Part shown: piece after piece, positions 1 through 64,000 of the stretch
Numbering within the stretch: position 1 is the first letter of the stretch
Layout: the number at the start of each line of letters is the position of its first letter
Origin: Spelaeicoccus albus
GTDB taxonomy: Bacteria > Actinomycetota > Actinomycetes > Actinomycetales > Brevibacteriaceae
Reading direction: 5' to 3'
NCBI RefSeq assembly: GCF_013409065.1
Contig: NZ_JACBZP010000001.1
Span: 248,001-312,000, forward strand
DNA: 64,000 nucleotides
Translations under genes and position numbers: made by a program
The notes under the pieces: model-generated
The model's database searches: none
Seen by the model: only the letters and a program-made list of their open reading frames with translations
Told to the model about the DNA's origin: nothing

Positions 1-2
1 AC

Positions 3-1364
3 AGGTACGGACGGCTGACGCTCCGGTCCGATCCGGCGCACGGGCTGGTCCTGGTGTCGAAAGACCTGCCGGTGCTCGAAGAAGTGCTGCATTCGAAGAA
101 AGTCGCCGGCATGCTGGGCGAGCGCATCGACGAGGACACAGTGGTCGTGCACCCTTCCGAACGCGGCAGTTTGAAACAGCAGCTGCTGAAGTTGGGGTGG
201 CCGGCGGAGGACACTGCCGGCTATGTCGACGGCGAAGCGCACTCGATCGAGCTCAACACCGCCGATTGGAGCATGCGGGCGTATCAACAAGAAGCAGTCG
301 ACGGGTTCTTCCACGGCGGCTCGGGGGTCGTCGTGCTGCCGTGCGGCGCCGGTAAGACCCTTGTCGGCGCCGGCGCGATGGCTGCGGCAGGTACCACCAC
401 GTTGATCCTCGTGACGAACACCGTCGCGGCCCGGCAGTGGCGCGCCGAACTTCTCCACCGCACGTCGTTGACGGACGAGGAAATCGGCGAGTACTCCGGC
501 ACGACCAAGGACATCCGACCCGTCACGATTGCGACGTATCAGGTGCTGACGGCCCGTCGTAAAGGCGTCTACACGAACTTGGAGTTGTTCGATGCACGCG
601 ATTGGGGCCTCATCGTGTATGACGAGGTGCACCTGCTGCCGGCGCCGATCTTCCGGATGACCGCCGATCTGCAGGCCCGTAGGCGGCTCGGGTTGACCGC
701 CACGTTGCTGCGCGAAGACGGCCGCGAAGGTGAAGTGTTCAGTTTGATCGGGCCGAAACGGTACGACGCGCCGTGGAAGGACATCGAAGCACAGGGGTAT
801 ATCGCGCCGGCCGAGTGCATCGAAGTGCGCGTCGAGCTGGGCACTGCCGAAAGAATCACGTATGCCGGCGCCGAGCCGGACGACAAGTATCGATTGTGTG
901 CGACGTCGCCGGTGAAGCTGGACGTCGTGCAAAAGCTTGTGCAGCAGAATCCAGGCGAACAGATTCTCGTGATCGGCCAATACCTCGACCAGCTGGACGA
1001 ACTGTCCGAGCGCTTGGACGCGCCAATCATCACGGGCAAGACCCGGGTGGCCGAACGTCAGGAGCTGTTCGAGAAGTTCCGCACCGGTGAGATCTCGACG
1101 CTCGTGGTGTCGAAGGTGGCGAATTTCTCCATCGATCTGCCCGAGGCATCGGTGGCGATTCAGGTGTCCGGCGCGTTCGGGTCGCGCCAGGAAGAGGCTC
1201 AGCGTCTGGGTCGGCTGTTGCGGCCGAAACACGACGGTCGCAGCGCCAAGTTCTACTCGGTCGTCGCCCGCGACACGCTGGACCAGGATTTCGCGGCGCA
1301 CCGGCAACGGTTCTTGGCCGAGCAGGGGTACGCCTACATCATCAAGGACGCCGACGACGTGTGA
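3..1364 (+). CDS. XPB/Rad25-type DNA repair helicase (5' end outside window)
   Basis: The reading frame is open from the first bases of the window, so the true start lies upstream and only about 453 residues of a protein usually near 550 residues are present. Superfamily 2 helicase signatures are visible: a Walker A motif CGAGKT, a DEVH box (YDEVHLLPAP), the motif III-like LTAT, and a C-terminal helicase domain ending in QEEAQRLGRLLRP. This is the bacterial homologue of the eukaryotic NER/TFIIH helicase XPB, common in actinobacteria; it is expected to unwind damaged or transcribed DNA using ATP. The last codons and the stop lie in a 52-bp tandem repeat. The family call is firm; its role in this organism is inferred. 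Confidence 0.95.
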   Translation, partial: RYGRLTLRSDPAHGLVLVSKDLPVLEEVLHSKKVAGMLGERIDEDTVVVHPSERGSLKQQLLKLGWPAEDTAGYVDGEAHSIELNTADWSMRAYQQEAVDGFFHGGSGVVVLPCGAGKTLVGAGAMAAAGTTTLILVTNTVAARQWRAELLHRTSLTDEEIGEYSGTTKDIRPVTIATYQVLTARRKGVYTNLELFDARDWGLIVYDEVHLLPAPIFRMTADLQARRRLGLTATLLREDGREGEVFSLIGPKRYDAPWKDIEAQGYIAPAECIEVRVELGTAERITYAGAEPDDKYRLCATSPVKLDVVQKLVQQNPGEQILVIGQYLDQLDELSERLDAPIITGKTRVAERQELFEKFRTGEISTLVVSKVANFSIDLPEASVAIQVSGAFGSRQEEAQRLGRLLRPKHDGRSAKFYSVVARDTLDQDFAAHRQRFLAEQGYAYIIKDADDV

Positions 1365-1470
1365 GCTTGCGAGCCCGGGGAGGCGGCCAATCAAACACAG
1401 CGCCGACGACGTGTGAGCTTGCGAGCCCGGGGAGGCGGCCAATCAAACACAGCGCCGACGACGTGTGAGC
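1350..1470. repeat. 52-bp tandem direct repeat, 2.3 copies, covering the helicase stop codon
   Basis: The segment beginning GCCGACGACGTGTGAGC starts at 1350, 1402 and 1454, a constant 52-bp period. The first two copies are complete and appear identical; the third is only about 17 bp. Each copy repeats the helicase's last codons and its TGA stop. Because 52 is not a multiple of three, the copies lie in different frames. It looks like a recent tandem duplication. Confidence 0.9.
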
Positions 1471-1503
1471 GCCATTCCCCCGCAAAACGCGGCAGCGCGT
1501 CAG

Positions 1504-1533
1504 GAACGCGCCGTCATGACGGCGCGTTCTATA
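1504..1533 (+). terminator. Perfect 26-bp palindrome, likely terminator of the helicase gene
   Basis: Positions 1504-1529 form a perfect inverted repeat with arms GAACGCGCCGTCA and TGACGGCGCGTTC, followed by TCTAT. It lies about 140 bp downstream of the helicase stop and before the convergent lipoprotein gene, so it could act in either direction. The U-tract is poor. Confidence 0.55.
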
Positions 1534-1592
1534 CCGCGCGGCGCGTTTCGCGGAAGTGGGGTGGAAGTGCGGTGGGGTGGAAGTGCGGCGGG

Positions 1593-2111
1593 CTAGCGAG
1601 TCACGGGGCCGGGAGATTCATGTGTCGGAGCGTGCACGATCTTCCGGTTTCCGATCGGCCGGCGCAGCTGGACGTACCCCTTCTTCGGGCGCACATAGTC
1701 CGGGCACATCTTGTTCTTTGGCCGTGGACTGCCGATGACCGTGACGGTGATTGTTGCCGTGGTCCGGACGGCGCGCACCCGGATGGGCAGATTGCAGGCC
1801 TTGACCTCGGTGGCCAGATAGATCCGATTGCGTGCCGTGTCGACCTTGGTCAATCGCCACGGTAACGAAACTTTCACCCGCGCGCTCGAGCGATCACGCG
1901 GCAATGCACCGGCCGGCGAGGGCGCCGACGACGACGGCCCGGCCGGCGAGGGCGCCGACGACGTGGCAGCAGGCGGAAAAGAAGACGACGCACCAGGAGA
2001 ACCGGACTCGCCCGAACCGCCGCATGCCGAGAGCACCACGAGCGCCGTCACGACGCACGCGGCCGCAACCGCTCTCCCCCGCGCGGCGCCAAACGTCTGC
2101 CATCGACTCAC
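1593..2111 (-). CDS. Putative lipoprotein of unknown function
   Basis: The 172-residue product begins with a positively charged stretch, a hydrophobic segment and a lipobox (LSAC, Cys near residue 30), so it should be lipid-anchored on the outer face of the membrane. A Ser/Pro/Ala-rich linker (residues about 33-75) with two short repeats of SPAG follows, then a compact domain of about 95 residues with two cysteines (KACNLP and KMCPDY) that may form a disulfide. I do not recognise this domain. The gene is convergent with the helicase gene and divergent from the S53 peptidase gene. Confidence 0.7.
   Translation of the reverse strand: MSRWQTFGAARGRAVAAACVVTALVVLSACGGSGESGSPGASSSFPPAATSSAPSPAGPSSSAPSPAGALPRDRSSARVKVSLPWRLTKVDTARNRIYLATEVKACNLPIRVRAVRTTATITVTVIGSPRPKNKMCPDYVRPKKGYVQLRRPIGNRKIVHAPTHESPGPVTR
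1911..1970. repeat. 30-bp tandem repeat in the lipoprotein linker
   Basis: GGCCGGCGAGGGCGCCGACG begins at 1911 and again at 1941. The 30-bp unit encodes a ten-residue Ser/Pro/Ala-rich segment, so copy number can change without breaking the frame. Confidence 0.75.
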
Positions 2112-2316
2112 GTTGGCAAGTGTAAGTGTCTCCGGGCCGCCACAACATGGTGAAGCAGCCCGGCCGGCCCCTGATGGCGCATTTACGCCACGTGTCGAGT
2201 TTGCGTCACACGGGTATCCGTGCCGGCGTCGGCGCCGATAAGGTCTGCCATGACGCGGCCGTCACCGGCGGCAGCGGCACGGAAGTACCTCGCACGACCT
2301 CGAGCGAAAGGTTCCC

Positions 2317-3615
2317 ATGAAGTTGACCGATAGGCGTCTGCGGACGCTCACGAAGGCCGTGGTCGCCCCAGCCATGGTGCTGGGGATGTGTGTTGCGGGC
2401 CCGGTTGCGGCCGAAGCCGCACCACTCATGACGCACGCCGTCCACGCAGCGGCGCCCGCCGACCACAGCAACGATCAGCACACGCTCCAACTGCAAAAGT
2501 CCGCTGACGCGGAGACGACGCCCGCGGCCTGTAACCATGTGATCAAGAGCGTCGGCCGTACGCCGGTCGCGCACTGCATGGCCATGCTGTACACACCGCA
2601 AGGGCATATCCAGCCAAGCGCTTCCGCCCCGCCATCGACGGCCATCACCCCGAACCAGCTGCGGGACGCCTACAACTTGCCGGACGGCGGCGAAGGCGTG
2701 ACGGTGGCAATCGTGGACGCCGGCGGCTACTCCAGCGCGCAATCGGACTTGAACGCGTACCGGTCGCACTACGGCATTTCGAGCTGCACGACGGCGAACG
2801 GCTGCTTCAGCAAATACGACCAGAACGGCGGGACTGACTACCCGGCCGACGATCCGGGCTGGTCGGTGGAGACCGCCCTTGATCTGGACGCCGTGTCCGC
2901 CGTGTGCCCCAAGTGCGACATCATGCTGGTGCAAGGCGACGATGCCAGCTTCGACAGCCTCGGCAAGGCCGTGGACACTGCGGTGGCCAAGGGTGCGGAC
3001 TATGTGTCCAACTCCTACGGCGTCGACAACGAGGGTACGTCGAGCCTCCAGGACTACGACCACTACTACAACCACAAGGGCGTCGGCATCATCGCGGCGT
3101 CCGGCGATACCGGCAACACGCAAAGCTGGCCGGCCACGAACCCGACGGTGACCGGCGTCGGCGGGACGAAGCTGACGAAGAATTCCTCGTCGCGCGGCTG
3201 GGCCGAGACGGCGTGGGTCAGCGGCGGCAGCGGATGCTCGAATTATGAGCCCAAGCCGGCGTTCCAGGAAGGGTTGACGACGAATTGCACCAACCGCGCC
3301 AGCGCCGACGTCGCGGCGGACGCCGATCCGAGCTCGGGCTTGGCCGTCTACAACACGCTGGGCCAGGACGGCTGGGGCCAAGTCGGCGGCACGAGTCTCG
3401 CCTCACCGCTGATGGCAGGCATGTTCGCCCTTGCCGGGGCGCCGGCGGCCGGAACCTATCCGGTGACGTATCCATACGCCAACTCGTCGCAGCTGTTCGA
3501 CATCACGAACGGCAGCAACGGCACGTGCGGAAACCTGCTGTGCAATGCGGGTTCGGGCTATGACGGGCCGACCGGCATGGGCACGCCGAACGGAGTCGGT
3601 GCGCTGCACTCCTGA
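2317..3615 (+). CDS. Secreted S53 family (sedolisin-type) serine carboxyl peptidase
   Basis: The 432-residue product has an N-terminal signal peptide (charged MKLTDRRLRTLTK, a hydrophobic core, then an AEA-type cleavage region near residue 33). The catalytic domain starts near residue 105 (ITPNQLRDAYNLP). The sedolisin triad can be placed: Glu185 and Asp189 in SVETALDLDA, and Ser360 in GGTSLASP, with the oxyanion Asp264 in ASGDTG. S53 enzymes are acid-active extracellular endopeptidases. The region between signal and catalytic domain is only about 70 residues, much shorter than the usual propeptide of roughly 180. Three CxxC-like or paired cysteines suggest disulfides. A strong terminator follows, so the gene is monocistronic. 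Confidence 0.9.
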   Translation: MKLTDRRLRTLTKAVVAPAMVLGMCVAGPVAAEAAPLMTHAVHAAAPADHSNDQHTLQLQKSADAETTPAACNHVIKSVGRTPVAHCMAMLYTPQGHIQPSASAPPSTAITPNQLRDAYNLPDGGEGVTVAIVDAGGYSSAQSDLNAYRSHYGISSCTTANGCFSKYDQNGGTDYPADDPGWSVETALDLDAVSAVCPKCDIMLVQGDDASFDSLGKAVDTAVAKGADYVSNSYGVDNEGTSSLQDYDHYYNHKGVGIIAASGDTGNTQSWPATNPTVTGVGGTKLTKNSSSRGWAETAWVSGGSGCSNYEPKPAFQEGLTTNCTNRASADVAADADPSSGLAVYNTLGQDGWGQVGGTSLASPLMAGMFALAGAPAAGTYPVTYPYANSSQLFDITNGSNGTCGNLLCNAGSGYDGPTGMGTPNGVGALHS

Positions 3616-3636
3616 GTGCCGGTAAAGACTCTCAGC

Positions 3637-3683
3637 GCCGGTGGCCGGTGATCGCGTTGTCGATCACCGGCCACCGGCTTTTC
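3637..3683 (+). terminator. Intrinsic terminator of the S53 peptidase gene
   Basis: A perfect 17-bp stem (3637-3653 paired with 3662-3678, left arm GCCGGTGGCCGGTGATC) has an 8-nt loop and is followed by TTTTC. It starts 22 bp after the peptidase stop. Confidence 0.9.
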
Positions 3684-3822
3684 GGTATCCGCCCGCGAGC
3701 CGTTACCGACGAGTAACATGGCGATGGCGCTGACCGGAGCCGGCAGGGCCGCCTCGGCATTCGGCGCATTACACTCGTGATGGCCGCACAACGGGGCCAA
3801 CGGCGATACTCGGGGGTGTTTC

Positions 3823-4602
3823 GTGTCGGTGAACGCTGATGCCGGTGACGGCGGCAACCCGCTCGAAGGATTTGCCAGCCATTTGAACGGGCTCGCACGA
3901 ATGGCCGACCAGCTGATGGGGCAGTACGGCGCCGCGGCGGGCGGCAACGGACAGGCCGTGGAGATCTACGACGATTTCGCGGTGCTGCACGAGGTCCATG
4001 CCGGTCTTCGCGAACAGACGGTGCGGCAAGTACGCGATTTGAGCAGGCCTCCGATGACGGGCCCGGACGTACGCGACGACGTCAACGAGCAGCTTGCCAT
4101 GCTGGACCGCGGCATCAGCGCCCGCACGGTGTACGGCGCCGGCTGCTTCGACGATTCCGAGGTGGCCCGGCAACTCCGCACCGTGATCGAAGCCGGCGAG
4201 GAGGCTCGGATCGTACCGGACGTGCCAATGACCGTGCGCATCTTCGACGATGACTGCGCCATGCTCCCGTACTATCCCTCGGAGTCGGCTTCGGGCGGCG
4301 AACAGCCGCATATGGTCGTACGGCAGTCCCGGCTGCTCGAGCTGATCATTTCAATGTTCGAATTGCTCTGGACGGCGGCGACTCCCCTGCCGCGTTCGGG
4401 CCGGGCCGATTCGGCGGATCCATCGATCGATCGCGACGTTCTGCTGTATTTGGCATCCGGGGCGACCGACGGCATGATCGCCAGGCATTTGAACGTCAGC
4501 CCCCGGACGGCGCAGCGCCGCGTGCGCGCGCTGATGGAGTCGCTCGGCGCAGGATCACGGTTCCAGGCCGGCATTCAGGCCGCTCGCCGGAAGCTGCTTT
4601 AA
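3823..4602 (+). CDS. LuxR-type helix-turn-helix transcriptional regulator
   Basis: The 259-residue protein ends in a LuxR/GerE-like DNA-binding domain (about residues 200-259): DRDVLLYLASGATDGMIARH, then the recognition-helix segment NVSPRTAQRRVRALM. The N-terminal 190 residues lack a receiver motif and resemble the TrmB-like or ligand-sensing halves of stand-alone actinobacterial LuxR proteins, ending in a hydrophobic LLELIISMFELLW helix. The start chosen is GTG at 3823. It lies just downstream of the S53 peptidase gene but is separated by a strong terminator; control of that gene is possible but unproven. Confidence 0.8.
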   Translation: MSVNADAGDGGNPLEGFASHLNGLARMADQLMGQYGAAAGGNGQAVEIYDDFAVLHEVHAGLREQTVRQVRDLSRPPMTGPDVRDDVNEQLAMLDRGISARTVYGAGCFDDSEVARQLRTVIEAGEEARIVPDVPMTVRIFDDDCAMLPYYPSESASGGEQPHMVVRQSRLLELIISMFELLWTAATPLPRSGRADSADPSIDRDVLLYLASGATDGMIARHLNVSPRTAQRRVRALMESLGAGSRFQAGIQAARRKLL

Positions 4603-4639
4603 CTCCGCCCACTCCCGCGCACTCCCCGGCAACCCCCGA

Positions 4640-5410
4640 TCATTCTCGAGCGGGAGCAGACCCGGCCAGTTCCACGGCAGCATCGACGCACAGCCTCCAA
4701 TCGGCGTGTGCCGGATCGATCAGCGTGTAATGGTCGCCCGACGCCTCGGCCAAGCGGGCGTCGCCGCCGGCCCTCGTGCTGCGCCGCACGAATTCGCTTG
4801 ATTGCGCGAATGGCACGTCGGCGTCCGCACGGGCGTGGATGCAGCGGACCGGAACGTCGAGCGGAATGGCGCGGCTCGGGTCGGCCGCCGCGAATTCGGC
4901 GGGCAGTTCGGACGACGGGCCGCCCATCAGCTCGCGGACGGCGCCGTGCGACAGAGCCAATTCTTCGGCTGCGTGCAGGTCGAGGAGGCCGGCTTGGCTG
5001 ACGACTCCGGCAATCGGCACCCGCCGGAACCGGGCCGCCCACGCGGCAAGCTGGCCGCCGGCGGAGTGTCCGATCAGCACGATGCGGGCCGGCCGCGCGC
5101 CGATGGATCCGACATTCGTCGACCACGTGCCGATCATGTCCATGGCAGCCAGGACGTCGATGAACGTCGCCGGCCATCCTCCGCCGGCGCCGAGACGGCG
5201 GTATTCCACATTCCATGCGGCCCAGCCGGACGACGCCAGATCGCGCGCCAGCGGCATCCCGAGCGAGGCGTCGAATGCGCTGCGCCAGTAGCCGCCGTGC
5301 ACGACGACGGCGATCCGACGCCCCGGCGGGTCGGCGTCGGACGCGGCCGGCAGCGCCAACTCCGCGAACTGGGCCGGATGCCGGCCGTACCGGAATCGGC
5401 GCAACGTCAC
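4640..5410 (-). CDS. Alpha/beta hydrolase, esterase/lipase type
   Basis: This 256-residue cytosolic protein has the oxyanion motif HGGYWR (about residues 38-43) and the nucleophile elbow GHSAGG, with a C-terminal ASGDHYTLIDP that supplies the catalytic His. The arrangement is that of the BD-FAE/carboxylesterase group acting on small esters or N-formylkynurenine-like substrates. Its start overlaps the stop of the upstream nitrilase gene by 4 bp (ATGA), so the two are translationally coupled and may act in one catabolic route. The substrate is unknown. Confidence 0.85.
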   Translation of the reverse strand: MTLRRFRYGRHPAQFAELALPAASDADPPGRRIAVVVHGGYWRSAFDASLGMPLARDLASSGWAAWNVEYRRLGAGGGWPATFIDVLAAMDMIGTWSTNVGSIGARPARIVLIGHSAGGQLAAWAARFRRVPIAGVVSQAGLLDLHAAEELALSHGAVRELMGGPSSELPAEFAAADPSRAIPLDVPVRCIHARADADVPFAQSSEFVRRSTRAGGDARLAEASGDHYTLIDPAHADWRLCVDAAVELAGSAPARE

Positions 5411-6213
5411 TGCACCGGTCGGTGGCGATCCGTGGCCGGTCCGTAGAGGTCCGGACGCCGGTCGGTCAGGTACGGGTTGTCGGCTCTGGCCCGCTGCACG
5501 ATGTCGGTGTCGATATCGGCGACCAACAGTGTGCGGCCGTCCGACGCCGCCGCGGCCAGTGGGACGCCGTCCGGGCCGACAATACTGCTTTGCCCGGCGT
5601 ATACGGTGTCGCGCTCGGAGCCGGAATGGTTGATGTACGCCACGTACGTCTGGTTTTCCCAGGCCCGCACCGGGATCACGGACGTGCAGATGAAGTCGAA
5701 GGGCACCATATTGGCGGTCGGCACGGCAATGAGCTGGGCGCCGGCCATGGCAAGCGCACGCGCCGCTTCGGGAAATTCCACGTCATAGCAAATCAGCACG
5801 CCGATCCCGACCCCGTCGAAGTCGACGATCGTCGTCAGTCGGTCTCCCGCCGCGAACCTGGTTTTGTCCAAACTCGCAAACAAGTGGGTCTTGTCGTACT
5901 CGGCAGCCACGGTGCCGTCCGGCTTCACAAATACCGCGGAATTGGCAATGCCGCCCGGTCGCCGGGCCGGTAGCCCGGCCAGCACCCCGACAGCGCGTTG
6001 CCGGGCGATCTCGGCGACCCTCTGCGTCAACCCGTCCGTTTCCCGCACCCCGTCGCCAATGTCGTACCCCGTCACGAACATCTCGGGGGTGATCAACAGC
6101 CGGGCGCCGGCAGCCGCCGCCTCGCCCGCGGCCGAATCCAGTTCGGCCAAGTTCGCCTCGACGTCACCGGGCGTTCCGGGCGTTTGGAGCCCGGCAATAC
6201 GCAGAACACTCAT
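5407..6213 (-). CDS. Carbon-nitrogen hydrolase (nitrilase superfamily)
   Basis: About 268 residues. The nitrilase catalytic Glu-Lys-Cys triad is visible in LLITPEMFVTG, YDKTHLF and VLICYDVEFPEAAR. The family hydrolyses amides, omega-amides, carbamoyl groups or nitriles; this one resembles the aliphatic amidase/deaminated-glutathione amidase branches by its TPEMF and NHSGSERD segments. I take ATG at 6213 as the start; an in-frame GTG lies two codons earlier. No clear ribosome binding site precedes either, so the message may be leaderless. Coupled to the downstream esterase. Confidence 0.9.
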   Translation of the reverse strand: MSVLRIAGLQTPGTPGDVEANLAELDSAAGEAAAAGARLLITPEMFVTGYDIGDGVRETDGLTQRVAEIARQRAVGVLAGLPARRPGGIANSAVFVKPDGTVAAEYDKTHLFASLDKTRFAAGDRLTTIVDFDGVGIGVLICYDVEFPEAARALAMAGAQLIAVPTANMVPFDFICTSVIPVRAWENQTYVAYINHSGSERDTVYAGQSSIVGPDGVPLAAAASDGRTLLVADIDTDIVQRARADNPYLTDRRPDLYGPATDRHRPVQ

Positions 6214-6326
6214 ATTCACAAGTATGGGGTACCGACACGCCGCCGCAGCGCCCCCGGTTCCCGCGCGGATTTCACCGCCGGCACACAGGTAAACGGTGCT
6301 GGCTAACCGAAACCTACTCAGTCGTT

Positions 6327-6346
6327 TTCAGGAAATGTTCAGAAAA
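6327..6346 (+). promoter_or_regulatory. Direct repeat TTCAG-N6-TTCAG upstream of the response regulator
   Basis: TTCAGGAAA at 6327 and TTCAGAAAA at 6338 are spaced 11 bp apart, one helical turn, just upstream of the response-regulator start at 6357. OmpR-family regulators typically bind two direct half-sites with this spacing, so this is a candidate autoregulatory site. Confidence 0.45.
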
Positions 6347-6356
6347 GGCACACACA

Positions 6357-7103
6357 ATGATGTTCGTGACTACCAACACGGAAGCTAAACTGCTCGTCGT
6401 CGACGATGAACCGAACATCCGCGAGCTGCTGGCCACCAGCCTGCGGTTCGCCGGATTCGACGTCGTGGCGGCCGGCAACGGAAACGACGCACTCAAGGCG
6501 GCGGAAGAGTCCGCGCCGGATCTCGTGGTCCTCGACGTCATGCTGCCCGATATGGACGGATTCACGGTGACCCGCCGGCTGCGCGCCACCGGCAAACACA
6601 TTCCGGTCGTGTTCCTCACGGCCCGCGACGACACGTCCGACAAGATCACCGGCTTGACCGTCGGCGGCGACGACTATGTGACGAAACCATTCAGCCTCGA
6701 AGAGGTCGTCGCGCGGATCCGCGCCGTCCTGCGCCGTACTCGCGGCGCCGAGGATGACGAATCAGCAGTCGTCGGGGTCGGCGATCTGGAACTGGACGAC
6801 GATACCCACGAGGTGCGCCGCGCCGGGTTCCTCATCGACCTGTCCCCCACCGAGTTCAAGCTGCTGCGCTACCTCATGCTCAACGCCAACCGGGTGCTGA
6901 GCAAGGCACAGATCCTCGATCATGTCTGGGAGTACGATTTCGGCGGCGACACCGGCATCGTCGAGTCGTACATCTCGTACCTGCGCCGAAAGGTCGACGT
7001 GGCTCCCGAGTCGGAATTGCCCGGCGCCACCGAAGCGGACAACTGGGTTCCGATGATCCAGACCAAACGGGGCGTCGGCTATATGCTGCGGGCACCGAAG
7101 TAG
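6357..7103 (+). CDS. OmpR-family response regulator
   Basis: The 248-residue product has an N-terminal receiver domain (about 10-125) with the acidic pocket VVDDEP, phospho-acceptor Asp60 in VVLDVMLPD, the Thr in FLTARDD and the Lys in VTKPFS. A winged-helix DNA-binding domain follows (about 145-246), with DLSPTEFKLLRYLM and the C-terminal hairpin TKRGVGYML. It resembles mycobacterial TrcR/PhoP-type regulators. The sensor kinase gene begins 31 bp downstream, so the pair forms one operon. AAAGG precedes the ATG. Confidence 0.95.
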   Translation: MMFVTTNTEAKLLVVDDEPNIRELLATSLRFAGFDVVAAGNGNDALKAAEESAPDLVVLDVMLPDMDGFTVTRRLRATGKHIPVVFLTARDDTSDKITGLTVGGDDYVTKPFSLEEVVARIRAVLRRTRGAEDDESAVVGVGDLELDDDTHEVRRAGFLIDLSPTEFKLLRYLMLNANRVLSKAQILDHVWEYDFGGDTGIVESYISYLRRKVDVAPESELPGATEADNWVPMIQTKRGVGYMLRAPK

Positions 7104-7134
7104 TTCTCCGCACTCGTAGATTTCACGTCACACG

Positions 7135-8742
7135 GTGAATTGGTCGTTCCGGCCCCAGCGGAAATCGGCGGACGCGTCGGCCCCGGGCAGCGCGCCGGAA
7201 ACCGGCGCTGTTCCGCGGCAGGGGAACGACTCGGCGGCCCCGGATCCTGCCACGCCGGCCCGCGGCGCGTTGTGGCAGGACTGGTCCATGACGAGCCGGC
7301 TCGTCACCATTACCGTGACGTTGCTGTTGCTTGCCTTGATCGGCACGAGCGCCGGTACGTTGGCGCTGCTCAAGCAGAACCTGATGACGCGCAACGATCA
7401 ACGCCTGGTCGAAGTTGCCGAGCCGCTCGTGGCCCAGGTCGCCCCGGAGATCCTCGGCCGCCCCGGCAGCACGAAAAAGACGCCAACGCAGAAATCGATC
7501 CGCGATCTCCTGCCCACCGAGTTCTACGTGCAGATCACGACGGCGAACGGCACACTCGTCGGGCATCAGGGCGTCTCGGCTCCGGGCAACAACAACGACG
7601 TGCCGCACCTGCCGCAGATCGATTCATCCGAAGTCGCTTCCCATATGAACGCCGCGACCGGCAATTACGAACCGTTCACGGTGTCGGGTTCGCAAAGCGA
7701 CTGGCGAGTGATAGCGCTACCGGCCAATGACGGCAAGCTGCTGGTCGCCGTGGCATTGCCGCTCGATTCCGAAGTCGACAACACCCTCGGCCGGGCGAAA
7801 GCAGCACTGATCGGCATCGGGCTGATAGCGCTGGCACTGACCGGCTGCATTGCGTGGCTGGCGATTTCGAGCGCGTTCCGGCCGCTACGCGATATCGAGC
7901 AAACGGCCACCGCCATCGCGGCCGGCGACCTGTCGCGGCGCGTCGCCAGCGCGCCGACCGATACGGAGCTGGGCAGATTGAGCTCGTCGCTCAACATCAT
8001 GCTCGGGCAGATCGAGTCGGCTTTCGCGGCGTCCAGCGCCAGCGAAGCGCGAATGCGGCGGTTCGTCTCCGATGCAAGTCACGAACTCCGGACTCCGCTC
8101 GTGACGATCCGTGGATATGCCGAGCTCTACCGGCAAGGCGCCATCACGACGTCCGGCGATCTCGATTCGGCGATGACCCGCATCGAGAACGAGGCCACCC
8201 GCATGGGCGGGCTCGTCGAGGACCTTGTCATGTTGGCGCGGCTGGACGAGCAACGCGCTGCGGACGTCGGGGACGTGGACATGGGCCAGCTGGCGCGGGA
8301 CGCCGTGCTCGATACCCAGGCGATCGCCCCGGACCGCGCCATCAACATCTCCGGCATCGACGGCGCAGCGCCGGCGGACCGGTCGATTGTGCGCGGCGAC
8401 GAGGCCCGCCTGCGACAAGTCGTCACGAACCTGATTGCCAACGCGATCAGGCACACTCCGACCGGCACTCCCATCGAGATCGGGATCGGCGATACGGGCG
8501 TCCAGAGCATCCTCGACGTGCGCGATCACGGCGAGGGCATCGCCGACGACCAGATCACGAAGGTGTTCGAGCGCTTTTACCGCACCGATTCGTCCCGCAA
8601 ACGCGATACCGGCGGGTCCGGGCTGGGGCTGTCGATAGTCGCGGCAATAGTTGCGGCACACCGCGGGCACGTCACAGTGTTGCCTACCGAGGGCGGCGGG
8701 GCAACGTTCCGGGTATCCTTGCCGACGAGCCGGACGCCATGA
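7135..8742 (+). CDS. Membrane sensor histidine kinase, partner of the preceding regulator
   Basis: 535 residues from GTG. The order is a cytoplasmic Pro/Ala-rich N-terminus (about 1-50), TM1 (about 52-75), an extracytoplasmic sensor (about 76-220), TM2 (about 222-245), HAMP, HisKA and HATPase_c. Phospho-acceptor His316 is in SDASHELRTPLVTIRGYAE; the N box is NLIANAIRHTP, with G1 DHGEGI, F box FERFYR and G2 GGSGLGLSI. The family resembles mycobacterial TrcS/MprB-like kinases. The HtrA gene 112 bp downstream suggests an envelope-stress role, since kinase and HtrA genes are often linked in actinobacteria. Confidence 0.95.
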   Translation: MNWSFRPQRKSADASAPGSAPETGAVPRQGNDSAAPDPATPARGALWQDWSMTSRLVTITVTLLLLALIGTSAGTLALLKQNLMTRNDQRLVEVAEPLVAQVAPEILGRPGSTKKTPTQKSIRDLLPTEFYVQITTANGTLVGHQGVSAPGNNNDVPHLPQIDSSEVASHMNAATGNYEPFTVSGSQSDWRVIALPANDGKLLVAVALPLDSEVDNTLGRAKAALIGIGLIALALTGCIAWLAISSAFRPLRDIEQTATAIAAGDLSRRVASAPTDTELGRLSSSLNIMLGQIESAFAASSASEARMRRFVSDASHELRTPLVTIRGYAELYRQGAITTSGDLDSAMTRIENEATRMGGLVEDLVMLARLDEQRAADVGDVDMGQLARDAVLDTQAIAPDRAINISGIDGAAPADRSIVRGDEARLRQVVTNLIANAIRHTPTGTPIEIGIGDTGVQSILDVRDHGEGIADDQITKVFERFYRTDSSRKRDTGGSGLGLSIVAAIVAAHRGHVTVLPTEGGGATFRVSLPTSRTP

Positions 8743-8854
8743 CTGCCGATCCCCGGTCGCGGCAACGCTCAAGGAAGACTCAGCACGTTCCCAGGCAGAG
8801 AATAATAAGAAGCGACATGCTGTGCTATAACAGGCCCACGATGAGGAGCATTCG

Positions 8855-10465
8855 ATGACCGAGAATACGCCCGGACAAGAACCGGACGATTCGCCGAGGA
8901 ACGCGCCGACCCCGAATCCGCAGCAGCCGAATCCGCAGCAGCCTCCGCGATATCAAGGCCCCGTGCAGCCGCAGGGCAGGCCGTCCCAGCCGGGCCCGCC
9001 GCAACAGCCCGGACCGGGACAACCGGGAGCCGGTCCGGCCCAAGGCAATCCGGCCCAGGGCAATCCGGCCCAGGGCAATCCGGCGCAGGACAATCCGGCG
9101 CAGGGCCCGGGACCGAGCCAGCAATACCCGCAGGGCCGCCCACCGCAGGGCCCGGGACCGAGCCGGCAATACCCGTACCCGCAGGCCCGCCCGCCGCAAG
9201 GTCCGGGACCGAGCCAGCAATACCCGTACCCGCAGGCCCGCCCGCCGCAAGGTCCGGGACCGAGCCAGCAATACCCGTATCCGCAAAAACCGGCTGCGAA
9301 ACCGCGCCGCGAAAAGAAGCGCCCCGGATGGCCCGGCGTCATCATTGCAGCGATAATCGCAGCGGTGCTGGCCGCCGGCGGATCGTTCGGCGCGGTCAAG
9401 CTCACCACTCCGACCACCACGGCCTCGTCGCCGGAGTCCGGCAAAGTGGAACAGCAACAAAACCCCGGCAAGGCGTCGGAGAACCCGTCGCCCAACTGGC
9501 AGCAGGTCGCCAAGACCGTCTCTCCCAGCGTTGTGGCGATCAAGGTCATCGTCGGCGACGGCGGCGAGCTCGGGTCGGGCATCATCTTGTCCAAAGACGG
9601 CAAGATCCTCACGAACAACCATGTCGTGGCCGATGCGGCGGACAGTTCGAACACCATGACGGTCACCACGTCCGATGGCAAGACGTATAAGGCGTCGGTG
9701 CTCGGCACCGATCCGGACACCGACTTGGCCGTGATCAAACTGGACGACGCGCCGTCCACCCTCAAGCCCGCAACTCTTGGCAAATCCGGCAAGCTGAACG
9801 TCGGCCAGCCCGTGATGGCCCTCGGCAACCCCCTCGGCCTGGCCGGGACCGTGACGACGGGCATCGTGTCGGCACTCAATCGTCCGGTCGTCACCGCCAA
9901 ACACGAAGGCGGCGAGAATGGGCAGAGCCAATCGCCGGACCAGCCGCAAGGCACCGTCGTGACAAATGCGATCCAAACCGATGCGGCAATCAACCCGGGC
10001 AACAGCGGCGGCGCGCTCGTCAATGCCGGCGGCCAGGTTGTCGGCATCAACTCCTCGATCGTTTCGCTGGGCAGCAGCGCCGGACAGCAAAGCGGATCGA
10101 TTGGTCTCGGCTTCGCCATTCCGATCGATTTGGCCGCGGACATCTCAAAACAGCTCATTGAACACGGCAAGGCCGAGCACCCGTTCTTGGGCATCACGTT
10201 GCAGACCTCCCAGGTTCACGTCGGAGGGGCTGTGCACGGAAGTGCCAAGGTGATCTCCGTCGTCAAGGGTTCGGGCGCCGCTCAAGGCGGCGTGCAGAAG
10301 GACGATCAAATCATCGCCATCAACAAGACACCGGTGAACGATGCGGACTCGCTCATCGCTTTGATCCAGTCGCAAAAGGTCGGCAGCACCATCAAGATCA
10401 CCGTCGTCCGCGACGGCGCAAAGAAGACGCTCGACGTGAAGCTGACGGCCAAAGAAGCGCAATAG
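8855..10465 (+). CDS. Membrane-anchored HtrA/DegP-like trypsin protease with PDZ domain
   Basis: The 536-residue protein has a long Pro/Gln-rich cytoplasmic region built of repeats (about 1-150), a basic patch KPRREKKRPGW, one TM segment (about 160-182), a trypsin-like domain (about 210-430) and a C-terminal PDZ domain (about 440-535). The triad is His256 (NNHVV), Asp290 (TDLAVIKLD) and Ser384 (GNSGGALV). HtrA proteases degrade misfolded envelope proteins and cleave regulators on the outer face of the membrane. AGGAG precedes the ATG. It lies downstream of the two-component system, which probably regulates it. A terminator hairpin follows. Confidence 0.95.
   Translation: MTENTPGQEPDDSPRNAPTPNPQQPNPQQPPRYQGPVQPQGRPSQPGPPQQPGPGQPGAGPAQGNPAQGNPAQGNPAQDNPAQGPGPSQQYPQGRPPQGPGPSRQYPYPQARPPQGPGPSQQYPYPQARPPQGPGPSQQYPYPQKPAAKPRREKKRPGWPGVIIAAIIAAVLAAGGSFGAVKLTTPTTTASSPESGKVEQQQNPGKASENPSPNWQQVAKTVSPSVVAIKVIVGDGGELGSGIILSKDGKILTNNHVVADAADSSNTMTVTTSDGKTYKASVLGTDPDTDLAVIKLDDAPSTLKPATLGKSGKLNVGQPVMALGNPLGLAGTVTTGIVSALNRPVVTAKHEGGENGQSQSPDQPQGTVVTNAIQTDAAINPGNSGGALVNAGGQVVGINSSIVSLGSSAGQQSGSIGLGFAIPIDLAADISKQLIEHGKAEHPFLGITLQTSQVHVGGAVHGSAKVISVVKGSGAAQGGVQKDDQIIAINKTPVNDADSLIALIQSQKVGSTIKITVVRDGAKKTLDVKLTAKEAQ
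9046..9290. repeat. In-frame tandem repeats in the HtrA N-terminal region
   Basis: CAATCC starts at 9046, 9061, 9076 and 9091 (15-bp units coding NPAQG-type pentapeptides). A second array repeats the GGGACCGAGCC segment at 9109, 9154, 9205 and 9256 (units of 45, 51 and 51 bp, coding GPGPSQQYPYPQARPP-type peptides). All units keep the frame, so length can vary without loss of function. Confidence 0.9.
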
Positions 10466-10529
10466 GAGCGGCCGGGCTCACCGGGCCGCTAGAACGAGCG
10501 GAGCGAAAGCCGACTCCCGTCCACAGCAG

Positions 10530-10571
10530 GGACGCGGCGCAGGGTTGTCCACAGCCCGGCGCCGCGTCCTT
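10530..10571 (+). terminator. Stem-loop terminator downstream of htrA
   Basis: An 11-bp perfect stem GGACGCGGCGC (10530-10540) pairs with 10559-10569 and is followed by TTGCGC. The loop is 18 nt and the U-run short. Confidence 0.6.
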
Positions 10572-10649
10572 GCGCATGCATGCGCCGGCGTGCCTACCGT
10601 TACGCACGCGCCGTCCAGCGCGGACGGCAAATGAGGGAAGGGAAAGGAC

Positions 10650-10940
10650 ATGAGCTCATTCGAGGTGGATTCCGAACGGGTGCATCAAGCGTCGTCGGCA
10701 GTCGGTTCGTCCGCTGCGGCGGTCAATACCGAGGTCGACACGATGATGCGACATCTCACGGCATTGGAGGAATGCTGGCGAGGCTCGGCATCGAGCTCGT
10801 TCCAGCAAGTGGTGGCCGAATGGCGGTCGGTGCAAGAGAAAGTGCGCGAATCACTGTTGAACATCAATCAGTCGCTTGCAGCGGCCGGTCGAGGGTATGC
10901 GGAAGTGGAGGCGGCGAATACGCGCCTTTTCTCGCATTGA
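10650..10940 (+). CDS. WXG100 (ESAT-6-like) protein
   Basis: 96 residues, the family's typical length, with the central CWRGSAS motif giving the W-x-G turn between two predicted helices, and a C-terminal YAEVEAANTRLF segment fitting the YxxxD/E secretion signal. WXG100 proteins form helical-hairpin dimers exported by type VII (ESX) systems. No EccC ATPase or partner gene lies nearby, so this is an orphan copy. GGAAAGG precedes the ATG by a normal spacing. Confidence 0.88.
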   Translation: MSSFEVDSERVHQASSAVGSSAAAVNTEVDTMMRHLTALEECWRGSASSSFQQVVAEWRSVQEKVRESLLNINQSLAAAGRGYAEVEAANTRLFSH

Positions 10941-11109
10941 CTTTTCGCCTGGTTCACCGATCCGCCGTCGGAGACGATAATGTGAGGATCAGCACGTGGA
11001 ACCACCAGAAGTCGTTGTTCGTCTTACCAGTAGTGGCGATGCCGTCAGCCGGTCGGCACGCTTCGGTGAACCGGCGACGCCGAAGACAATGAGGAGCTAG
11101 CGCAAGCCA

Positions 11110-11889
11110 ATGGGCATTTTTCAACGCATCAGCACGATTTTCCGTGCTAAGGCCAATAAGGCCCTCGACAACGCGGAAAATCCCAACGAAACCCTGGATT
11201 ATTCGTACCAGAAGCAGCTCGAACTGCTGCAGAAGGTCCGCCGCGGAGTTGCAGACGTCGCCACCAGCCGTAAACGGCTCGAACTGCAAATCGGACAATT
11301 ACAGCAACAGCAGACCAAACTCGAGGGCCAGGCCAAAAAGGCCATGTCCATGGACCGCGAGGATTTGGCCCGTGAAGCGCTGACCCGCAAATCGGGCCTG
11401 ACCGGCCAAATCAACGATTTGACCACGCAGCACGAAAGCTTGCAGGCGGAAGAGCAAAAGCTCACGCTGTCCTCGCAGCGACTGCAGGCGAAGGTCGATG
11501 CGTTCCGCACCAAGAAGGAGACCCTCAAGGCCACCTACACGGCGGCGGAAGCACAGTCGAAGATCGGCGAGGCCTTTTCCGGCATCTCCGAGGAGTTCGG
11601 CGACGTCGGAATGGCGGTGCAGCGGGCCGAAGACAAGACCCAGCAGCTGCAAGCACGCGCCGGCGCCGTCGACGAGCTTCTTTCGTCGGGCGCCTTGGAC
11701 GACGTCACCGGTACCCGGAAGGACGATATCTCGGCCGAACTCGAGAGCATGTCGTCGACGTCCGACGTCGAGATGGAACTCAGCCGCCTTAAGGGCGAGA
11801 TCAGCGGCTCGAAATCGTCCGGACAAATCGAGGGCGGTTCGGCCGACGATTCCTCGCAGGCCCCCAAGACCGAAGGGGGCCAGGCATGA
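11110..11889 (+). CDS. pspA: PspA/IM30 family envelope-stress protein
   Basis: The 259-residue protein begins with the amphipathic helix MGIFQRISTIFRAKANKALD and continues as long coiled coil (about 25-215) rich in Gln, Lys and Glu, ending in an acidic, Ser-rich tail. PspA/IM30 proteins bind and stabilise the cytoplasmic membrane under proton-leak stress and may bind regulators. It is first in a four-gene unit with overlapping or close starts (pspAA overlaps by 4 bp, then htpX, then pspAB), the actinobacterial Psp arrangement. GAGGAG lies 13-18 bp before the start. Confidence 0.95.
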   Translation: MGIFQRISTIFRAKANKALDNAENPNETLDYSYQKQLELLQKVRRGVADVATSRKRLELQIGQLQQQQTKLEGQAKKAMSMDREDLAREALTRKSGLTGQINDLTTQHESLQAEEQKLTLSSQRLQAKVDAFRTKKETLKATYTAAEAQSKIGEAFSGISEEFGDVGMAVQRAEDKTQQLQARAGAVDELLSSGALDDVTGTRKDDISAELESMSSTSDVEMELSRLKGEISGSKSSGQIEGGSADDSSQAPKTEGGQA

Positions 11890-12167
11890 TCATCCGCATC
11901 CTCGGCGAAGGCCAGTTCGACGTGCCGGACGACGAACTCGGCGAAGTGCAAGCCTATGACGAACGGCTCGAAGCAGCAGTCGCAGCCGGCGACGCGGAAG
12001 GCACCCGGGTTGCCCTGACAACGTTGCGCGAACGGCTGTTGAAAGCCGGAACAGCTGTCGCCGACGATTATCTCGGCGCTTCCGACATCGTGGTTCCCTA
12101 CCCCGATGCCGGCGTGGACGAAGTCCGCGAATTGCTCAACGACGACGGATTGATCCCCGGAACCTAA
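11886..12167 (+). CDS. PspA-associated protein PspAA
   Basis: 93 residues with the start MIIRILGEGQFDVPDDEL and a helical middle, matching the PspAA domain found beside PspA in actinobacteria and some other phyla. Its ATG overlaps the pspA stop (ATGA). The biochemical role is not established; the genomic link implies partnership with PspA in membrane stress response. It is acidic and soluble, with no signal peptide. Confidence 0.88.
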   Translation: MIIRILGEGQFDVPDDELGEVQAYDERLEAAVAAGDAEGTRVALTTLRERLLKAGTAVADDYLGASDIVVPYPDAGVDEVRELLNDDGLIPGT

Positions 12168-12185
12168 TAAGGAGAAACGGCGCTA

Positions 12186-13094
12186 ATGGCAAAAACCAGG
12201 TACGGGCGAGATCTCGGGCTCAATTTCCGGATGGGAACCTCGATGTTCCTGCTCGGGCTCTTGTACGTCGTGCTGATACTGGCGATCTGGTTCCTCATGG
12301 GCAGAACAGTCGGCGGCGTCGTCCTCGCCCTCGTCATCAGCGTCGGCCTCTTCTGGGGCCAATGGTATTTCTCGGACAAGCTGGCCATGCGGGCCATGAA
12401 CGCGCGAGTCGTGTCGCCGCAGCAAGCCCCCGAGCTGCACACCATCATCGATCGGCTCTGCCAGCTGGCGGACATGAAGAAGCCGGTCGTGGCCATTTCG
12501 AATTCGGACATGCCGAACGCGTTCGCCACCGGCCGCTCGCCGGAGAAATCGGTCGTGTGCGTGACGTCCGGGCTGCTGACCCGGTTGAGCGGCAAAGAGG
12601 TCGAAGCGGTGTTGTCGCACGAACTCTCGCACGTTGCGCACCGCGATGTCACGGTGATGACCATCGCCGGTATCAGCGGCGTCCTGGCCGGCCTGATGAT
12701 GCGCTCGTGGATGTTCATGGGCGGGCGACGCGATAACAACCAGAACGGCATTCCGATCCAGTTGATCGTCGTGCTGGTCGGCGTCGTGGTGTACGCACTG
12801 TCGTTCCTGCTGATTCGCGTGCTTTCCCGGTACCGCGAACTGGCGGCGGACCGCTCGGGCGCCTACCTCACCGGCAACCCGAGCGAACTGGCCTCCGCCT
12901 TGGTCAAGGTCTCCGGCGAAATGGGCAAGATCCCGACGAAGGATCTGCGCAAGGTGGGCGCCTACAACCAGTTCTTCCTGGTGCCGGCGCTGCACGCCAG
13001 CGATATCAGCAAGCTGTTCTCCACCCACCCGCCGCTCGACAAGCGTCTCGAACAGCTCAGCAAGATCTCGGCCGAACTCGGACAGCAGCGCTGA
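12186..13094 (+). CDS. htpX: HtpX-type M48 zinc metalloprotease
   Basis: The 302-residue integral membrane protease has two N-terminal TM segments (about 18-36 and 42-60), the zinc motif HELSH (145-149) and two further TM segments (about 160-178 and 195-215) before the third zinc ligand in YRELAADRSGA. HtpX cleaves misfolded membrane proteins. It sits inside the Psp operon 18 bp after pspAA and overlaps pspAB by 1 bp, consistent with membrane quality control coupled to PspA. AAGGAG lies upstream of the ATG. Confidence 0.95.
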   Translation: MAKTRYGRDLGLNFRMGTSMFLLGLLYVVLILAIWFLMGRTVGGVVLALVISVGLFWGQWYFSDKLAMRAMNARVVSPQQAPELHTIIDRLCQLADMKKPVVAISNSDMPNAFATGRSPEKSVVCVTSGLLTRLSGKEVEAVLSHELSHVAHRDVTVMTIAGISGVLAGLMMRSWMFMGGRRDNNQNGIPIQLIVVLVGVVVYALSFLLIRVLSRYRELAADRSGAYLTGNPSELASALVKVSGEMGKIPTKDLRKVGAYNQFFLVPALHASDISKLFSTHPPLDKRLEQLSKISAELGQQR

Positions 13095-13672
13095 TGGGGT
13101 TCCTCGACGCGCTCCTGGGCCGCAGTAAACCCAAAAAGGCGAATCTCGACGACCTGTTCGCGCTGCCGGACGCCGCCATCACCTTGCAGGCGGCCACCCG
13201 TTTCACGCCCACCGGCAGCGGCTCGGTCTCGTACCGAAGCGTCGAGGGCAGCGCGTTTTCAACGACGCAGGATGACATCCAGGCGCTGCTCTCGCGCGAT
13301 GTCGGCACGACTGTCACGCCGTCCGTCGACGACTATGGTTTCACCTGGTTGGTCGTCGAGCACGACGAGGCCGACGCCAGCGGCCTGGTGACCGATCTGC
13401 ACGCCGTGAACACAAGTCTCGAATCGCAAGGGTTCGGACCGATGCTGTTGTGTTCGCTGATGTACTTCACGAATCCGAACGGGGACCGGCTCGCACTGGT
13501 CTACCTGTACAAGCGCGGCACTTTCTATCCGTTCATCCCCGTGAATGCCCGCAAGCAGCAGCGCAACAGCGCTTTGGAGTTGCAGGTGCGCGGCGTCTTG
13601 TCGTCCGATGTGCCGATTGAAAGCGATTTGTCCCGCTGGTCGCCGGTGTGGGGTGCGCCCGGTCTACAGTAG
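13094..13672 (+). CDS. PspA-associated protein PspAB
   Basis: 192 residues beginning MGFLDALLGRSKPKK, the signature opening of the PspAB family. It ends the pspA-pspAA-htpX-pspAB unit; its ATG overlaps the htpX TGA. No TM segment or catalytic motif is visible. The molecular function is unknown; the conserved association with PspA and HtpX in actinobacteria implies a role in the same membrane-stress response. Confidence 0.85.
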   Translation: MGFLDALLGRSKPKKANLDDLFALPDAAITLQAATRFTPTGSGSVSYRSVEGSAFSTTQDDIQALLSRDVGTTVTPSVDDYGFTWLVVEHDEADASGLVTDLHAVNTSLESQGFGPMLLCSLMYFTNPNGDRLALVYLYKRGTFYPFIPVNARKQQRNSALELQVRGVLSSDVPIESDLSRWSPVWGAPGLQ

Positions 13673-13713
13673 TGCGCCGGCAGGCGAACCGGACGCCGAC
13701 GTCGCCGCACGAA

Positions 13714-13732
13714 TTAGGATAACCTAAGCTGG
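13714..13732. promoter_or_regulatory. DtxR/IdeR-like iron box
   Basis: TTAGGATAACCTAAGCTGG matches the consensus TTAGGTTAGCCTAACCTAA at 14 of 19 positions, and its core TTAGG-ATA-ACCTAA is nearly palindromic. It ends 4 bp before the ATG of the siderophore-interacting protein, a position where a bound repressor would block transcription or initiation. DtxR/IdeR regulators repress iron-acquisition genes when iron is sufficient. Confidence 0.75.
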
Positions 13733-13736
13733 ACGA

Positions 13737-14615
13737 ATGGTTGATAGTTCCCCCGCGTCCGTACCGCCTCGCAAGAAGCGACGTCTGACGCATCTGACGG
13801 TCACGCGGGTCTTTCCCGTGACCCCGCATATGATCCGGGTCGTGGCCGGCGGCGACGCGCTTGCCGACTTTCCCGATAACGGTTTCACCGACGCGTATGT
13901 GAAAGTGCTGTTCATGAAGGACGGCGTCGACTACCCCGATCCGCTCGACATGGAAGTCGTTCGCGCCGAGTACCCGCGCGAGCACCAGCCCGCCATGCGC
14001 ACGTACACCGTGCGGTACCAGACCGCGACCGAGCTGACGCTGGATTTCGTGGTGCACGGGGACGAAGGCATCGCCGGGCCGTGGGCCGCCGGGGCGCGCG
14101 TCGGGGACGATCTCTATCTGCTCGGTCCCGGCGGGGCCTACGCCCCCGATCCGGCTGCCGATCGCCATCTGCTGGTCGGCGACGAATCCGCGCTGCCCGC
14201 CGTCCTGCGCGCGATCGAACAGTTACCCGAAGGCACCCGCGCCGAAGCCTTCATCGAGGTCGGGAGCGCGGAGGAGGAGCAGCCGATCGAGCCGCGGACG
14301 GGACTGACCGTGCATTGGTTCCATCGCGGCCCCGATGCTCCGGGCACTCATCTTGTTCCGGCCGTGAAGGCGGCCGACTGGCCCGGGGACGACGTGCACG
14401 CGTTCGTGCACGGCGAGGCCGGGTTCGTGCGAGACTTGCGCCGGTATCTGTTGTCCGAGCGCGGCATGGAGAAGGATCGGCTATCGATCTCCGGCTATTG
14501 GAAGTCCGGAAAGAACGACGAAGGATTCCGCGCCGACAAGCGAGCCGAGAAACAGGCGGAAAACCAGCCCGATGAGCGAGCCGAGACGAAGACCGAGACC
14601 GGAGCCCGCGGATAA
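13737..14615 (+). CDS. Siderophore-interacting protein (FAD/NAD(P)H ferric-siderophore reductase)
   Basis: 292 residues. The N-terminal FAD-binding barrel (about 15-130) includes RTYTVRY, the family's RxYT(x)R flavin motif, and VVHGDEGIAGPWA. The C-terminal SIP domain contains LLVGDESALPAV (pyridine nucleotide binding), AFVHGEAGFVRDLRRYL and SGYWKSGKNDE. These cytosolic enzymes release iron by reducing imported ferric siderophores. A charged Lys/Glu tail ends the protein. No clear ribosome binding site precedes the ATG, so the transcript may be leaderless. An iron box lies immediately upstream; no uptake genes adjoin. Confidence 0.93.
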   Translation: MVDSSPASVPPRKKRRLTHLTVTRVFPVTPHMIRVVAGGDALADFPDNGFTDAYVKVLFMKDGVDYPDPLDMEVVRAEYPREHQPAMRTYTVRYQTATELTLDFVVHGDEGIAGPWAAGARVGDDLYLLGPGGAYAPDPAADRHLLVGDESALPAVLRAIEQLPEGTRAEAFIEVGSAEEEQPIEPRTGLTVHWFHRGPDAPGTHLVPAVKAADWPGDDVHAFVHGEAGFVRDLRRYLLSERGMEKDRLSISGYWKSGKNDEGFRADKRAEKQAENQPDERAETKTETGARG

Positions 14616-14651
14616 CGCTTCCATGGGATAATGGCCCCAGGAGGAAAAACG

Positions 14652-14915
14652 ATGCTCATCAGGTATTTCGCTGCCGCGCGAGCCGCGGCCGGCAGCAGCG
14701 AGGAGACCCGTGCGCTCACGGGCCGGACCAGCCTGGCCGGTCTGCTTACCGAGCTGGCCGGGGCCAACGACAAGCTGGCGGACGTGATCCCGGCGTGCAG
14801 TTACCTTCTCAACGGGACGGCTGTGGCCCCGCGAGTCGCTTCGGACGCCGCGCAATCACCGCTCGTCGGCGACTCGGACACACTCGACGTGCTGCCGCCG
14901 TTCGCAGGCGGCTAG
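14652..14915 (+). CDS. moaD: MoaD/ThiS-family sulfur carrier (molybdopterin synthase small subunit)
   Basis: 87 residues starting MLIRYFAAARAAAG, ubiquitin-like fold by family, and ending in the essential Gly-Gly (LPPFAGG) that is thiocarboxylated to donate sulfur to precursor Z. I chose ATG at 14652, seven codons inside the longest frame, because AGGAGGAAAAACG gives an excellent ribosome binding site. It is convergent with moaE, its catalytic partner, an unusual arrangement for subunits of one enzyme. Confidence 0.92.
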   Translation: MLIRYFAAARAAAGSSEETRALTGRTSLAGLLTELAGANDKLADVIPACSYLLNGTAVAPRVASDAAQSPLVGDSDTLDVLPPFAGG

Positions 14916-14919
14916 GCGC

Positions 14920-14951
14920 CGGCAACTAGGCACTGGCAACTAGGCACTGGC
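14920..14951. repeat. 14-bp tandem repeat between moaD and moaE stops
   Basis: GGCAACTAGGCACT is repeated in tandem just after the moaD stop and runs into the last codons and stop of the convergent moaE. It resembles a small tandem duplication of a gene end. Confidence 0.7.
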
Positions 14952-15362
14952 CACCCATTCGCTCGTGCCGTCGCCAAAGGTTTGGTGCTTCCACATCGGC
15001 AGCTCGGTCTTGACGACCTCGACGATTGCCTCTGCACAGTCGAACGCCTCGCGTCGGTGCGCCGACGACACGGCCACCACGAACGCCGGGTCGCCCACCG
15101 TCAACGATCCGTACCGGTGCGAGACCGCGACGGCATCGGCCGGATGCCGGGTCAGGCAGTCTTCAACGAGCCGGCGCAGCACCGTCTCCGCGGTCGGGTG
15201 GGCTTCATAGTCAAGACGGACGACGTGCCGGTCCTGGTCGTGATTGCGCACCACGCCGCAAAAGGTCACGACAGCACCCAGTCCGGGCCCTTCGACGAGG
15301 GCCGAATGCGATGCGGCGTCCAGCGGCTCGTCGACGACGGCGGCGCGCTTGACGGCGCTCAC
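14940..15362 (-). CDS. moaE: Molybdopterin synthase catalytic subunit MoaE
   Basis: The 140-residue protein carries MoaE signatures: TFCGVVRNHDQDRHV near the N-terminus, YEAHP, HRYGSLTVGD, SSAHRREAF and the active-site segment KTELPMWKHQ. With MoaD it converts precursor Z to molybdopterin, the dithiolene of the molybdenum cofactor. The GTG start overlaps the stop of the DUF4031-S4 gene by 4 bp, so the two are translationally coupled. Other moa genes are not in the window. Confidence 0.95.
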   Translation of the reverse strand: MSAVKRAAVVDEPLDAASHSALVEGPGLGAVVTFCGVVRNHDQDRHVVRLDYEAHPTAETVLRRLVEDCLTRHPADAVAVSHRYGSLTVGDPAFVVAVSSAHRREAFDCAEAIVEVVKTELPMWKHQTFGDGTSEWVASA

Positions 15363-16210
15363 GGTCCGACCACCCGGACCGCGTCACCGGCTGCGTCGAC
15401 GACGTCCCCGGGGTGGAGCTGGCGGCCGCGCCGGTCTTCCGTGTGCCCGTTGACGCTCACGCGGCCGTCCGCCAAGAACATCTTGGCTTCACTGCCGTCA
15501 CCGATGAATCCTGCCAGTTTGAGCAGTTGCCCCAGCCGAATCGCCGAATCGCGGATTTGGACCTCGCGCGGGCCTGCCATATCGTGTCCCTCCCATTGAA
15601 CGTCGCCGGGCACGCGAGCGTCCGGCACGGCAGACGGACCACCGGCCAGTACCGAGTTCCAGTGCACCCGGCCGAGCACCCATGCTCCGACGGGGTGTCG
15701 GTAGCTGCTGCGTCCGTCGATTGTCGACGACTCCAGATATACCGCACGCAAGCGCTCGTCCGCGCCGCAGGCATCACTCGTCAGTACTGCAACGTCAACG
15801 GCCGGTTCGAGGGCCTGGGCATGCTTGATAGCGTTCTCGACGTCGTCCGCGGCGAACACCGCCTCGTATCCGGGCGCCCGGACGCCGTCCGCATGCGTGA
15901 GAATGGCCGCCGCGAAGGCTTTGTCGCGCGAGCGATACCGGGGCTTGGCACTGCGCGGACGTTTTGCTCGCAGCCCGCTCGACATCAGGATGCGCACCAT
16001 CGAGCGCGTGCCGACCCGTTCGGCCCCGGCATCGACGAGCGCGGCAAGTTGAGCGGCAGGCACGTCATAGTGGTCTCCGTCGAACGCGCGGGCCGGGATT
16101 CCGGTCGCGCCGGCAAATCGGTGCAGTTCGGCCATCGACCGGTCCGACACGAGGTGCGACCATTCGGTGCCGTGGGCCGGCCACAGCGGTTCATCGATGA
16201 AAATGCCCAC
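15359..16210 (-). CDS. DUF4031 - unknown middle - S4 RNA-binding fusion protein
   Basis: About 283 residues in three parts. Residues about 1-85 are a DUF4031 domain (IFIDEPLWPAHGTEWSHL, then DGDHYDVP and RILMSSGLR). A middle of about 115 residues (AAAILTHADGVRAPGYEAV onward) is unrecognised. The last 70 residues are a YbcJ-like S4 RNA-binding domain (IRLGQLLKLAGFI, FLADGRVSVNGH). These normally occur as separate small proteins. GTG at 16210 is the likely start because it aligns with the usual DUF4031 N-terminus; an earlier TTG is possible. It is coupled to moaE. No function is assigned. Confidence 0.7.
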   Translation of the reverse strand: MGIFIDEPLWPAHGTEWSHLVSDRSMAELHRFAGATGIPARAFDGDHYDVPAAQLAALVDAGAERVGTRSMVRILMSSGLRAKRPRSAKPRYRSRDKAFAAAILTHADGVRAPGYEAVFAADDVENAIKHAQALEPAVDVAVLTSDACGADERLRAVYLESSTIDGRSSYRHPVGAWVLGRVHWNSVLAGGPSAVPDARVPGDVQWEGHDMAGPREVQIRDSAIRLGQLLKLAGFIGDGSEAKMFLADGRVSVNGHTEDRRGRQLHPGDVVDAAGDAVRVVGP

Positions 16211-16230
16211 GCCCCCATTATCGCAGGGAC

Positions 16231-16941
16231 TCAACCGTTGCCGCGCGCAGTTCCGGGCGAAACGCTCGGATCACCGTTCGCGCCGTCCATCACGGCCGTC
16301 AGTAGTCCGGGCAGCGCGCCGCCCGCCGCATACGCGCCAAAATAGCCGGTCACGTAGCCGGCGAACGCCGAGCCGGCTCGCCAGTATTCAACGGACAGGG
16401 TGCCGGTGCCGACCAGAACGGTGCGGATGTCCGGCGGCGCTCCGACGGCGACGTGCAGGGCGTCGTCCGCACATGCCGGAAGGGGACGCGGCTGGGAGCC
16501 GGGGGGTGCCCAGTCGACGTCCCCGGCCGACGGACCGTGCTGCGGATTGAAAAAACACGGCGGACGGCGCGCGGGCAGCTGCTTGCCGCTCAGCCGAGCG
16601 CGAACGCACATCACCGAATAGCGCCCCCGTTCCAGGCATTCGGTGACACGGCGGATCTCAGCGGGTCCCGAGGCCTTGGCCAGCAGCGTGGCCGCGGCGT
16701 CGAGTGATTCGCGTGCGCTGTCGTATTCGCGCTGCGTGCCGGCCGACAGCATGCCGATGGCGGGGGCGTCCCGAAGCTCGGCGAGTTCGTGGGCGAACTC
16801 CTTGATGTCGTCTTCGGCGGCAGCGCTGACCAGCCCCAGGTCGATTGCGCGGCGGGCCGCGGCGTGCCTGGCGTTCCGCCAGTAGATCCCCACGATGAGG
16901 AGCCCGAGCAGTACGAGCACCACAATGAGAACCGCCACCAC
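16231..16941 (-). CDS. Membrane-anchored protein of unknown function
   Basis: About 236 residues from GTG at 16941, chosen because AGGAG sits 6 nt upstream; the longer frame adds 42 arginine-rich residues and is unlikely. One N-terminal TM helix (AVLIVVLVLLGLLIVGIYW) is followed by a helical cytosolic or external region (about 30-120) and a domain with CFFNPQHGP and VPACADDALHV, whose cysteines may bind metal or form a disulfide. The C-terminal Gly-rich GYFGAYAAGGALPGLL segment looks like a membrane-associated loop. I do not recognise the family. Confidence 0.65.
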   Translation of the reverse strand: MVAVLIVVLVLLGLLIVGIYWRNARHAAARRAIDLGLVSAAAEDDIKEFAHELAELRDAPAIGMLSAGTQREYDSARESLDAAATLLAKASGPAEIRRVTECLERGRYSVMCVRARLSGKQLPARRPPCFFNPQHGPSAGDVDWAPPGSQPRPLPACADDALHVAVGAPPDIRTVLVGTGTLSVEYWRAGSAFAGYVTGYFGAYAAGGALPGLLTAVMDGANGDPSVSPGTARGNG

Positions 16942-17011
16942 TTCTGACTCCTTTGCCCGTCGACTCACACCATTTTCGCGCGACAGTCTGAGCGAGGCCT
17001 GGGAGCGGGCG

Positions 17012-18088
17012 TCACAATTCGGACGAAGCCTCCCAGCCGCCGACTCCGGCCGCGGACGTCGCCGCATCGATCTCCGCCAGTTCGGCTTCCGTGAACTCGG
17101 TATTGTCCAGCGCGCCGAGATTTTCCTTCAGTTGCCCCACACTGGAGGCGCCGATGACGGCAGACGTCACGGTCGGCGTGCGCAGCACCCACGCCAGGGC
17201 CAGCTGCGCGAGTGTTTGTCCGCGGCGGGTGGCGATGTCGTTCAGGGCGCGCACGGCGTCCAGGTTCTCTTTCGTGAAGGTGTCGCCGCCAATGCTCGGT
17301 CGGTCGGTCGCGCGCGCCACGCCGTCCGCGCCGCCCAAATATTTGCCTGTCAAGAGCCCCTGGGCCAGCGGAGTGAAGACGATCGCGCCCATATCGCGAT
17401 CGTCGAGTGTTGTCAGCAGCCCGTCTTCGACCCACCGGTTGAGCATGGAGTAGGCGGGCTGATGGATGATCAGCGGAGTGCCCAGATCGTCGGCGATCTT
17501 TTTGGCCTCGGCGGTCCGCTCGGCCGAATAGGACGAAATGCCTGCGTACATGGCCTTTCCCGAGGTGACTGCGGTGTGCAGCGCGCCGATCGTCTCTTCC
17601 AGCGGAGTATCCGCGTCGAAACGGTGCGAATAAAAGATGTCGACATAGTCGAGGTTCATCCGCGACAGCGACTCGTCGAGGCTGGTCAGCAGGTATTTGC
17701 GCGGCCCCAAACGCCCGTACGGGCCGGTCCACATGTCCCATCCGGCCTTCGTCGAGATGACCATCTCGTTACGGTACGGACGAAAATCCTTTGCCATCAT
17801 CCGGCCGAAATTCTCTTCGGCCGATCCGTAGGGCGGTCCGTAGTTGTTTGCCAGATCAAAGTGGCTGATGCCGTGATCGAACGCGTAGCGCAGCACTTCC
17901 CGTTGAACGTCGAACGGCCGGTTGTCGCCGAAGTTGTACCACAGGCCGAGCGAGATGGGCGGCAGCAGGAGCCCGGAATTGCCGACGCGGCGGTACGAGA
18001 ACCCCGCCCACCGGCTATTGTCTGCGACGTACGGGGCGCGGAAGTCGTCGTTCACGACTTCGAATCGGGCGCCATGTCCCGTTGGCAT
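17012..18088 (-). CDS. Aldo/keto reductase, YghZ/MgrA-like
   Basis: 358 residues with a complete AKR barrel. The catalytic tetrad is visible: Asp and Tyr in HFDLANNYGPPYG, Lys in MVISTKAG and His in IFYSHRFD. NADPH-binding residues are in SAVIGASSVGQL near the C-terminus. The subfamily resembles E. coli YghZ (L-glyceraldehyde 3-phosphate/methylglyoxal reductase), a detoxification enzyme. The gene is divergent from the DUF1707 gene with about 60 bp between starts. Substrate specificity is inferred from similarity only. Confidence 0.93.
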   Translation of the reverse strand: MPTGHGARFEVVNDDFRAPYVADNSRWAGFSYRRVGNSGLLLPPISLGLWYNFGDNRPFDVQREVLRYAFDHGISHFDLANNYGPPYGSAEENFGRMMAKDFRPYRNEMVISTKAGWDMWTGPYGRLGPRKYLLTSLDESLSRMNLDYVDIFYSHRFDADTPLEETIGALHTAVTSGKAMYAGISSYSAERTAEAKKIADDLGTPLIIHQPAYSMLNRWVEDGLLTTLDDRDMGAIVFTPLAQGLLTGKYLGGADGVARATDRPSIGGDTFTKENLDAVRALNDIATRRGQTLAQLALAWVLRTPTVTSAVIGASSVGQLKENLGALDNTEFTEAELAEIDAATSAAGVGGWEASSEL

Positions 18089-18149
18089 AAGCTTCTCTCT
18101 TTCTACGCGATGTAGCTCAATTCTGTCATGCGTGGAAGAATCAATAATA

Positions 18150-18818
18150 ATGACGGAAGCTTCATCCGGCGACGTTTGGTCCCGGCTCAGCCGCGATCCG
18201 CGCGATCCCAGCGCGGCATCGTTGCGTGCCTCCGATCGGGACCGGGACGCCGTCGCTCAAGAGCTTGCGGACGCTTTCGCCGACGGTCGACTCGACCGCG
18301 AGGAATACGACGAGCGCAGCGATGCGGTGCTGCGCGCCAAGACCCTCGGCGACTTCCCGCCCATCCTGGCCGATCTGTCCCCGGCGGACGGAACGCCGGT
18401 ACCGGCCAAGCCCTCGCACGACTTTCAGTCCCAAGCCGAACGGGACTACAAGCGAAGTTTCCGGCAGCGCCTGTCGGGGGCAATCGGCAGCTCGGCCATC
18501 ACCACCGGGATCTGGGGAGCGAGTTCGATGGCGAGCGGTCATCTCGTTTTCTTTTGGCCGGTGTTCGTCGTTGTCGGCACCGGCGTCGGCGTCGTCACGA
18601 CGTTGCTCAACAAGGGCGATCAGATCGATGCCCGCCGCGAACAGCTCGAACAAAAGGCGGACCGCAAGGCCATGGGGTCCGGCGCCGACCCCGATGACGA
18701 CTCCTACCGCCACGGCCCCTACGGCCCCGGCTGGAACGGTCCGCACGGCGCCTGGTCGGGTCTGACGCGGGACGAACGCCGTCAACGTGCCCGCGATTGG
18801 CGCGACAACCGCCGCTGA
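18150..18818 (+). CDS. DUF1707 domain membrane protein
   Basis: 222 residues from ATG at 18150. The DUF1707 domain lies at about 22-75, with LRASDRDRDAVAQELADAFA, GRLDREEYDERSD and AKTLGDF, a SHOCT-like motif. A hydrophobic region follows (about 125-160, MASGHLVFFWPVFVVVGTGV), then a charged tail rich in Arg, Gly and Pro. DUF1707 proteins in actinobacteria are often cell-envelope linked, but no activity is established. The longer upstream frame overlaps the divergent aldo/keto reductase and is rejected. Confidence 0.85.
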   Translation: MTEASSGDVWSRLSRDPRDPSAASLRASDRDRDAVAQELADAFADGRLDREEYDERSDAVLRAKTLGDFPPILADLSPADGTPVPAKPSHDFQSQAERDYKRSFRQRLSGAIGSSAITTGIWGASSMASGHLVFFWPVFVVVGTGVGVVTTLLNKGDQIDARREQLEQKADRKAMGSGADPDDDSYRHGPYGPGWNGPHGAWSGLTRDERRQRARDWRDNRR

Positions 18819-18896
18819 CCGCCGCCCACGAGGTCGTTCGTCCGCCACGGGGTCGGCAATGCAGCCCCGCGGCGGACAACCTACCCCGCGAACACG

Positions 18897-18936
18897 GCAA
18901 AGGGCCGGCCCCGGTTTCCCGGAGTCGGCCCTTTGC
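18897..18936. terminator. Bidirectional hairpin between DUF1707 and groEL
   Basis: An 11-bp stem GCAAAGGGCCG (18897-18907) pairs perfectly with 18926-18936. It lies between the convergent DUF1707 and groEL stops, 17 bp past groEL. There is no long U-tract on either strand. Confidence 0.6.
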
Positions 18937-18953
18937 GTGTTGCGGAGAGCGGA

Positions 18954-20696
<1,743 letters not shown>

Positions 20697-20713
20697 TCAC
20701 TCAGATCAAGAAT

Positions 20714-20740
20714 GTGGCACTCTCATAGCGAGAGTGCTAA
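20714..20740. promoter_or_regulatory. CIRCE operator 1 (HrcA site) for groEL
   Basis: GTGGCACTC, 9-nt spacer, GAGTGCTAA: the right half is perfect and the left matches TTAGCACTC at 7 of 9. This is the distal of two operators upstream of groEL. Confidence 0.9.
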
Positions 20741-20748
20741 CTCTAGAT

Positions 20749-20775
20749 TTAGCACTCTCCACCCGAGAGTGCAAG
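20749..20775. promoter_or_regulatory. CIRCE operator 2 (HrcA site) for groEL
   Basis: TTAGCACTC, 9-nt spacer, GAGTGCAAG: the left half is perfect and the right matches at 7 of 9. The centre is 35 bp from that of operator 1. Confidence 0.9.
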
Positions 20776-20877
20776 ATGACGGAGACCGGAAAATGACGGA
20801 AAGCGCCACCCCGTCGATTACGGAGCGGCGCCCTCACCGTCGATGCGGCCGAATGCTCGGCTCCGGCTGCACTCGGC

Positions 20878-21081
20878 TCAGAACGGACGAACGGATTCGG
20901 CCTGCGGGCCCTTCTGTCCTTCTCCTACCTCGAATTCGACCTGCTGGCCTTCTTCGAGCGAACGATATCCGTCCATTTGAATCGACGACCAGTGGACGAA
21001 AACGTCCGAGCCGCCGCCTTCAACGGTGATGAATCCATATCCTTTTTCGGCATTGAACCATTTGACGGTTCCCTGGGCCAT
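20878..21081 (-). CDS. Cold-shock protein, CspA family
   Basis: 67 residues from ATG at 21081, chosen because the family starts [10 protein letters not shown] and GGAG lies 9 nt upstream; the longer frame adds six residues. RNP1 (KGYGFI) and RNP2 (VFVHWSSI) RNA-binding motifs are intact. Csp proteins are RNA chaperones. The 270-nt region upstream to the next gene probably holds a promoter and a long 5' leader, usual for cold-shock genes, though no defined thermosensor can be assigned by eye. Confidence 0.95.
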
Positions 21082-21353
21082 TTCTTGCTCCAATTTCACT
21101 ACGGTCTTGCAATCCGGCTACCGGCCGGATCGGGTCTCACGCTCGCGCGGTCCGCGATGGTCCAACGTGCGGGCCAATCCGCCGGCCACCGTGAGGCGGC
21201 AAGACTTGAGGAGAGGGTGTGCTCATCGAACTGTTTGACCAGCACTCACTTTAACCGGGAAATTCGCCGTTTTTAGGGCGTAGATCACATCCCGCAACCA
21301 ATCCGTTATATATCTGCGGCCCGCGCCAGAAGCAGATACCGGCCCGGCGCACG

Positions 21354-21959
21354 CTACTGCGAGTCCGAATAGTCCGATCCAAGAACGACTGTGACGGACG
21401 TGGCGAACTGCGTTGATTGCTCGACCTTCGTCGTCCCGAGTTTCTTGGCCAGTGCCTTGGCGGTCGGTTTCAAGTCCGCCGAGCTGTAGTAGACGGTCGT
21501 CGTATCTTGCGGGGTGCCGTAGTTTCCGGTCGAGCTGACCGACCAGCCGTCGTCGCGCAGCTTCTCGGAGGCACGTGCAGCCATTCCGGCGGTTGTCGTC
21601 GAGTTGAGCACCTGCACATTTTCCGACTTGTCGACGGCGGCGACGGGCGATTTGCTCGTGGACTTCGTCGCCGACGGTTTCTTCGAGCTCTTGCCGGACT
21701 TGCCGTTCTTGTCGCCGGCCTTACCGGAGTCGGATTTGCCGTTGTCCCCGGAGATCGCGGATTGCCGATCGGTACCGGCCTTGCCTGAATTCACGATGTT
21801 GACCACGGCGATCCCCAGCAGCGCCACCACCACGACGACTATCGCCACGAACACTATCGAGCTCACGCCGCCGAGTCTTGCGGATTTCTCCCGGTGCGTA
21901 CCGCGACGATCCGAGTCGGTGACGTCGTCGAATTCGTCCGGCGGGTACTGCTGCGGCAT
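21354..21959 (-). CDS. Membrane protein with LytR C-terminal domain
   Basis: 201 residues: an acidic cytoplasmic N-terminus (about 1-30), one TM helix (VFVAIVVVVVALLGIAVVNIV, about 35-57), a Lys/Ser/Gly-rich external linker (about 60-110), and a LytR_C domain (about 112-195: VQVLNSTTTAGMAARASEKL, then TTVYYSSADLKPTAKALAKKL). LytR_C domains occur alone or after LCP domains in envelope proteins; the enzymatic LCP domain is absent here. Its start overlaps the DUF3263 stop by 1 bp, so the pair is an operon, a common actinobacterial neighbour of groEL and csp. Confidence 0.88.
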   Translation of the reverse strand: MPQQYPPDEFDDVTDSDRRGTHREKSARLGGVSSIVFVAIVVVVVALLGIAVVNIVNSGKAGTDRQSAISGDNGKSDSGKAGDKNGKSGKSSKKPSATKSTSKSPVAAVDKSENVQVLNSTTTAGMAARASEKLRDDGWSVSSTGNYGTPQDTTTVYYSSADLKPTAKALAKKLGTTKVEQSTQFATSVTVVLGSDYSDSQ

Positions 21960-22255
21960 TACGCCGTCCCGTGGCCCTGGCGACGCGCAGAGCGCTCACG
22001 CTGGCGGACGTCGCGCATGCGACGCAGCCGCTTGACGAGCATCGGATCGTGGCGAAGTGCGGCCGGCGAGTCGAGAAGCGAATTGAGAATTTGAAAATAG
22101 TTTGTCGCGCTCATCCCGAACTGATCACGGATGGCCTGTTCCTTGGCGCCGGCGTAACGCCACCATTGCCGTTCGAAGTCGAGAATCTGCTGGTCGCGCT
22201 CGGACAGCTCGCCGGATTCCGGGTCCGCCGGAACGTCACGGGTCGCTTGACTCAT
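21959..22255 (-). CDS. DUF3263 protein
   Basis: 98 residues with the DUF3263 pattern LSERDQQILDFERQWWRYAG, then IRDQFGMSATNYFQILNSLLD and LVKRLRRMRDVRQRER. The fold is helix-turn-helix-like and the C-terminus very basic, so DNA binding is plausible but not shown. It is translationally linked to the LytR_C gene. AAGGAG is present upstream of the ATG. Confidence 0.9.
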   Translation of the reverse strand: MSQATRDVPADPESGELSERDQQILDFERQWWRYAGAKEQAIRDQFGMSATNYFQILNSLLDSPAALRHDPMLVKRLRRMRDVRQRERSARRQGHGTA

Positions 22256-22383
22256 CGAATCTCCTTAAAAGCGCTCCTGCCGAGCTCATGCCGTCGGCAC
22301 GATCATGTCCAGCCCCCATCGTAGGCGCGAATGACACCCGTGTCATTCTCATTCGAGCGGAAAGCGCCAGCTATTGTGAAGGC

Positions 22384-23151
22384 ATGAGCGAATCAAGTTT
22401 ATCCGGGCGGCATGCCATTGTGACGGGGGCGGCCGGCGGTATCGGCTCGGCGACGGCGCGTAAGATTGCCGAGCAAGGCGCGCACGTGACATTGGCGGAC
22501 GTCAATGCCGAAGCGCTCGAACAGCTGTCGGGCGAACTCCGGGATGCCGGGCTGAGCGCGCAGACGTGGACAGTCGACCTGACCGATTCCGATGCTCTTG
22601 CGGCATTGACGCTGGACGCCGACATCCTCGTCAACAACGCCGGTTTGCAGCACATCGCTCCGCTGCACGAATTCCCGCCGGAGAAGTGGCAGCTGCTCCA
22701 TCAAGTGATGCTCACTGCCCCGTTTTTGCTCATTCGCGCCGTCCTGCCGTCAATGTATGAGCGGGGGTGGGGCCGGATCGTCAACCTCTCCAGCGCGCAC
22801 GGCTTGCGCGCCAGCGAGTTCAAGGGCGCCTATGTGGCCGCCAAACACGGCTTGGAAGGCCTATCGAAGACGACGGCGCTGGAGGGCGCGGAGCACGGCG
22901 TCACCAGTGTGTGCATCAATCCCGGATATGTACGCACACCGCTCATCGAATCGCAGATTGCCGGCCAGGCCAAGGCCCACGGCATTCCCGAGTCGCAAGT
23001 ACTGAGCGACGTCATGTTGGCCACGCAGCCCCTCAAACGCCTTGCCGAGCCGGAAGAGATCGCGGACGCCGTCGCGTTCGCCTGCTCGTCGGCCGCCACC
23101 AATATGACCGGCAGCAATATTGTGCTCGACGGCGGCTGGACGGCTCGCTGA
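22384..23151 (+). CDS. SDR dehydrogenase, 3-hydroxybutyrate dehydrogenase type
   Basis: 255 residues from ATG at 22384; the longer frame upstream overlaps the divergent DUF3263 gene. It has the nucleotide-binding GAAGGIG, the NNAG motif (LVNNAGLQH), catalytic Ser in NLSSAHG and YVAAKHG (Y-x3-K). The GLQH and INPGYVRTPLIESQI segments are characteristic of D-3-hydroxybutyrate dehydrogenases, which interconvert 3-hydroxybutyrate and acetoacetate with NAD. Monocistronic; a strong hairpin follows. Confidence 0.85.
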   Translation: MSESSLSGRHAIVTGAAGGIGSATARKIAEQGAHVTLADVNAEALEQLSGELRDAGLSAQTWTVDLTDSDALAALTLDADILVNNAGLQHIAPLHEFPPEKWQLLHQVMLTAPFLLIRAVLPSMYERGWGRIVNLSSAHGLRASEFKGAYVAAKHGLEGLSKTTALEGAEHGVTSVCINPGYVRTPLIESQIAGQAKAHGIPESQVLSDVMLATQPLKRLAEPEEIADAVAFACSSAATNMTGSNIVLDGGWTAR

Positions 23152-23177
23152 CCCTCGCACGCGAGCGAGCGAGCACG

Positions 23178-23210
23178 GGCGGGCCGGGCACTTGGCGTGC
23201 CCGGCCCGCC
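23178..23210. terminator. Bidirectional terminator hairpin
   Basis: A perfect 14-bp GC-rich stem (23178-23191 with 23197-23210, left arm GGCGGGCCGGGCAC) and 5-nt loop sit between two convergent genes. No U-tract. Confidence 0.7.
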
Positions 23211-23226
23211 ATCCGCACAAAGCCGG

Positions 23227-24693
23227 CTACGCGAGCTTCACGTTGATCTGTTTGGTCTGCGTGAAGCCTTCGAGCATGCCTTCGACGGAAACCTCGCGAC
23301 CGATGCCACTGGTCTTGAAACCGCCGTACGCCTGCCCGACGACCTGACCGCCGCCCTGGTTGACCTGCACCCAGCCGGAGTCGATCCGGTGGGCGGTCTT
23401 CAGCGCCGAGTCCAGGTTCTTGCTGAAGACGAACGCCGCCAGGCCGTAATGCGTGGCATTGGCCATTTCGACGACCTTGTCCTCGTCCTTCCACGGCAGC
23501 ACCGCAAGCACCGGCCCGAAGATCTCTTCCTGAGCGATCCGCCAATCATTGCTGACTCGCGAGAGCACCTGCGGAGCGTGGTAGAAACCGGGCTCGCCGA
23601 CCGTCAGCTTGTCGGCGCCGTCGTAGGCGACCTGCACGCCGTCCTGCGATTTGCCGTCCGCGATGTACTCGGCGATGCGGTCGTACTGCTTCTTGTTGAT
23701 CACGGCGCCGATGTCGCTGGCTTCTTCACGCGGATCGCCGACCTTGAGCCCCGAGATCTTGTCGACCAGGCGTCCTAGGAAGTCGTCGTAGATGTCCTCG
23801 TGCAGGAACAAGCGCGACCCGGACGTGCAGCTTTGACCCTGCCGGGCGAACCGGGTGGCCAACAGCACTTGGTCGACGACGTCGTCCGTGCACGAATCGG
23901 GAAACACGATGGACGGCGACTTGCCGCCGAGTTCGAGCGAGCTGTGCGCCAGCCGGGCCCCCGCCTTTTGCGCGACGCCCCGTCCGATGAGAGTCGATCC
24001 GGTGAAGGACACCTTGTCGACGTCCGGATGCACGACGAGTTCCTCGCCGATCTCGGCACCGAGCCCCGTGACCACGTTCAGGACGCCGGGCGGCAACACC
24101 CGCTGGCAGATCTCGGCCATCTTGAGGATGGTCAGCGGGGCGTCCTCGGCCGCCTTGAGCACCATGGTGTTCCCGGCCGCAAGCGCTGCCGGGGTCTTGA
24201 AGCCGGCGATCATGAGCGGCGAGTTCCACGGCAAAATGCCGGCGACCACGCCGAGCGGCTGCCGGCGCGTGTATTGCAGCTGGTTGTCGCCGGCCGGGAG
24301 CACGGTGCCCTTGACCTCGCCGGCGACGCCGCCGAAGAACCGGAACAGGTCAATGAGCGTTTGCGACTCGGGGCGTGCCTGCGTACGCAGCGCATTCCCG
24401 GTATCCAAAGCCGTCAGTTGCGACAGATTCTCGGCTTCGCCCGCAAGTTCGTCGGCGACCGCGAGCAGCATCCGCTGGCGTTCCTTGAAGTGCAGGCCGG
24501 CCCAGGCCGGGTACGCCCGCCGGGCGGCCGCGACCGCACGGTCGGCATCTTCCTTGCCGGCGCGGGGCGTGCCGGCAATGACGACATTGCGATCGATCGG
24601 CGTGATGACGTCGATCCGGTCACCCGAAGCGGCTTCCACCCATTCGCCGCCGATCAACATTTTTTCGTGTGTCGGCGTGATATCCACTGTCAT
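23227..24693 (-). CDS. NAD(P)-dependent aldehyde dehydrogenase
   Basis: 488 residues. The catalytic Glu is in LELGGKSPSIVFP and the nucleophile Cys289 is in RQGQSCTSGSRLFL. Cofactor motifs PWNSPL and FTGSTLIGRGV are present. The betaine-aldehyde/phenylacetaldehyde-type ALDH family oxidises a range of aldehydes to acids. It lies 56 bp downstream of the 3-hydroxyisobutyrate-type dehydrogenase and both are divergent from the LysR gene, suggesting an inducible catabolic unit in which one enzyme makes an aldehyde that the other oxidises. The substrate is unknown. Confidence 0.93.
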   Translation of the reverse strand: MTVDITPTHEKMLIGGEWVEAASGDRIDVITPIDRNVVIAGTPRAGKEDADRAVAAARRAYPAWAGLHFKERQRMLLAVADELAGEAENLSQLTALDTGNALRTQARPESQTLIDLFRFFGGVAGEVKGTVLPAGDNQLQYTRRQPLGVVAGILPWNSPLMIAGFKTPAALAAGNTMVLKAAEDAPLTILKMAEICQRVLPPGVLNVVTGLGAEIGEELVVHPDVDKVSFTGSTLIGRGVAQKAGARLAHSSLELGGKSPSIVFPDSCTDDVVDQVLLATRFARQGQSCTSGSRLFLHEDIYDDFLGRLVDKISGLKVGDPREEASDIGAVINKKQYDRIAEYIADGKSQDGVQVAYDGADKLTVGEPGFYHAPQVLSRVSNDWRIAQEEIFGPVLAVLPWKDEDKVVEMANATHYGLAAFVFSKNLDSALKTAHRIDSGWVQVNQGGGQVVGQAYGGFKTSGIGREVSVEGMLEGFTQTKQINVKLA

Positions 24694-24749
24694 TGCTGTA
24701 TCGCTTTCCTTGTCTTTCGCGTGTGCTCGTCCGGGCTATTCCCAGCGTC

Positions 24750-25652
24750 TCACTGGTTGCCGTCCATCGAACCGTCGACGAGCTTGACGATGGCCGAGCA
24801 GTCCTTGCCGCCCATGCCGGCGTCCGAGAGCTTCTGGAACATGCCCTGCACGTATTCGCCCAGATCGAGCGGCGTATCGGTCTGCTGCGCGGCGGCAATT
24901 GCCAGTCCGATGTCCTTATTGGCCAGGTCGGTGGTGAAGGTGGGATCGAAGTCGCGGTTCGACGCCGCAGTGTCGACGACGCCGGGAACCGGATACCAAG
25001 TGCGCAGCGCCCAGGAATCGCCCGACGAGACCCTGGCGATGTCCCAGAACGTCTGCTTGTCCAATCCGAGCCGGTCGGCAAGCACTGCGCCTTCACAGGT
25101 CGAGGCCAGGTTGATGAACAACATCAGATTGTTGCAAATCTTGGCGGCCTGCCCCGTGGTATCGCCGCCCGTGGCGATGATGTTGCCGGCCATCGGCTCG
25201 ATGTACGGCTTGGCCTCGGCCACGTGGTCGTCGGCGCCGCCGACCATGAACGTCAGCGTTCCGGCTTCGGCCCCGGAAATACCGCCGGACACGGGAGCAT
25301 CGATGAAGCGGAAGCCCTTGACGCGCGCTTCATCGTGCAGCGTCTGGCACGACTCGACGTCGATCGTCGAGCTGTCGATCAGCAACGTATCGGTTGAGGC
25401 GTGGGCAAAAATACCGTCGTCGCCCTGGTAGACCGCAAGCGCATGCTGCCCCTTGGGCAGCATCGTGAACACCACGTCTGCTCCGGCCACGGCCTCGGCG
25501 GAACTCGAGACGGCGACGACACCGTGCCGGACTGCTTCCTCCATTGCGGCCGGAACCAGGTCGAAGCCCTTGACGGTATGCCCGGCCTGCACGAGATTGG
25601 CGGTCATGGGGCCGCCCATATGGCCGAGTCCGACGAATCCGATAGTAGACAT
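24750..25652 (-). CDS. NAD(P)-dependent beta-hydroxyacid dehydrogenase (3-hydroxyisobutyrate dehydrogenase type)
   Basis: 300 residues from ATG at 25652; AAGGAG precedes it. The N-terminal Rossmann motif is GFVGLGHMGGPMTANL; the substrate motif is DAPVSGGISGAEAGTLTFMVGG, and the catalytic Lys lies in GQAAKICNNLM. The family oxidises 3-hydroxyisobutyrate, tartronate semialdehyde or related beta-hydroxyacids. It forms an operon with the aldehyde dehydrogenase, the pairing seen for valine degradation (mmsB with mmsA), but the partner ALDH is not clearly an acylating MmsA, so valine catabolism is not asserted. Confidence 0.9.
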   Translation of the reverse strand: MSTIGFVGLGHMGGPMTANLVQAGHTVKGFDLVPAAMEEAVRHGVVAVSSSAEAVAGADVVFTMLPKGQHALAVYQGDDGIFAHASTDTLLIDSSTIDVESCQTLHDEARVKGFRFIDAPVSGGISGAEAGTLTFMVGGADDHVAEAKPYIEPMAGNIIATGGDTTGQAAKICNNLMLFINLASTCEGAVLADRLGLDKQTFWDIARVSSGDSWALRTWYPVPGVVDTAASNRDFDPTFTTDLANKDIGLAIAAAQQTDTPLDLGEYVQGMFQKLSDAGMGGKDCSAIVKLVDGSMDGNQ

Positions 25653-25851
25653 AGCTGACAAGCTCCTTCGCTTCACGGGATCGATTGCCCCTCGGGCGCC
25701 CGGATCCGCAGGATTGAGTGACTGGCTGCAGCCAAGCGTCGGCGCGACGTCCGGGGTGGACGACGGGCGTGACGCAGGCCACTTACCTGCTATCTTGTCC
25801 GACTATCCGCGCAGATGGAAGCGGTCCAACGATCAGTTTTCCGCACTGACG

Positions 25852-25869
25852 ATGTGCAAAAATGCACAT
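25852..25869. promoter_or_regulatory. Perfect palindrome ATGTGCA-N4-TGCACAT upstream of LysR gene
   Basis: Positions 25852-25858 and 25863-25869 are perfect inverted arms. It lies at the very start of the LysR gene and about 200 bp upstream of the divergent dehydrogenase operon. The T-rich/A-rich 3-bp ends with dyad symmetry resemble a LysR operator, so autorepression is likely. The palindrome also contains in-frame ATG codons. Confidence 0.5.
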
Positions 25870-25875
25870 ATGCCT

Positions 25876-26793
25876 ATGTCGCCACCGTCCCCGAGGCGTC
25901 GAATCAGCGCCGACAACTTGCTGGTGCTGCTTGCCGTCGGTCGGCTCGGCCGGTTCACTTCGGCCGCCGAAAGCCTGGAACTCAATCACACGACAGTCTC
26001 CCGGCGCATTGCCGAACTCGAGGCGACGCTCGGCGGGCCGGTGCTGACCCGCACGTCCGGCGGGCTGGAGTTGACCGAATTGGGTCAGGAGGCTCTTGCC
26101 GCCGCCGAACAGGTCGAGGGCGCAGTTTCCGACCTGCGGCCGCGCCGCGACGGCACGTCGCGGTTGCAGGGCCTCGTGCGCGTATCGACCTCCGACGGGT
26201 TCGGCGCGCACGTCGCCGGTCCGGCCCTGGCACGCGTTCAGCGGCGGCATCCGCGCTTGTCCATCGAAATCGTCACTGCCACCCGGCGGGCGTCGCAATA
26301 CAGGTCCGGGGTCGATTTGGAGATCATCGTCGGCGAACAACAGGTCTATCGTGCCGAATCGAGCAAGCTGACCGATTACACGCTCGCGCTCTACGCGACC
26401 CGCGAATACCTGGAGTCCGCCGGGACGCCGGCCACCGCGGCCGAGCTGGCCGACCACCCTCTCGTGTACTACATCGAATCCATGTTGCAGGTCGACGATC
26501 TGGACGCCATTCGCCGCGGAATCTCTTCACGCCGCGACTCGTTGACCAGCACGAACGTGTTCGTCCAGCTTGAGGCGACGCGTGCGGGCGCCGGTATCGG
26601 TCTGCTGCCGCGATTCATGGCCTCCCCTTGCACAGACCTCGTGCCGGTGCTGCCCGATGACGTGTCCTCGACCTTGTCGTTCTGGCTGGTCGCGCGGCGC
26701 GAATCGTTACGGCGGCCGGCCGTCGCGGCAGTGGTTTCCGGGCTGCGGGAGTACGTGGCCGACCATCAGCGGCTTCTCGTAGGCGAACGCTAA
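25876..26793 (+). CDS. LysR-family transcriptional regulator
   Basis: About 305 residues from ATG at 25876; in-frame ATGs at 25852 and 25870 overlap the operator-like palindrome and are less likely. The N-terminal winged HTH is [20 protein letters not shown] with the recognition segment [17 protein letters not shown]; the rest is a substrate-binding domain (about 90-295). It is divergent from the dehydrogenase operon, the usual arrangement for its target. The inducer is unknown. The ung gene follows within 11 bp and may share its transcript. Confidence 0.9.
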
Positions 26794-26803
26794 GGTGGAC
26801 CGA

Positions 26804-27487
26804 ATGAACCGGAAACCATTGCGGGACCTCGTCGATCCCGGCTGGGCCGCGGCGTTGGCCGGCGTCGAGACCACCGTGAGCGCCATGGGGGACTTTCTGC
26901 GCGCCGAAGTGGCGGCCGGGCACCGTTATCTGCCCGACGGCTCCAATGTGCTGCGAGCGTTCCAGCGGCCGCTTGCCGACGTGAAGGTGCTCATTGTCGG
27001 CCAGGATCCGTATCCGACTCCGGGCCACGCGGTCGGCCTGTCGTTCTCCGTCGACAGACGGGTGCGCCCGATCCCCCGAAGCCTTGCCAACATCTACACC
27101 GAGCTGCACTCCGACCTGGGCATCACGCCGCCGCAACACGGTGATCTTTCCGCATGGGCCGATCAGGGCGTGTTGCTGCTCAACAGGGTGCTCACGGTGC
27201 GCCCGGGGCAAGCGGCTTCGCATCGCCGCAAGGGCTGGGAGACGGTGACGGACGCCGCGATCCGCGCCGTCGCGGCCAGGGGCACCCCGCTGGTGGCCAT
27301 CCTCTGGGGACGGGACGCCCAAAGCTTGACGCCGCTGTTGGAAGGCGTCGACCGGATCGCCTCGGTGCACCCCAGCCCGCTATCGGCCTCCCGCGGGTTC
27401 TTTGGCTCGCGGCCGTTCAGCCGGGCCAACGACTCACTCGTCCGACAAGGTGCCGGACCGATTGACTGGCGGCTTCCGGCGTCGTAG
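26804..27487 (+). CDS. ung: Uracil-DNA glycosylase, family 1
   Basis: 227 residues from ATG at 26804; AAGGTGG precedes it by 6 nt. The catalytic water-activating motif [11 protein letters not shown] has Asp68, and the C-terminal [13 protein letters not shown] matches the family-1 motif with His. LLLNRVLTV and WGRDAQ segments are also typical. It removes uracil arising from cytosine deamination, initiating base excision repair. Its last 54 bp overlap the convergent thrE-like gene. Confidence 0.97.
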
Positions 27488-29014
27488 CGATTTGAGCATG
27501 CCCGGATTTGCCACAAAGGTTCCGAGTACCGACCCGATGCCGAGCGCCGCCGCCCACAGCAATGCGGCCACAAGAGTCGTCATACCGGTAGTCATCGACA
27601 CGTGGGCGTTCGGCTGCGTCAGCTGGTAAATGCCCGTGAAGATTTTCAGGCCGGGCAGCAGCGGGAAGAGACCCGGAACTATGACGACCAACGCCGGCGC
27701 GTCGCGTCGATCGGTGACGATCCGGGCCAGTCCTGCCACGACGGCCGCGGCGATGGCCGCCACCAGAACGTTCCCCCAGTCCAGCAGTCCCAGGCTGATC
27801 CACACGATGTACCCGATCATCCCGATCAAACCGGACGGCACCACGAGTCGGCGCAACGACTGATTGCCGACGGCGCCGAGCACCGACACGACGAACGAGA
27901 GGATGATCGCCAGCAGCGACCGTGCCAGGGCGGGCGAACCGCGCCCGATCAGGACGTCGATCTCCTTCAGCCCAATGGCCTGTCCGATTGCCAGTCCGAC
28001 GCCCACACCGGCCACGATGGCGGCAAGCACGACGAACACATTTACCAGGCGCCCGGCCGCCGTGATGGGGAACCCGCTGATGGCGTCCTGCACGGTACTG
28101 ACGAAAGTGATTGTCGGCAACAGCAACATGATGCCCGCCGATACGACGAATTGCGGCCCCAACGGCACACCGAGCCGCGCCAGCGCCATGGCGACCGTCG
28201 TCGTGACAGCAGCGGTGGCCAATGCCACGAAGAAGTACGGGATGCCCGTCTTTTGCAGTTGCCGACCGACCAGCGACATGACGAACGTGATGATGGTGCC
28301 GACGGCCGCGCCGATCCATCCGCCGCCGATCAACACGGTAAGAGTTCCGGCCAGCACCGCCCACACGACCGTCACCAGCCACCTGTTGAACGGTTTGGGC
28401 TGGGCGATGATCGCATCGAGCCGAGCAGCGGCACCGACCTGATCGAGTTTGCCGGCCACCAAGTCGAGCACCAGACGGTGCACTGCGGCGAGCCGGCCGT
28501 AGTTGATGGACTCGCCGCGGTTCACGCCGAGCACCGTCAGCGGACGGCCGTCCGCAGTCGTATAGTGCACGATGATCGACTGATACGTCAGCTCCACGTC
28601 GAGGTCTTCCAGCCCGCATGCCGCGCAGGCCGCAATGATGCTGGTCTCGACGTCGAGATTGCTGGCGCCGGCGCGCAGCATGGTCTCCCCGAGGCGAAGC
28701 GCGAAGTCCAGCGTGATGCGTGCGTCGCTGTCGTCCGGCGCAGCCCGTTGCACCGGATGCGAGTACGGCGTGTTCCGCAGACGCTCCACGATGGGGATCG
28801 GCTGCGTGATCGGCGAATTGTCCGCAATGATCCTGTTGACGGCGCGCCTGGCGATCTTTTCGGCGCGCCTGGATTGCCGGTTCGACGTCGGCGCCGTTCC
28901 GATCAGGGGGCTCGGCCCGGTTTGCGCCCAGTCGTTGACCTGCGCATCGTCGACAGGTGCTTCCTCGACTTGCGCGTTCTCGGCCGTCTGAGGCTCGGAG
29001 TCCGACTCTGTCAT
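27434..29014 (-). CDS. Threonine/serine exporter family membrane protein (ThrE type)
   Basis: 526 residues. A cytosolic N-terminal domain (about 60-260: [51 protein letters not shown]) belongs to the ThrE/DUF1212 family. The C-terminal half has about ten TM helices, covering ThrE and ThrE_2-like parts in one chain. In Corynebacterium glutamicum ThrE exports L-threonine and L-serine. The amidohydrolase stop overlaps this ATG (TGA/ATG, 4 bp), so they form an operon. The 3' end overlaps ung. Confidence 0.9.
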
Positions 29015-30237
29015 ACGCGGTAGGTCCCTGCCACGGATCCATCCGGATCCGCGGCGTCGTAGCGGTATACGCGGTTGCCGCCGATATACACCTCGCGTGC
29101 CCGGGACATGACGTCAAGCGGGTCGCCGTCCCACAGGACTATATCGGCGTCGCGGCCCGGGGTGAGTGAACCAATGCGATGGTCGAGACCCATCATGCGT
29201 GCCGGATTGATTGTCAACGCCCGCAACGCCTCGTCGTGCTCGAGCCCTTCCTTCATGGCCAACGCCGCCTGGTACACCAGGAAATCGATGGGGACGACGG
29301 GATGGTCGGTCGTGATGGCGATCCGGACGCCGGCGCCGGCCAGCGCGCCGGGAGTGCGCAGGTGACGGTTCCGCAGCTCGACCTTCGACCGACTCGTGAA
29401 CAACGGACCGATGATGACGGGAATGTGTTTGTCGGCCAAATAATCGGCGATGAGGTGGCCTTCGGTGCCGTGGTTGACGACGAGCCGGTAGCCGAATTCT
29501 TCGGACAACCGCACCGCCGTGGCAATGTCGTCGGCGCGGTGCGTGTGCTGATCCCAGGCGAGTTCGCCGTCCAGCACGCGCACGAGAGTCTCCAGCCCGC
29601 CGTCCCGGGTGAACGGTTTGCCCTCCAGCTCCGCCGCATCTCGGGCCGAACGGTAGTCCTCGGCCGCACGGAACGCGTCGCGAATGACTGCCGCGGTCCC
29701 CATCCGGGTCGACGGCAGCTTCTTTTGCTCGCCGTACACGCGTTTCGGGTTCTCGCCCAAGGCGCTCTTCACGGAGACGGAGTCGCTGATGAGCATTTCA
29801 TCGACAATGCGTCCCCACGTCTTGACCGCAACCGTCTGGCCACCGATCGGATTGCCGGATCCGGGCTTGATCAGGGCGGCGGTCACACCGCCGCGCAGCG
29901 CGTCGCGAAAGCCTTCGTCGGCAGGGTTGACGGCATCGATCGCTCGCAGCCGGGCGCCGTTCGGATCGGTCATCTCGTTGGTGTCGTCGCCGGCCCACCC
30001 GTCGGCCTCCTCATGGATGCCGACGTGCGCATGCGGTTCGAAGAATCCCGGCAACACCCAACGTCCTGCCGCGTTGACGACGTGGGCGTCGTCCGGAATC
30101 CGCACGTCCGCGCCGACCGCATCGACCTTGCCGTCGGTGACCAGGACGACGCCGCCGTCGATCGGGTCGGCGGGATTTCCGTGCTCGTCGGCGATAGGAA
30201 GAACGCGTCCGCCAGTGAAGGCCACAGTCGATGTCAT
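29011..30237 (-). CDS. Amidohydrolase family protein (imidazolonepropionase-like)
   Basis: 408 residues from ATG at 30237 (three codons inside the longest frame). It has the metal-binding HxH motif (EPHAHVGIHEE, about residues 68-70), a second metal site in VVNHGTEGH and the catalytic Asp in ITTDHPVVP; GRDADIVLWDGDPLD is the standard C-terminal signature. The subfamily covers metal-dependent hydrolases acting on cyclic amides, dipeptides or xenobiotics. It is the first gene of the operon with the ThrE-type exporter; no substrate is assigned. Confidence 0.92.
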   Translation of the reverse strand: MTSTVAFTGGRVLPIADEHGNPADPIDGGVVLVTDGKVDAVGADVRIPDDAHVVNAAGRWVLPGFFEPHAHVGIHEEADGWAGDDTNEMTDPNGARLRAIDAVNPADEGFRDALRGGVTAALIKPGSGNPIGGQTVAVKTWGRIVDEMLISDSVSVKSALGENPKRVYGEQKKLPSTRMGTAAVIRDAFRAAEDYRSARDAAELEGKPFTRDGGLETLVRVLDGELAWDQHTHRADDIATAVRLSEEFGYRLVVNHGTEGHLIADYLADKHIPVIIGPLFTSRSKVELRNRHLRTPGALAGAGVRIAITTDHPVVPIDFLVYQAALAMKEGLEHDEALRALTINPARMMGLDHRIGSLTPGRDADIVLWDGDPLDVMSRAREVYIGGNRVYRYDAADPDGSVAGTYRV

Positions 30238-30385
30238 GTGTTGCAAACTCCCGGTGATGGTCGAGGTGAATTGGTGTCGTCTTCAGCATAGTTTCACGCA
30301 GCCGGGAAGTCGCGCCGGACGCGCGGCAGCCGACGGCCAGGCAGCCGATTGGCGGCCACCCGTTCCGATCGGGTTTAGTTGATGT

Positions 30386-31531
30386 ATGAGTTCACGGCGT
30401 TCCGCTGCCACCCCCGATGGCGCCTCCACCGGCGCTCGGGGCACTACGTCCGTCGCCCGATCCGCGACCGGGGCGCCCGCCGACCCGGGCGATCGCACCG
30501 GGTCGATAGTTTTTGCCATTTTGGCGATGCTGGTGGCCACGCTCACCATGATTCCGGCCGCCGATCTTGTGAAGGAAAGACTCTCCGGCGGTCTCGGCGG
30601 CGACGCGCATATCGTCCTACCGGTCATTGCCGCAGTGGTGTCGGGGATCGTGGTCGCCGCCGTTTTCGCGGTCAGCGTGCGCATGTCGGGCCTGGGCGTC
30701 ATCATCGTGGGTGCGCTGCTGATCGCCGCCGGTATCGCGTTCTTGGCCGCGCCCGCCGCATTGATGAACGTCGACCCGGGCAGCGGCTACTGGCATGCCT
30801 TGAGCACCGGGTCGTCGTGGATCAGCATCAGCGGCGGTTTCCCGGCCGCCGGCGCCGTCGGAATCGGCATCGGGATCGGAGCGCATCAGCGGCGACGCGG
30901 ACGAACTGCCGGGCCGGCCGGCATGTCCGTCGCCGGCGTCCTGCTGGCCATTGCCGGTTCGCTGTTCGTTGCGTACGCCGGAACGGGCAGCACGAAACCG
31001 GCGGTGTTCTTGCTCTCCGCAAAGGTCGGCGACGCCGAGTTGTACCGCCGGATGCTCTTCGAGCCGCACTATCTGACGTTATTGGCCGTGCTGGCCATTG
31101 GGCTGATCCTCTTGGTCGCGGCCGGCTCCATGGTGCGCTGGTCGGCGTGGTCGGCGATCGTCGCGGGCGCATTGGTGGAGATCCCGGTACTCGTGATGGT
31201 GATTCGGCCGGGGTGGATTATTTCGGGAAGCGGATCAATGCTGCACAGTGGAAGCGCCGGCACGAACATCGGCGAATTCATCTTGTTCGGCGGGCTCGGC
31301 CTGGTCGGCGTGGTGCTGCTCGGTGGCGGCGCGGGCACGTTGATGATCCGGCCCGCGCTTGCTCCGGACGACGCGGACGACGCGACGTCAGAGACCCCGA
31401 CCGCAGCAGGTGGCGCCACGGCGTCCGGTGAACGGGGCGGCGCCGACGAGCCGTCCGACTCAGCGCTTGGCGGCGTTCGGGACGACGACCCAGAGCGCGA
31501 TGTAGATGAGGAACTGCGGCCCCGGGAGTAA
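30386..31531 (+). CDS. Multi-pass membrane protein of unknown function
   Basis: 381 residues with about eight TM helices between residues 38 and 325 (for example SIVFAILAMLVATLTMIPA, LPVIAAVVSGIVVAAVFAV, GVIIVGALLIAAGIAFL). The N-terminus is Ser/Thr-rich and cytosolic, the C-terminus acidic and disordered. I do not recognise a family; it is not a known transporter by motif. Its last 72 bp overlap the convergent pspC-like gene. Confidence 0.7.
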   Translation: MSSRRSAATPDGASTGARGTTSVARSATGAPADPGDRTGSIVFAILAMLVATLTMIPAADLVKERLSGGLGGDAHIVLPVIAAVVSGIVVAAVFAVSVRMSGLGVIIVGALLIAAGIAFLAAPAALMNVDPGSGYWHALSTGSSWISISGGFPAAGAVGIGIGIGAHQRRRGRTAGPAGMSVAGVLLAIAGSLFVAYAGTGSTKPAVFLLSAKVGDAELYRRMLFEPHYLTLLAVLAIGLILLVAAGSMVRWSAWSAIVAGALVEIPVLVMVIRPGWIISGSGSMLHSGSAGTNIGEFILFGGLGLVGVVLLGGGAGTLMIRPALAPDDADDATSETPTAAGGATASGERGGADEPSDSALGGVRDDDPERDVDEELRPRE

Positions 31532-31645
31532 GCACGAGACGATGAACAACAGCCGGATGATTCCTGCGCTGATGCCGAACCGGTCGCCGAGACCGGCACA
31601 GACGCCGGCGATCCAGCGCCCGCGCTTGGGACGAACGAGTTCCAT
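31460..31645 (-). CDS. PspC domain protein
   Basis: 61 residues: a basic N-terminus (MELVRPKRGRWIAGVCAGLG), then a TM helix (IIRLLFIVSCLLPGPQFLIY) and VVPNAAKR. This is the full PspC domain, LxRsk..GWiAGVCAGLa. PspC proteins are small membrane sensors in phage-shock-like systems. It stands away from the PspA operon (about 18 kb), so a functional link is inferred only. The overlap with the membrane protein gene is convergent. Confidence 0.88.
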   Translation of the reverse strand: MELVRPKRGRWIAGVCAGLGDRFGISAGIIRLLFIVSCLLPGPQFLIYIALWVVVPNAAKR

Positions 31646-31756
31646 GGGAGCCCTCCTTGGTCAGGGTGCGGCCGCTTGCACGGCAATTACCCTCCCAGCT
31701 TGGCACGGCGGGGCGTTCGGCGCGACCAGTCGCCGGCGCGGTGGCAGACTGGAACG

Positions 31757-32854
31757 GTGAATCGCTACATCATCATCGGCGCCGGAGCTATCGGCGGAAC
31801 CCTTGCTGCGCGGCTGACCGAACACGGCCGGGAGGTCGTTGCGGTGGCACGCGGCGAACACGGCAGGGCAATCGGCCGGCGCGGGCTGACCTTGCGCTCC
31901 CCCGACGACACAGTCACCGTCCGGCCGAAAGTGGCGGCGTCGCCGTCCGAGGTGCGCCTCAGAACGTCCGACGTGCTCGTCCTTGCGGTAAAAACGCAGC
32001 AGGCCGGCGCAGCGCTGGCCGAATGGGCGGACGTGCGCGTCGTGAACGAGACGGGCGACGACATCGGCGCGGCCGGCGATCTGCTGCCGATCGCGACGGC
32101 GCTCAACGGAGTGCACGCCGATGAGCTCGCGGCACGATACTTCACGACTGTGATCGCGGCGTGCGTGCTGTTACCGGCGGTCTTCCTGCAGCCCGGCGAG
32201 GTCATGGTCCGCGTCGCGCCGGTCAGCGGCGGGTTCATCGTGGGAAGTCCGTTGCCGGGCCCGCTCGGGATCGATGAGGCGGCGTCGACGGCCGTCGAGA
32301 CGATCCGGCGCGACTGGACGTCCGCCACGTTCGAAGTGCTTCCCGTGCCCAACGTGATGGATTGGAAGTACACAAAGCTCGTGTCCAACCTGGCCAATGC
32401 GCCGCAAGCCCTGCTCGGCCCCGACTCGGACGAGCTCTCCGCGATCGTCGAGTTGGCGAGCACGGAAGGTGCGAGGGTGCTGGACGAGGCCGGCATCGCC
32501 CGCGTGAGCGGAGCCGAACGCGAACGGATGCGAACTTTCATCTCCGGCGTGCGGCCGGTGCCGGGCCAGCCCGATTCGATCGGAGGATCGACGTGGCAAT
32601 CCCTGAGGCGCGGCACGGCCCTCGAATCCGATTTCCTGAACGGCGAGATCGTGGCGGTCGCCCATCGGCACGGCAGACGCGCGCCGGTGAACGCCGCCTT
32701 GGCACGGCTTGCGCGGACTGCGTCGGCACGCGGACTTCGCCCGGGCCAGACCAGCGCAGCGGCGATTCGTGCGGCGATCGGCGAGGCGGCCGGCGCCGAG
32801 ACGGCCGGCCGTGCCGACTCGGGTTCGGCCGCCGCGCCGCCGGTGGCAGACTAG
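31757..32854 (+). CDS. Ketopantoate reductase/ApbA family protein
   Basis: 365 residues from GTG at 31757, chosen because the Rossmann motif IIIGAGAIGGTLAARL sits right after the start; upstream codons of the longer frame are rejected. Catalytic Lys (KLVSNLANAPQALLGP, the KL.NL.NA motif) and a C-terminal helical domain are present. The family reduces 2-dehydropantoate to pantoate with NADPH, but actinobacteria often have divergent paralogues for other 2-ketoacids. The SGNH hydrolase follows after 5 bp. Confidence 0.85.
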   Translation: MNRYIIIGAGAIGGTLAARLTEHGREVVAVARGEHGRAIGRRGLTLRSPDDTVTVRPKVAASPSEVRLRTSDVLVLAVKTQQAGAALAEWADVRVVNETGDDIGAAGDLLPIATALNGVHADELAARYFTTVIAACVLLPAVFLQPGEVMVRVAPVSGGFIVGSPLPGPLGIDEAASTAVETIRRDWTSATFEVLPVPNVMDWKYTKLVSNLANAPQALLGPDSDELSAIVELASTEGARVLDEAGIARVSGAERERMRTFISGVRPVPGQPDSIGGSTWQSLRRGTALESDFLNGEIVAVAHRHGRRAPVNAALARLARTASARGLRPGQTSAAAIRAAIGEAAGAETAGRADSGSAAAPPVAD

Positions 32855-32859
32855 GGATC

Positions 32860-33642
32860 GTGACCTTTTCCAGTTTTGTCGCCCTCGGCGATTCTTTCAG
32901 CGAAGGATTGAACGACCCCGCGCCGGGAGGCGATCCGGACCGGTTCCGCGGATGGGCGGACCGGCTGGCCGAAATGCTCGTCGTGTCGCCGGTCGGCTCC
33001 CCGGCCTTGCGGTACGCGAACCTGGCCGTCCGCGGAAAACTCCTTGCGTCGATAGTCGACGACCAAGTGCCGCGTGCAGCCGAGCTCGCCCCGGACCTCG
33101 TGACGCTGTGCGCGGGCGGCAACGACTGCATCCGGCCGGCCGCCGATCCGGACGAGCTTGCCGCACGGCTCGACGACGCCGTCCAGACCCTGCAGGCCGC
33201 CGGCTGCACGGTCATGCTGGCAAATGGGTTCGATACGCGAATGACGCCGCTGCTCAAGGCCCTGCGCGGACGGGTCGGCGTCTACAACGCGAACATGTGG
33301 ACTATCGCTGGGCGTCGCGGCGCACTCATGCTCGATCTGTGGGGATTGCAGTCCATCCAGGATCTGCGGCTCTGGTCCGATGACAGGCTGCATCTGACCT
33401 CGGAGGGCCACGAGCTCGTGGCCCGTCGTGCCCTGGCCGTGCTCGAAGGCAGGACCGCCGAGGACGACGAGCTGCCGCCGGCACGGCCGCCGCGCCCGCT
33501 GCGTCAAGCGGTCACCGAGGAGGCACACTGGGTTCGCGAGCACTTGGCGCCGTGGGTGGGCCGCCGGCTGCGCGGCCGTTCCTCCGGCGACGGGCGCTCG
33601 CCCAAGCTTCCGGAACTGACGCGGGTCACGCCGGATAAGTGA
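32860..33642 (+). CDS. SGNH/GDSL-type esterase
   Basis: 260 residues from GTG at 32860, which places the block-I motif FVALGDSFSEGLND at residues 7-20. The block-II Gly (NLAVRGK), block-III GGNDCIRP and block-V DRLHLTSEGHELV complete the SGNH set with Ser and the Asp-x-x-His dyad. No signal peptide, so cytosolic. The family hydrolyses acyl esters. It follows the ApbA-like gene by 5 bp and its 3' end overlaps the convergent DUF488 gene by 17 bp. Confidence 0.93.
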   Translation: MTFSSFVALGDSFSEGLNDPAPGGDPDRFRGWADRLAEMLVVSPVGSPALRYANLAVRGKLLASIVDDQVPRAAELAPDLVTLCAGGNDCIRPAADPDELAARLDDAVQTLQAAGCTVMLANGFDTRMTPLLKALRGRVGVYNANMWTIAGRRGALMLDLWGLQSIQDLRLWSDDRLHLTSEGHELVARRALAVLEGRTAEDDELPPARPPRPLRQAVTEEAHWVREHLAPWVGRRLRGRSSGDGRSPKLPELTRVTPDK

Positions 33643-34129
33643 CTGTCTGCCCGTCCACGCGGGCGAACTTGGTCAGCGACGCCTCGTGCGGGCCGTTGTC
33701 CATCAAATGCCGGACGTCGTAGCCGCGGGCGATCAGCGCATCGGTGACCATCCGCCGGTGGCAGCGCCACCACACGGCTTCGGCGCACATGATTGACACC
33801 GTGTGATCGCGGGTCAAGGCGGTCAGCTCGTCCATTCCCTCGGCGAAAGTCGTCGTCTGCATCCAGTCGGCGTATCCGCGAAATGCGGGATGTTCCCAGG
33901 CGGCATTGGTGTCCTCGCCGGTGACCTTGCGTCGTCCGCCGAGTTTTTCGCCGAGCCAGACGTAGCCGCCGTCCCATCGCTCCGCCAGCTTGTCGCGGGC
34001 CCATTGCGGGTTCTTCCGCGACGACGGGAACGAGCGGATGTCGGCCACCAGATCGACTCCCGCGCCGGCGAGCATGCGTTCCACGTCCTCGACGGAACGC
34101 GTCGAGTGTCCGATCGTGTAGACGACCAC
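33626..34129 (-). CDS. DUF488 domain protein
   Basis: About 167 residues from GTG at 34129, which has GGAGG upstream. The family signature VVYTIGHSTRSVEDVERML and ADIRSFPSSRKNPQW are present, followed by CAEAVWWRCHRRMVTDAL, a conserved Cys-rich segment. DUF488 proteins are widespread and cytosolic, with no established activity. The arrangement is convergent with the SGNH gene. Confidence 0.88.
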   Translation of the reverse strand: MVVYTIGHSTRSVEDVERMLAGAGVDLVADIRSFPSSRKNPQWARDKLAERWDGGYVWLGEKLGGRRKVTGEDTNAAWEHPAFRGYADWMQTTTFAEGMDELTALTRDHTVSIMCAEAVWWRCHRRMVTDALIARGYDVRHLMDNGPHEASLTKFARVDGQTVTYPA

Positions 34130-34298
34130 CGGTACTCCCCTCCGTCGTCTCACGCCCACCGTACGCGTCGTGCCTCCGGCTGCCGCACGGAGCCGGTTGA
34201 ACTCTCAAGCTTTCTGGGGAATTGCACAACCCGTGATGCACAATGGACGTAGCGTGAACCCGGCGATATCGGGGGGATATTTTCGGAGTTTGCGCTTG

Positions 34299-34333
34299 CC
34301 GCGCCCCACGATCCGCATGTGGGGCGCGGTTTC
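34299..34333. terminator. Hairpin downstream of tRNA-Thr
   Basis: An 11-bp stem CCGCGCCCCAC (34299-34309) pairs with 34319-34329 and is followed by TTTC on the plus strand. It is about 60 nt past the tRNA 3' end, so may terminate it on the minus strand. Confidence 0.5.
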
Positions 34334-34386
34334 GGCGTTTCGGCCGAAATCCGCCGCACGAGCGGGCAGAGCTGCCGGCCACGCTG

Positions 34387-34462
34387 TGGAGCCGACTGTC
34401 GGGTTCGAACCGACGACCTTCGCTTTACAAGAGCGGTGCTCTACCAGCTGAGCTAAGTCGGC
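34387..34462 (-). tRNA. tRNA-Thr (anticodon TGT), CCA encoded
   Basis: On the minus strand from 34462: a 7-bp acceptor stem GCCGACT/AGTCGGC, D arm GCTC-8-GAGC, anticodon loop CTTGTAA giving TGT (reads ACA), a 5-nt variable loop, and T arm GTCGG-TTCGAAC-CCGAC. The discriminator is T, followed by encoded CCA (34387-34389). All stems pair except the outermost anticodon-stem position, which is C-A. Confidence 0.95.
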
Positions 34463-34522
34463 GTGCATCGGGCACAACGTAGATCGTAAACCACTGCCCG
34501 CATCATTCGCACATTCCGTCCG

Positions 34523-34550
34523 GCGGCGGGGCGCTTCTACGCCCCGCCGC
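34523..34550 (-). terminator. Hairpin downstream of the DsbA-like gene
   Basis: An 11-bp GC stem GCGGCGGGGCG (34523-34533) pairs with 34540-34550 across a 6-nt loop, 25 bp past the DsbA-like stop. There is no U-tract, so termination is only likely. Confidence 0.45.
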
Positions 34551-34574
34551 ACGCACGGCCATGTGCACTCGCGC

Positions 34575-35483
34575 TTACTTCGAGTCGTCCAATGCGCCCG
34601 CGGCCTTAAGCACCTTGATCGAGAACTTGTTCGCGTCCTGCCAGGTCTTGCCGCTGACTTCCTTGCCGTTCAACAGCACTGTCGGCGTAGCCGAAATCTT
34701 CTTCAGCGCCTGCGACGTGTTGTATGCGACGGACTTTTTGAAAAATTCGCCCGAGATGCATTTCGCCACCGTCGGATTCTTTCCCTTGGCCGACGTGTCG
34801 ATCTTCTTGTTCACATCGACGCCGGCGCTCTTGATGCCGGCGATCAGTTGCTGATCGGTCATCCCGTGCCCGTTCTCTTCGGGCTGCTTGCCGAACATCG
34901 TGGTTAGCGTGTGCATGTACTTCTTTGGCTGGCTGTCGGCCACGCAGCCCATCGCATTGGCAGCGCGCGAAGAGTACCTGTTGCCGTTCGAGGAATCGTC
35001 CAAGAACGCAATGGGCCGGTATTCGACTGCGACGTTTCCGGTTTTGGCCCAGTGCTGGATGTGCGCGCCGTTGATTTGTTCAAAGCTCTTGCACACCGGA
35101 CATTGCAGGTCGAGGTAGACCACCAGGTGCGCAGCACCTTTTTTGAGCGTCTTCGAGTTCGCCGGCTCGAGACTCTTCGGCACGTCCTTGTTCTTGGTGC
35201 CCGGCGGCGCGATAGGCGTGTCACCCTTGCCGAAGGTGATTCCTCCGTCCACGTAGGTGCTCGGCGTGACGGACGGCGAGGACACGTGCCCCTTCGGTGC
35301 ATCGGTCTGACTGGTGGCCACGATGACGACTATCACCACTGCTACTGCCACGATCAGCGCAACAACGCCGCCTCGCAGCCAGATCTTGGAGGCGCGTTCC
35401 TTGCGCGCCTGGACTTCTGCGATCCGGCGGGCTTGCTCGCGCGCGGAGGCGCGGTTGTTCTTATTGGATTTTCCTGACGGCAT
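34575..35483 (-). CDS. Membrane-anchored DsbA-like thioredoxin protein
   Basis: 302 residues: a basic cytosolic N-terminus (1-35), one TM helix (VVALIVAVAVVIVVIVATS), a linker (about 60-115), then a DsbA-type thioredoxin domain with CPVC in YLDLQCPVCKSFEQ and the cis-Pro segment ISATPTVLLNGKEV. A further Cys pair (MGCVAD and AKCISG) may form a structural disulfide. Actinobacterial relatives form disulfides in exported proteins. AAGGACC precedes the start. Confidence 0.93.
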   Translation of the reverse strand: MPSGKSNKNNRASAREQARRIAEVQARKERASKIWLRGGVVALIVAVAVVIVVIVATSQTDAPKGHVSSPSVTPSTYVDGGITFGKGDTPIAPPGTKNKDVPKSLEPANSKTLKKGAAHLVVYLDLQCPVCKSFEQINGAHIQHWAKTGNVAVEYRPIAFLDDSSNGNRYSSRAANAMGCVADSQPKKYMHTLTTMFGKQPEENGHGMTDQQLIAGIKSAGVDVNKKIDTSAKGKNPTVAKCISGEFFKKSVAYNTSQALKKISATPTVLLNGKEVSGKTWQDANKFSIKVLKAAGALDDSK

Positions 35484-35523
35484 ATGAGGTCCTTACGAGC
35501 GTGAAAAGTTTGACGGAACTGTT

Positions 35524-36078
35524 TCAGGCGCAAAGAGGCGGCCCGCGCATCCCGCACGGTTCGCACCGAACCAGGCGCGTCCGGGTAGCGGGTTCGCGGT
35601 ACGAAGCTCGGCGGGGTCCGCAAATGCCGGACGGCGTGTCCGCAAGTGCCAGCAGCCTGCGCCAGATCTCCCCGCGAGACAATGCCGCAGCAAACCGGCA
35701 AGCCCGGGCCGCACGCGCCGACGTGCCGGCATAGATCAGCCCGATGCACGCCGCGCCGATCAGCAGCCAGACCATCAGAGCGGCGAAATCGCCGCCGGGC
35801 GTTACCTCCTCGGCCGGACAATCCGGCGACACGCTGACGATCGCCAGCGCAATCCCTGCGCGGGCCAGGCGGCCGGCCAAGTACACGCACCGTGTCGCGT
35901 GGTCGATGCCGGCAACCGCGACGAGCCGTAACCCGACTTGCACGGCGGCGGCGACAACCGCCGCCGAAAACACCATGCGAAGCAGACGGGCCCGAATCCG
36001 CTGCGCGCGTTCGCGCGGCGCACCGAACGGCTGCGCATCGTGCGAACGGTCGCGGCGCGACGCGGAATAGGCGGACAC
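35524..36078 (-). CDS. Small membrane protein of unknown function
   Basis: 184 residues with three or four hydrophobic helices (residues about 35-55, 62-82, 95-117), an arginine-rich N-terminus and a Cys-containing basic tail (CGPRRASY, CEPCGMRGP). I do not recognise it. It lies 4 bp from the kinase stop and 40 bp upstream of the DsbA-like gene on the same strand, so it may be a middle member of that operon. Two overlapping frames here look less protein-like. Confidence 0.6.
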   Translation of the reverse strand: MSAYSASRRDRSHDAQPFGAPRERAQRIRARLLRMVFSAAVVAAAVQVGLRLVAVAGIDHATRCVYLAGRLARAGIALAIVSVSPDCPAEEVTPGGDFAALMVWLLIGAACIGLIYAGTSARAARACRFAAALSRGEIWRRLLALADTPSGICGPRRASYREPATRTRLVRCEPCGMRGPPLCA

Positions 36079-36082
36079 GGCC

Positions 36083-37912
36083 CTAGCGTACGTTGCTAAC
36101 TTGAGAAATCATCACAAACGGGTTGATGCCTACCGGCCACCAGGTCGGTTCCGAACCGCCGAGCGCCAGTCCGGCAGCGATCACCGCGATGGCCAAGAAC
36201 GCACCGGCCAGCACGAAGCGCCCCCACGATCCGGGCGAGCACGTCCGGACGATCGCGCGGCTGCCGTCCCGCAGCCGGTTTCCGCCCGGGCCCCACCAGG
36301 CGACGATCAGGATGATGAACGCCGAGCATGCGAGAGTCCCGGGAGTGAGGAATTCGCTGGGAACGGTGCCCGATCCCAAGAACCACACGATGGCGGCCGC
36401 GGCAGTCCCGGCGATCGCCGGCAGGATGGACGTGAACACTGTCGTGATGATGCTCAGGATGAACGATCCGGGGATCGATCCGATTGTCGCCATCGTTCCG
36501 GCCGACCCTTGCGCGTACCGGCGCCACCGGCGAAGCTGCCATGCGCGGCCGACGGTGCGCGCCAGCAGTGACCAGGCCAGCACGGCCACCAGCACGATGC
36601 CGGGCCCGAGCGTGAACGCCATGATCACCGCGGCAAAGAGCGCGGCAACGGTGCCGCTGCGTCGCGGCGGCATGGGCGGCGGCCCGAGGAACTGCTGCTG
36701 CGCCGGAAACTGCCGCGGATCCTGATACGGGTATTGGCCCGGATACGGAGCCGGATATTGGGCCTGAGCCGGGTAGTGACCGGTGGGCCGGCCGGCCTCG
36801 TCGTACGCCGGATCATGCTGGTCGTATCCGAGGCCGCGCACATCGCCCGGGCTCGCGGTGGCACCGGGGTTCGCCGCCGGCATGGCGCGGGTCATTCCGT
36901 CGCTCCCGCCGGCCCCGGACGCCGGCCGTGCCACGGGGTTCGCCGCCGGGGCCGCCTCGGTGAGTGCTTCGGAGGGGGAACCGGACGGCGTCGCGATCGC
37001 CGCCGCCGCCACCGTGGGAGCCTCGCCCGGCCCGCCGGACGCCGGAGAGACGGTCGTTGGCGCGTCGTCCGGCCCGTCGCCAGCCGCCGACCGGTCCGGC
37101 GTCGGGAGGTCCGGCATCCGGCCCGATTCGATATCGACGAGCCCGCCCAGAATCGCGTCGCCGTTCGGTCGGCGCGCGGGCTCCGGATCCAAACACGCCC
37201 GCAGGAGCCCGCGGAATCGTTCCGGCGCCCCCTCGAGGTCGGGGTCGCCGCCTTGTACCCGGCCCAGGATGGCCTCGATCGGCCCGGAACCGAACGGATT
37301 GCGTCCCGTCGCGGCAAACGCCATGACAGCTCCCCAGCCCCACCAGTCGGTCGCCGGCGTCGACGGATTGCCGGCCGCGACCTCGGGGCTCAAATACCCC
37401 GGCGTGCCCATGACGAGCCCGGTGGCGGTGATCTGCACGTCGTCCGCGGCCTGCGCGATACCGAAATCGATCACTACCGGTTCGCCGTCCAGAAGCATCA
37501 CGTTTGCCGGCTTCAGGTCGCGGTGAACGACGTCGACGGCGTGCACGGCCGACAGCGCATCCAGCAGCCCGTGGCCCAAATGGACGAGCTCGGCCTCGCT
37601 GAACGGGCCGCTCTCGCCGACGTCCGCCGACAGCGAAGGTCCCGGCACATACTGTGTGACGAGGAACGGCGTCTCGGCGTCCAGCTCGGCATCGATCACC
37701 TCGGCGACTCGCGGATGCCGGACCTTTTGCAGCGTGTGCACCTCCCGGGCCAGCCGGCGCCGCGCCTCGGGGTCGATGGCGACGTGCGGATGCAATACCT
37801 TGATGGCCACCTGGTTGCCGGCAGCGTCGATGGCACGGTGCACGACACCCATTCCGCCCTGGCCCAGGCACTCGCACACCTGATATCCGTCGATTGAAGA
37901 AACTCCCGTCAC
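36083..37912 (-). CDS. Membrane Ser/Thr protein kinase (PknB-like catalytic domain)
   Basis: About 609 residues from GTG at 37912; a longer frame reaches the otsA start and is less likely. The kinase domain (about 8-265) has the glycine loop [13 protein letters not shown], Lys38 (VAIKVLHP), catalytic Asp132 in [19 protein letters not shown] and the GTPGYLSPE activation segment. A Pro/Ala/Gly/Tyr-rich linker (about 270-430) follows, then a C-terminal region with four or five TM helices. It lacks PASTA repeats. It phosphorylates unknown targets. It is divergent from otsA. Confidence 0.92.
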
Positions 37913-37973
37913 ACCGTCTACGGTACGCGAACGCGTTAGAGTCGACAGTGCGAAAGTAGGTGGTCTTGACAAC

Positions 37974-39401
37974 ATGACTCAGCGAACAAAGCGATTCGAT
38001 TTCGTCGTCGTCGCCAATAGGCTCCCGGTCGACAGGGTGACCGGCGAAGACGGCAAGCCCGGCTGGAAACGGTCACCCGGCGGGCTGGTCTCCGGACTGG
38101 AGCCGGTCATGCATACCCAGGACGGGGCGTGGATCGGCTGGGGCGGGTCGACTGACGAAAAGATCGCCCCCTTCGATTTGGACGAGATGCGCCTGGTCCC
38201 GGTCGAGCTCAGCGCGGCGGAGTTCGAACAGTATTACGAGGGTTTCGCCAATGCGTCGCTGTGGCCGCTCTACCACGATGTGATCGCGCCGCCCGAATTC
38301 CACCGCGCCTGGTGGGACGCGTACGTGCGAGTGAATCAGCGGTTTGCCAAGGCCGCCGCCGCGACGGCCGCCGACAAGGCGGTCGTGTGGGTGCACGATT
38401 ACCAACTGCAGCTCGTGCCGGCCATGCTGCGCGACTTGCGGCCGGATGTGAAGATCGGGTTCTTCAACCACATCCCGTTCCCCCCGTACGAGATTTTTGC
38501 TCAGCTGCCGTGGCGTCGCCGCATCCTCGAGGGCCTGCTCGGTGCCGACCTGATCGGGTTCCAGCGGCCGTACGACACCGCGAACTTCTTGCGCGCCGTC
38601 CGCCGCAAGATCGGCACGACTGCTCGGCACGGCATGGTCAAGGTGCCGGGGACGGACGGCGGCGAGGGACGCATTGCCAAAGCCCAGTCGTTCCCCATCT
38701 CGATCGATTCGCAGTCGCTGGCCGAACTCGCGGCCGATCCCGACGTCCAGCGCCGTGCCGCCGAGATCCGCACCGAACTGGGCGATCCGCGCGTGCTGAT
38801 GTTGGGCGTCGACCGGATGGACTACACCAAGGGCATCCGGCACCGGCTCAAGGCGTTCGGCGAGCTCATGGACGACGGCGACCTCACCGTCCCCGACGTC
38901 ACGCTCGTGCAGATCGCCACGCCGAGCCGCGAGCGCCTCGAGTACTACAAGCAGATCCGCACCGACGTCGAACTGGCGGTCGGGCGGATCAACGGCGAGC
39001 ACGGCGAGCTCGGCGCGGCCGCCGTGCACTATATGCATCATTCGTATCCGCGCCGGGAGATGGTCGCGTTCTACTTGGCCGCCGACGTGATGCTGGTGAC
39101 GGCGCTGCGGGACGGGATGAATCTCGTCGCCAAGGAGTACGTGGCCACCCGGCTGGACAATACCGGCGCCCTCGTCTTGAGCGAGTTCACCGGAGCTGCC
39201 GACGAACTCCGCCAGGCGATCCTCGTCAACCCGCACGACATCATCGATTTGAAGCAGTCGATCTTGCGTGCCGTGAACATCGAGCCGCGCGAAGCCTCAC
39301 GGAGGATGCGCTCGCTGCGTCGCCGCGTGTCCGAGGACGACGTCAAGCACTGGTCGCACCGATTCCTGTCGACGCTGGCGCATGTCCGGGAGCATCCGTG
39401 A
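37974..39401 (+). CDS. otsA: Trehalose-6-phosphate synthase
   Basis: 475 residues, full length for GT20. [12 protein letters not shown] gives the UDP-glucose site, [17 protein letters not shown] the acceptor site, and [27 protein letters not shown] and [12 protein letters not shown] the donor site. It makes trehalose 6-phosphate from UDP-glucose (or ADP-/GDP-glucose) and glucose 6-phosphate for osmoprotection. otsB overlaps by 4 bp (GTGA), giving the standard two-step pathway. TTGAC lies just upstream of ATG. Confidence 0.98.
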
Positions 39402-40198
39402 CGCCGGTCCCCCGGCAGTTGCACGACGCGCTGCCGCGGTTTGCGGCGCGTGACCGAATTCTGGTGGCGCTCGATTTCGACGGCACCTTGTCGCCGTTCG
39501 TCGACGATCCGCAGGCTGCCGCTCCCTTGCCGGGCAGCGTGCAGGCGCTGCGCGAGCTCGCAGCCATTCCCGGCGTGTTCATCGGGTATATTTCGGGCCG
39601 ACCGGTCGCCGATCTCAGCCGACGCGTGCAGCCGCCGGACGGCGCCATGTTCGTCGGCAGCCACGGAGCCGAAATCGACCTGGGCGCCGGCAAGACGGCG
39701 TGGATTGCCTTGGACGACGCCGAAGCAGCCGAGCTGGCCGATTTGCGGGCCGATCTGGCGCGCGAGCTCGCGGAGGTTCCGGGCATCCGGTTGGAGGACA
39801 AGCCGGCAGGCGTGGTCGTGCACTTCCGCCAGGCGGCCGACGCGCACGGCGGGCTGGCCGTCGATGCGGCACGCCGCGTTCACGTCCGGCACCCGCGCGC
39901 GAAAATGACCGATGGGCATCAGGTTGTCGAGTTCGCGTTACGCCATGCATCGAAGGGCGACGGGATCGCCGTCCTGCGCGATCACGTCCGACCGGATGCG
40001 CTCTTGTTCGTCGGCGACGATACGACCGATGAGGACGGGTTCGCCGTGCTCGGTCCCGACGACGTGTCGGTGAAGGTCGGCGGCGGCGAGTCGCTTGCCC
40101 AATTCCGGGTCGGGACGCCGCAGGACGTCGAATCCCTTCTGTCCGACCTCCTCACCCTCCGCCGAGAGGTGGATAGGTGCTCGGTTACCGGCCGGTAG
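39398..40198 (+). CDS. otsB: Trehalose-6-phosphate phosphatase
   Basis: 266 residues from GTG at 39398, overlapping the otsA stop. The HAD motif I is [16 protein letters not shown], motif II YISGRP and motif [17 protein letters not shown]. It dephosphorylates trehalose 6-phosphate. The last codons lie in palindromic element A. The upstream frame antisense-like extension into otsA is rejected. Confidence 0.97.
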
Positions 40199-40220
40199 CC
40201 GGGCACCTATCCACCTCTCG
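40163..40220. repeat. Palindromic element A (about 58 bp) at the otsB 3' end
   Basis: Arms CGAGAGGTGGATAGGTGC (40163-40180) and 40203-40220 are perfect complements; the inner part also pairs with two G-U wobbles around a GGCC loop, giving a near 27-bp hairpin. It contains the otsB stop and lies between convergent genes, so probably also terminates. The arm resembles elements B and C. Confidence 0.8.
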
Positions 40221-40240
40221 CGGGCCGAGTGGGTGGGATG

Positions 40241-41314
40241 TCAGCGCCGGATCGGCCTGGACGTCGACGAACGGACAACGAGTTCGCCCTGGAACGTCAG
40301 ATCGGGCGCAGCCATGGCGATCCGACCCGGCGGCTCCGGACGGGCCCGAACGGCCCGGAGAACCTCGCCGGCCGCGGCGTCAGCCATGGCCCCGGCCGGC
40401 ACCCGCACCACCGTCAAGGGCGGATCGAGGCTTTCGCCGCCGGGCACGTCGCAATATCCGACCACCGAGAGCCGCTCCGGAACCCCGAGCCCGCGTCGAC
40501 GGGCCGCTGCAAGCGCTCCCAAGGTCAACGCCGGCGATCCCGCGATGATTGCGGTGCTACCGGAATCGACAAGTTCCCCGGCCGTCTGAGTGCCCGATTC
40601 GACGGTGTCGGCAGCCACGACGACGGGCGCGTCGGCACGTGAGCCGACGATGTGCAAACGCGCGGCCATCGACCGGCGGAACCCTTGCGCCGCGCCGGAC
40701 TTGTCGGCCTGTTCCGGAAGTGTCAACGCAATGCGGCGGTGCCCGATGGACACCAAATGCTTCACTCCGGCGTCCATGGCCGCGGCCTCGTCCACGCCCA
40801 TGCGCGTCAGCGACCGCTGCCATTCCGGCACCGCGGGTTCTCCGGCGTGCCTGGATGCCCCGATGACCGCTACCGGAATGCCCTCGCCGGCCGCCCGCCG
40901 GTACGCGCGCACTGCCGCGTCTGCCGTCGACAGCTCCCGGCCGGTCATGATCACCAGTGCGGATGCCCCCGCCCGCAATAACGCGTCGATTGCCCGCGCT
41001 TCGGCGTCCGGGCCGTCATCGGCCGCGACCGGCAGCACCGCGGTGGCCAGGCCGTCCGCGGCAAAACGCGATATCAGCCGGGCGCGGACGTCGCCGGTCG
41101 CGTCGAGCAGCGCCGACGGGCGTTGCAGCGTGACGACGCCGACCGGCCGCAAGCGTTCCCGGTCGCTCGGACGCCGGTAGCCCAGCACGTCGACGGCGGC
41201 CCACACGGCGTTCCTGGCCTTGTCGCTGACGCCGGGGACGGCGCGCAACACGCGGCTGGCCGTTGCCGTGGACACTCCTGCCCGGGCGGCCACGTCCTTC
41301 AAGTGCAACGGCAT
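40241..41314 (-). CDS. LacI-family transcriptional regulator (first of two)
   Basis: 357 residues. The HTH is LKDVAARAGVSTATASRVL with hinge helix region through about residue 55; the periplasmic-binding-type sensor domain continues to the end (ALVIMTGREL, AIIAGSPALTLGALAAARRR, VVGYCDVPGGESLDPPLT). Such proteins repress sugar genes. Its stop is 42 bp from the otsB stop. A second LacI gene lies directly upstream on the same strand; the sugar-ABC ATPase gene follows divergently. Inducers are unknown. Confidence 0.92.
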   Translation of the reverse strand: MPLHLKDVAARAGVSTATASRVLRAVPGVSDKARNAVWAAVDVLGYRRPSDRERLRPVGVVTLQRPSALLDATGDVRARLISRFAADGLATAVLPVAADDGPDAEARAIDALLRAGASALVIMTGRELSTADAAVRAYRRAAGEGIPVAVIGASRHAGEPAVPEWQRSLTRMGVDEAAAMDAGVKHLVSIGHRRIALTLPEQADKSGAAQGFRRSMAARLHIVGSRADAPVVVAADTVESGTQTAGELVDSGSTAIIAGSPALTLGALAAARRRGLGVPERLSVVGYCDVPGGESLDPPLTVVRVPAGAMADAAAGEVLRAVRARPEPPGRIAMAAPDLTFQGELVVRSSTSRPIRR

Positions 41315-41374
41315 GGCACGATCCTAAGCGCTCGTCGAGGAATCCTCAGTCGGTCGCCGCGCCGGACACCGCGG

Positions 41375-42304
41375 CTACCGGACACCGCGCGCCGGCCCGG
41401 TCGAGGAACGCACTATCAATTCGGCCGGCGCGGCTGCCGGCTGCACCGGCGAGCCCGGCTCGCCGCTCCCGGCTATTGCCGCCAGCACGGATCGCAGCAC
41501 GGTATCCGCCACCGCCGCCGGGTCGATGCGGACCATTGTGGCGGCCGGACCCGTGAACGGCATCCGCGGATCGTCGCCGATGCCGAGCACCGACACGTCC
41601 CGCGGCACCGAGAGCTTCACGGCCCGGACGGCGTCCAGCGCCCCGAACAACTGCGCATCGGTGCTGCAGACGACGGCGGTGCAGGTGGAGTCCAGCAGCT
41701 CTCTCATGGCACGTCCGCCGGCCGACTCATCGTTTGCGGTCGGGACGATCCAACGGGCCAGGTCGGCGGGCTTGACGTGTCCGGCGCTCGGGTGGGAGGC
41801 CAGGAAGGCGTCCCGGCAGGCCGCGCCCAGCGCGCCGTCCTGCGTCACCAGCCCGACCCGGCGATGTCCCAGCGCCGCCAGATGCCTCAGCGCGTCGCCG
41901 AGTCCCGAGGCGATTTCGACGGCGTCACCGAGGTGCGCCACCGGCCCCGCATATCCGTCCGGGAGCTCCGGAGCGTCGAATCCCAACCACGCGGCACACG
42001 CCGTCCCCGCCGCACTCCCGCTGACCGCCACGTGCCCGGCCGCCGCGACGGCGTGCGTGAGCGCGGCCGCCGTCTCCACCTGCCACCCCGCGGCCGCGGG
42101 CGGCAACAGGACGGCGATGAGCCGGCTGGGGCTCTCCGGCAGCAGCGTCGAACGCGAATATCCCAGCCGTTCGACGGCGTCTCGAACCTTGGCCGCCGTC
42201 GCATCGGCCACGCGTCCGCGCCCGCCGAGCACCCGCGAGACGGTCGCCACGCTCACGCCGGCGGCCCGGGCCAGGTCCGGCAGACGGATGTCGCGGTTGT
42301 CCAT
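41375..42304 (-). CDS. LacI-family transcriptional regulator (second of two)
   Basis: 309 residues. HTH IRLPDLARAAGVSVATVSRVLGG with hinge through DAVERLGYSRS. The effector domain is intact (VSVLGIGDDPRMPFTGPAATMVRIDPAAVADTVL). It lies 176 bp upstream of and divergent from the sugar ABC ATPase gene, so it is the more likely regulator of that gene; the inverted repeat at 42400-42419 is the candidate operator. The two LacI proteins are only distantly alike, so this is not a fresh duplication. Confidence 0.92.
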   Translation of the reverse strand: MDNRDIRLPDLARAAGVSVATVSRVLGGRGRVADATAAKVRDAVERLGYSRSTLLPESPSRLIAVLLPPAAAGWQVETAAALTHAVAAAGHVAVSGSAAGTACAAWLGFDAPELPDGYAGPVAHLGDAVEIASGLGDALRHLAALGHRRVGLVTQDGALGAACRDAFLASHPSAGHVKPADLARWIVPTANDESAGGRAMRELLDSTCTAVVCSTDAQLFGALDAVRAVKLSVPRDVSVLGIGDDPRMPFTGPAATMVRIDPAAVADTVLRSVLAAIAGSGEPGSPVQPAAAPAELIVRSSTGPARGVR

Positions 42305-42399
42305 GAGGCGACTCTATCGACCCGGGTATCCGGCGCCTCGGACGTGCGGTCCGGCAAAGCTGAGAAGCGGTCCCGGAATCGTCATGTATTATCAAGTCA

Positions 42400-42419
42400 C
42401 TCAAAGAAGAGTCTTTGAG
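42400..42419. promoter_or_regulatory. Inverted repeat CTCAAAG-N6-CTTTGAG upstream of the sugar ABC ATPase
   Basis: Perfect 7-bp arms (42400-42406 and 42413-42419) around a 6-nt spacer, about 60 bp before the ATPase ATG. It could be an operator of one of the adjacent LacI proteins or another regulator; a typical LacI-family operator has a central CG, which this lacks. Confidence 0.45.
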
Positions 42420-42479
42420 GATTCACCCATCACAACGGATCGTCTGGCACGTACCTGCCAGTGAAGGGACAGATCGCTC

Positions 42480-43565
<1,086 letters not shown>

Positions 43566-43573
43566 TCGTCACG

Positions 43574-43616
43574 GCCCCGCGGACGTCCCGGCACACGGGC
43601 CGTCCGCGGGGCTTTT
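43574..43616 (+). terminator. Intrinsic terminator of the sugar ABC ATPase gene
   Basis: A perfect 12-bp stem GCCCCGCGGACG (43574-43585) pairs with 43601-43612 across a 15-nt loop, followed by TTTTCTC. It begins 9 bp after the stop. Confidence 0.92.
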
Positions 43617-43632
43617 CTCGCGAAGGATGCCA

Positions 43633-44901
43633 ATGCCCATCAGCGGCTCGCTCAACATCACGGCCGTCAATCCCGATCCGGCGCTGCTCATGCTGCCGTG
43701 GCGGACGCCGCTCGAGGAATGGCCCGAATCGGCGCTGGTCGGGCTTCCCCGCGGAATTTCCCGGCACATCGTCCGATTCGCGTCGCTTTCGCACTCAGTC
43801 ATTGCCGTCAAGGAAACCCGCGAACACTTCGCCCGGCGCGAATACCAGCTGCTCCGACTGCTCGGCCGGCTCGATGTGCCGTGCGTGTCCCCTGTCGCCG
43901 TCATCACGGGCCGCGCCGATGCACAAGGCAACGAGCTCGAGTGCGCCCTTGTCACTGAGCATTTGAAATTCTCACTTCCCTACCGCGCCCTTTTCTCGCA
44001 AATGCTCCGCGAGGATACCGCCACGCGTTTGATCGATGCGCTGGCCGTCCTACTGGTACGGCTGCATCTTGTTGGCTTCTTCTGGGGCGACGTTTCCTTG
44101 TCGAATACGCTGTTCCGCCGGGATGCCGGAGCATTTGCCGCTTACTTGGTCGACGCCGAGACCGGGGAGCTGTACGACACGCTCAGCGATGGCCAACGCG
44201 AACACGACCTCGAAATCGCCCGGGTGAACATTGCCGGCGAACTCTTCGACCTGCAGGCCGGCGAGCTGGTGAGTGAAGATTTCGATCCGCTGCCGATCAG
44301 CGAGCAGATCCTCACCCGTTACCGGTCGCTGTGGGCCGAGTTGACCGAGGCCGAGTCATTTGCGCTCGAAGACCGCTGGCGGGTGGATGCGCGCGTGCGG
44401 CGGCTCAACGACTTGGGTTTCGACGTCGGCGAATTCGCGATCACTACGGATTTCGACGGCACGACCGTTCAGATCCAGCCCAAGGTCGTGGACGCCGGCC
44501 ATCACCAGCGCCGGCTGCTGCGCCTGACCGGACTCGATGCCGGGGAGAACCAGGCGCGCCGGCTCTTGAACGACTTGGATTCGTTCGGGGCCGAGACCGA
44601 TCAGCAAGCGGCCGATGAGGAGATCGTCGCGCATCAATGGCTTACCCGAGTCTTCGAGCCGACTATTCGGTCGGTGCCGCGCGAACTGACCGGAAAACTC
44701 GAACCGGCCGAACTTTTCCATGAAGTGCTCGAGCATCGGTGGTTCATGGCACAGGCCGCCGAACACGAGATCGGCATGAAGCAGGCAGTCGAGTCGTACA
44801 TCGACAACGTGCTGCGCCACCGGCGCGATGAAGCGTCAATCATCGGCTTGGAGACGTCGTCCATTCCGATTCTTGCCCGCCATCCGGAAGAAGATTGGTA
44901 A
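43633..44901 (+). CDS. DUF4032 protein with kinase-like fold
   Basis: About 422 residues from ATG at 43633 with GAAGG upstream. It matches the actinobacterial DUF4032 family with an N-terminal kinase-like part (SHSVIAVKETREHFARREYQ, LHLVGFFWGDVSLSNTLF, AYLVDAETGELY) in which GDVSLSNTL corresponds to the catalytic loop of lipopolysaccharide-kinase-like enzymes. The C-terminal half (about 210-420) is helical. Activity is unproven. It is monocistronic with no clear partner. Confidence 0.85.
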   Translation: MPISGSLNITAVNPDPALLMLPWRTPLEEWPESALVGLPRGISRHIVRFASLSHSVIAVKETREHFARREYQLLRLLGRLDVPCVSPVAVITGRADAQGNELECALVTEHLKFSLPYRALFSQMLREDTATRLIDALAVLLVRLHLVGFFWGDVSLSNTLFRRDAGAFAAYLVDAETGELYDTLSDGQREHDLEIARVNIAGELFDLQAGELVSEDFDPLPISEQILTRYRSLWAELTEAESFALEDRWRVDARVRRLNDLGFDVGEFAITTDFDGTTVQIQPKVVDAGHHQRRLLRLTGLDAGENQARRLLNDLDSFGAETDQQAADEEIVAHQWLTRVFEPTIRSVPRELTGKLEPAELFHEVLEHRWFMAQAAEHEIGMKQAVESYIDNVLRHRRDEASIIGLETSSIPILARHPEEDW

Positions 44902-44992
44902 TCGTCTTCCATATAGTGATCGGTGGTTCCACCCGGTCAACGCTGCAGTTATTGTCGAGACAAACGATTACTTGCAGAAAGGTCCGCCCCAC

Positions 44993-45772
44993 GTGAACAT
45001 CAAGGATTTGTACGACCTGTCCGGCCGTAAGGCGGTAGTCGTCGGCGCCGGAAGCGGACTGGGGGCAGCTGCCGCAAGCGGACTCGCCGATTTCGGCGCC
45101 TTCGTCGTCGCCGCCGATCTCAACTCGGACGGCGCCGAAGAGACCGTGCGCCGGATCACCGAATCCGGCGGCAAAGCCGTCGCGGCATCACTGGACGTGA
45201 CCGACACGGCCGCCGTCGACGCGTGCGCGGCCGAACACGCGGACGCCGAGATCCTGGTGGTCACGCCCGGATACAACGCTCGCCGGCGACTGCTCGACAC
45301 CTCCGACGACGATTTCGACACAGTCATCGACGTCAACCTCAAGGGCACGTACCGGCTGATGCGCGCATTCGGCGGTTTCATGGCCGAGCGCGGCAAGGGC
45401 TCGATCATCACGTTCGCGAGTTTCCGTGCCGTTGTTGTGGAACCGGGCCAGGGGCTGTACGCGGCGGCCAAAGCCGGCGTCGTCCAGCTCACCAAAACCA
45501 TGGCGACCGAGCTCGGCTCCAAGGGCGTGCGCGTCAATGCCATCCTGCCGGGCGCGTTTGAAACGCCGCTGACCACGCAAATCAAATCCGATCCCGAGTG
45601 GTGGGGCGCCTACGAGCAAAAGAGCGCGTTGAAGCGCTGGGCACAGCCGCACGAGATCGCCGGCGCCATCGTCTTCCTGGCCGGCGACGCGGCGTCCTTC
45701 GTCACCGGATCGCAGCAGCTCGTGGACGGCGGCTGGCTCGCAGCCGACGGGCGCTTCGAACCGACTCTCTAG
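44993..45772 (+). CDS. SDR family oxidoreductase (sugar or polyol dehydrogenase type)
   Basis: 259 residues from GTG at 44993 (AAAGG upstream). Cofactor motif VVVGAGSGLGAAAA and catalytic YAAAKAG (Y-x3-K) with Ser in ITFASF are present. The conserved NNAG is replaced by VTPGYNARRR, so the substrate pocket floor is atypical. The family is near gluconate 5-dehydrogenase/KduD. It lies 53 bp upstream of an MFS transporter gene, suggesting that the pair takes up and oxidises a sugar acid or similar. Confidence 0.88.
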   Translation: MNIKDLYDLSGRKAVVVGAGSGLGAAAASGLADFGAFVVAADLNSDGAEETVRRITESGGKAVAASLDVTDTAAVDACAAEHADAEILVVTPGYNARRRLLDTSDDDFDTVIDVNLKGTYRLMRAFGGFMAERGKGSIITFASFRAVVVEPGQGLYAAAKAGVVQLTKTMATELGSKGVRVNAILPGAFETPLTTQIKSDPEWWGAYEQKSALKRWAQPHEIAGAIVFLAGDAASFVTGSQQLVDGGWLAADGRFEPTL

Positions 45773-45825
45773 TTCGGCCCGGCAATTCGGCCACCAGCAA
45801 ATCGACTCAATGAGGAGAAGCCACC

Positions 45826-47169
45826 GTGTCAGCATCAAATCCGGCCCCCGCCGATAGCGCAATGCGCAAGAAGGTCATGCGCAAGGTCGCGTGGCGGCTC
45901 TCGCCATTCCTGGGTCTGTTGTATTTCATCAATTATCTGGACAGGTCGAATATCGGGTTCGCGGCTCCGCACGGCATGAACGAGGCGCTCGGGCTGACCA
46001 GCGCGGCGTTCGGATTGGCGTCCGGTCTGTTCTTCATCGGCTACCTGATCCTCGAGGTGCCGTCGAACTTGGCCTTGCACAAGTTCGGCGCCCGCCGCTG
46101 GATTGCGCGCATCATGGTGTCCTGGGGCATTGTGGCGTCGATCATCGCGTTCGTGCCCAATGCCGGCACGTTGTACGTCCTGCGGTTCCTGCTGGGCATT
46201 GCCGAAGCGGGATTCTTCCCGGGCATCATCTTATTTTTGACGTTCTGGTTCCCGCGGCGTGAGCGGGCCAAGGCCGTCGCGCTGTTCATGCTGGCAGTGC
46301 CGCTGTCATCGGTGATCGGCTCCCCATTGTCCGGCTGGCTCATCTCCGTGGGTCACCAAATCCTGTTCGGCCTCGACGGCTGGCGGTTCATGTTCCTAGT
46401 CGAGGGCGTACCGGCCATCATCGTCGGGGTCATCTGCTGGTGGTTCCTGACCGATAAGCCGCAGGATGCCAAATGGCTCGCCGACGACGAGCGGGCCTGG
46501 CTGCAAAAGGAAATGGACACCGAGGCGGCGGAGACCGGCCAGCGGTACCACTATCCGTTGAAGAAGGCGCTCACCCAGCCGCGCATCCTGCTCTTGGCGT
46601 TCGTCTACTTCGGCATCGTGTACGGCCTCTACGCGGTGGGGTTCTTCCTGCCGACGATCATCGCCGGCTTCCAAGAAACGTTCAATACGCATTACTCGGT
46701 GTTCCAGCAGGGCCTGATCGTGGCCATCCCCTACGTGTTCGGCTGCTTTGCCATGTACTTCTGGGCCAAGCACGGCGACAAGACCGGCGAGCGGGTGTGG
46801 CACGTGGCGATACCGTCGATCGTGGGAGGCATCGCCATTCCCATCGCGTTGTATTTGCACTCGCCGTTCACCACCATGATTGCCGTGACCATCTGCGCAA
46901 TGGGGATCTGCGCCGCGCTTCCGGCGTTTTGGCCGTTGCCGACCACGTTCCTCACGGGCGCTGCCGCAGCCGGCGGCATTGCGCTGATCAACTCGCTGGG
47001 CAACCTGGCCGGATTCTTCGGCCCGTACATCACCGGGTGGCTGACCGACGCGACGGGCAGCGAAAAGGCCGGGTTGTGGGTGGTGGGTGCCGTCATGGTG
47101 GCCGCCGGCCTGGTGGCAGTGGCTCTGCGCGCGGCTCCCAAGCCGGACGATGCCTCGGTGGGTTCCTGA
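45826..47169 (+). CDS. MFS transporter of the anion:cation symporter type
   Basis: 447 residues with twelve TM helices. The start MRKKVMRKVAWRLSPFLGLL, LYFINYLDRSNIGFAA and SGLFFIGYLILEVPSNLALH are hallmarks of the ACS (phthalate/tartrate/glucarate permease) family, which imports organic acid anions with a proton. GGAGAAGCCACC precedes the GTG start. It is in operon with the SDR. The substrate is probably a sugar acid or dicarboxylate. Confidence 0.93.
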   Translation: MSASNPAPADSAMRKKVMRKVAWRLSPFLGLLYFINYLDRSNIGFAAPHGMNEALGLTSAAFGLASGLFFIGYLILEVPSNLALHKFGARRWIARIMVSWGIVASIIAFVPNAGTLYVLRFLLGIAEAGFFPGIILFLTFWFPRRERAKAVALFMLAVPLSSVIGSPLSGWLISVGHQILFGLDGWRFMFLVEGVPAIIVGVICWWFLTDKPQDAKWLADDERAWLQKEMDTEAAETGQRYHYPLKKALTQPRILLLAFVYFGIVYGLYAVGFFLPTIIAGFQETFNTHYSVFQQGLIVAIPYVFGCFAMYFWAKHGDKTGERVWHVAIPSIVGGIAIPIALYLHSPFTTMIAVTICAMGICAALPAFWPLPTTFLTGAAAAGGIALINSLGNLAGFFGPYITGWLTDATGSEKAGLWVVGAVMVAAGLVAVALRAAPKPDDASVGS

Positions 47170-47220
47170 CCGGCCCTTCCTTTTCACCTGCCACAGCCTC
47201 TTTCCCTGCCCGTTACCCTC

Positions 47221-47284
47221 CGCCGAGAGTGGAGTAGTTGTCGGTTTTCGGGTCCGGCAACCGACAACAACTCCACTCTCGGCG
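47221..47284. repeat. Palindromic element B (64 bp), upstream of the DUF559-type gene
   Basis: Arms at 47221-47244 and 47261-47284, of which CGAGAGTGGAGTAGTTGTCG is the core, pair with a single mismatch around a 16-nt loop. It shares a 29-bp identical arm plus loop-edge with element C. It lies 100 bp before the DUF559-type gene start. Confidence 0.85.
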
Positions 47285-47384
47285 AGGCGGGCAGGTTTCG
47301 TCCACAGGCGGTACGCGGATTTCCGTTTTCCACAGATTCCCAAAACGCGCTACGCCGTCGCCGCGGACCGGTTTACGTGGACGT

Positions 47385-48374
47385 ATGGACACGAATCATC
47401 CGACGGTTTTCACGGTCCGCGAAGCACTCGAACACGGGCTAACCCGCGGCAACCTTCGAGCAAATTCTCTGATCGCGCCGAGCCGAGGCATCCGCATCGA
47501 CGCCGAGCGGTGCGGGGAACTCTGGATGCGGTGTACTGCCGCATTGTTGGCGCGGCCCGGCGCGGTCATCAGTCACCACACCGCTGCGGAATTATTCGGC
47601 CTTCCCGGGCCGCGCGCAACGACCGTGCACGTGACGGAAACGAACTTGCACGGCCGGTGGAAAGATCACGGCGTCCGAAACGGCGTGACATCGCATCGCA
47701 ATGTCATTGCGGCGGCGGACATCATGATGGTCGGCACCCGGGTGATCGATCCGACGTCGTTCCTCACCGGGCGCCGGGCGGTGGACCAGCTCGACGCCGC
47801 GGCCGCTGGGGCAAACGGTTCTCCGGGCGGTCCGGTTCTCCCCGTCACGACGCCGGTGCGCACGCTTATCGATCTGGCCGCCGCCGGCTGGTCGCGCAGC
47901 AGCCTTGTCGTGGCCGGAGATGCCTTGGTCAGCGATCGGTTCGCCCTGGCCACGCCCGAGGATATCGGCCGTGCCGTGCGCCGCCTGCACGGCGTCCGCG
48001 GCGTCCGCACTTTGCGTGAGGCGAGCCGGCTCATCCGCACCGGGACGGACTCCGCCATGGAAAGTGTCACTCGGCTGATGTTCATCGACGGCGGCCTGCC
48101 CGAACCCGAAATCAACGTTCCGCTCTACGATCCGGTCTCCGGCGAGTGGCTGGCCCGGCCCGATCTGAGTTATCGGCGGTGGAAGCTCGCTTTCGAGTAT
48201 GACGGTGAGCATCACCGCACCGATAAGGATCAGTGGCAGCGCGATGTCCGCCGGAGGGACCGTTATACGGAAGTCGGGTGGCAGTTGAAAGTGCTGACGA
48301 AGCGTAGCGTGAAAGACGAACCGGAGGTGACCATCGCCACTATCCGCCGCCTCATCGCGTCGAGAGTGGAGTAG
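47385..48374 (+). CDS. AbiEi-like/DUF559 (Vsr-fold) nuclease-like protein
   Basis: 329 residues from ATG at 47385. The N-terminal part (about 1-150) has the AbiEi-antitoxin-like pattern HHTAAELFGLPGP and resembles WYL-free abortive infection regulators. The C-terminal part (about 240-320) is a DUF559 domain: ARPDLSYRRWKLAFEYDGEHH, DKDQWQRDVRRRDRYTEVGW, with a PD-(D/E)xK-like Asp and Glu (RPD...EYDG). This family is related to the very short patch repair fold. Whether it cuts DNA is unknown. The stop lies inside palindrome C. It has no partner toxin gene. Confidence 0.8.
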   Translation: MDTNHPTVFTVREALEHGLTRGNLRANSLIAPSRGIRIDAERCGELWMRCTAALLARPGAVISHHTAAELFGLPGPRATTVHVTETNLHGRWKDHGVRNGVTSHRNVIAAADIMMVGTRVIDPTSFLTGRRAVDQLDAAAAGANGSPGGPVLPVTTPVRTLIDLAAAGWSRSSLVVAGDALVSDRFALATPEDIGRAVRRLHGVRGVRTLREASRLIRTGTDSAMESVTRLMFIDGGLPEPEINVPLYDPVSGEWLARPDLSYRRWKLAFEYDGEHHRTDKDQWQRDVRRRDRYTEVGWQLKVLTKRSVKDEPEVTIATIRRLIASRVE

Positions 48375-48421
48375 TTGTCGGTTTTCGGGCCCAAAAACCG
48401 ACAACTACTCCACTCTCGACG
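48358..48421. repeat. Palindromic element C (64 bp), at the end of the DUF559-type gene
   Basis: Arms at 48359-48385 and 48394-48420 are perfect 27-bp complements with an 8-nt loop (one further outer pair). The left arm begins inside the gene and carries its TAG stop. It is followed by the operon of the FadH-like enzyme on the other strand. Confidence 0.9.
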
Positions 48422-48431
48422 ACGGGGGAGG

Positions 48432-50474
48432 TCAGGCGAGGGCGGTGGCGGCCTGCAGCGCGTCGTCGAAAGCGCGGACGGCGTTCAATCCGGACGCGTC
48501 GCGGGCGCCTCCGATCACGGTGTGCGGGATTCCGCCGCCAGCGAGCTCGGCGGCCAGCGTCGTGCTCGGCTCCTGTCCGGCAGCGATCACCACCGTGTCG
48601 GCAGGGATCAACCGTTCGCTGCCGTCGTCGACACCGGTACCGGATTCGGCGATCCACACGCCGTCGTCGGTGATCCTCCGATAGGCCACGTCCGTGAGGG
48701 TTTGTACGCCGGCGCTGCGAATGGAGGCCACGACAGCCCACCGCGTGGAGGGGCCGATACCGGCGCCGATCCGTCCCGACCGTCGCATGATCGTCACTTG
48801 GCGAGCGCTCGGCGCGCGACCGCCGCTTTCCGTCAGTCCGTGCGAGCGGGCAAAGCGTTCGCGGGCGGCCTCGTCATCGATGCCTGCGGCGTCCGGGCAG
48901 GCAAGCAGCTCGGACAGGTCGACGGCGATACCTCCGGCGCCGATCACCGCCACGCGTCGCCCGACAGTGTCCAGCGCATCGAACGCCTGGTGGTAATTGA
49001 GCACATGCGGCAAGTCCGCGCCGGGCAGGTCGACGGCGCGGGGCTCGACGCCTGTCGCGACGACGACGTGTTCGTAACCGGCCAAGTCGGCGGCCGTCAC
49101 GCGCCTGCCCAGTCGGATTGCAACGCCGAGCCTCGGTAGTTCGTTCTCGAAATAGCGGATGGTCTCGCCGAAGTCTTCCTTGCCCGGCACGCGGCACGCC
49201 AGGCGGAACTGGCCGCCGATTCGCGACTCGGCATCGAAGAGGTCGACGGCGTGACCGGCCTGGGCCAACGTCAGCGCGGCCTGCATGCCTGCCGGTCCGG
49301 CGCCCACGACCGCGAATCGACGTGTTGATGCCCGGACCGTCGACGACGCGGCCGGCGGATCGGGAAGGGGAAAGCGCAGCTCCCGGCCGGCGCGCGGATT
49401 GACAAGGCAGGACACGGCGGCGTCGCCGATCGACCTGTCGATGCAGGCCTCGTTGCATCCAATGCACGTGTTGACGAAATCGGGTCGTCCGGCCTTCGCC
49501 ACTATCGCCGGATCGGCAAGGAACGGTCTGGCCATCGAGACCAGATCCACGCGGCCGGCGGCCAGCACCTCCTCGGCCTGCGTCATCGAATTGATCCGGT
49601 TCGACCCGATCACCGGCACGTCGAAGCCCGCCGCGCGCACGGCGCCGCGCAGACGGGCGGCCACCTCGATCCACATGCCGTGCGGCACCAGACCCTGCAC
49701 GGTGGGTGTCCGGGATTCGTGCCAGCCGATGCCCACGTTGACGGCGTCCGCGCCGGCGCGCACCAGTTCGACGGCGAGCGCATCGTGTTCGTCCGCTGTC
49801 GACGATCCCTTCATCAGGTCGGCGCCGGACGTGCGCGCGATGACCGGCACGTCGACGGCCCGCCGCACGGCCCGCACCACTTCGCTGGGGAACCTGGCGC
49901 GCCGCCCGGCATCCCCGCCCCACTCGTCGTCGCGCAGATTCGTCACCGGCGAAGCGAACTGGTTGAGCAGGTAGCCTTCGGACGCCATGATCTCGACGGC
50001 GTCGAAGCCGGCTTCGACGGCGAACCGGGCGCCGGCCGCGAAGTCGTCGATGGTCTGCCGGATCTGCTCGTCCGACATGGCCTCCGGCTCACACCGGGAA
50101 AAACCGCTGTAGACCGCGGACGGCGCCACCGGGGTCATGCCGAATGCGCTTTCAAAAGCGTACCGGCCGGCATGGAACAGTTGCAGCGCGATAGTGCCGC
50201 CGGCGGCGTGCACGTCGCGCGCGACCCGCCGAAGACGCCGGACGTCGTCCGGTTCGGTCAGGATCGCATAGCCCCGCCCGCCCGCACCGACACGGTTGAC
50301 GGCGATGCCGCCCGTCACGATGAGATCGGCGCCGCCGCGAACACGCTCGACGTAGAACGCGGCGAGATCGCTGCCGTCGCCGACCGTCTCGAGATTCATG
50401 TGCATCGACCCCATCAGGATGCGATGCTTCAATTCGAGTGCGCCGATCCGGGCCGGCTCCGACCAGCGCGGCAT
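48432..50474 (-). CDS. FadH-like 2,4-dienoyl-CoA reductase / OYE family flavoprotein
   Basis: 680 residues in the FadH layout. An FMN-binding TIM barrel (about 1-335) contains FHAGRYAFE and a substrate helix; a 4Fe-4S cluster motif CIGCNEACIDR then CLVNPRAGRE (about 340-370) follows; then FAD (VVGAGPAGMQAALTLAQAGH) and NAD(P) (VAVIGAGGIAVDL) Rossmann domains. E. coli FadH reduces 2,4-dienoyl-CoA using NADPH. Here the position after the enoyl-reductase gene (stop/start abutting) suggests it reduces cyclic diene acyl-CoA. Last gene of the four-gene operon. Confidence 0.92.
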   Translation of the reverse strand: MPRWSEPARIGALELKHRILMGSMHMNLETVGDGSDLAAFYVERVRGGADLIVTGGIAVNRVGAGGRGYAILTEPDDVRRLRRVARDVHAAGGTIALQLFHAGRYAFESAFGMTPVAPSAVYSGFSRCEPEAMSDEQIRQTIDDFAAGARFAVEAGFDAVEIMASEGYLLNQFASPVTNLRDDEWGGDAGRRARFPSEVVRAVRRAVDVPVIARTSGADLMKGSSTADEHDALAVELVRAGADAVNVGIGWHESRTPTVQGLVPHGMWIEVAARLRGAVRAAGFDVPVIGSNRINSMTQAEEVLAAGRVDLVSMARPFLADPAIVAKAGRPDFVNTCIGCNEACIDRSIGDAAVSCLVNPRAGRELRFPLPDPPAASSTVRASTRRFAVVGAGPAGMQAALTLAQAGHAVDLFDAESRIGGQFRLACRVPGKEDFGETIRYFENELPRLGVAIRLGRRVTAADLAGYEHVVVATGVEPRAVDLPGADLPHVLNYHQAFDALDTVGRRVAVIGAGGIAVDLSELLACPDAAGIDDEAARERFARSHGLTESGGRAPSARQVTIMRRSGRIGAGIGPSTRWAVVASIRSAGVQTLTDVAYRRITDDGVWIAESGTGVDDGSERLIPADTVVIAAGQEPSTTLAAELAGGGIPHTVIGGARDASGLNAVRAFDDALQAATALA

Positions 50475-51287
50475 CTAGCGAGTCGGGCGCGGCGGAAGGC
50501 TCAGCGGATCGGTCGTGTCGTGCCAGAACGGCGGCGCAACGACCGACAGCCCGCCGTCGACGACGAGAGTTTGCCCGGTGATGTATTCGGACTGGTCGGA
50601 CAGCAGGAACTTGATTGCCCCGGCCATATCGTCGACGGTGCCCGGCTTGCCCTTGGGGATCTTTTGCAGCACTGTCTCGATCGGAGCCTGCCCCGGAACC
50701 TTGTCGTAGAAGTATTCGAGCGAATCCGAGTCGATAAGACCGCCGTTGACGCCGTTGACGTTGATGCCGTATCCGGCGAACTCGACGGCCATATAGCGGA
50801 TGAAGCTCTCGACCGCGGCCTTGTAGGAGCCGAGCGCCGCGTACGTCGGGTACGCGCGGACGCTGCCGTAACTGGTGACGGCGACGATCCGGCCGCCGTC
50901 GTCCATCAGCTTCACGGCTTCTTGCGCGCCGAGAACGAACGGGCGAACGTTCATGGCGTACGACCTGTCGAGGTGGTGGGACTTCAGGTCGACGATCTTT
51001 TTGAAGGCGGACGCCGCGGCATTGTTCACGAAGTAGTCGACGCGCCCGTACTTCTCGGCGGCCACGTCGAAGATGCGCGGGATGTCCTCGGGATTCTCGA
51101 CGTCGGCCTGCACCGTGACGCCGTCGCCGCCGAGTTCGCGCAGCCGGGCGACGACTTTCTCGGCCAACTCGGCGTTCTTCTTGTAGTTGACGACTACCGA
51201 GGCACCCTCGGCCGCGAGCATTTCGGCGAGCCGGGCGCCGATTCCCCTGGAGGCGCCCGTGATGACTGCGACTTTAGAGTTCGTCAC
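50475..51287 (-). CDS. FabL/ChcA-type enoyl-thioester reductase (SDR)
   Basis: 270 residues. It is an SDR with GASRGIG (11-17) and NNAAAS (88-93) in place of NNAG. Tyr149 and Lys156 in TYAALGSYKAAVE are spaced Y-x6-K, the enoyl-reductase pattern of FabI and FabL, not the Y-x3-K of other SDRs. The segment SYGSVRAYPTYAALGSYK aligns with B. subtilis FabL. Streptomyces ChcA, 1-cyclohexenylcarbonyl-CoA reductase, is another SDR enoyl reductase. A reductase of alpha,beta-unsaturated thioesters is likely. Overlap with the FadH-like gene is nil but they abut. Confidence 0.87.
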   Translation of the reverse strand: MTNSKVAVITGASRGIGARLAEMLAAEGASVVVNYKKNAELAEKVVARLRELGGDGVTVQADVENPEDIPRIFDVAAEKYGRVDYFVNNAAASAFKKIVDLKSHHLDRSYAMNVRPFVLGAQEAVKLMDDGGRIVAVTSYGSVRAYPTYAALGSYKAAVESFIRYMAVEFAGYGINVNGVNGGLIDSDSLEYFYDKVPGQAPIETVLQKIPKGKPGTVDDMAGAIKFLLSDQSEYITGQTLVVDGGLSVVAPPFWHDTTDPLSLPPRPTR

Positions 51288-51293
51288 TGATTT

Positions 51294-52499
51294 CTAACCT
51301 TCCGCTGACTGTGCACGGGCGGCGCGGGCGAATACGTCCCGCGCGACGACCGTCTTTTGGATCTCGTTGGTGCCTTCTTCGAACCGCTGGGCCCTTGCGT
51401 CACGGTACACGCGTTCGATCTTTTGCGTTTGCCAGTATCCGAGCCCGCCGTGTATTTGCAGGGCCTTATCGGTCACGCGGGTGAGCATGTCGACCGCCGT
51501 CATCTTGGCGATCGACGACATGGCCGTATCGCGCTCACCGCCGTCCTGCCAGCGCGAGGCCGCCTCGAGGACGACTGCCCGCGCGGCCTGAATGTCGGCC
51601 TCGTTCTCGGCGATCATGAACGAGATCGCCTGCCGGGCGGCAAGCGGCTTACCGAACGTGACGCGCTTCAACGCGTACCCGACAGCGAGCTCTTGGGCGC
51701 GCTCGGCCAGGCCGACGCAGCTCATGGCCACCGAAATGCGGCTCGGCGTCAGGAAGCCGCCGAGTGCGACGTCCAACCCCTCGCCTTCCTGTCCGAGACG
51801 CGCCGCGGCCGGAACCGGGGTGTCGGTGAAGTACAGCTCGGCATGGTCGGTTCCGTGCACGCCCATGGTCTTGGAGGTGTCGACGACCTCGACTCCCGGA
51901 GCATTCCGGTCGACGAGCAACGCAACGGTGCCGTCCTTGCCGGTCGATCCTTCGAGCCGGGCGAACAACAGCCAATAGTCGCAGCGCACGCCGAAGGTGA
52001 TCAGATGCTTCGCGCCCGTCAGGTAGTAGGTATCGCCGTCGCGGCGGACCGTCGACGTGATGTCGGCGCCGGTACCGTTGCCCGGCTCGGTCAAGGTGAA
52101 CGCCACCTTGATGTCGCCGGCGATACTGGGCCGCACAAACTTTTCGCGCTGGACGTCGTCGGCGTACGGGTTCATGGCCCGCCACGTGCCGTTGACGACG
52201 TGCACGATCATCCTGATCGACGCGTGCGAGCGGGAAAAGACTTCCATGAGCCGCATCCATTGCACGAAAGTCAGGCCTCGGCCGCCGAGCTCGGCCGGGG
52301 CGGCCAGCGACAGGTAGCCGCGGGTCTTCAGCTCGGTCCACAACTCTTCGGGCACGTACCCGTCACCGGCTTCAATGGTCTCGGCCCATTCCTCGCCGGG
52401 CCCGACCGTCCAGTCCGTGACCTCGGCCAGCAAGGCATCGAAAGCGTCGTCGGCAAGCCCCGCCGCTCCGCGTCCGGCGGCGGCTTCCTGGGTGGTCAC
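51294..52499 (-). CDS. Acyl-CoA dehydrogenase
   Basis: 401 residues with all typical parts: an N-terminal helical region, FTLTEPGNGTGADITSTV and GAKHLITFG of the middle domain, and a C-terminal domain with QIHGGLGYWQ and the catalytic-Glu-containing segment YRDARAQRFEEGTNEIQ. It oxidises or, in reverse, handles acyl-CoA double bonds using FAD and an electron-transfer flavoprotein. It abuts the EPSPS-like::ligase stop with no gap and is 6 bp from the enoyl reductase gene, so it belongs to the same operon. Confidence 0.95.
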   Translation of the reverse strand: MTTQEAAAGRGAAGLADDAFDALLAEVTDWTVGPGEEWAETIEAGDGYVPEELWTELKTRGYLSLAAPAELGGRGLTFVQWMRLMEVFSRSHASIRMIVHVVNGTWRAMNPYADDVQREKFVRPSIAGDIKVAFTLTEPGNGTGADITSTVRRDGDTYYLTGAKHLITFGVRCDYWLLFARLEGSTGKDGTVALLVDRNAPGVEVVDTSKTMGVHGTDHAELYFTDTPVPAAARLGQEGEGLDVALGGFLTPSRISVAMSCVGLAERAQELAVGYALKRVTFGKPLAARQAISFMIAENEADIQAARAVVLEAASRWQDGGERDTAMSSIAKMTAVDMLTRVTDKALQIHGGLGYWQTQKIERVYRDARAQRFEEGTNEIQKTVVARDVFARAARAQSAEG

Positions 52500-55493
52500 T
52501 CAGTTACTCCTGTCGTCGATGCGCTGCGAGGCGAGGCTGCCGGCCTGCTCGCGCAGCACGTACTTTTGGATCTTACCCACTGCATTGCGCGGAATCTCAT
52601 CGGTCACTTCGAGCCGTTCGGGCCAGTAGTGTTTCGACACCTCGTTCTCGTCGAGGTACTGCTGCATCTTTTCGAAGGTCAAGGCGCCGCCGGCGGCCGG
52701 GACCACGAACACGCATCCGCGTTCGCCGAGCCGTTCGTCCGGCATGGCCACCAGCGCGACGTCCTCGACGTCCGGATGCCGGTACAGCAATTCTTCGATC
52801 TCGGCGACCGGGATCTTCTCGCCGCCGCGATTGATGACGTCGCGCACCCGCCCGGTGATCCGCAGGAAGCCGGCGTCATCGATGGTGGCAAGGTCGCCGG
52901 TTCGGTACCAGCCGTCGTCCGTGAACGCTTCGGCGGTCAGGTCGTCCCGGCCCAGATACCCGGAGAACATGGTGTCGCTCTTGAGCTCGAAGTTGCCCTC
53001 GGTGCCGTCCGGCAGCAGTTTGCCGGCGTCGTCCACGATCCTCAAGTTCACGCCCTGCAGCGCCCGGCCGTCGGTGCCCCACACCTTGACCGGTTCGTCG
53101 GTGGGAGCGGCAAGCGCGCCCAAGCACGTCTCGGTGGTGCCGAAGGCGCCGCACACCGTCGTGCCCAGCACGCGGGTGGCGCGTTCGGCAAGGGCACGCG
53201 GGACCGCGGCGCCGGTGGCCACGAAGATTCGCAGGCTCGAAGCGGGTGCGGCGCCGTTCTCGACCGCCTTGACCAAGTCGGTAAGGAACGGCGTGGCGGC
53301 CTGCACAAACGTGCCCTTCCAGCCGCGCAGGACTTGAAGCGCGCGCTCGGGGTCCCATTCGGCCTGCAACAGTTGCGGCGCTCCGAGCACGAACGCCAGC
53401 CACATTCCGTAGAGGAACCCGGTCTGATGGGCGAGCGGCGACGGGATGTAGACGGCCTCGTTCCGGCGCAGCCCCAGGTGGCGGATCTCCATGGCGGCGG
53501 CCCGGCTCAAGGTCGTATGGCGCTGAATGACGCCCTTCGGCTCGCCGGACGTTCCGGACGTGAACAGCAACTGCGCCGCTGCCTCGGCGTCCGGGGCGCG
53601 CGCATCGATGGCGGCCCTGTCGACGTCGACGCGGTCGAGTGCGGCGTCCCAGTCGTGCCAGCGGACGCCGGCCGTTTCCGGCAGGGCTTCCGGCTGATCG
53701 GCGCGGATGACAAGAACGTCCGTCAGGTCAAGGTCACCGCCCTCGAGGACAGCTGCCGCTTCGTCGGCGTGCCGACGTCCGCGGAATTCCTCGGGCACGA
53801 TGAACACGCGTGCCTCGGAGCGGCGCAGGGCGAACGCGACTTCGCGCTGGCGGAAGATCGGCATGACCGGGCAGACCACTGCGCCAATGCGCATGGCCGC
53901 CACGGCAATGACGACGAATTCGGACCAGTTCGGCAGTTGGACGGCGACCCGGTCGCCCGGTCCGACGTCGAGGCTCAGCAGCAGGGCGGCCGCGCGATCG
54001 ACGCGTTCGTCGAGATCGTGCCACGTCAGATAGGTCGTTGCGGTCTTCCGGGCATCGACGACGGCCGTTTCGCCCGGGCGCTCGCCCGCCCACCGGCGTA
54101 CCCACTGTTCGCCGGTGACTGCGGCAGCGCGTTCGATGGCGTCTTGATCCACTTGCAGCGCCCTTCGCGATTTGGCGGTAGTCTTCGGTGCCTTCCCGTT
54201 TTCCACTCGCATGTCGAGCCCGAAGAGGTTCATCGAGTCGAGGAACCGGGGGTAGGAAATACGGTACGCGTTCGGGTAGGTCAGCGTGCTGCGCCCCTCG
54301 GCCGCGGACGCCGCCACGGCCAGCGACATGAGCACGCGGTGGTCGTTGAACGAGGACAGGTCGGCGGCCGCCAGCGAGTCGACGCCGCGCACCTTGAGGC
54401 TGCTGCCGTCGAAGTCGAGGTCGCCGCCCATGCCGTTGAGCTGCAGCATCGACGTGACCCTGTCGGATTCCTTCAATCGGACGTGTTCGACGTTCGTGAA
54501 GACGGTCTCGCCGTCGGCAAAGCTGGCCAGTGTGGACAGAATCGGCAGCATGTCGGGGATGTCTCGGCAGTTGACCGTGACGGGGTTCAGCCGGATTCCG
54601 TCATGGACGACGCGCACGCCGCGTGCCTTTTCGTCGAATTCCATCGGCAGGCCCATGCTGGACACGATGTCGAGGAAATCGGCCTCGGGGTGGTCGGAAT
54701 CCACGGCTTTGGTCTGCAGCAGGCCCCGCAAGAGCACGTCGGACGGGTGGATGGCGGCCGCGGCCAGTCCGAACGCGACGGAACCGATGTCCGGGGGCAT
54801 CACGACGTCCGCCGGATGCGCCTGCTGGTTCGGTTCGATCTCGTACCGGTACCCGTCCGCCGATGCGCTCACGTGCAGCCCGAACTGGCGCATCATCTTG
54901 ACGGTCAGGTCGATGTACGTGCGTTCATTGAGCGTGCCGTCGACAACTATCGTCGTGCGGTTCTTGGCAAACGGCGCCAGCAGGATGAGCCCGGAGATCC
55001 ACTGCGACAAGGTGCCGTCGATATGTACCTCTCCCCCGACGGGGCGCCGGGCCTTGACGGCGATGGGCGGGCAGTCGGTCGGGGACTGTGCATCGACGCC
55101 CATTTGACGAAGCGCGTCGAGCAGCGGGCCGATCGGCCGGCGTTGGAAGTATTTCTGGCCGGTGACGACGACGTCCCGGTCGGACAAGCACGCCAGGCCG
55201 ACCATGAAGTACAAGGTCGTGCCGGAGCTTCCGGCCGAGATGGTGCCGCGACGCGGACGGTACTGGCCGCCGTGCACGACGAAGGTGTTGCCGTCGATGT
55301 CGATCTTGATGCCGAGCCCGCGCAGCAGATCGACTGTGTATTGCACGTGGCGGGCATCCGTGAGGCCCGTGATGCGGCTGACTCCGGGCGCCAGGGACGC
55401 GAGGATCAGCGCGCGGTGCGCGTGATATTTCGAGTTGGGCACTTCGACGTCGCCGCGGATGCGACCCGGAGTGCCGAGTACTGACAGATACAT
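52500..55493 (-). CDS. EPSP synthase-like domain fused to acyl-CoA ligase
   Basis: 997 residues from ATG at 55493, the start that aligns with EPSP synthases; 41 further upstream codons are unlikely. Residues 1-430 are EPSP-synthase-like: VPNSKYHAHR (Lys22, Arg27), GSSGTTLY (88-95), RRPIGPLLDALR, SQW (163-165), RDIPDMLP (Asp314), RLKESDR (Glu342, Arg345), NDHR (383-386). Residues about 455-997 are an AMP-forming acyl-CoA ligase: LLFTSGTSGEPKGVI (near 645), YRTGDLATID, GRVRDVINRGGEKI and RNAVGKIQKYVL. No frame disruption is visible, so this is a true fusion, the first gene of the operon. Confidence 0.92.
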   Translation of the reverse strand: MYLSVLGTPGRIRGDVEVPNSKYHAHRALILASLAPGVSRITGLTDARHVQYTVDLLRGLGIKIDIDGNTFVVHGGQYRPRRGTISAGSSGTTLYFMVGLACLSDRDVVVTGQKYFQRRPIGPLLDALRQMGVDAQSPTDCPPIAVKARRPVGGEVHIDGTLSQWISGLILLAPFAKNRTTIVVDGTLNERTYIDLTVKMMRQFGLHVSASADGYRYEIEPNQQAHPADVVMPPDIGSVAFGLAAAAIHPSDVLLRGLLQTKAVDSDHPEADFLDIVSSMGLPMEFDEKARGVRVVHDGIRLNPVTVNCRDIPDMLPILSTLASFADGETVFTNVEHVRLKESDRVTSMLQLNGMGGDLDFDGSSLKVRGVDSLAAADLSSFNDHRVLMSLAVAASAAEGRSTLTYPNAYRISYPRFLDSMNLFGLDMRVENGKAPKTTAKSRRALQVDQDAIERAAAVTGEQWVRRWAGERPGETAVVDARKTATTYLTWHDLDERVDRAAALLLSLDVGPGDRVAVQLPNWSEFVVIAVAAMRIGAVVCPVMPIFRQREVAFALRRSEARVFIVPEEFRGRRHADEAAAVLEGGDLDLTDVLVIRADQPEALPETAGVRWHDWDAALDRVDVDRAAIDARAPDAEAAAQLLFTSGTSGEPKGVIQRHTTLSRAAAMEIRHLGLRRNEAVYIPSPLAHQTGFLYGMWLAFVLGAPQLLQAEWDPERALQVLRGWKGTFVQAATPFLTDLVKAVENGAAPASSLRIFVATGAAVPRALAERATRVLGTTVCGAFGTTETCLGALAAPTDEPVKVWGTDGRALQGVNLRIVDDAGKLLPDGTEGNFELKSDTMFSGYLGRDDLTAEAFTDDGWYRTGDLATIDDAGFLRITGRVRDVINRGGEKIPVAEIEELLYRHPDVEDVALVAMPDERLGERGCVFVVPAAGGALTFEKMQQYLDENEVSKHYWPERLEVTDEIPRNAVGKIQKYVLREQAGSLASQRIDDRSN

Positions 55494-55839
55494 GAAGCGC
55501 CTTAGAGATTCGTAGTCGGGAAACGTGAAGAATCGTGCGTCGATCGACGGGCGAGGGCGGTCATGGTGCCAGCGCGGGCGGGAACGAATGCCCCCGTCGG
55601 CGGGGTTGCTCGGCACCGGTGCGTCTCATGAATGTTTTCCCCCAGTTCTTCGTGCTCTGACCCGAGAGTATCGTCATGCTATTAATTCTGAAACAGTCCT
55701 CCCGAATCTTCTCGGCCCCCCACAAATTCGGGCGCGAAACTTAGTGGATTCGGCACCGTGTCGGCGTCCGGGCGGCCTGCGGGAATATCTCGACCGTGAA
55801 CTGTGCTCTGCGTAGTGACTACGGAAAATGGAGCATTAC
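55494..55839. other. 346-bp divergent intergenic region (operon and HxlR promoters)
   Basis: No coding sequence is seen. It must hold promoters for the EPSPS-like operon (minus) and for the HxlR operon (plus). It contains a small CCCC/GGGG stem near 55590-55605, an AT-rich patch at about 55675-55695 and a palindrome at 55811-55823. No terminator or RNA structure stands out. Confidence 0.6.
55811..55823. promoter_or_regulatory. Palindrome CGTAGT-G-ACTACG upstream of the HxlR gene
   Basis: A perfect 13-bp dyad (6-bp arms, 1-nt centre) ends 16 bp before the HxlR start. HxlR/DUF24 regulators bind short palindromes near their own promoters, so autoregulation is likely. Confidence 0.55.
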
Positions 55840-56235
55840 ATGAGTCAGACAACACCGAATCCGGTGCATGCCGAGGAAGCCGTCGGTGGAGCGTGCCCAT
55901 CGTTCGTCACGGCGATGGACGTGATAGGCCGCCGCTGGAACGGAATCATCATCGAGGCGATCGGCCGGGGAAATCACGGGTACGCGGAAATCAGCAGGTT
56001 CGTGGGGCATGTCGGCGACACGATGCTCGCCAAGAGGCTGCGCGAACTGGAAGCCGACGGTCTGGTCGAGCGCACCGTCGAAGCAGGCCCCCCGATCCGG
56101 GTGACGTACACGCTCACGGTGGCCGGCTCGGCACTGCTGCCCATCTTGGAAGACATCACCAGCTGGGGACACGCGTACTCGCTGGCGGAATCTCGCGATC
56201 ATCAACCAAACGCACGACCTGAAGGAGCACGCTGA
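55840..56235 (+). CDS. HxlR (DUF24) family transcriptional regulator
   Basis: 131 residues from ATG at 55840 (GGAG upstream, 6 nt spacing). The winged-helix domain is ACPSFVTAMDVIGRRWNGII with HVGDTMLAKRLRELEADGLV and wing VEAGPPIRVTYTLT. HxlR-family proteins often sense quinones, aldehydes or oxidants through a conserved Cys; here Cys22 in GGACPSF near the N-terminus is the candidate. It overlaps the LLM monooxygenase start by 1 bp, so it probably regulates its own operon. Confidence 0.93.
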   Translation: MSQTTPNPVHAEEAVGGACPSFVTAMDVIGRRWNGIIIEAIGRGNHGYAEISRFVGHVGDTMLAKRLRELEADGLVERTVEAGPPIRVTYTLTVAGSALLPILEDITSWGHAYSLAESRDHQPNARPEGAR

Positions 56236-57293
56236 TGGCATTCGAACTCGGTATCCTCACATTCGCCGAAGTCACGGCCGACCCGACGACGGGCGCGGCC
56301 CCGACTCCGGCAGAGAGAATGGCACAGACTTTGGAACAAGCTCGGGTCGCCGACCAGGTCGGGCTGGACGTCTTTGCAGTCGGTGAGCACCATCGCACCG
56401 ATTTCATCTCCTCCGAACCGCATATGCTGTTGGCCGCGGCGGCGGCACAAACGCACGACATCAAACTGGCCAGCGGCGTCACGGTACTCAGCTCGGAGGA
56501 TCCGGTTCGCGTTTTCGAGCACTTCGCCATGCTGGACCTGATTTCGAACGGTCGGGCCGAGATCGTTGCCGGCCGGGGGTCCTACACCGAATCGTTCCCG
56601 CTTTTCGGATACGACTTGGCCGATTACGCCGACTTGTTCCGGGAAAAGCTCGAACTGTTGTTGGCAATCCGGGCGCGCAACCCCGTCACGTGGCAAGGCA
56701 AGTTCCGGGCACCGCTGCTCGACGCCGATATCGCACCGCGCCCGGTCGGCGACCTGCCGATCTGGGTCGGTGTGGGAGGAACCCCGGCGTCGTCGGTTCG
56801 TGCCGGCCGGCTGGGACTGCCGATGGCGCTCGCGCTGCTGTTGGGGCCGATCACCCAGTTCGAAAGCGCCGTCGACCATTACCGGCAGGCGGCCGCGCAG
56901 GCCGGTCACGATGCCGAAGCGCTGAAGATCAGCATTAACGCGCACGGCTATGTCGGCACGACCAGCCAGGGAGCTCGCGACACGATGTACCCGTATTTCC
57001 GCGAAGGAATGCGCGAGAACAATCACCAGCGCGGCGAGGGTTTTTCCATCCCCCGGAACGCGTTCGACGCGCAATCGACGCCGGGCGGCGGTCTACTGGT
57101 CGGCAGCACCGACGAGATCATCGACAAATTGCTGACGTACCACGAGCTCTACGGTCTCTCGCGGGCAGTCATCCAAATGGGATTCGGCGGAGTGCCGCAA
57201 AAAGAACACTTGGAAGCGATCGAACGCCTCGGCACCGAGGTCGCCCCGGTCGTGCGCCGTGAAGTCGCTGCCCGTGGTCGGAGCGCAGCATGA
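56235..57293 (+). CDS. LLM-class flavin-dependent monooxygenase
   Basis: 352 residues of the bacterial luciferase-like barrel: FELGILTFAEVT, GLDVFAVGEHHRTDFISSEP, and MLDLISNGRAEIVAGRGSYTESF. FMNH2 must come from a partner reductase, supplied by the next gene (overlap ATGA). The substrate is unknown; members oxidise alkanesulfonates, quinone-related or aromatic compounds. Control by the redox-sensing HxlR protein suggests a role with toxic electrophiles or aromatics. Confidence 0.93.
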   Translation: MAFELGILTFAEVTADPTTGAAPTPAERMAQTLEQARVADQVGLDVFAVGEHHRTDFISSEPHMLLAAAAAQTHDIKLASGVTVLSSEDPVRVFEHFAMLDLISNGRAEIVAGRGSYTESFPLFGYDLADYADLFREKLELLLAIRARNPVTWQGKFRAPLLDADIAPRPVGDLPIWVGVGGTPASSVRAGRLGLPMALALLLGPITQFESAVDHYRQAAAQAGHDAEALKISINAHGYVGTTSQGARDTMYPYFREGMRENNHQRGEGFSIPRNAFDAQSTPGGGLLVGSTDEIIDKLLTYHELYGLSRAVIQMGFGGVPQKEHLEAIERLGTEVAPVVRREVAARGRSAA

Positions 57294-57874
57294 GCCGGCC
57301 GTTGAATGTCGTAGTTGTCAACGGCAGCCCCAACGTCGCCTCGAAAACGATGGGGCTCGTCGAGCTCATCACGTCCGCCCTCGACGCGAAACTGCCGATC
57401 GAGGTCCGGCGGATCGACGTGTACCGGCTGGGCGAGGGCTTCACGAGTGCCCGAGAGCGCGCGGACGTATCCGACGACGTCGAAGAACAGTTGGCGGCCG
57501 CCGAGACTGCCGATGTCCTCATTGCCGCGTCCCCGGTCTTCCGGGCCTCCTATCCGGGGATGTTCAAACACTTCTTCGATCTCGTCGGCCAATACGCGCT
57601 GGCAAACAAGCCGGTGATCCTGGCGGCGACGGGCGGAAGCGACAGGCACGCCATGATCATCGACCACGAGTTGCGTCCGCTGTTCGCGTTCTTCCAGGCC
57701 AACACGATCCCGGTCGGCTTTTACGCCAACGCCGGCGACTTCGACGGGACCTTGGTGCTCAATGCCGAGGTCTACAGCCGCATCCAGATCGGCTTGGACG
57801 ACGTGATTGAACAGTTCCGCGCAATCGCGGACGATGCACCGGCACGGTCCGAGCTCAGCCCGCTCGGGCACTGA
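57290..57874 (+). CDS. NAD(P)H:FMN oxidoreductase, flavodoxin-like
   Basis: 194 residues. The flavin phosphate loop is VVVNGSPNVASKT at the N-terminus, and ASPVFRASYPGMFKHFFD fits the MsuE/SsuE and CE1759-type FMN reductases. It supplies reduced FMN to the adjacent LLM enzyme. Its ATG overlaps the monooxygenase stop. The last codons lie in a 76-bp direct repeat (57821-57896) that recurs at 59625-59700. Confidence 0.92.
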   Translation: MSRPLNVVVVNGSPNVASKTMGLVELITSALDAKLPIEVRRIDVYRLGEGFTSARERADVSDDVEEQLAAAETADVLIAASPVFRASYPGMFKHFFDLVGQYALANKPVILAATGGSDRHAMIIDHELRPLFAFFQANTIPVGFYANAGDFDGTLVLNAEVYSRIQIGLDDVIEQFRAIADDAPARSELSPLGH

Positions 57875-57896
57875 CGGCGCGGACGGCGTCCCCGAC
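57821..57896. repeat. Left 76-bp direct repeat (FMN reductase 3' end)
   Basis: Compared with 59625-59700 it matches at 71 of 76 positions; the 57 bp from 57840 have a single mismatch. It carries the FMN reductase stop and, on the other strand, a copy of the cysteine desulfurase C-terminal codons. The copies are 1804 bp apart. Confidence 0.88.
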
Positions 57897-57930
57897 GACG
57901 CGTTGCCGGGACGCCTTCGACGCCTGGGGA

Positions 57931-58356
57931 TCACGCCGGTTGCGAGGCGGGCGTCTTCGGAGCGGCCGAGACTGTGCGGGTCTCGCGCATCATCAGCAGG
58001 CCGTTGACCACCATCAGCGTCGCGGTCAGGCCATGGACGCCGAGCGCGGTGGACATGGAGCCGTGATGTGCCAGCACCGTGGTCATGTCCCCGTATGCGG
58101 CGAGGGCCTCCACCAGCAGTACCCAGCTGAGCGCCCGGCGGTGGCCCGTCACCAGCAGGACGACCAGGACCAGGGCCAGGACGACGTCCCGGATTCCCTT
58201 GACGATCAGGAAGCCGCCGCCGTCACCGGGCGGCCATCTCGGCAGGCCGAAGCTTGGCGCCGTCGTTGCCGGGCTCAGGATGAACTCCCCTCCGAACCAG
58301 AGGATGAACAGGATGAAGGTGACGGCCAGGACGGTGTTGATCTTCTTCAGCGACAT
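57931..58356 (-). CDS. DUF4267 membrane protein
   Basis: 141 residues with four TM helices (LAVTFILFILWFGGEF; a second near 48-68; LSWVLLVEALAAYGD; and GVHGLTATLMVVNGLLMMR). It matches the DUF4267 family, small integral membrane proteins of unknown role. It is on the minus strand downstream of the ABM gene with 108 bp between, so they may be co-transcribed under TetR control. Confidence 0.85.
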   Translation of the reverse strand: MSLKKINTVLAVTFILFILWFGGEFILSPATTAPSFGLPRWPPGDGGGFLIVKGIRDVVLALVLVVLLVTGHRRALSWVLLVEALAAYGDMTTVLAHHGSMSTALGVHGLTATLMVVNGLLMMRETRTVSAAPKTPASQPA

Positions 58357-58464
58357 TATGCTTCTCCTTGCAAAACTTCGTGAGCTTGGTGAGCCGGATG
58401 ACGCCCGCTCGGTCGGCGCGAAACGGGGCCGATGTGGCGGGCACCCCCGGCTACGGCTGCCGTG

Positions 58465-58815
58465 TCATAGATCGACCTGCTCGAAGACGTGTGGGTACGA
58501 CACGATGTCGTCGGGGGCCTCGGCAGCTATGCGCTGGAATTCCGTGCTGCTGAGTGCACCGGCCAGAGCTTGGGTCGACTCCCAGACCGCGACGTTCATC
58601 AGAAGTCGGCTACCTGCCGTTCCCTTGTGCATCTGCAAGGAGACGAACCCCGGCTGAGCCTTCATGAACTCCGCCTGGCGCTGAAACAGGGAGAGGAACG
58701 CTTCGGTCCTCTCTTTCGGAACGAAGAATGTGTTGGCCAGGACGATGGGCCCGGTCTCCTGCTCGAACTGCGTGAGCATCGGCGTCTGCGGGTCCAAGCT
58801 CTGCAATTGAGCCAT
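58465..58815 (-). CDS. Antibiotic biosynthesis monooxygenase-type (ABM) protein
   Basis: 116 residues in the ABM ferredoxin-like fold: VLANTFFVPKERTEAFLSLF, QPGFVSLQMHKGTAG, LLMNVAVWESTQALAGAL. Such small enzymes oxidise quinols or other aromatics without cofactor, or bind ligands. It is divergent from tetR with operator repeats between, so is probably repressed by it. Confidence 0.88.
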   Translation of the reverse strand: MAQLQSLDPQTPMLTQFEQETGPIVLANTFFVPKERTEAFLSLFQRQAEFMKAQPGFVSLQMHKGTAGSRLLMNVAVWESTQALAGALSSTEFQRIAAEAPDDIVSYPHVFEQVDL

Positions 58816-58878
58816 GGTCGGTACTTCCTCTCACTATCGGTTGTTCCTACGGAGCTTGCCGGCACTATGCCGACACTT

Positions 58879-58915
58879 GTTGGCCAACACTTGTTGGCCA
58901 ACTCGTGTTGGCAAC
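58879..58915. promoter_or_regulatory. Operator array, GTTGGCCAAC repeats at 14-bp period
   Basis: GTTGGCCAAC, a perfect 10-bp palindrome, lies at 58879 and 58893; a near-copy GTTGGCAAC lies at 58907. All three are spaced exactly 14 bp. Further GTTGGC half-sites lie at about 58948-58966 next to the TetR start. The array sits between the divergent ABM and TetR genes. Confidence 0.8.
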
Positions 58916-58967
58916 ATTATAGCCCCGGCCCTGGACTGTCAACAGGCGTTGGCCTATGTTGGTTGGC

Positions 58968-59549
58968 ATGACCGGCACTACGGAGGACCAGCAGACTGCA
59001 CGGCGTTCGGATGCCACCCGCGCCACGATTCTTGCCGCGGCCCGCGAGCGGTTCGCCGCGGACGGTTACGAAAGGGCGACCATCCGGGCCATCGCGCGGG
59101 ACGCGAAGATCGACCCGTCAATGGTGATGCGCTACTACGGCAACAAGGCAGGACTTTTCACGTCGGCCGTCGCGATCGACCCGGGGCTGCCCGGCCTGCC
59201 CGTCGAGCCGCGCGAGGCGCTCGGTCGTACGCTGGTGCGCCACTTCCTCACCCTGTGGGAGGAGAACGCGGAGCTCACCGCACTGATCCGGGTCGGCGCC
59301 ACCGACCCCGCCGTCGCCGATCGCATCCAAAGCGTGCTGCGCGACCAGTTGATCCCGCTGGCCCGTCGCGTGGGTCCCGAGCCGGAGCAGGCGCCGACGC
59401 GAGCCGCACTATGCGCCTCGACCGTGCTCGGGCTCGCGTTGACTCGCTACGTGCTGCTGTTCCCGGCGAGCGTAGCGATCGACCCTGAAGAGATCGTGGA
59501 CTGGCTCGGGCCCACGGTCCAGCGGTATTTGACCGCACCCAAGCCCTGA
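58968..59549 (+). CDS. TetR-family transcriptional regulator
   Basis: About 193 residues from ATG at 58968. The HTH is ATILAAARERFAADGYERATIRAIARDAKIDPSMVMRYYGNKAGLF; the C-terminal ligand domain contains hydrophobic helices (about 90-185). It is divergent from the ABM gene and probably binds the 14-bp-spaced GTTGGCCAAC sites. Ligand unknown. The gene lies in the 1.7-kb segment bounded by direct repeats, so it may have been acquired with ABM and DUF4267. Confidence 0.95.
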   Translation: MTGTTEDQQTARRSDATRATILAAARERFAADGYERATIRAIARDAKIDPSMVMRYYGNKAGLFTSAVAIDPGLPGLPVEPREALGRTLVRHFLTLWEENAELTALIRVGATDPAVADRIQSVLRDQLIPLARRVGPEPEQAPTRAALCASTVLGLALTRYVLLFPASVAIDPEEIVDWLGPTVQRYLTAPKP

Positions 59550-59624
59550 AGAACGCGTCGAGGGTACCCACCCGGACCTCGGTCACGGCGAGTGACGCTG
59601 AGATTCACCGACGTAGTCCTTCGT

Positions 59625-59700
59625 GCGATCGCGGGCGGTGCATCGGCACGGTCCGAGCTCAGCCCGCTAGGGCACTGACGGCGCGGACGGCGTCCCCGAC
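59625..59700. repeat. Right 76-bp direct repeat (at the cysteine desulfurase 3' end)
   Basis: A copy of 57821-57896 at 71 of 76 positions. On the plus strand its frame reads as the C-terminal residues RAIAGGASARSELSPLGH of an FMN reductase, with stop, though no gene precedes it, so it is a relic. On the minus strand it carries the last codons of the desulfurase gene. Confidence 0.85.
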
Positions 59701-60801
59701 CCGGTCGGCGGCCTCGGCTAGTTCGTCGGCACTGACCTGCGTGCCGAAGCTGAACCGGACGGCAGTCTGCGCCGTTTCCCTGTCGAAGCCGAGCGCCGTC
59801 AACACGTGCGAGGGCTCGTCGCTGCCCGCCGCGCACGCCGACCCCGACGAGCAGACCACTCCGGATTCCTCCAGCCGTACCAGCACCGATTCGCCGCTGG
59901 TACCGGGAAAACAGAACGACGCACTGCCGGGGAGTCTTTTCGACGGATGTCCGGTCAGGACGGCGTCCGGCACCGTTGCCAGGACGGCACCAATGAACGC
60001 ATCGCGCCGCGCGGCCACTTCGTCGACGGCAGCGATATCGGGCCCGGCGAGCGCCAGCCCGGCGGCAAGTGCCACGGCACCTGCGACGTTTTCGGTGCCG
60101 GACCGGCGTCCGCGTTCTTGACCGCCGCCGTGCAGCACCGGTTCAAGCGGCACCTGCGTCAGGACGAGCAGCGCTCCGATTCCCTTGGGCGCGCCGAGTT
60201 TGTGGCCGGAGACACTGAGCGCGTCGACTCCGAGGTCGGCCATGCCGATCGGCACGGATCCTGCGGCCTGTACGGCGTCCGTGTGCACGAGCGCGCCGGA
60301 TGCGTGTGCCATCCGGGCAATTTCGGCGACCGGCTGGATGGTACCGATCTCGTTGTTCGCCAGGGCGATGGACACCAGGGCGGTCTCGTCGGTGATCATC
60401 CGGTCCAGCGCCTCGAGGTCGACAAGGCCGGCGTCGTCCTGCGGGGCGTAGGCGATGGTGAATCCGTGCACGTGTTCGAGGTAGCGGCACGATTCGAGCA
60501 CTGCGGCATGGTCGGTCCGCGCCGTCACAATGGTTCTGCGTGCCGGATCGGCAGCAAGCGCCAGGCCCTTGACGGCGAGATTGTCGGCCTCGGTCCCCGA
60601 CCCCGTGAACACGACGTCGGAGGCCCGGGCTCCAAGCGCGGAAGCGACCGAGCGGCGCGCACCGTCCAAGGCCTCGGCAGCTGACGCGCCGACGGCGTGG
60701 TGGCTGGACGGATTGCCGAATTCGCCGGTCAGGTACGGCCAGCAGGTTTCGAGCACGGCGCGGCGCACCGGCGTCGTTGCGGCGGCATCGAGGTAGATCA
60801 T
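59659..60801 (-). CDS. Cysteine desulfurase (NifS/IscS class) of the NAD operon
   Basis: 380 residues of PLP fold type I: MIYLDAAATTPVRRAV, FTGSGTEADNLAV, the PLP-Lys motif VSGHKLGAPKG, and the active-site Cys loop VVCSSGSACAAGSDEPSHVL. It donates sulfur for Fe-S assembly. Its ATG overlaps the nadC stop (ATGA). In many actinobacteria a NifS-like gene is linked to nadABC, where it probably services the 4Fe-4S cluster of quinolinate synthase NadA. Confidence 0.95.
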   Translation of the reverse strand: MIYLDAAATTPVRRAVLETCWPYLTGEFGNPSSHHAVGASAAEALDGARRSVASALGARASDVVFTGSGTEADNLAVKGLALAADPARRTIVTARTDHAAVLESCRYLEHVHGFTIAYAPQDDAGLVDLEALDRMITDETALVSIALANNEIGTIQPVAEIARMAHASGALVHTDAVQAAGSVPIGMADLGVDALSVSGHKLGAPKGIGALLVLTQVPLEPVLHGGGQERGRRSGTENVAGAVALAAGLALAGPDIAAVDEVAARRDAFIGAVLATVPDAVLTGHPSKRLPGSASFCFPGTSGESVLVRLEESGVVCSSGSACAAGSDEPSHVLTALGFDRETAQTAVRFSFGTQVSADELAEAADRVGDAVRAVSALAG

Positions 60802-61658
60802 GAGATGTCCAGTCCGATATCGAGCGATCGGACGCTGTGGGTCAGCGCGCCGACCGAGATGATGTCGACACCGGCCTTGGCGATGGCGCCGACGGTGTGC
60901 AGATTGACGTTGCCGCTGGCCTCGACCAGCGCCCGGCCGGCCACTTGCCGGACGCCGGCGCGCAGTTCGTCGATGCTGAAATTGTCGAGCATGATCGTGT
61001 CGACTCCCGCCGCCAGCACGGCTTCGATCTGGGCCGGGCTGTCCACTTCGACCTCGAAATGCGTGGTGTGACCGAGACGTCCCTTGGCGGCGATCAGTTC
61101 TTCGGCGAGGTCCGCGCCGCCGGCCGTCAGAATGGCCAAATGATTGTCCTTGGCCATGACGGCGTCCGACAGCGAGTGCCTGTGATTATGCCCGCCGCCG
61201 CAGCGGACGGCGTGCCGCTCCAGTGCGCGCAGTCCCGGCGTCGTCTTGCGAGTGTCGACGATCCGGGCCCCGGTGCCGGCGGCTTCGCGGACGTATTCAG
61301 CGGTCAGGGCCGCGATCCCGGACATGCGTTGCAGCAGGTTCAGCCCGACCCGTTCGGCTTGCAAAAGGCCCCGGGCCGGCCCGGCGACGACCGCCAACTC
61401 GGCGCCGGCGCCGAAGCCGTCACCGTCGGCCAGCGAGAAGTCAGTGGTCAGCTTGTCATCGGTGAGCCGCATGGCGGCGGCAAATACGTCCGCACCGGAC
61501 AAGACACCGGGTTCGCGGGCGACGAGACGTGCCGTCGTGCGGGCGCTGGCCGGTATGAGCGTCGTCCCTGTCACGTCACCCCACGGCGCGTCTTCGGTCA
61601 GCGCGGCGCGGACCACGGAGTCGATGGCAGAAACGGTGAGTTGGGATTCTACTGTCAT
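60798..61658 (-). CDS. nadC: Nicotinate-nucleotide pyrophosphorylase (carboxylating)
   Basis: 286 residues from ATG at 61658; the longer frame adds residues upstream within nadB and is rejected. LTEDAPWGDVTGTTLIP, RVGLNLLQRMSGIATLT-like segment, ARIVDTRKTTPGLRALERHAV and RCGGGHNHRHSLSDAVMAKDNH are diagnostic. It converts quinolinate and PRPP to nicotinate mononucleotide with CO2 release. Its ATG overlaps the nadB stop by 4 bp. Confidence 0.98.
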   Translation of the reverse strand: MTVESQLTVSAIDSVVRAALTEDAPWGDVTGTTLIPASARTTARLVAREPGVLSGADVFAAAMRLTDDKLTTDFSLADGDGFGAGAELAVVAGPARGLLQAERVGLNLLQRMSGIAALTAEYVREAAGTGARIVDTRKTTPGLRALERHAVRCGGGHNHRHSLSDAVMAKDNHLAILTAGGADLAEELIAAKGRLGHTTHFEVEVDSPAQIEAVLAAGVDTIMLDNFSIDELRAGVRQVAGRALVEASGNVNLHTVGAIAKAGVDIISVGALTHSVRSLDIGLDIS

Positions 61659-63268
61659 GACGTCCTGAGGTTGAGGGGTCGGGCGTGCGGGAGGGTACCG
61701 GGATGATCGGCGCGGCAATGCGCGCCGCGCGATTCGCGTCTGGCCAGCGCGGCCGCAACGATGATCGACCCGAGCTCGCGCAGGTTCTCGGTCTCGAGCC
61801 CGGCGATGGTCGATGGCGCCCCGCCGGCGGGTTGCCAGACGGCGAGCTGTTTGCGGGCGACTTCCAAATCGCCGGCTTCACGAAACAGTCCGGCCCGTTC
61901 CCACATCAGCTGCCGCAAGTCGTCCCGGGCAACGGGCTGCAGGTCCGCGGCCGACGCGTGCGCCGGTTCAATGGTCGTCACCGGACCGAACTCGGCAGCC
62001 GGTTCGGCTTCGGCACGGCGACGAGCGCCACGGCCGGCGCGACCGGCGGCGATGTCGTGCGCGGCCGCGTCGGCGAACACGAGTCCTTCGAGCAGCGAGT
62101 TCGAGGCGAGCCGGTTGGCGCCGTGCACGCCGGTGCACGCGGTCTCGCCGACGGCGTAGAGCCCGGGCAACGAGGTTCGGCCCCGTTTGTCGGTGCGGAC
62201 GCCGCCCATCCAGTAATGCGCGGACGGCGTGACGGGGATCGGGTGGCGGGCCCAGTCGAATCCATTGGCGCGGCACGCCGCATCGATGCCGGGGAATCGG
62301 GCGGCAAGACGTGCGGCGCCGCCAAGTCGTCGGGCCAAGCCTGTCGCATCCAGCCTGGCCGGGCGCCCGTCCTGCGCGGCCATGGTTCGGGCGATTCCGC
62401 GTGCCACGACGTCCCGCGGAGCAAGTTCGGCATCCGGATGCAGGCCCGTCATAAAACGACGTCCGGCCTCATCGACGAGAACCGCGCCCTCGCCGCGAAC
62501 GGCTTCGGAGATGAGGAAATCCTGCCTGGCGGCAAGCGCCGTGGGGTGGAATTGGAAGAATTCGGCATCGGAGATCACGGCGCCGGCCCGCCACGCCGCA
62601 GCAGTGCCGTCACCGGTGGCGACCGCCGGGTTCGTCGTGTGCGCATACAGCTGCCCGGCGCCGCCGCTGGCCAGCACGACGGCGTCCGCGGCAATGTCGC
62701 GCCGCACGCCGTCCGGGCCGATCAGCCGAACGCCGGTCACCCGCGCGATGTCCGCCCCCGGGCGAGCCTCGGTGAGCAGATCGGCCACGAATGTGTGTTC
62801 GTGGGTAGTGATTCCGGCTCGGCGTGCGCGCTCGAGCAGCGCCGTTTCGATGACGGAGCCCGTGGCATCGCCGCCGGCATGCACGATTCGGGCGCGGGAA
62901 TGCGCGCCTTCTCGGCCACGGGCCAATGATTCGATACCGGACTCGATACCGGTAGCCGCCCGCCCACTCGCCCGGTCGAAGGCCACGCCGCTTTCGATCA
63001 GGTCGCGAACGAGCCGGGGGCCGTGAGTGCACAGGAACCGGACGGCGTCCGGATCGGCAAGCCCGGCGCCGGCGCTCAGCGTGTCGGCAACATGCGAATC
63101 GACGGTGTCGCCGGCGAACAATGCGGCGGCGATACCGCCTTGCGCGAACCGGGTGTTGCAGTCGGCGGCCGCGGATTTGGTGACGATAGCGATCGGCCCG
63201 GCGCCGAGTCGGCGGAGCGTGAGCGCCGCCGTCAGGCCGGCGATGCCGCTGCCGACAATGACGATCAT
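61655..63268 (-). CDS. nadB: L-aspartate oxidase
   Basis: 537 residues. FAD-binding IVIVGSGIAGLTAALTLRR at the start; succinate dehydrogenase/fumarate reductase flavoprotein motifs GGIAAALF, HSRARIVHAGGDATG, ASGGAGQLYAHTTNP and FQFHPTAL; catalytic Arg in HYWMGGVRTDKRGRT. A C-terminal helical domain follows. It oxidises L-aspartate to iminoaspartate, the substrate of NadA. Start overlaps the nadA stop by 4 bp. Confidence 0.97.
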   Translation of the reverse strand: MIVIVGSGIAGLTAALTLRRLGAGPIAIVTKSAAADCNTRFAQGGIAAALFAGDTVDSHVADTLSAGAGLADPDAVRFLCTHGPRLVRDLIESGVAFDRASGRAATGIESGIESLARGREGAHSRARIVHAGGDATGSVIETALLERARRAGITTHEHTFVADLLTEARPGADIARVTGVRLIGPDGVRRDIAADAVVLASGGAGQLYAHTTNPAVATGDGTAAAWRAGAVISDAEFFQFHPTALAARQDFLISEAVRGEGAVLVDEAGRRFMTGLHPDAELAPRDVVARGIARTMAAQDGRPARLDATGLARRLGGAARLAARFPGIDAACRANGFDWARHPIPVTPSAHYWMGGVRTDKRGRTSLPGLYAVGETACTGVHGANRLASNSLLEGLVFADAAAHDIAAGRAGRGARRRAEAEPAAEFGPVTTIEPAHASAADLQPVARDDLRQLMWERAGLFREAGDLEVARKQLAVWQPAGGAPSTIAGLETENLRELGSIIVAAALARRESRGAHCRADHPGTLPHARPLNLRTS

Positions 63269-63999
63269 GGTGTGGTCGCCAGCATTCGCTCGAGCGCGCG
63301 GGTGGCCGGGATCGCGACGTCATCGCCGACGGAGATCTGGTTGATCACGCGGCCGCGAACAAGCGATTCGAGCACCCACGCCAGATAACCGGGGTGGATC
63401 CGGTACATCGTCGAACACGGGCACACCACCGGGTCCAGGCAGAAGATCGTGTGCTGCGGATTTTCCGAGGCGAGCCTGTTGACCAGGTTGATTTCGGTGC
63501 CGATGGCGAAGGTCGTCCCGGCCGGTGCCGCGGCGATGGCTTTTGTAATGTAGTCGGTCGAGCCCGATTCGTCCGCGGCGTCCACGACGGGCATCGGGCA
63601 TTCGGGGTGCACGATGACCCGTACGTTCGGGAACGTCTCGCGTGCCTTCTCTATCTGCCGGACCGTAAAGCGCTTGTGCACCGAGCAAAATCCGTTCCAC
63701 AAGATCACCTGCGCGTCGCGGAGCTGCTCGGGCGTCATCCCGCCCAGTGGCTTGTTCGGCATCCACAGCGGCATGCGCTCTTCCGGCACGCCCATGGCCT
63801 TGGCCGTATTGCGGCCGAGATGCTGGTCCGGGAAGAACAGCACGCGGCGTCCGCGCTCGAACGCCCAGTCAAGTACGGTGCGCGCATTGGACGATGTGCA
63901 GACGATGCCGCCGTGCCGTCCGCAAAATCCCTTGAGGGCAGCGGACGAGTTCATATAGGTCACCGGGATGACCGGGGCGAGGCCGTCGGCGTCCGGGCC
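63265..63999 (-). CDS. nadA: Quinolinate synthase (5' end outside window)
   Basis: The reading frame continues beyond the right edge, so only the C-terminal 245 codons are present. VPVTYMNSSAALKGFCGRHG, CTSSNA, FFPDQHLGRNTAKAMG, WNGFCSVHKRF, VHPECP, TEINLVNRLASENPQHTIF and CLDPVVCPCSTMYRIHPGYL contain the Cys ligands of the 4Fe-4S cluster. It condenses iminoaspartate with dihydroxyacetone phosphate to quinolinate. The operon continues through nadB, nadC and the desulfurase. Confidence 0.97.
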   Translation of the reverse strand, partial: GPDADGLAPVIPVTYMNSSAALKGFCGRHGGIVCTSSNARTVLDWAFERGRRVLFFPDQHLGRNTAKAMGVPEERMPLWMPNKPLGGMTPEQLRDAQVILWNGFCSVHKRFTVRQIEKARETFPNVRVIVHPECPMPVVDAADESGSTDYITKAIAAAPAGTTFAIGTEINLVNRLASENPQHTIFCLDPVVCPCSTMYRIHPGYLAWVLESLVRGRVINQISVGDDVAIPATRALERMLATTP

Positions 64000-64000
64000 C

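Follow-up and report, generated by a model that had tools for sequence, protein, structure and literature searches.

An EPSP synthase-like domain fused to an acyl-CoA ligase in Spelaeicoccus albus: a probable entry enzyme of cyclohexanecarboxyl-CoA biosynthesis from shikimate

What does an EPSP synthase (EPSPS)-like domain do when it is joined in one protein to an AMP-forming acyl-CoA ligase? This question is raised by a gene in a 64,000-nucleotide stretch of the Spelaeicoccus albus genome (contig NZ_JACBZP010000001.1, positions 248,001 to 312,000; hereafter the window), for which an earlier note had proposed that the first half acts on shikimate or a similar acid and that the second half makes the CoA thioester. 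ORF and Pfam analysis confirmed the coordinates that the note had given for a single frame with both domains, and supplied the strand, which it had left unstated: the gene runs on the minus strand, from 55493 to 52500. The frame (P0001) is unbroken and encodes 997 amino acids from the ATG at 55493, or 1038 codons if the first upstream GTG is used. All seven EPSPS residues that had been listed (K22, R27, D314, E342, R345, H385, R386) are present under those numbers, and the ligase is indeed complete with P-loop and C-terminal lysine, as judged from its two Pfam matches (PF00501 and PF13193) and from its invariant motif residues (see below). A fold search returned ligase structures for all of its top 50 matches, and the EPSPS half was instead identified by sequence. 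In a structure model of the fusion (pTM 0.57), the packing of the two halves was not fixed by the model, and channelling of the product from one to the other, as the earlier note had suggested, is a prediction. A plasmid-borne origin was rejected, as a search of PLSDB at E <= 1e-100 gave no match. Coordinates of all features are listed in Table 1.

Table 1. Fusion gene, its domains and its operon partners (positions in the window).
Feature	Position	Strand	Basis
Fusion protein P0001, EPSPS-like domain + AMP-forming acyl-CoA ligase	52500..55493	-	997 aa ORF
EPSP-synthase-fold domain, residues 9-421	54231..55469	-	PF00275 E 1e-81; PDB EPSPS 5xwb E 1.5e-53; signature residues
AMP-binding (ANL ligase) N-terminal domain, residues 466-847	52953..54098	-	PF00501 E 8.7e-72; best NCBIfam TIGR03208, below cut-off
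AMP-binding C-terminal domain with K974, residues 898-974	52572..52802	-	PF13193 (AMP-binding_C) E 1.4e-12; G973 and K974 invariant, 36 rows
Acyl-CoA dehydrogenase-family (ACAD) flavoprotein, candidate FAD-dependent dehydratase/dehydrogenase	51294..52499	-	PF00441/02770/02771
FabL/ChcA-like SDR, candidate cyclohexenylcarbonyl-CoA enoyl reductase	50475..51287	-	best NCBIfam PRK08063 FabL 241.9 bits, cut-off 328
FadH/OYE-type FMN/Fe-S/NAD reductase, candidate dienoyl-CoA reductase	48432..50474	-	PF00724 + PF07992

The earlier note had allowed for a frameshift or sequencing error between the two domains. None was seen, and because both halves also lie in one frame in 75 of the 80 named relatives (five of these 75 being truncated by a contig end), a frameshift or assembly fusion can be ruled out and the fusion is not an artefact. 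The same count shows a conserved family, and not the rarity that the note had implied. In the remaining named relatives the halves are neighbouring genes (3/80) or broken (2/80). An unfused pair of EPSPS-like and ligase genes occurs in other lineages. Where the two genes are separate they remain adjacent, ahead of the ACAD gene, at L132, L133, L134, L136, L137, L103 and L143-L146, and at L080 and L102 the pair is present and the sequence stops before an ACAD gene could appear. At the loci examined the halves are fused or adjacent, with the exception of L135, a degenerate extra EPSPS-like copy in which K22 and R124 are lost. A relatives search with the whole protein gave matches in 59/59 genomes; among the matches listed, both halves were covered only in the window's own genome. 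At most 4, 12, 11 or 4 candidates were scored per genome, so that some of the genome counts are lower bounds.

The fusion gene is the first gene of a tight operon, in which it is followed by the ACAD, SDR and FadH/OYE genes with intergenic gaps of 0, 6 and 0 nt over 48432-55493 when each frame is read from its first start codon. The same genes are found together again in Actinomycetota, Vulcanimicrobiota (Eremiobacterota) and Bacillota; Sinomonas humi and Arthrobacter koreensis are cultured carriers. An ACAD gene follows the fusion in 74 of the 80 loci, and the other six end no more than 0.6 kb from a contig end; an SDR was present in 56 of the 80, an OYE reductase in 57, either one in 68 and all three partners in 45. 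The partners also have conserved motifs: the EEGT motif of ACAD is invariant in 74 rows (window included), the four cysteines of CxxCx3Cx11C occur in 55/55 rows of the OYE reductase, and Y149-x6-K156 occurs in 57/57 rows of the SDR, a spacing known from enoyl reductases and one which argues for the reductive direction. As a point against the pathway assignment proposed below, none of the ligase, SDR, OYE and ACAD proteins reaches the curated cut-off of the named family closest to it. For the ligase half this closest family is TIGR03208 (cyclohexanecarboxylate-CoA ligase), known from degradation pathways, with 464.5 bits being far below the equivalog cut-off of 792.3. In an alignment of 36 rows (35 relatives chosen from the 80, and the window protein) there is no variation at the P-loop residues T645, S646, G647, T648, G650, P652 and K653 or at the C-terminal K974. 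The nearest solved structures by sequence (5wm2) and by fold, at ∼25-30% identity, are the aryl-acid adenylating enzymes CahJ (5wm2), FscC and DhbE, which serve siderophore or other carrier-protein assembly lines and with which the ligase half is predicted to share a ring-acid type of substrate.

Biosynthesis of cyclohexanecarboxyl-CoA (CHC-CoA) starts from shikimate and uses a CoA ligase, an ACAD, a ChcA-like enoyl-type SDR and a further reductase; asukamycin is one more of its products. A ligase, an ACAD, an enoyl-reductase-type SDR and a further reductase are found together in the window (48432-55493), and this gene content is like that of the systems for the ansatrienin side chain, the phoslactomycin starter and omega-cyclohexyl fatty acids. 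The ansatrienin cluster may also hold an EPSPS-like gene. We consider it highly probable that the fusion is the entry enzyme of CHC-CoA biosynthesis from shikimate, with a repurposed EPSPS half. The ligase half would convert shikimate, or a derivative made by the N-terminal half, via the acyl-adenylate to the CoA thioester, after which hydroxyls and double bonds would be taken off the ring step by step by the ACAD-like flavoprotein, the FadH/OYE reductase and the enoyl reductase of ChcA/FabL type, with CHC-CoA as the end product. The idea of shikimate and a CoA thioester, already voiced in the earlier note, fits the operon, TIGR03208 as nearest family, and a DAHP-synthase cluster that lies divergently upstream of the operon in 8/80 loci, all of them Eremiobacterota (one representative scanned), with the substrate itself being a prediction.

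In the family generally, CHC-CoA may feed omega-cyclohexyl fatty acids or polyketides. A FabF-type cluster occurs at 23/80 loci and lies immediately upstream in 11 (one representative scanned; neighbouring clusters were compared on a reduced ORF set). No ketoacyl synthase lies beside the present copy, as a profile search of the genome with PF00109 and PF08541 had no match inside the window; the genome has four PF00109 matches (167, 153.1, 29.7 and 20.9 bits) and three PF08541 matches (89.5, 54.6 and 46.2 bits), all in frames within 342-425 aa. These are FabH/FabF-type genes, and a long ketoacyl-synthase frame such as a modular PKS would have was not found in the genome; CHC-CoA would here most likely prime omega-cyclohexyl fatty acids. 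The fusion family can serve as a marker of genomes that probably produce cyclohexyl lipids or polyketide starters, and uncultured Vulcanimicrobiota (Eremiobacterota) would be a place to seek such lipids.

The CHC-CoA pathway as such is already known from isotope work on ansatrienin, the CHC moiety of which takes up labelled shikimate according to a passage of PMC8788734. Further passages describe doramectin from S. avermitilis given a shikimate-derived cyclohexyl-CoA pathway (PMC6693128), reported Sulfobacillus genes for making omega-alicyclic fatty acids from shikimate (PMC4378227), CHC-CoA as a starter (PMC9730843) and the cyclohexyl lipids of Alicyclobacillus (PMC10562698); a Curtobacterium reference stands within PMC5118839, and an Agrococcus paper deals with a prephenate-like acid (PMC9323897). 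A relevant gene was not found in the passages of PMC9730843, PMC6780079, PMC8000086, PMC10562698, PMC5118839 and PMC3371024. Among the matches listed from open-licence literature (CC0, CC BY, CC BY-SA; titles, starts of abstracts and passages) there was no description of the fusion, which is weak evidence of absence. With the pathway known, the point of interest is what the EPSPS half does to its presumed substrate, unphosphorylated shikimate.

Residues of this half were compared in E. coli numbering in an alignment of 72 rows (71 loci and the window protein; L077, L080, L082, L086, L090, L091, L102, L103 and L104 were omitted). G96, R124, S170, Q171, D313, K340, E341, R344, H385 and R386 are kept in 72/72 rows, and K22 and R27 in 71/72 with one gap. 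Among these are the AroA catalytic residues K22, D313 and E341 and the PEP-site residues R124, R344, H385 and R386, which are also kept in the stand-alone copies located in operons. The half thus has the fold, the catalytic K22/D313/E341/H385 and most PEP ligands of the herbicide target EPSP synthase (AroA, EC 2.5.1.19), but differs from it by S23Y (71/72 rows), R100Y (71/72, Q in one), S197E (72/72), K411I (72/72), D49H (81/83 rows) and the loss of one serine of the S169/S170 pair (a residue is lacking at S169), and in having a CoA ligase as fusion partner or neighbour. In L141 position 411 is T. The gap at S169 was doubtful in the large alignment, because the genome's own AroA was gapped there and at K411 as well; pairwise alignment settled this, with that AroA having both serines and K411 and the fusion lacking K411 and one of the serines. 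The genome's own AroA also retains S23, D49, R100 and S197. It has H at Y200, E at D313, H at N336 and H at K340, and since it departs from E. coli at these four columns they do not separate the families; N336H of the fusion is therefore not distinctive. Likewise, the 27.6% identity of the EPSPS half to E. coli AroA cannot by itself separate families, because E. coli AroA and the AroA of this genome share only 29.8%.

By residue equivalence to a passage of PMC12256929, the phosphate of shikimate-3-phosphate (S3P) is held by the side chains of R100, S197 and K340 and by the S170 amide. This site (R100, S169/S170, S197, K340) is not intact in the fusion family. Because R100, S197 and one serine of S169/S170 are lost, the EPSPS half probably acts on unphosphorylated shikimate, perhaps still with PEP, to judge from the alignments. 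S170 and K340 are retained, the latter in every row, so the S3P site is not wholly gone. The half would be a repurposed enolpyruvyl transferase that no longer binds the 3-phosphate, takes shikimate as the free acid or as its thioester, and has most likely kept its PEP chemistry, directed at a ring hydroxyl so as to enable later elimination. Tentatively, we propose the EPSPS fold as a PEP-driven dehydroxylation tool, in which an enolpyruvyl group is placed onto a hydroxyl of unphosphorylated shikimate, or of shikimoyl-CoA supplied by the fused ligase, and leaves as enolpyruvate during reductive deoxygenation to CHC-CoA. If true, EPSPS chemistry would have a second use, in the making of lipids and polyketides; this use might be sensitive to glyphosate and would occur in Vulcanimicrobiota (Eremiobacterota), in Bacillota and in scattered Actinomycetota. 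Evidence from the PEP site is two-sided, as D49H and K411I weaken the reading of PEP use.

Those two substitutions touch the PEP site, the S3P pocket is remodelled and the halves stay fused or adjacent (L135 excepted), all of which would agree with a catalytically dead module that binds shikimate and delivers it to the ligase within the same pathway. We find this doubtful, since K22, D313, E341, H385, R124, R344 and R386 persist in 71-72 of 72 rows and in the operon-located stand-alone copies, whereas decay looks like L135. It is unlikely, too, that the half is a PEP-independent dehydratase that removes water from shikimate with the same acid/base residues: K411I, D49H and R100Y/Q would suit such an enzyme, shikimate has three hydroxyls to lose and no operon gene matches a classical dehydratase family, but there would be no clear reason for the invariant PEP ligands K22, R124, R344 and R386, and the ACAD-type flavoenzyme has been reported to be the dehydratase.

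The operon might also be catabolic, serving to take up an alicyclic acid such as shikimate or quinate and to break it down in a CoA-dependent manner. An MFS gene (galactonate/4-hydroxyphenylacetate permease type) and an SDR gene do lie at 44828-47169, albeit on the opposite strand and with a further ORF in between, and beta-oxidation clusters (3HCDH/ECH, thiolase) occur upstream in six Arthrobacter-type loci. Yet the enoyl-type SDR and FadH/OYE are enzymes of reduction, the four genes of the operon include no ring-cleavage enzyme, DAHP-synthase and ketoacyl-synthase clusters adjoin the operon in other phyla, and an EPSPS homologue would have no evident use in degradation, which together make breakdown improbable, and biosynthesis of CHC-CoA from shikimate remains the preferred reading.

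A check that the earlier note had suggested, for a separate aroA, found a stand-alone AroA at G000:C1:2596577-2597815 (TIGR01356 361.6 bits, cut-off 287.25), and the fusion is not the genome's aromatic-pathway EPSPS. That it is a housekeeping AroA which acquired its C-terminal ligase by accident is very unlikely, close to negligible, and was rejected: its EPSPS half does match the AroA profile above the equivalog cut-off (306.8 bits), and the fused proteins in 8 further genomes pass it too (296.3-333.1 bits), but all 8 have a second, stronger match outside the fusion (in frames of 429-512 aa in seven and 807 aa in one), S3P-phosphate residues kept by the own AroA are lost, the operon is conserved, and in a tree (L056, L067, L077, L082, L086, L090, L091 and L104 omitted) the family forms a distinct group. 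Because the EPSPS half passes the TIGR01356 cut-off, automatic naming as aroA is plausible, and profile-based annotation can mislabel the family in this way.

The fusion protein joins an EPSP synthase (EPSPS)-like domain and an AMP-forming acyl-CoA ligase in a single frame of 997 residues, and all the EPSP-synthase motif residues that the earlier note had listed are there. By sequence, the nearest solved structures of the EPSPS half were EPSP synthases (5xwb, E 1.5e-53), and that of the ligase half was a salicylate-AMP ligase (5wm2, E 2.4e-62). In an AlphaFold2 model built on 36 aligned sequences (mean pLDDT 89.6, pTM 0.57), both domains were predicted to fold well, with a low-confidence interdomain stretch at residues 434-439; given this pTM, the model does not fix their mutual placement.

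A scan of genome contigs with the fusion protein returned 113 relatives. Among the best 80 of these, 75 loci carried both halves in one frame (5 of them truncated by a contig end), three had an adjacent two-gene version (L080, L102, L103), and two were broken copies (L091, L104). The rarity implied by the earlier note, to which the fusion was unfamiliar, was therefore overstated: the fusion is a real, conserved bifunctional protein. One of the broken genes, that of Microbacterium elymi (L104), is spread across three frames and looks like a pseudogene or the result of sequencing errors. Carriers among the best 80 include Sinomonas, Arthrobacter, Cellulomonas, Microbacterium, Streptomyces, Lentzea, Micromonospora and Kutzneria, as well as MAGs of Eremiobacterota, Acidothermus and Bacillota. 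The distribution is patchy: with the window's genome counted, 1 of 60 genomes was positive in its own family, at least 5 of 396 in its order and at least 5 of 396 genomes drawn from its phylum; counts were at least 20 of 149 for the phylum of an Eremiobacterota carrier and at least 10 of 154 for the class of a Bacillota carrier, all counts beyond the family being lower bounds from scoring some candidates per genome.

Four EPSP_synthase-family genes are present in the window's genome: the fusion gene, one AroA and two MurA. The fusion protein is not the housekeeping enzyme: this genome has a separate AroA, and in 8 of 8 other fusion genomes a second AroA match outscored the fused copy. With 306.8 bits, the EPSPS half on its own scores above the AroA equivalog cut-off, so automatic annotation could well label the fusion gene aroA.

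Coordinates and profile matches of the features discussed (C1, contig of the window's genome; L numbers, loci of relatives)
Feature	Location	Strand	Match or remark
Fusion gene	window 52500-55493	-	
EPSP_synthase domain (Pfam), full	fusion protein residues 9-421		E 1e-81
AMP-binding domain (Pfam)	fusion protein residues 466-847		
AMP-binding_C domain (Pfam)	fusion protein residues 898-974		
Stand-alone AroA	C1:2596577-2597815		TIGR01356 361.6 bits, cut-off 287.25
MurA, two genes			TIGR01072 535.1 and 415 bits, cut-off 392.7
DAHP-synthase gene (scanned representative)	L096 4399-5490	-	7 more Eremiobacterota loci likewise
Second AMP-forming ligase	L137 913-2478	-	G684
Degenerate EPSPS-like copy	L135 777-2021	-	G668
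M. elymi fusion gene	L104 8001-11000		
71-nt hairpin repeats	window 47221-47291; 48358-48428		
ORF with the repeats at its ends	window 47238-48374		
Monooxygenase, then FMN reductase	window 56235-57874		

We then considered the active site of the EPSPS half (E. coli numbering). Across 72 aligned sequences, G96, R124, S170, Q171, D313, K340, E341, R344, H385 and R386 were invariant, and K22 and R27 were retained in 71 (one gap). S23 was replaced by Y in 71 (one gap), S197 by E and K411 by I in all 72, and R100 by Y in 71 and Q in one, while the SS pair at 169-170 was cut throughout to a single Ser following Leu. With unfused copies added (83 sequences), D49 was H in 81 and R100 was Y in 73 and Q in 10. 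In contrast, S23, D49, R100, SS, S197 and K411 are all retained in the AroA of the window's genome, which marks the replacements as features of the new family; N336H is not family-specific, because this AroA has it too. Tobacco EPSPS is described as binding the S3P phosphate through Lys358, Arg105, Ser206 and the Ser179 amide, with catalytic roles for Asp313, Glu341 and Lys22 in E. coli numbering (PMC12256929). Equating the tobacco ligands, as we do here, with K340, R100, S197 and S170, the 3-phosphate site has largely been lost, with K340 staying, and the PEP and acid/base set is mostly retained, D49 and K411 excepted. Our favoured candidate reaction is a PEP-dependent modification of a hydroxyl on unphosphorylated shikimate; rival readings are that the EPSPS half is a direct dehydratase, or a dead substrate-binding module. 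This chemistry is the part of the system worth a bench test.

The fusion gene is followed by genes for an acyl-CoA dehydrogenase (ACAD), a FabL-like SDR and a FadH/OYE reductase, with gaps of 0, 6 and 0 nt. Within the best 80 of 113 loci, ACAD followed in 74, with the remaining six ending at most 0.6 kb from the end of a contig; SDR was found in 56, OYE in 57, either in 68, and all three partners in 45. Among rows picked by identity and coverage, all 57 SDR rows had Tyr and Lys at Y-x6-K spacing, which is known from enoyl reductases, and all 55 OYE rows retained the four cysteines. Neighbour clusters were assigned by scanning one representative each. Eight Eremiobacterota loci have a DAHP-synthase cluster upstream in divergent orientation, which suggests a dedicated boost to shikimate supply; 23 of the best 80 loci contain a FabF-type synthase cluster, which lies immediately upstream of the fusion in 11; a KAS III cluster lies upstream in five (L060, L062, L063, L079, L101), and 3HCDH/ECH and thiolase clusters in six Arthrobacter-type loci.

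A 2020 report is said to have placed a shikimoyl-CoA synthetase and an FAD-dependent dehydratase in a pathway from shikimate to cyclohexanecarboxyl-CoA (CHC-CoA). Published accounts describe uptake of labelled shikimate into the cyclohexane carboxylate of ansatrienin (PMC8788734), transfer of a cyclohexyl-CoA pathway from shikimate into S. avermitilis to give doramectin (PMC6693128), Sulfobacillus genes for omega-alicyclic fatty acids from shikimic acid (PMC4378227) and the possible presence of cyclohexyl-C17:0 in the actinobacterium Herbiconiux (PMC10011130). Taken with the gene set, these routes make CHC-CoA the most likely product, and the pathway is most likely this already known one. The outline in the earlier note, a first domain acting on shikimate or a similar acid and a second making its CoA thioester, was good, but not its view of rarity. 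Ketoacyl-synthase matches in the window's genome all lay in short frames (342-425 aa), with no sign of a modular PKS among them, and a fatty-acid primer role is therefore the simplest end use.

Unfused EPSPS-like genes stood beside ligase and ACAD genes in nine loci, five from the Bacillota carrier's class (L132, L133, L134, L136, L137) and four from a single other family of the window's phylum (L143-L146), always in the order EPSPS-like, ligase, ACAD. All nine share the residue signature of the fused family, the Bacillota-class copies differing by Q in place of Y at position 100. In an 85-row tree, a branch with support 100/99 parted all fused and unfused copies from two AroA rows, and the window protein's neighbours were fusions of Homoserinimonas, Microbacterium, Arthrobacter, Sinomonas and Cellulomonas; because the AroA branches are very long, the tree fixes neither the root nor whether fusion came first. 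One unfused operon (L137) ends in a second AMP-forming ligase. Another genome (L135) holds a second, degenerate stand-alone EPSPS-like copy in which the equivalents of K22, R124 and G96 are lost, with no operon partner seen in the 9 kb fetched.

Elsewhere in the window, a luciferase-like flavin monooxygenase (best match TIGR03858 LLM_2I7G) precedes an MsuE-like FMN reductase, both below cut-off. Two 71-nt hairpin repeats, with arms 90% and 97% complementary, lie one at either end of an ORF that had no match in Pfam (1e-5) or NCBIfam (1e-20). The hairpin half-site, at up to two mismatches, matched 14 times genome-wide versus 0 for the reversed control; the repeat is a MITE- or REP-like element.
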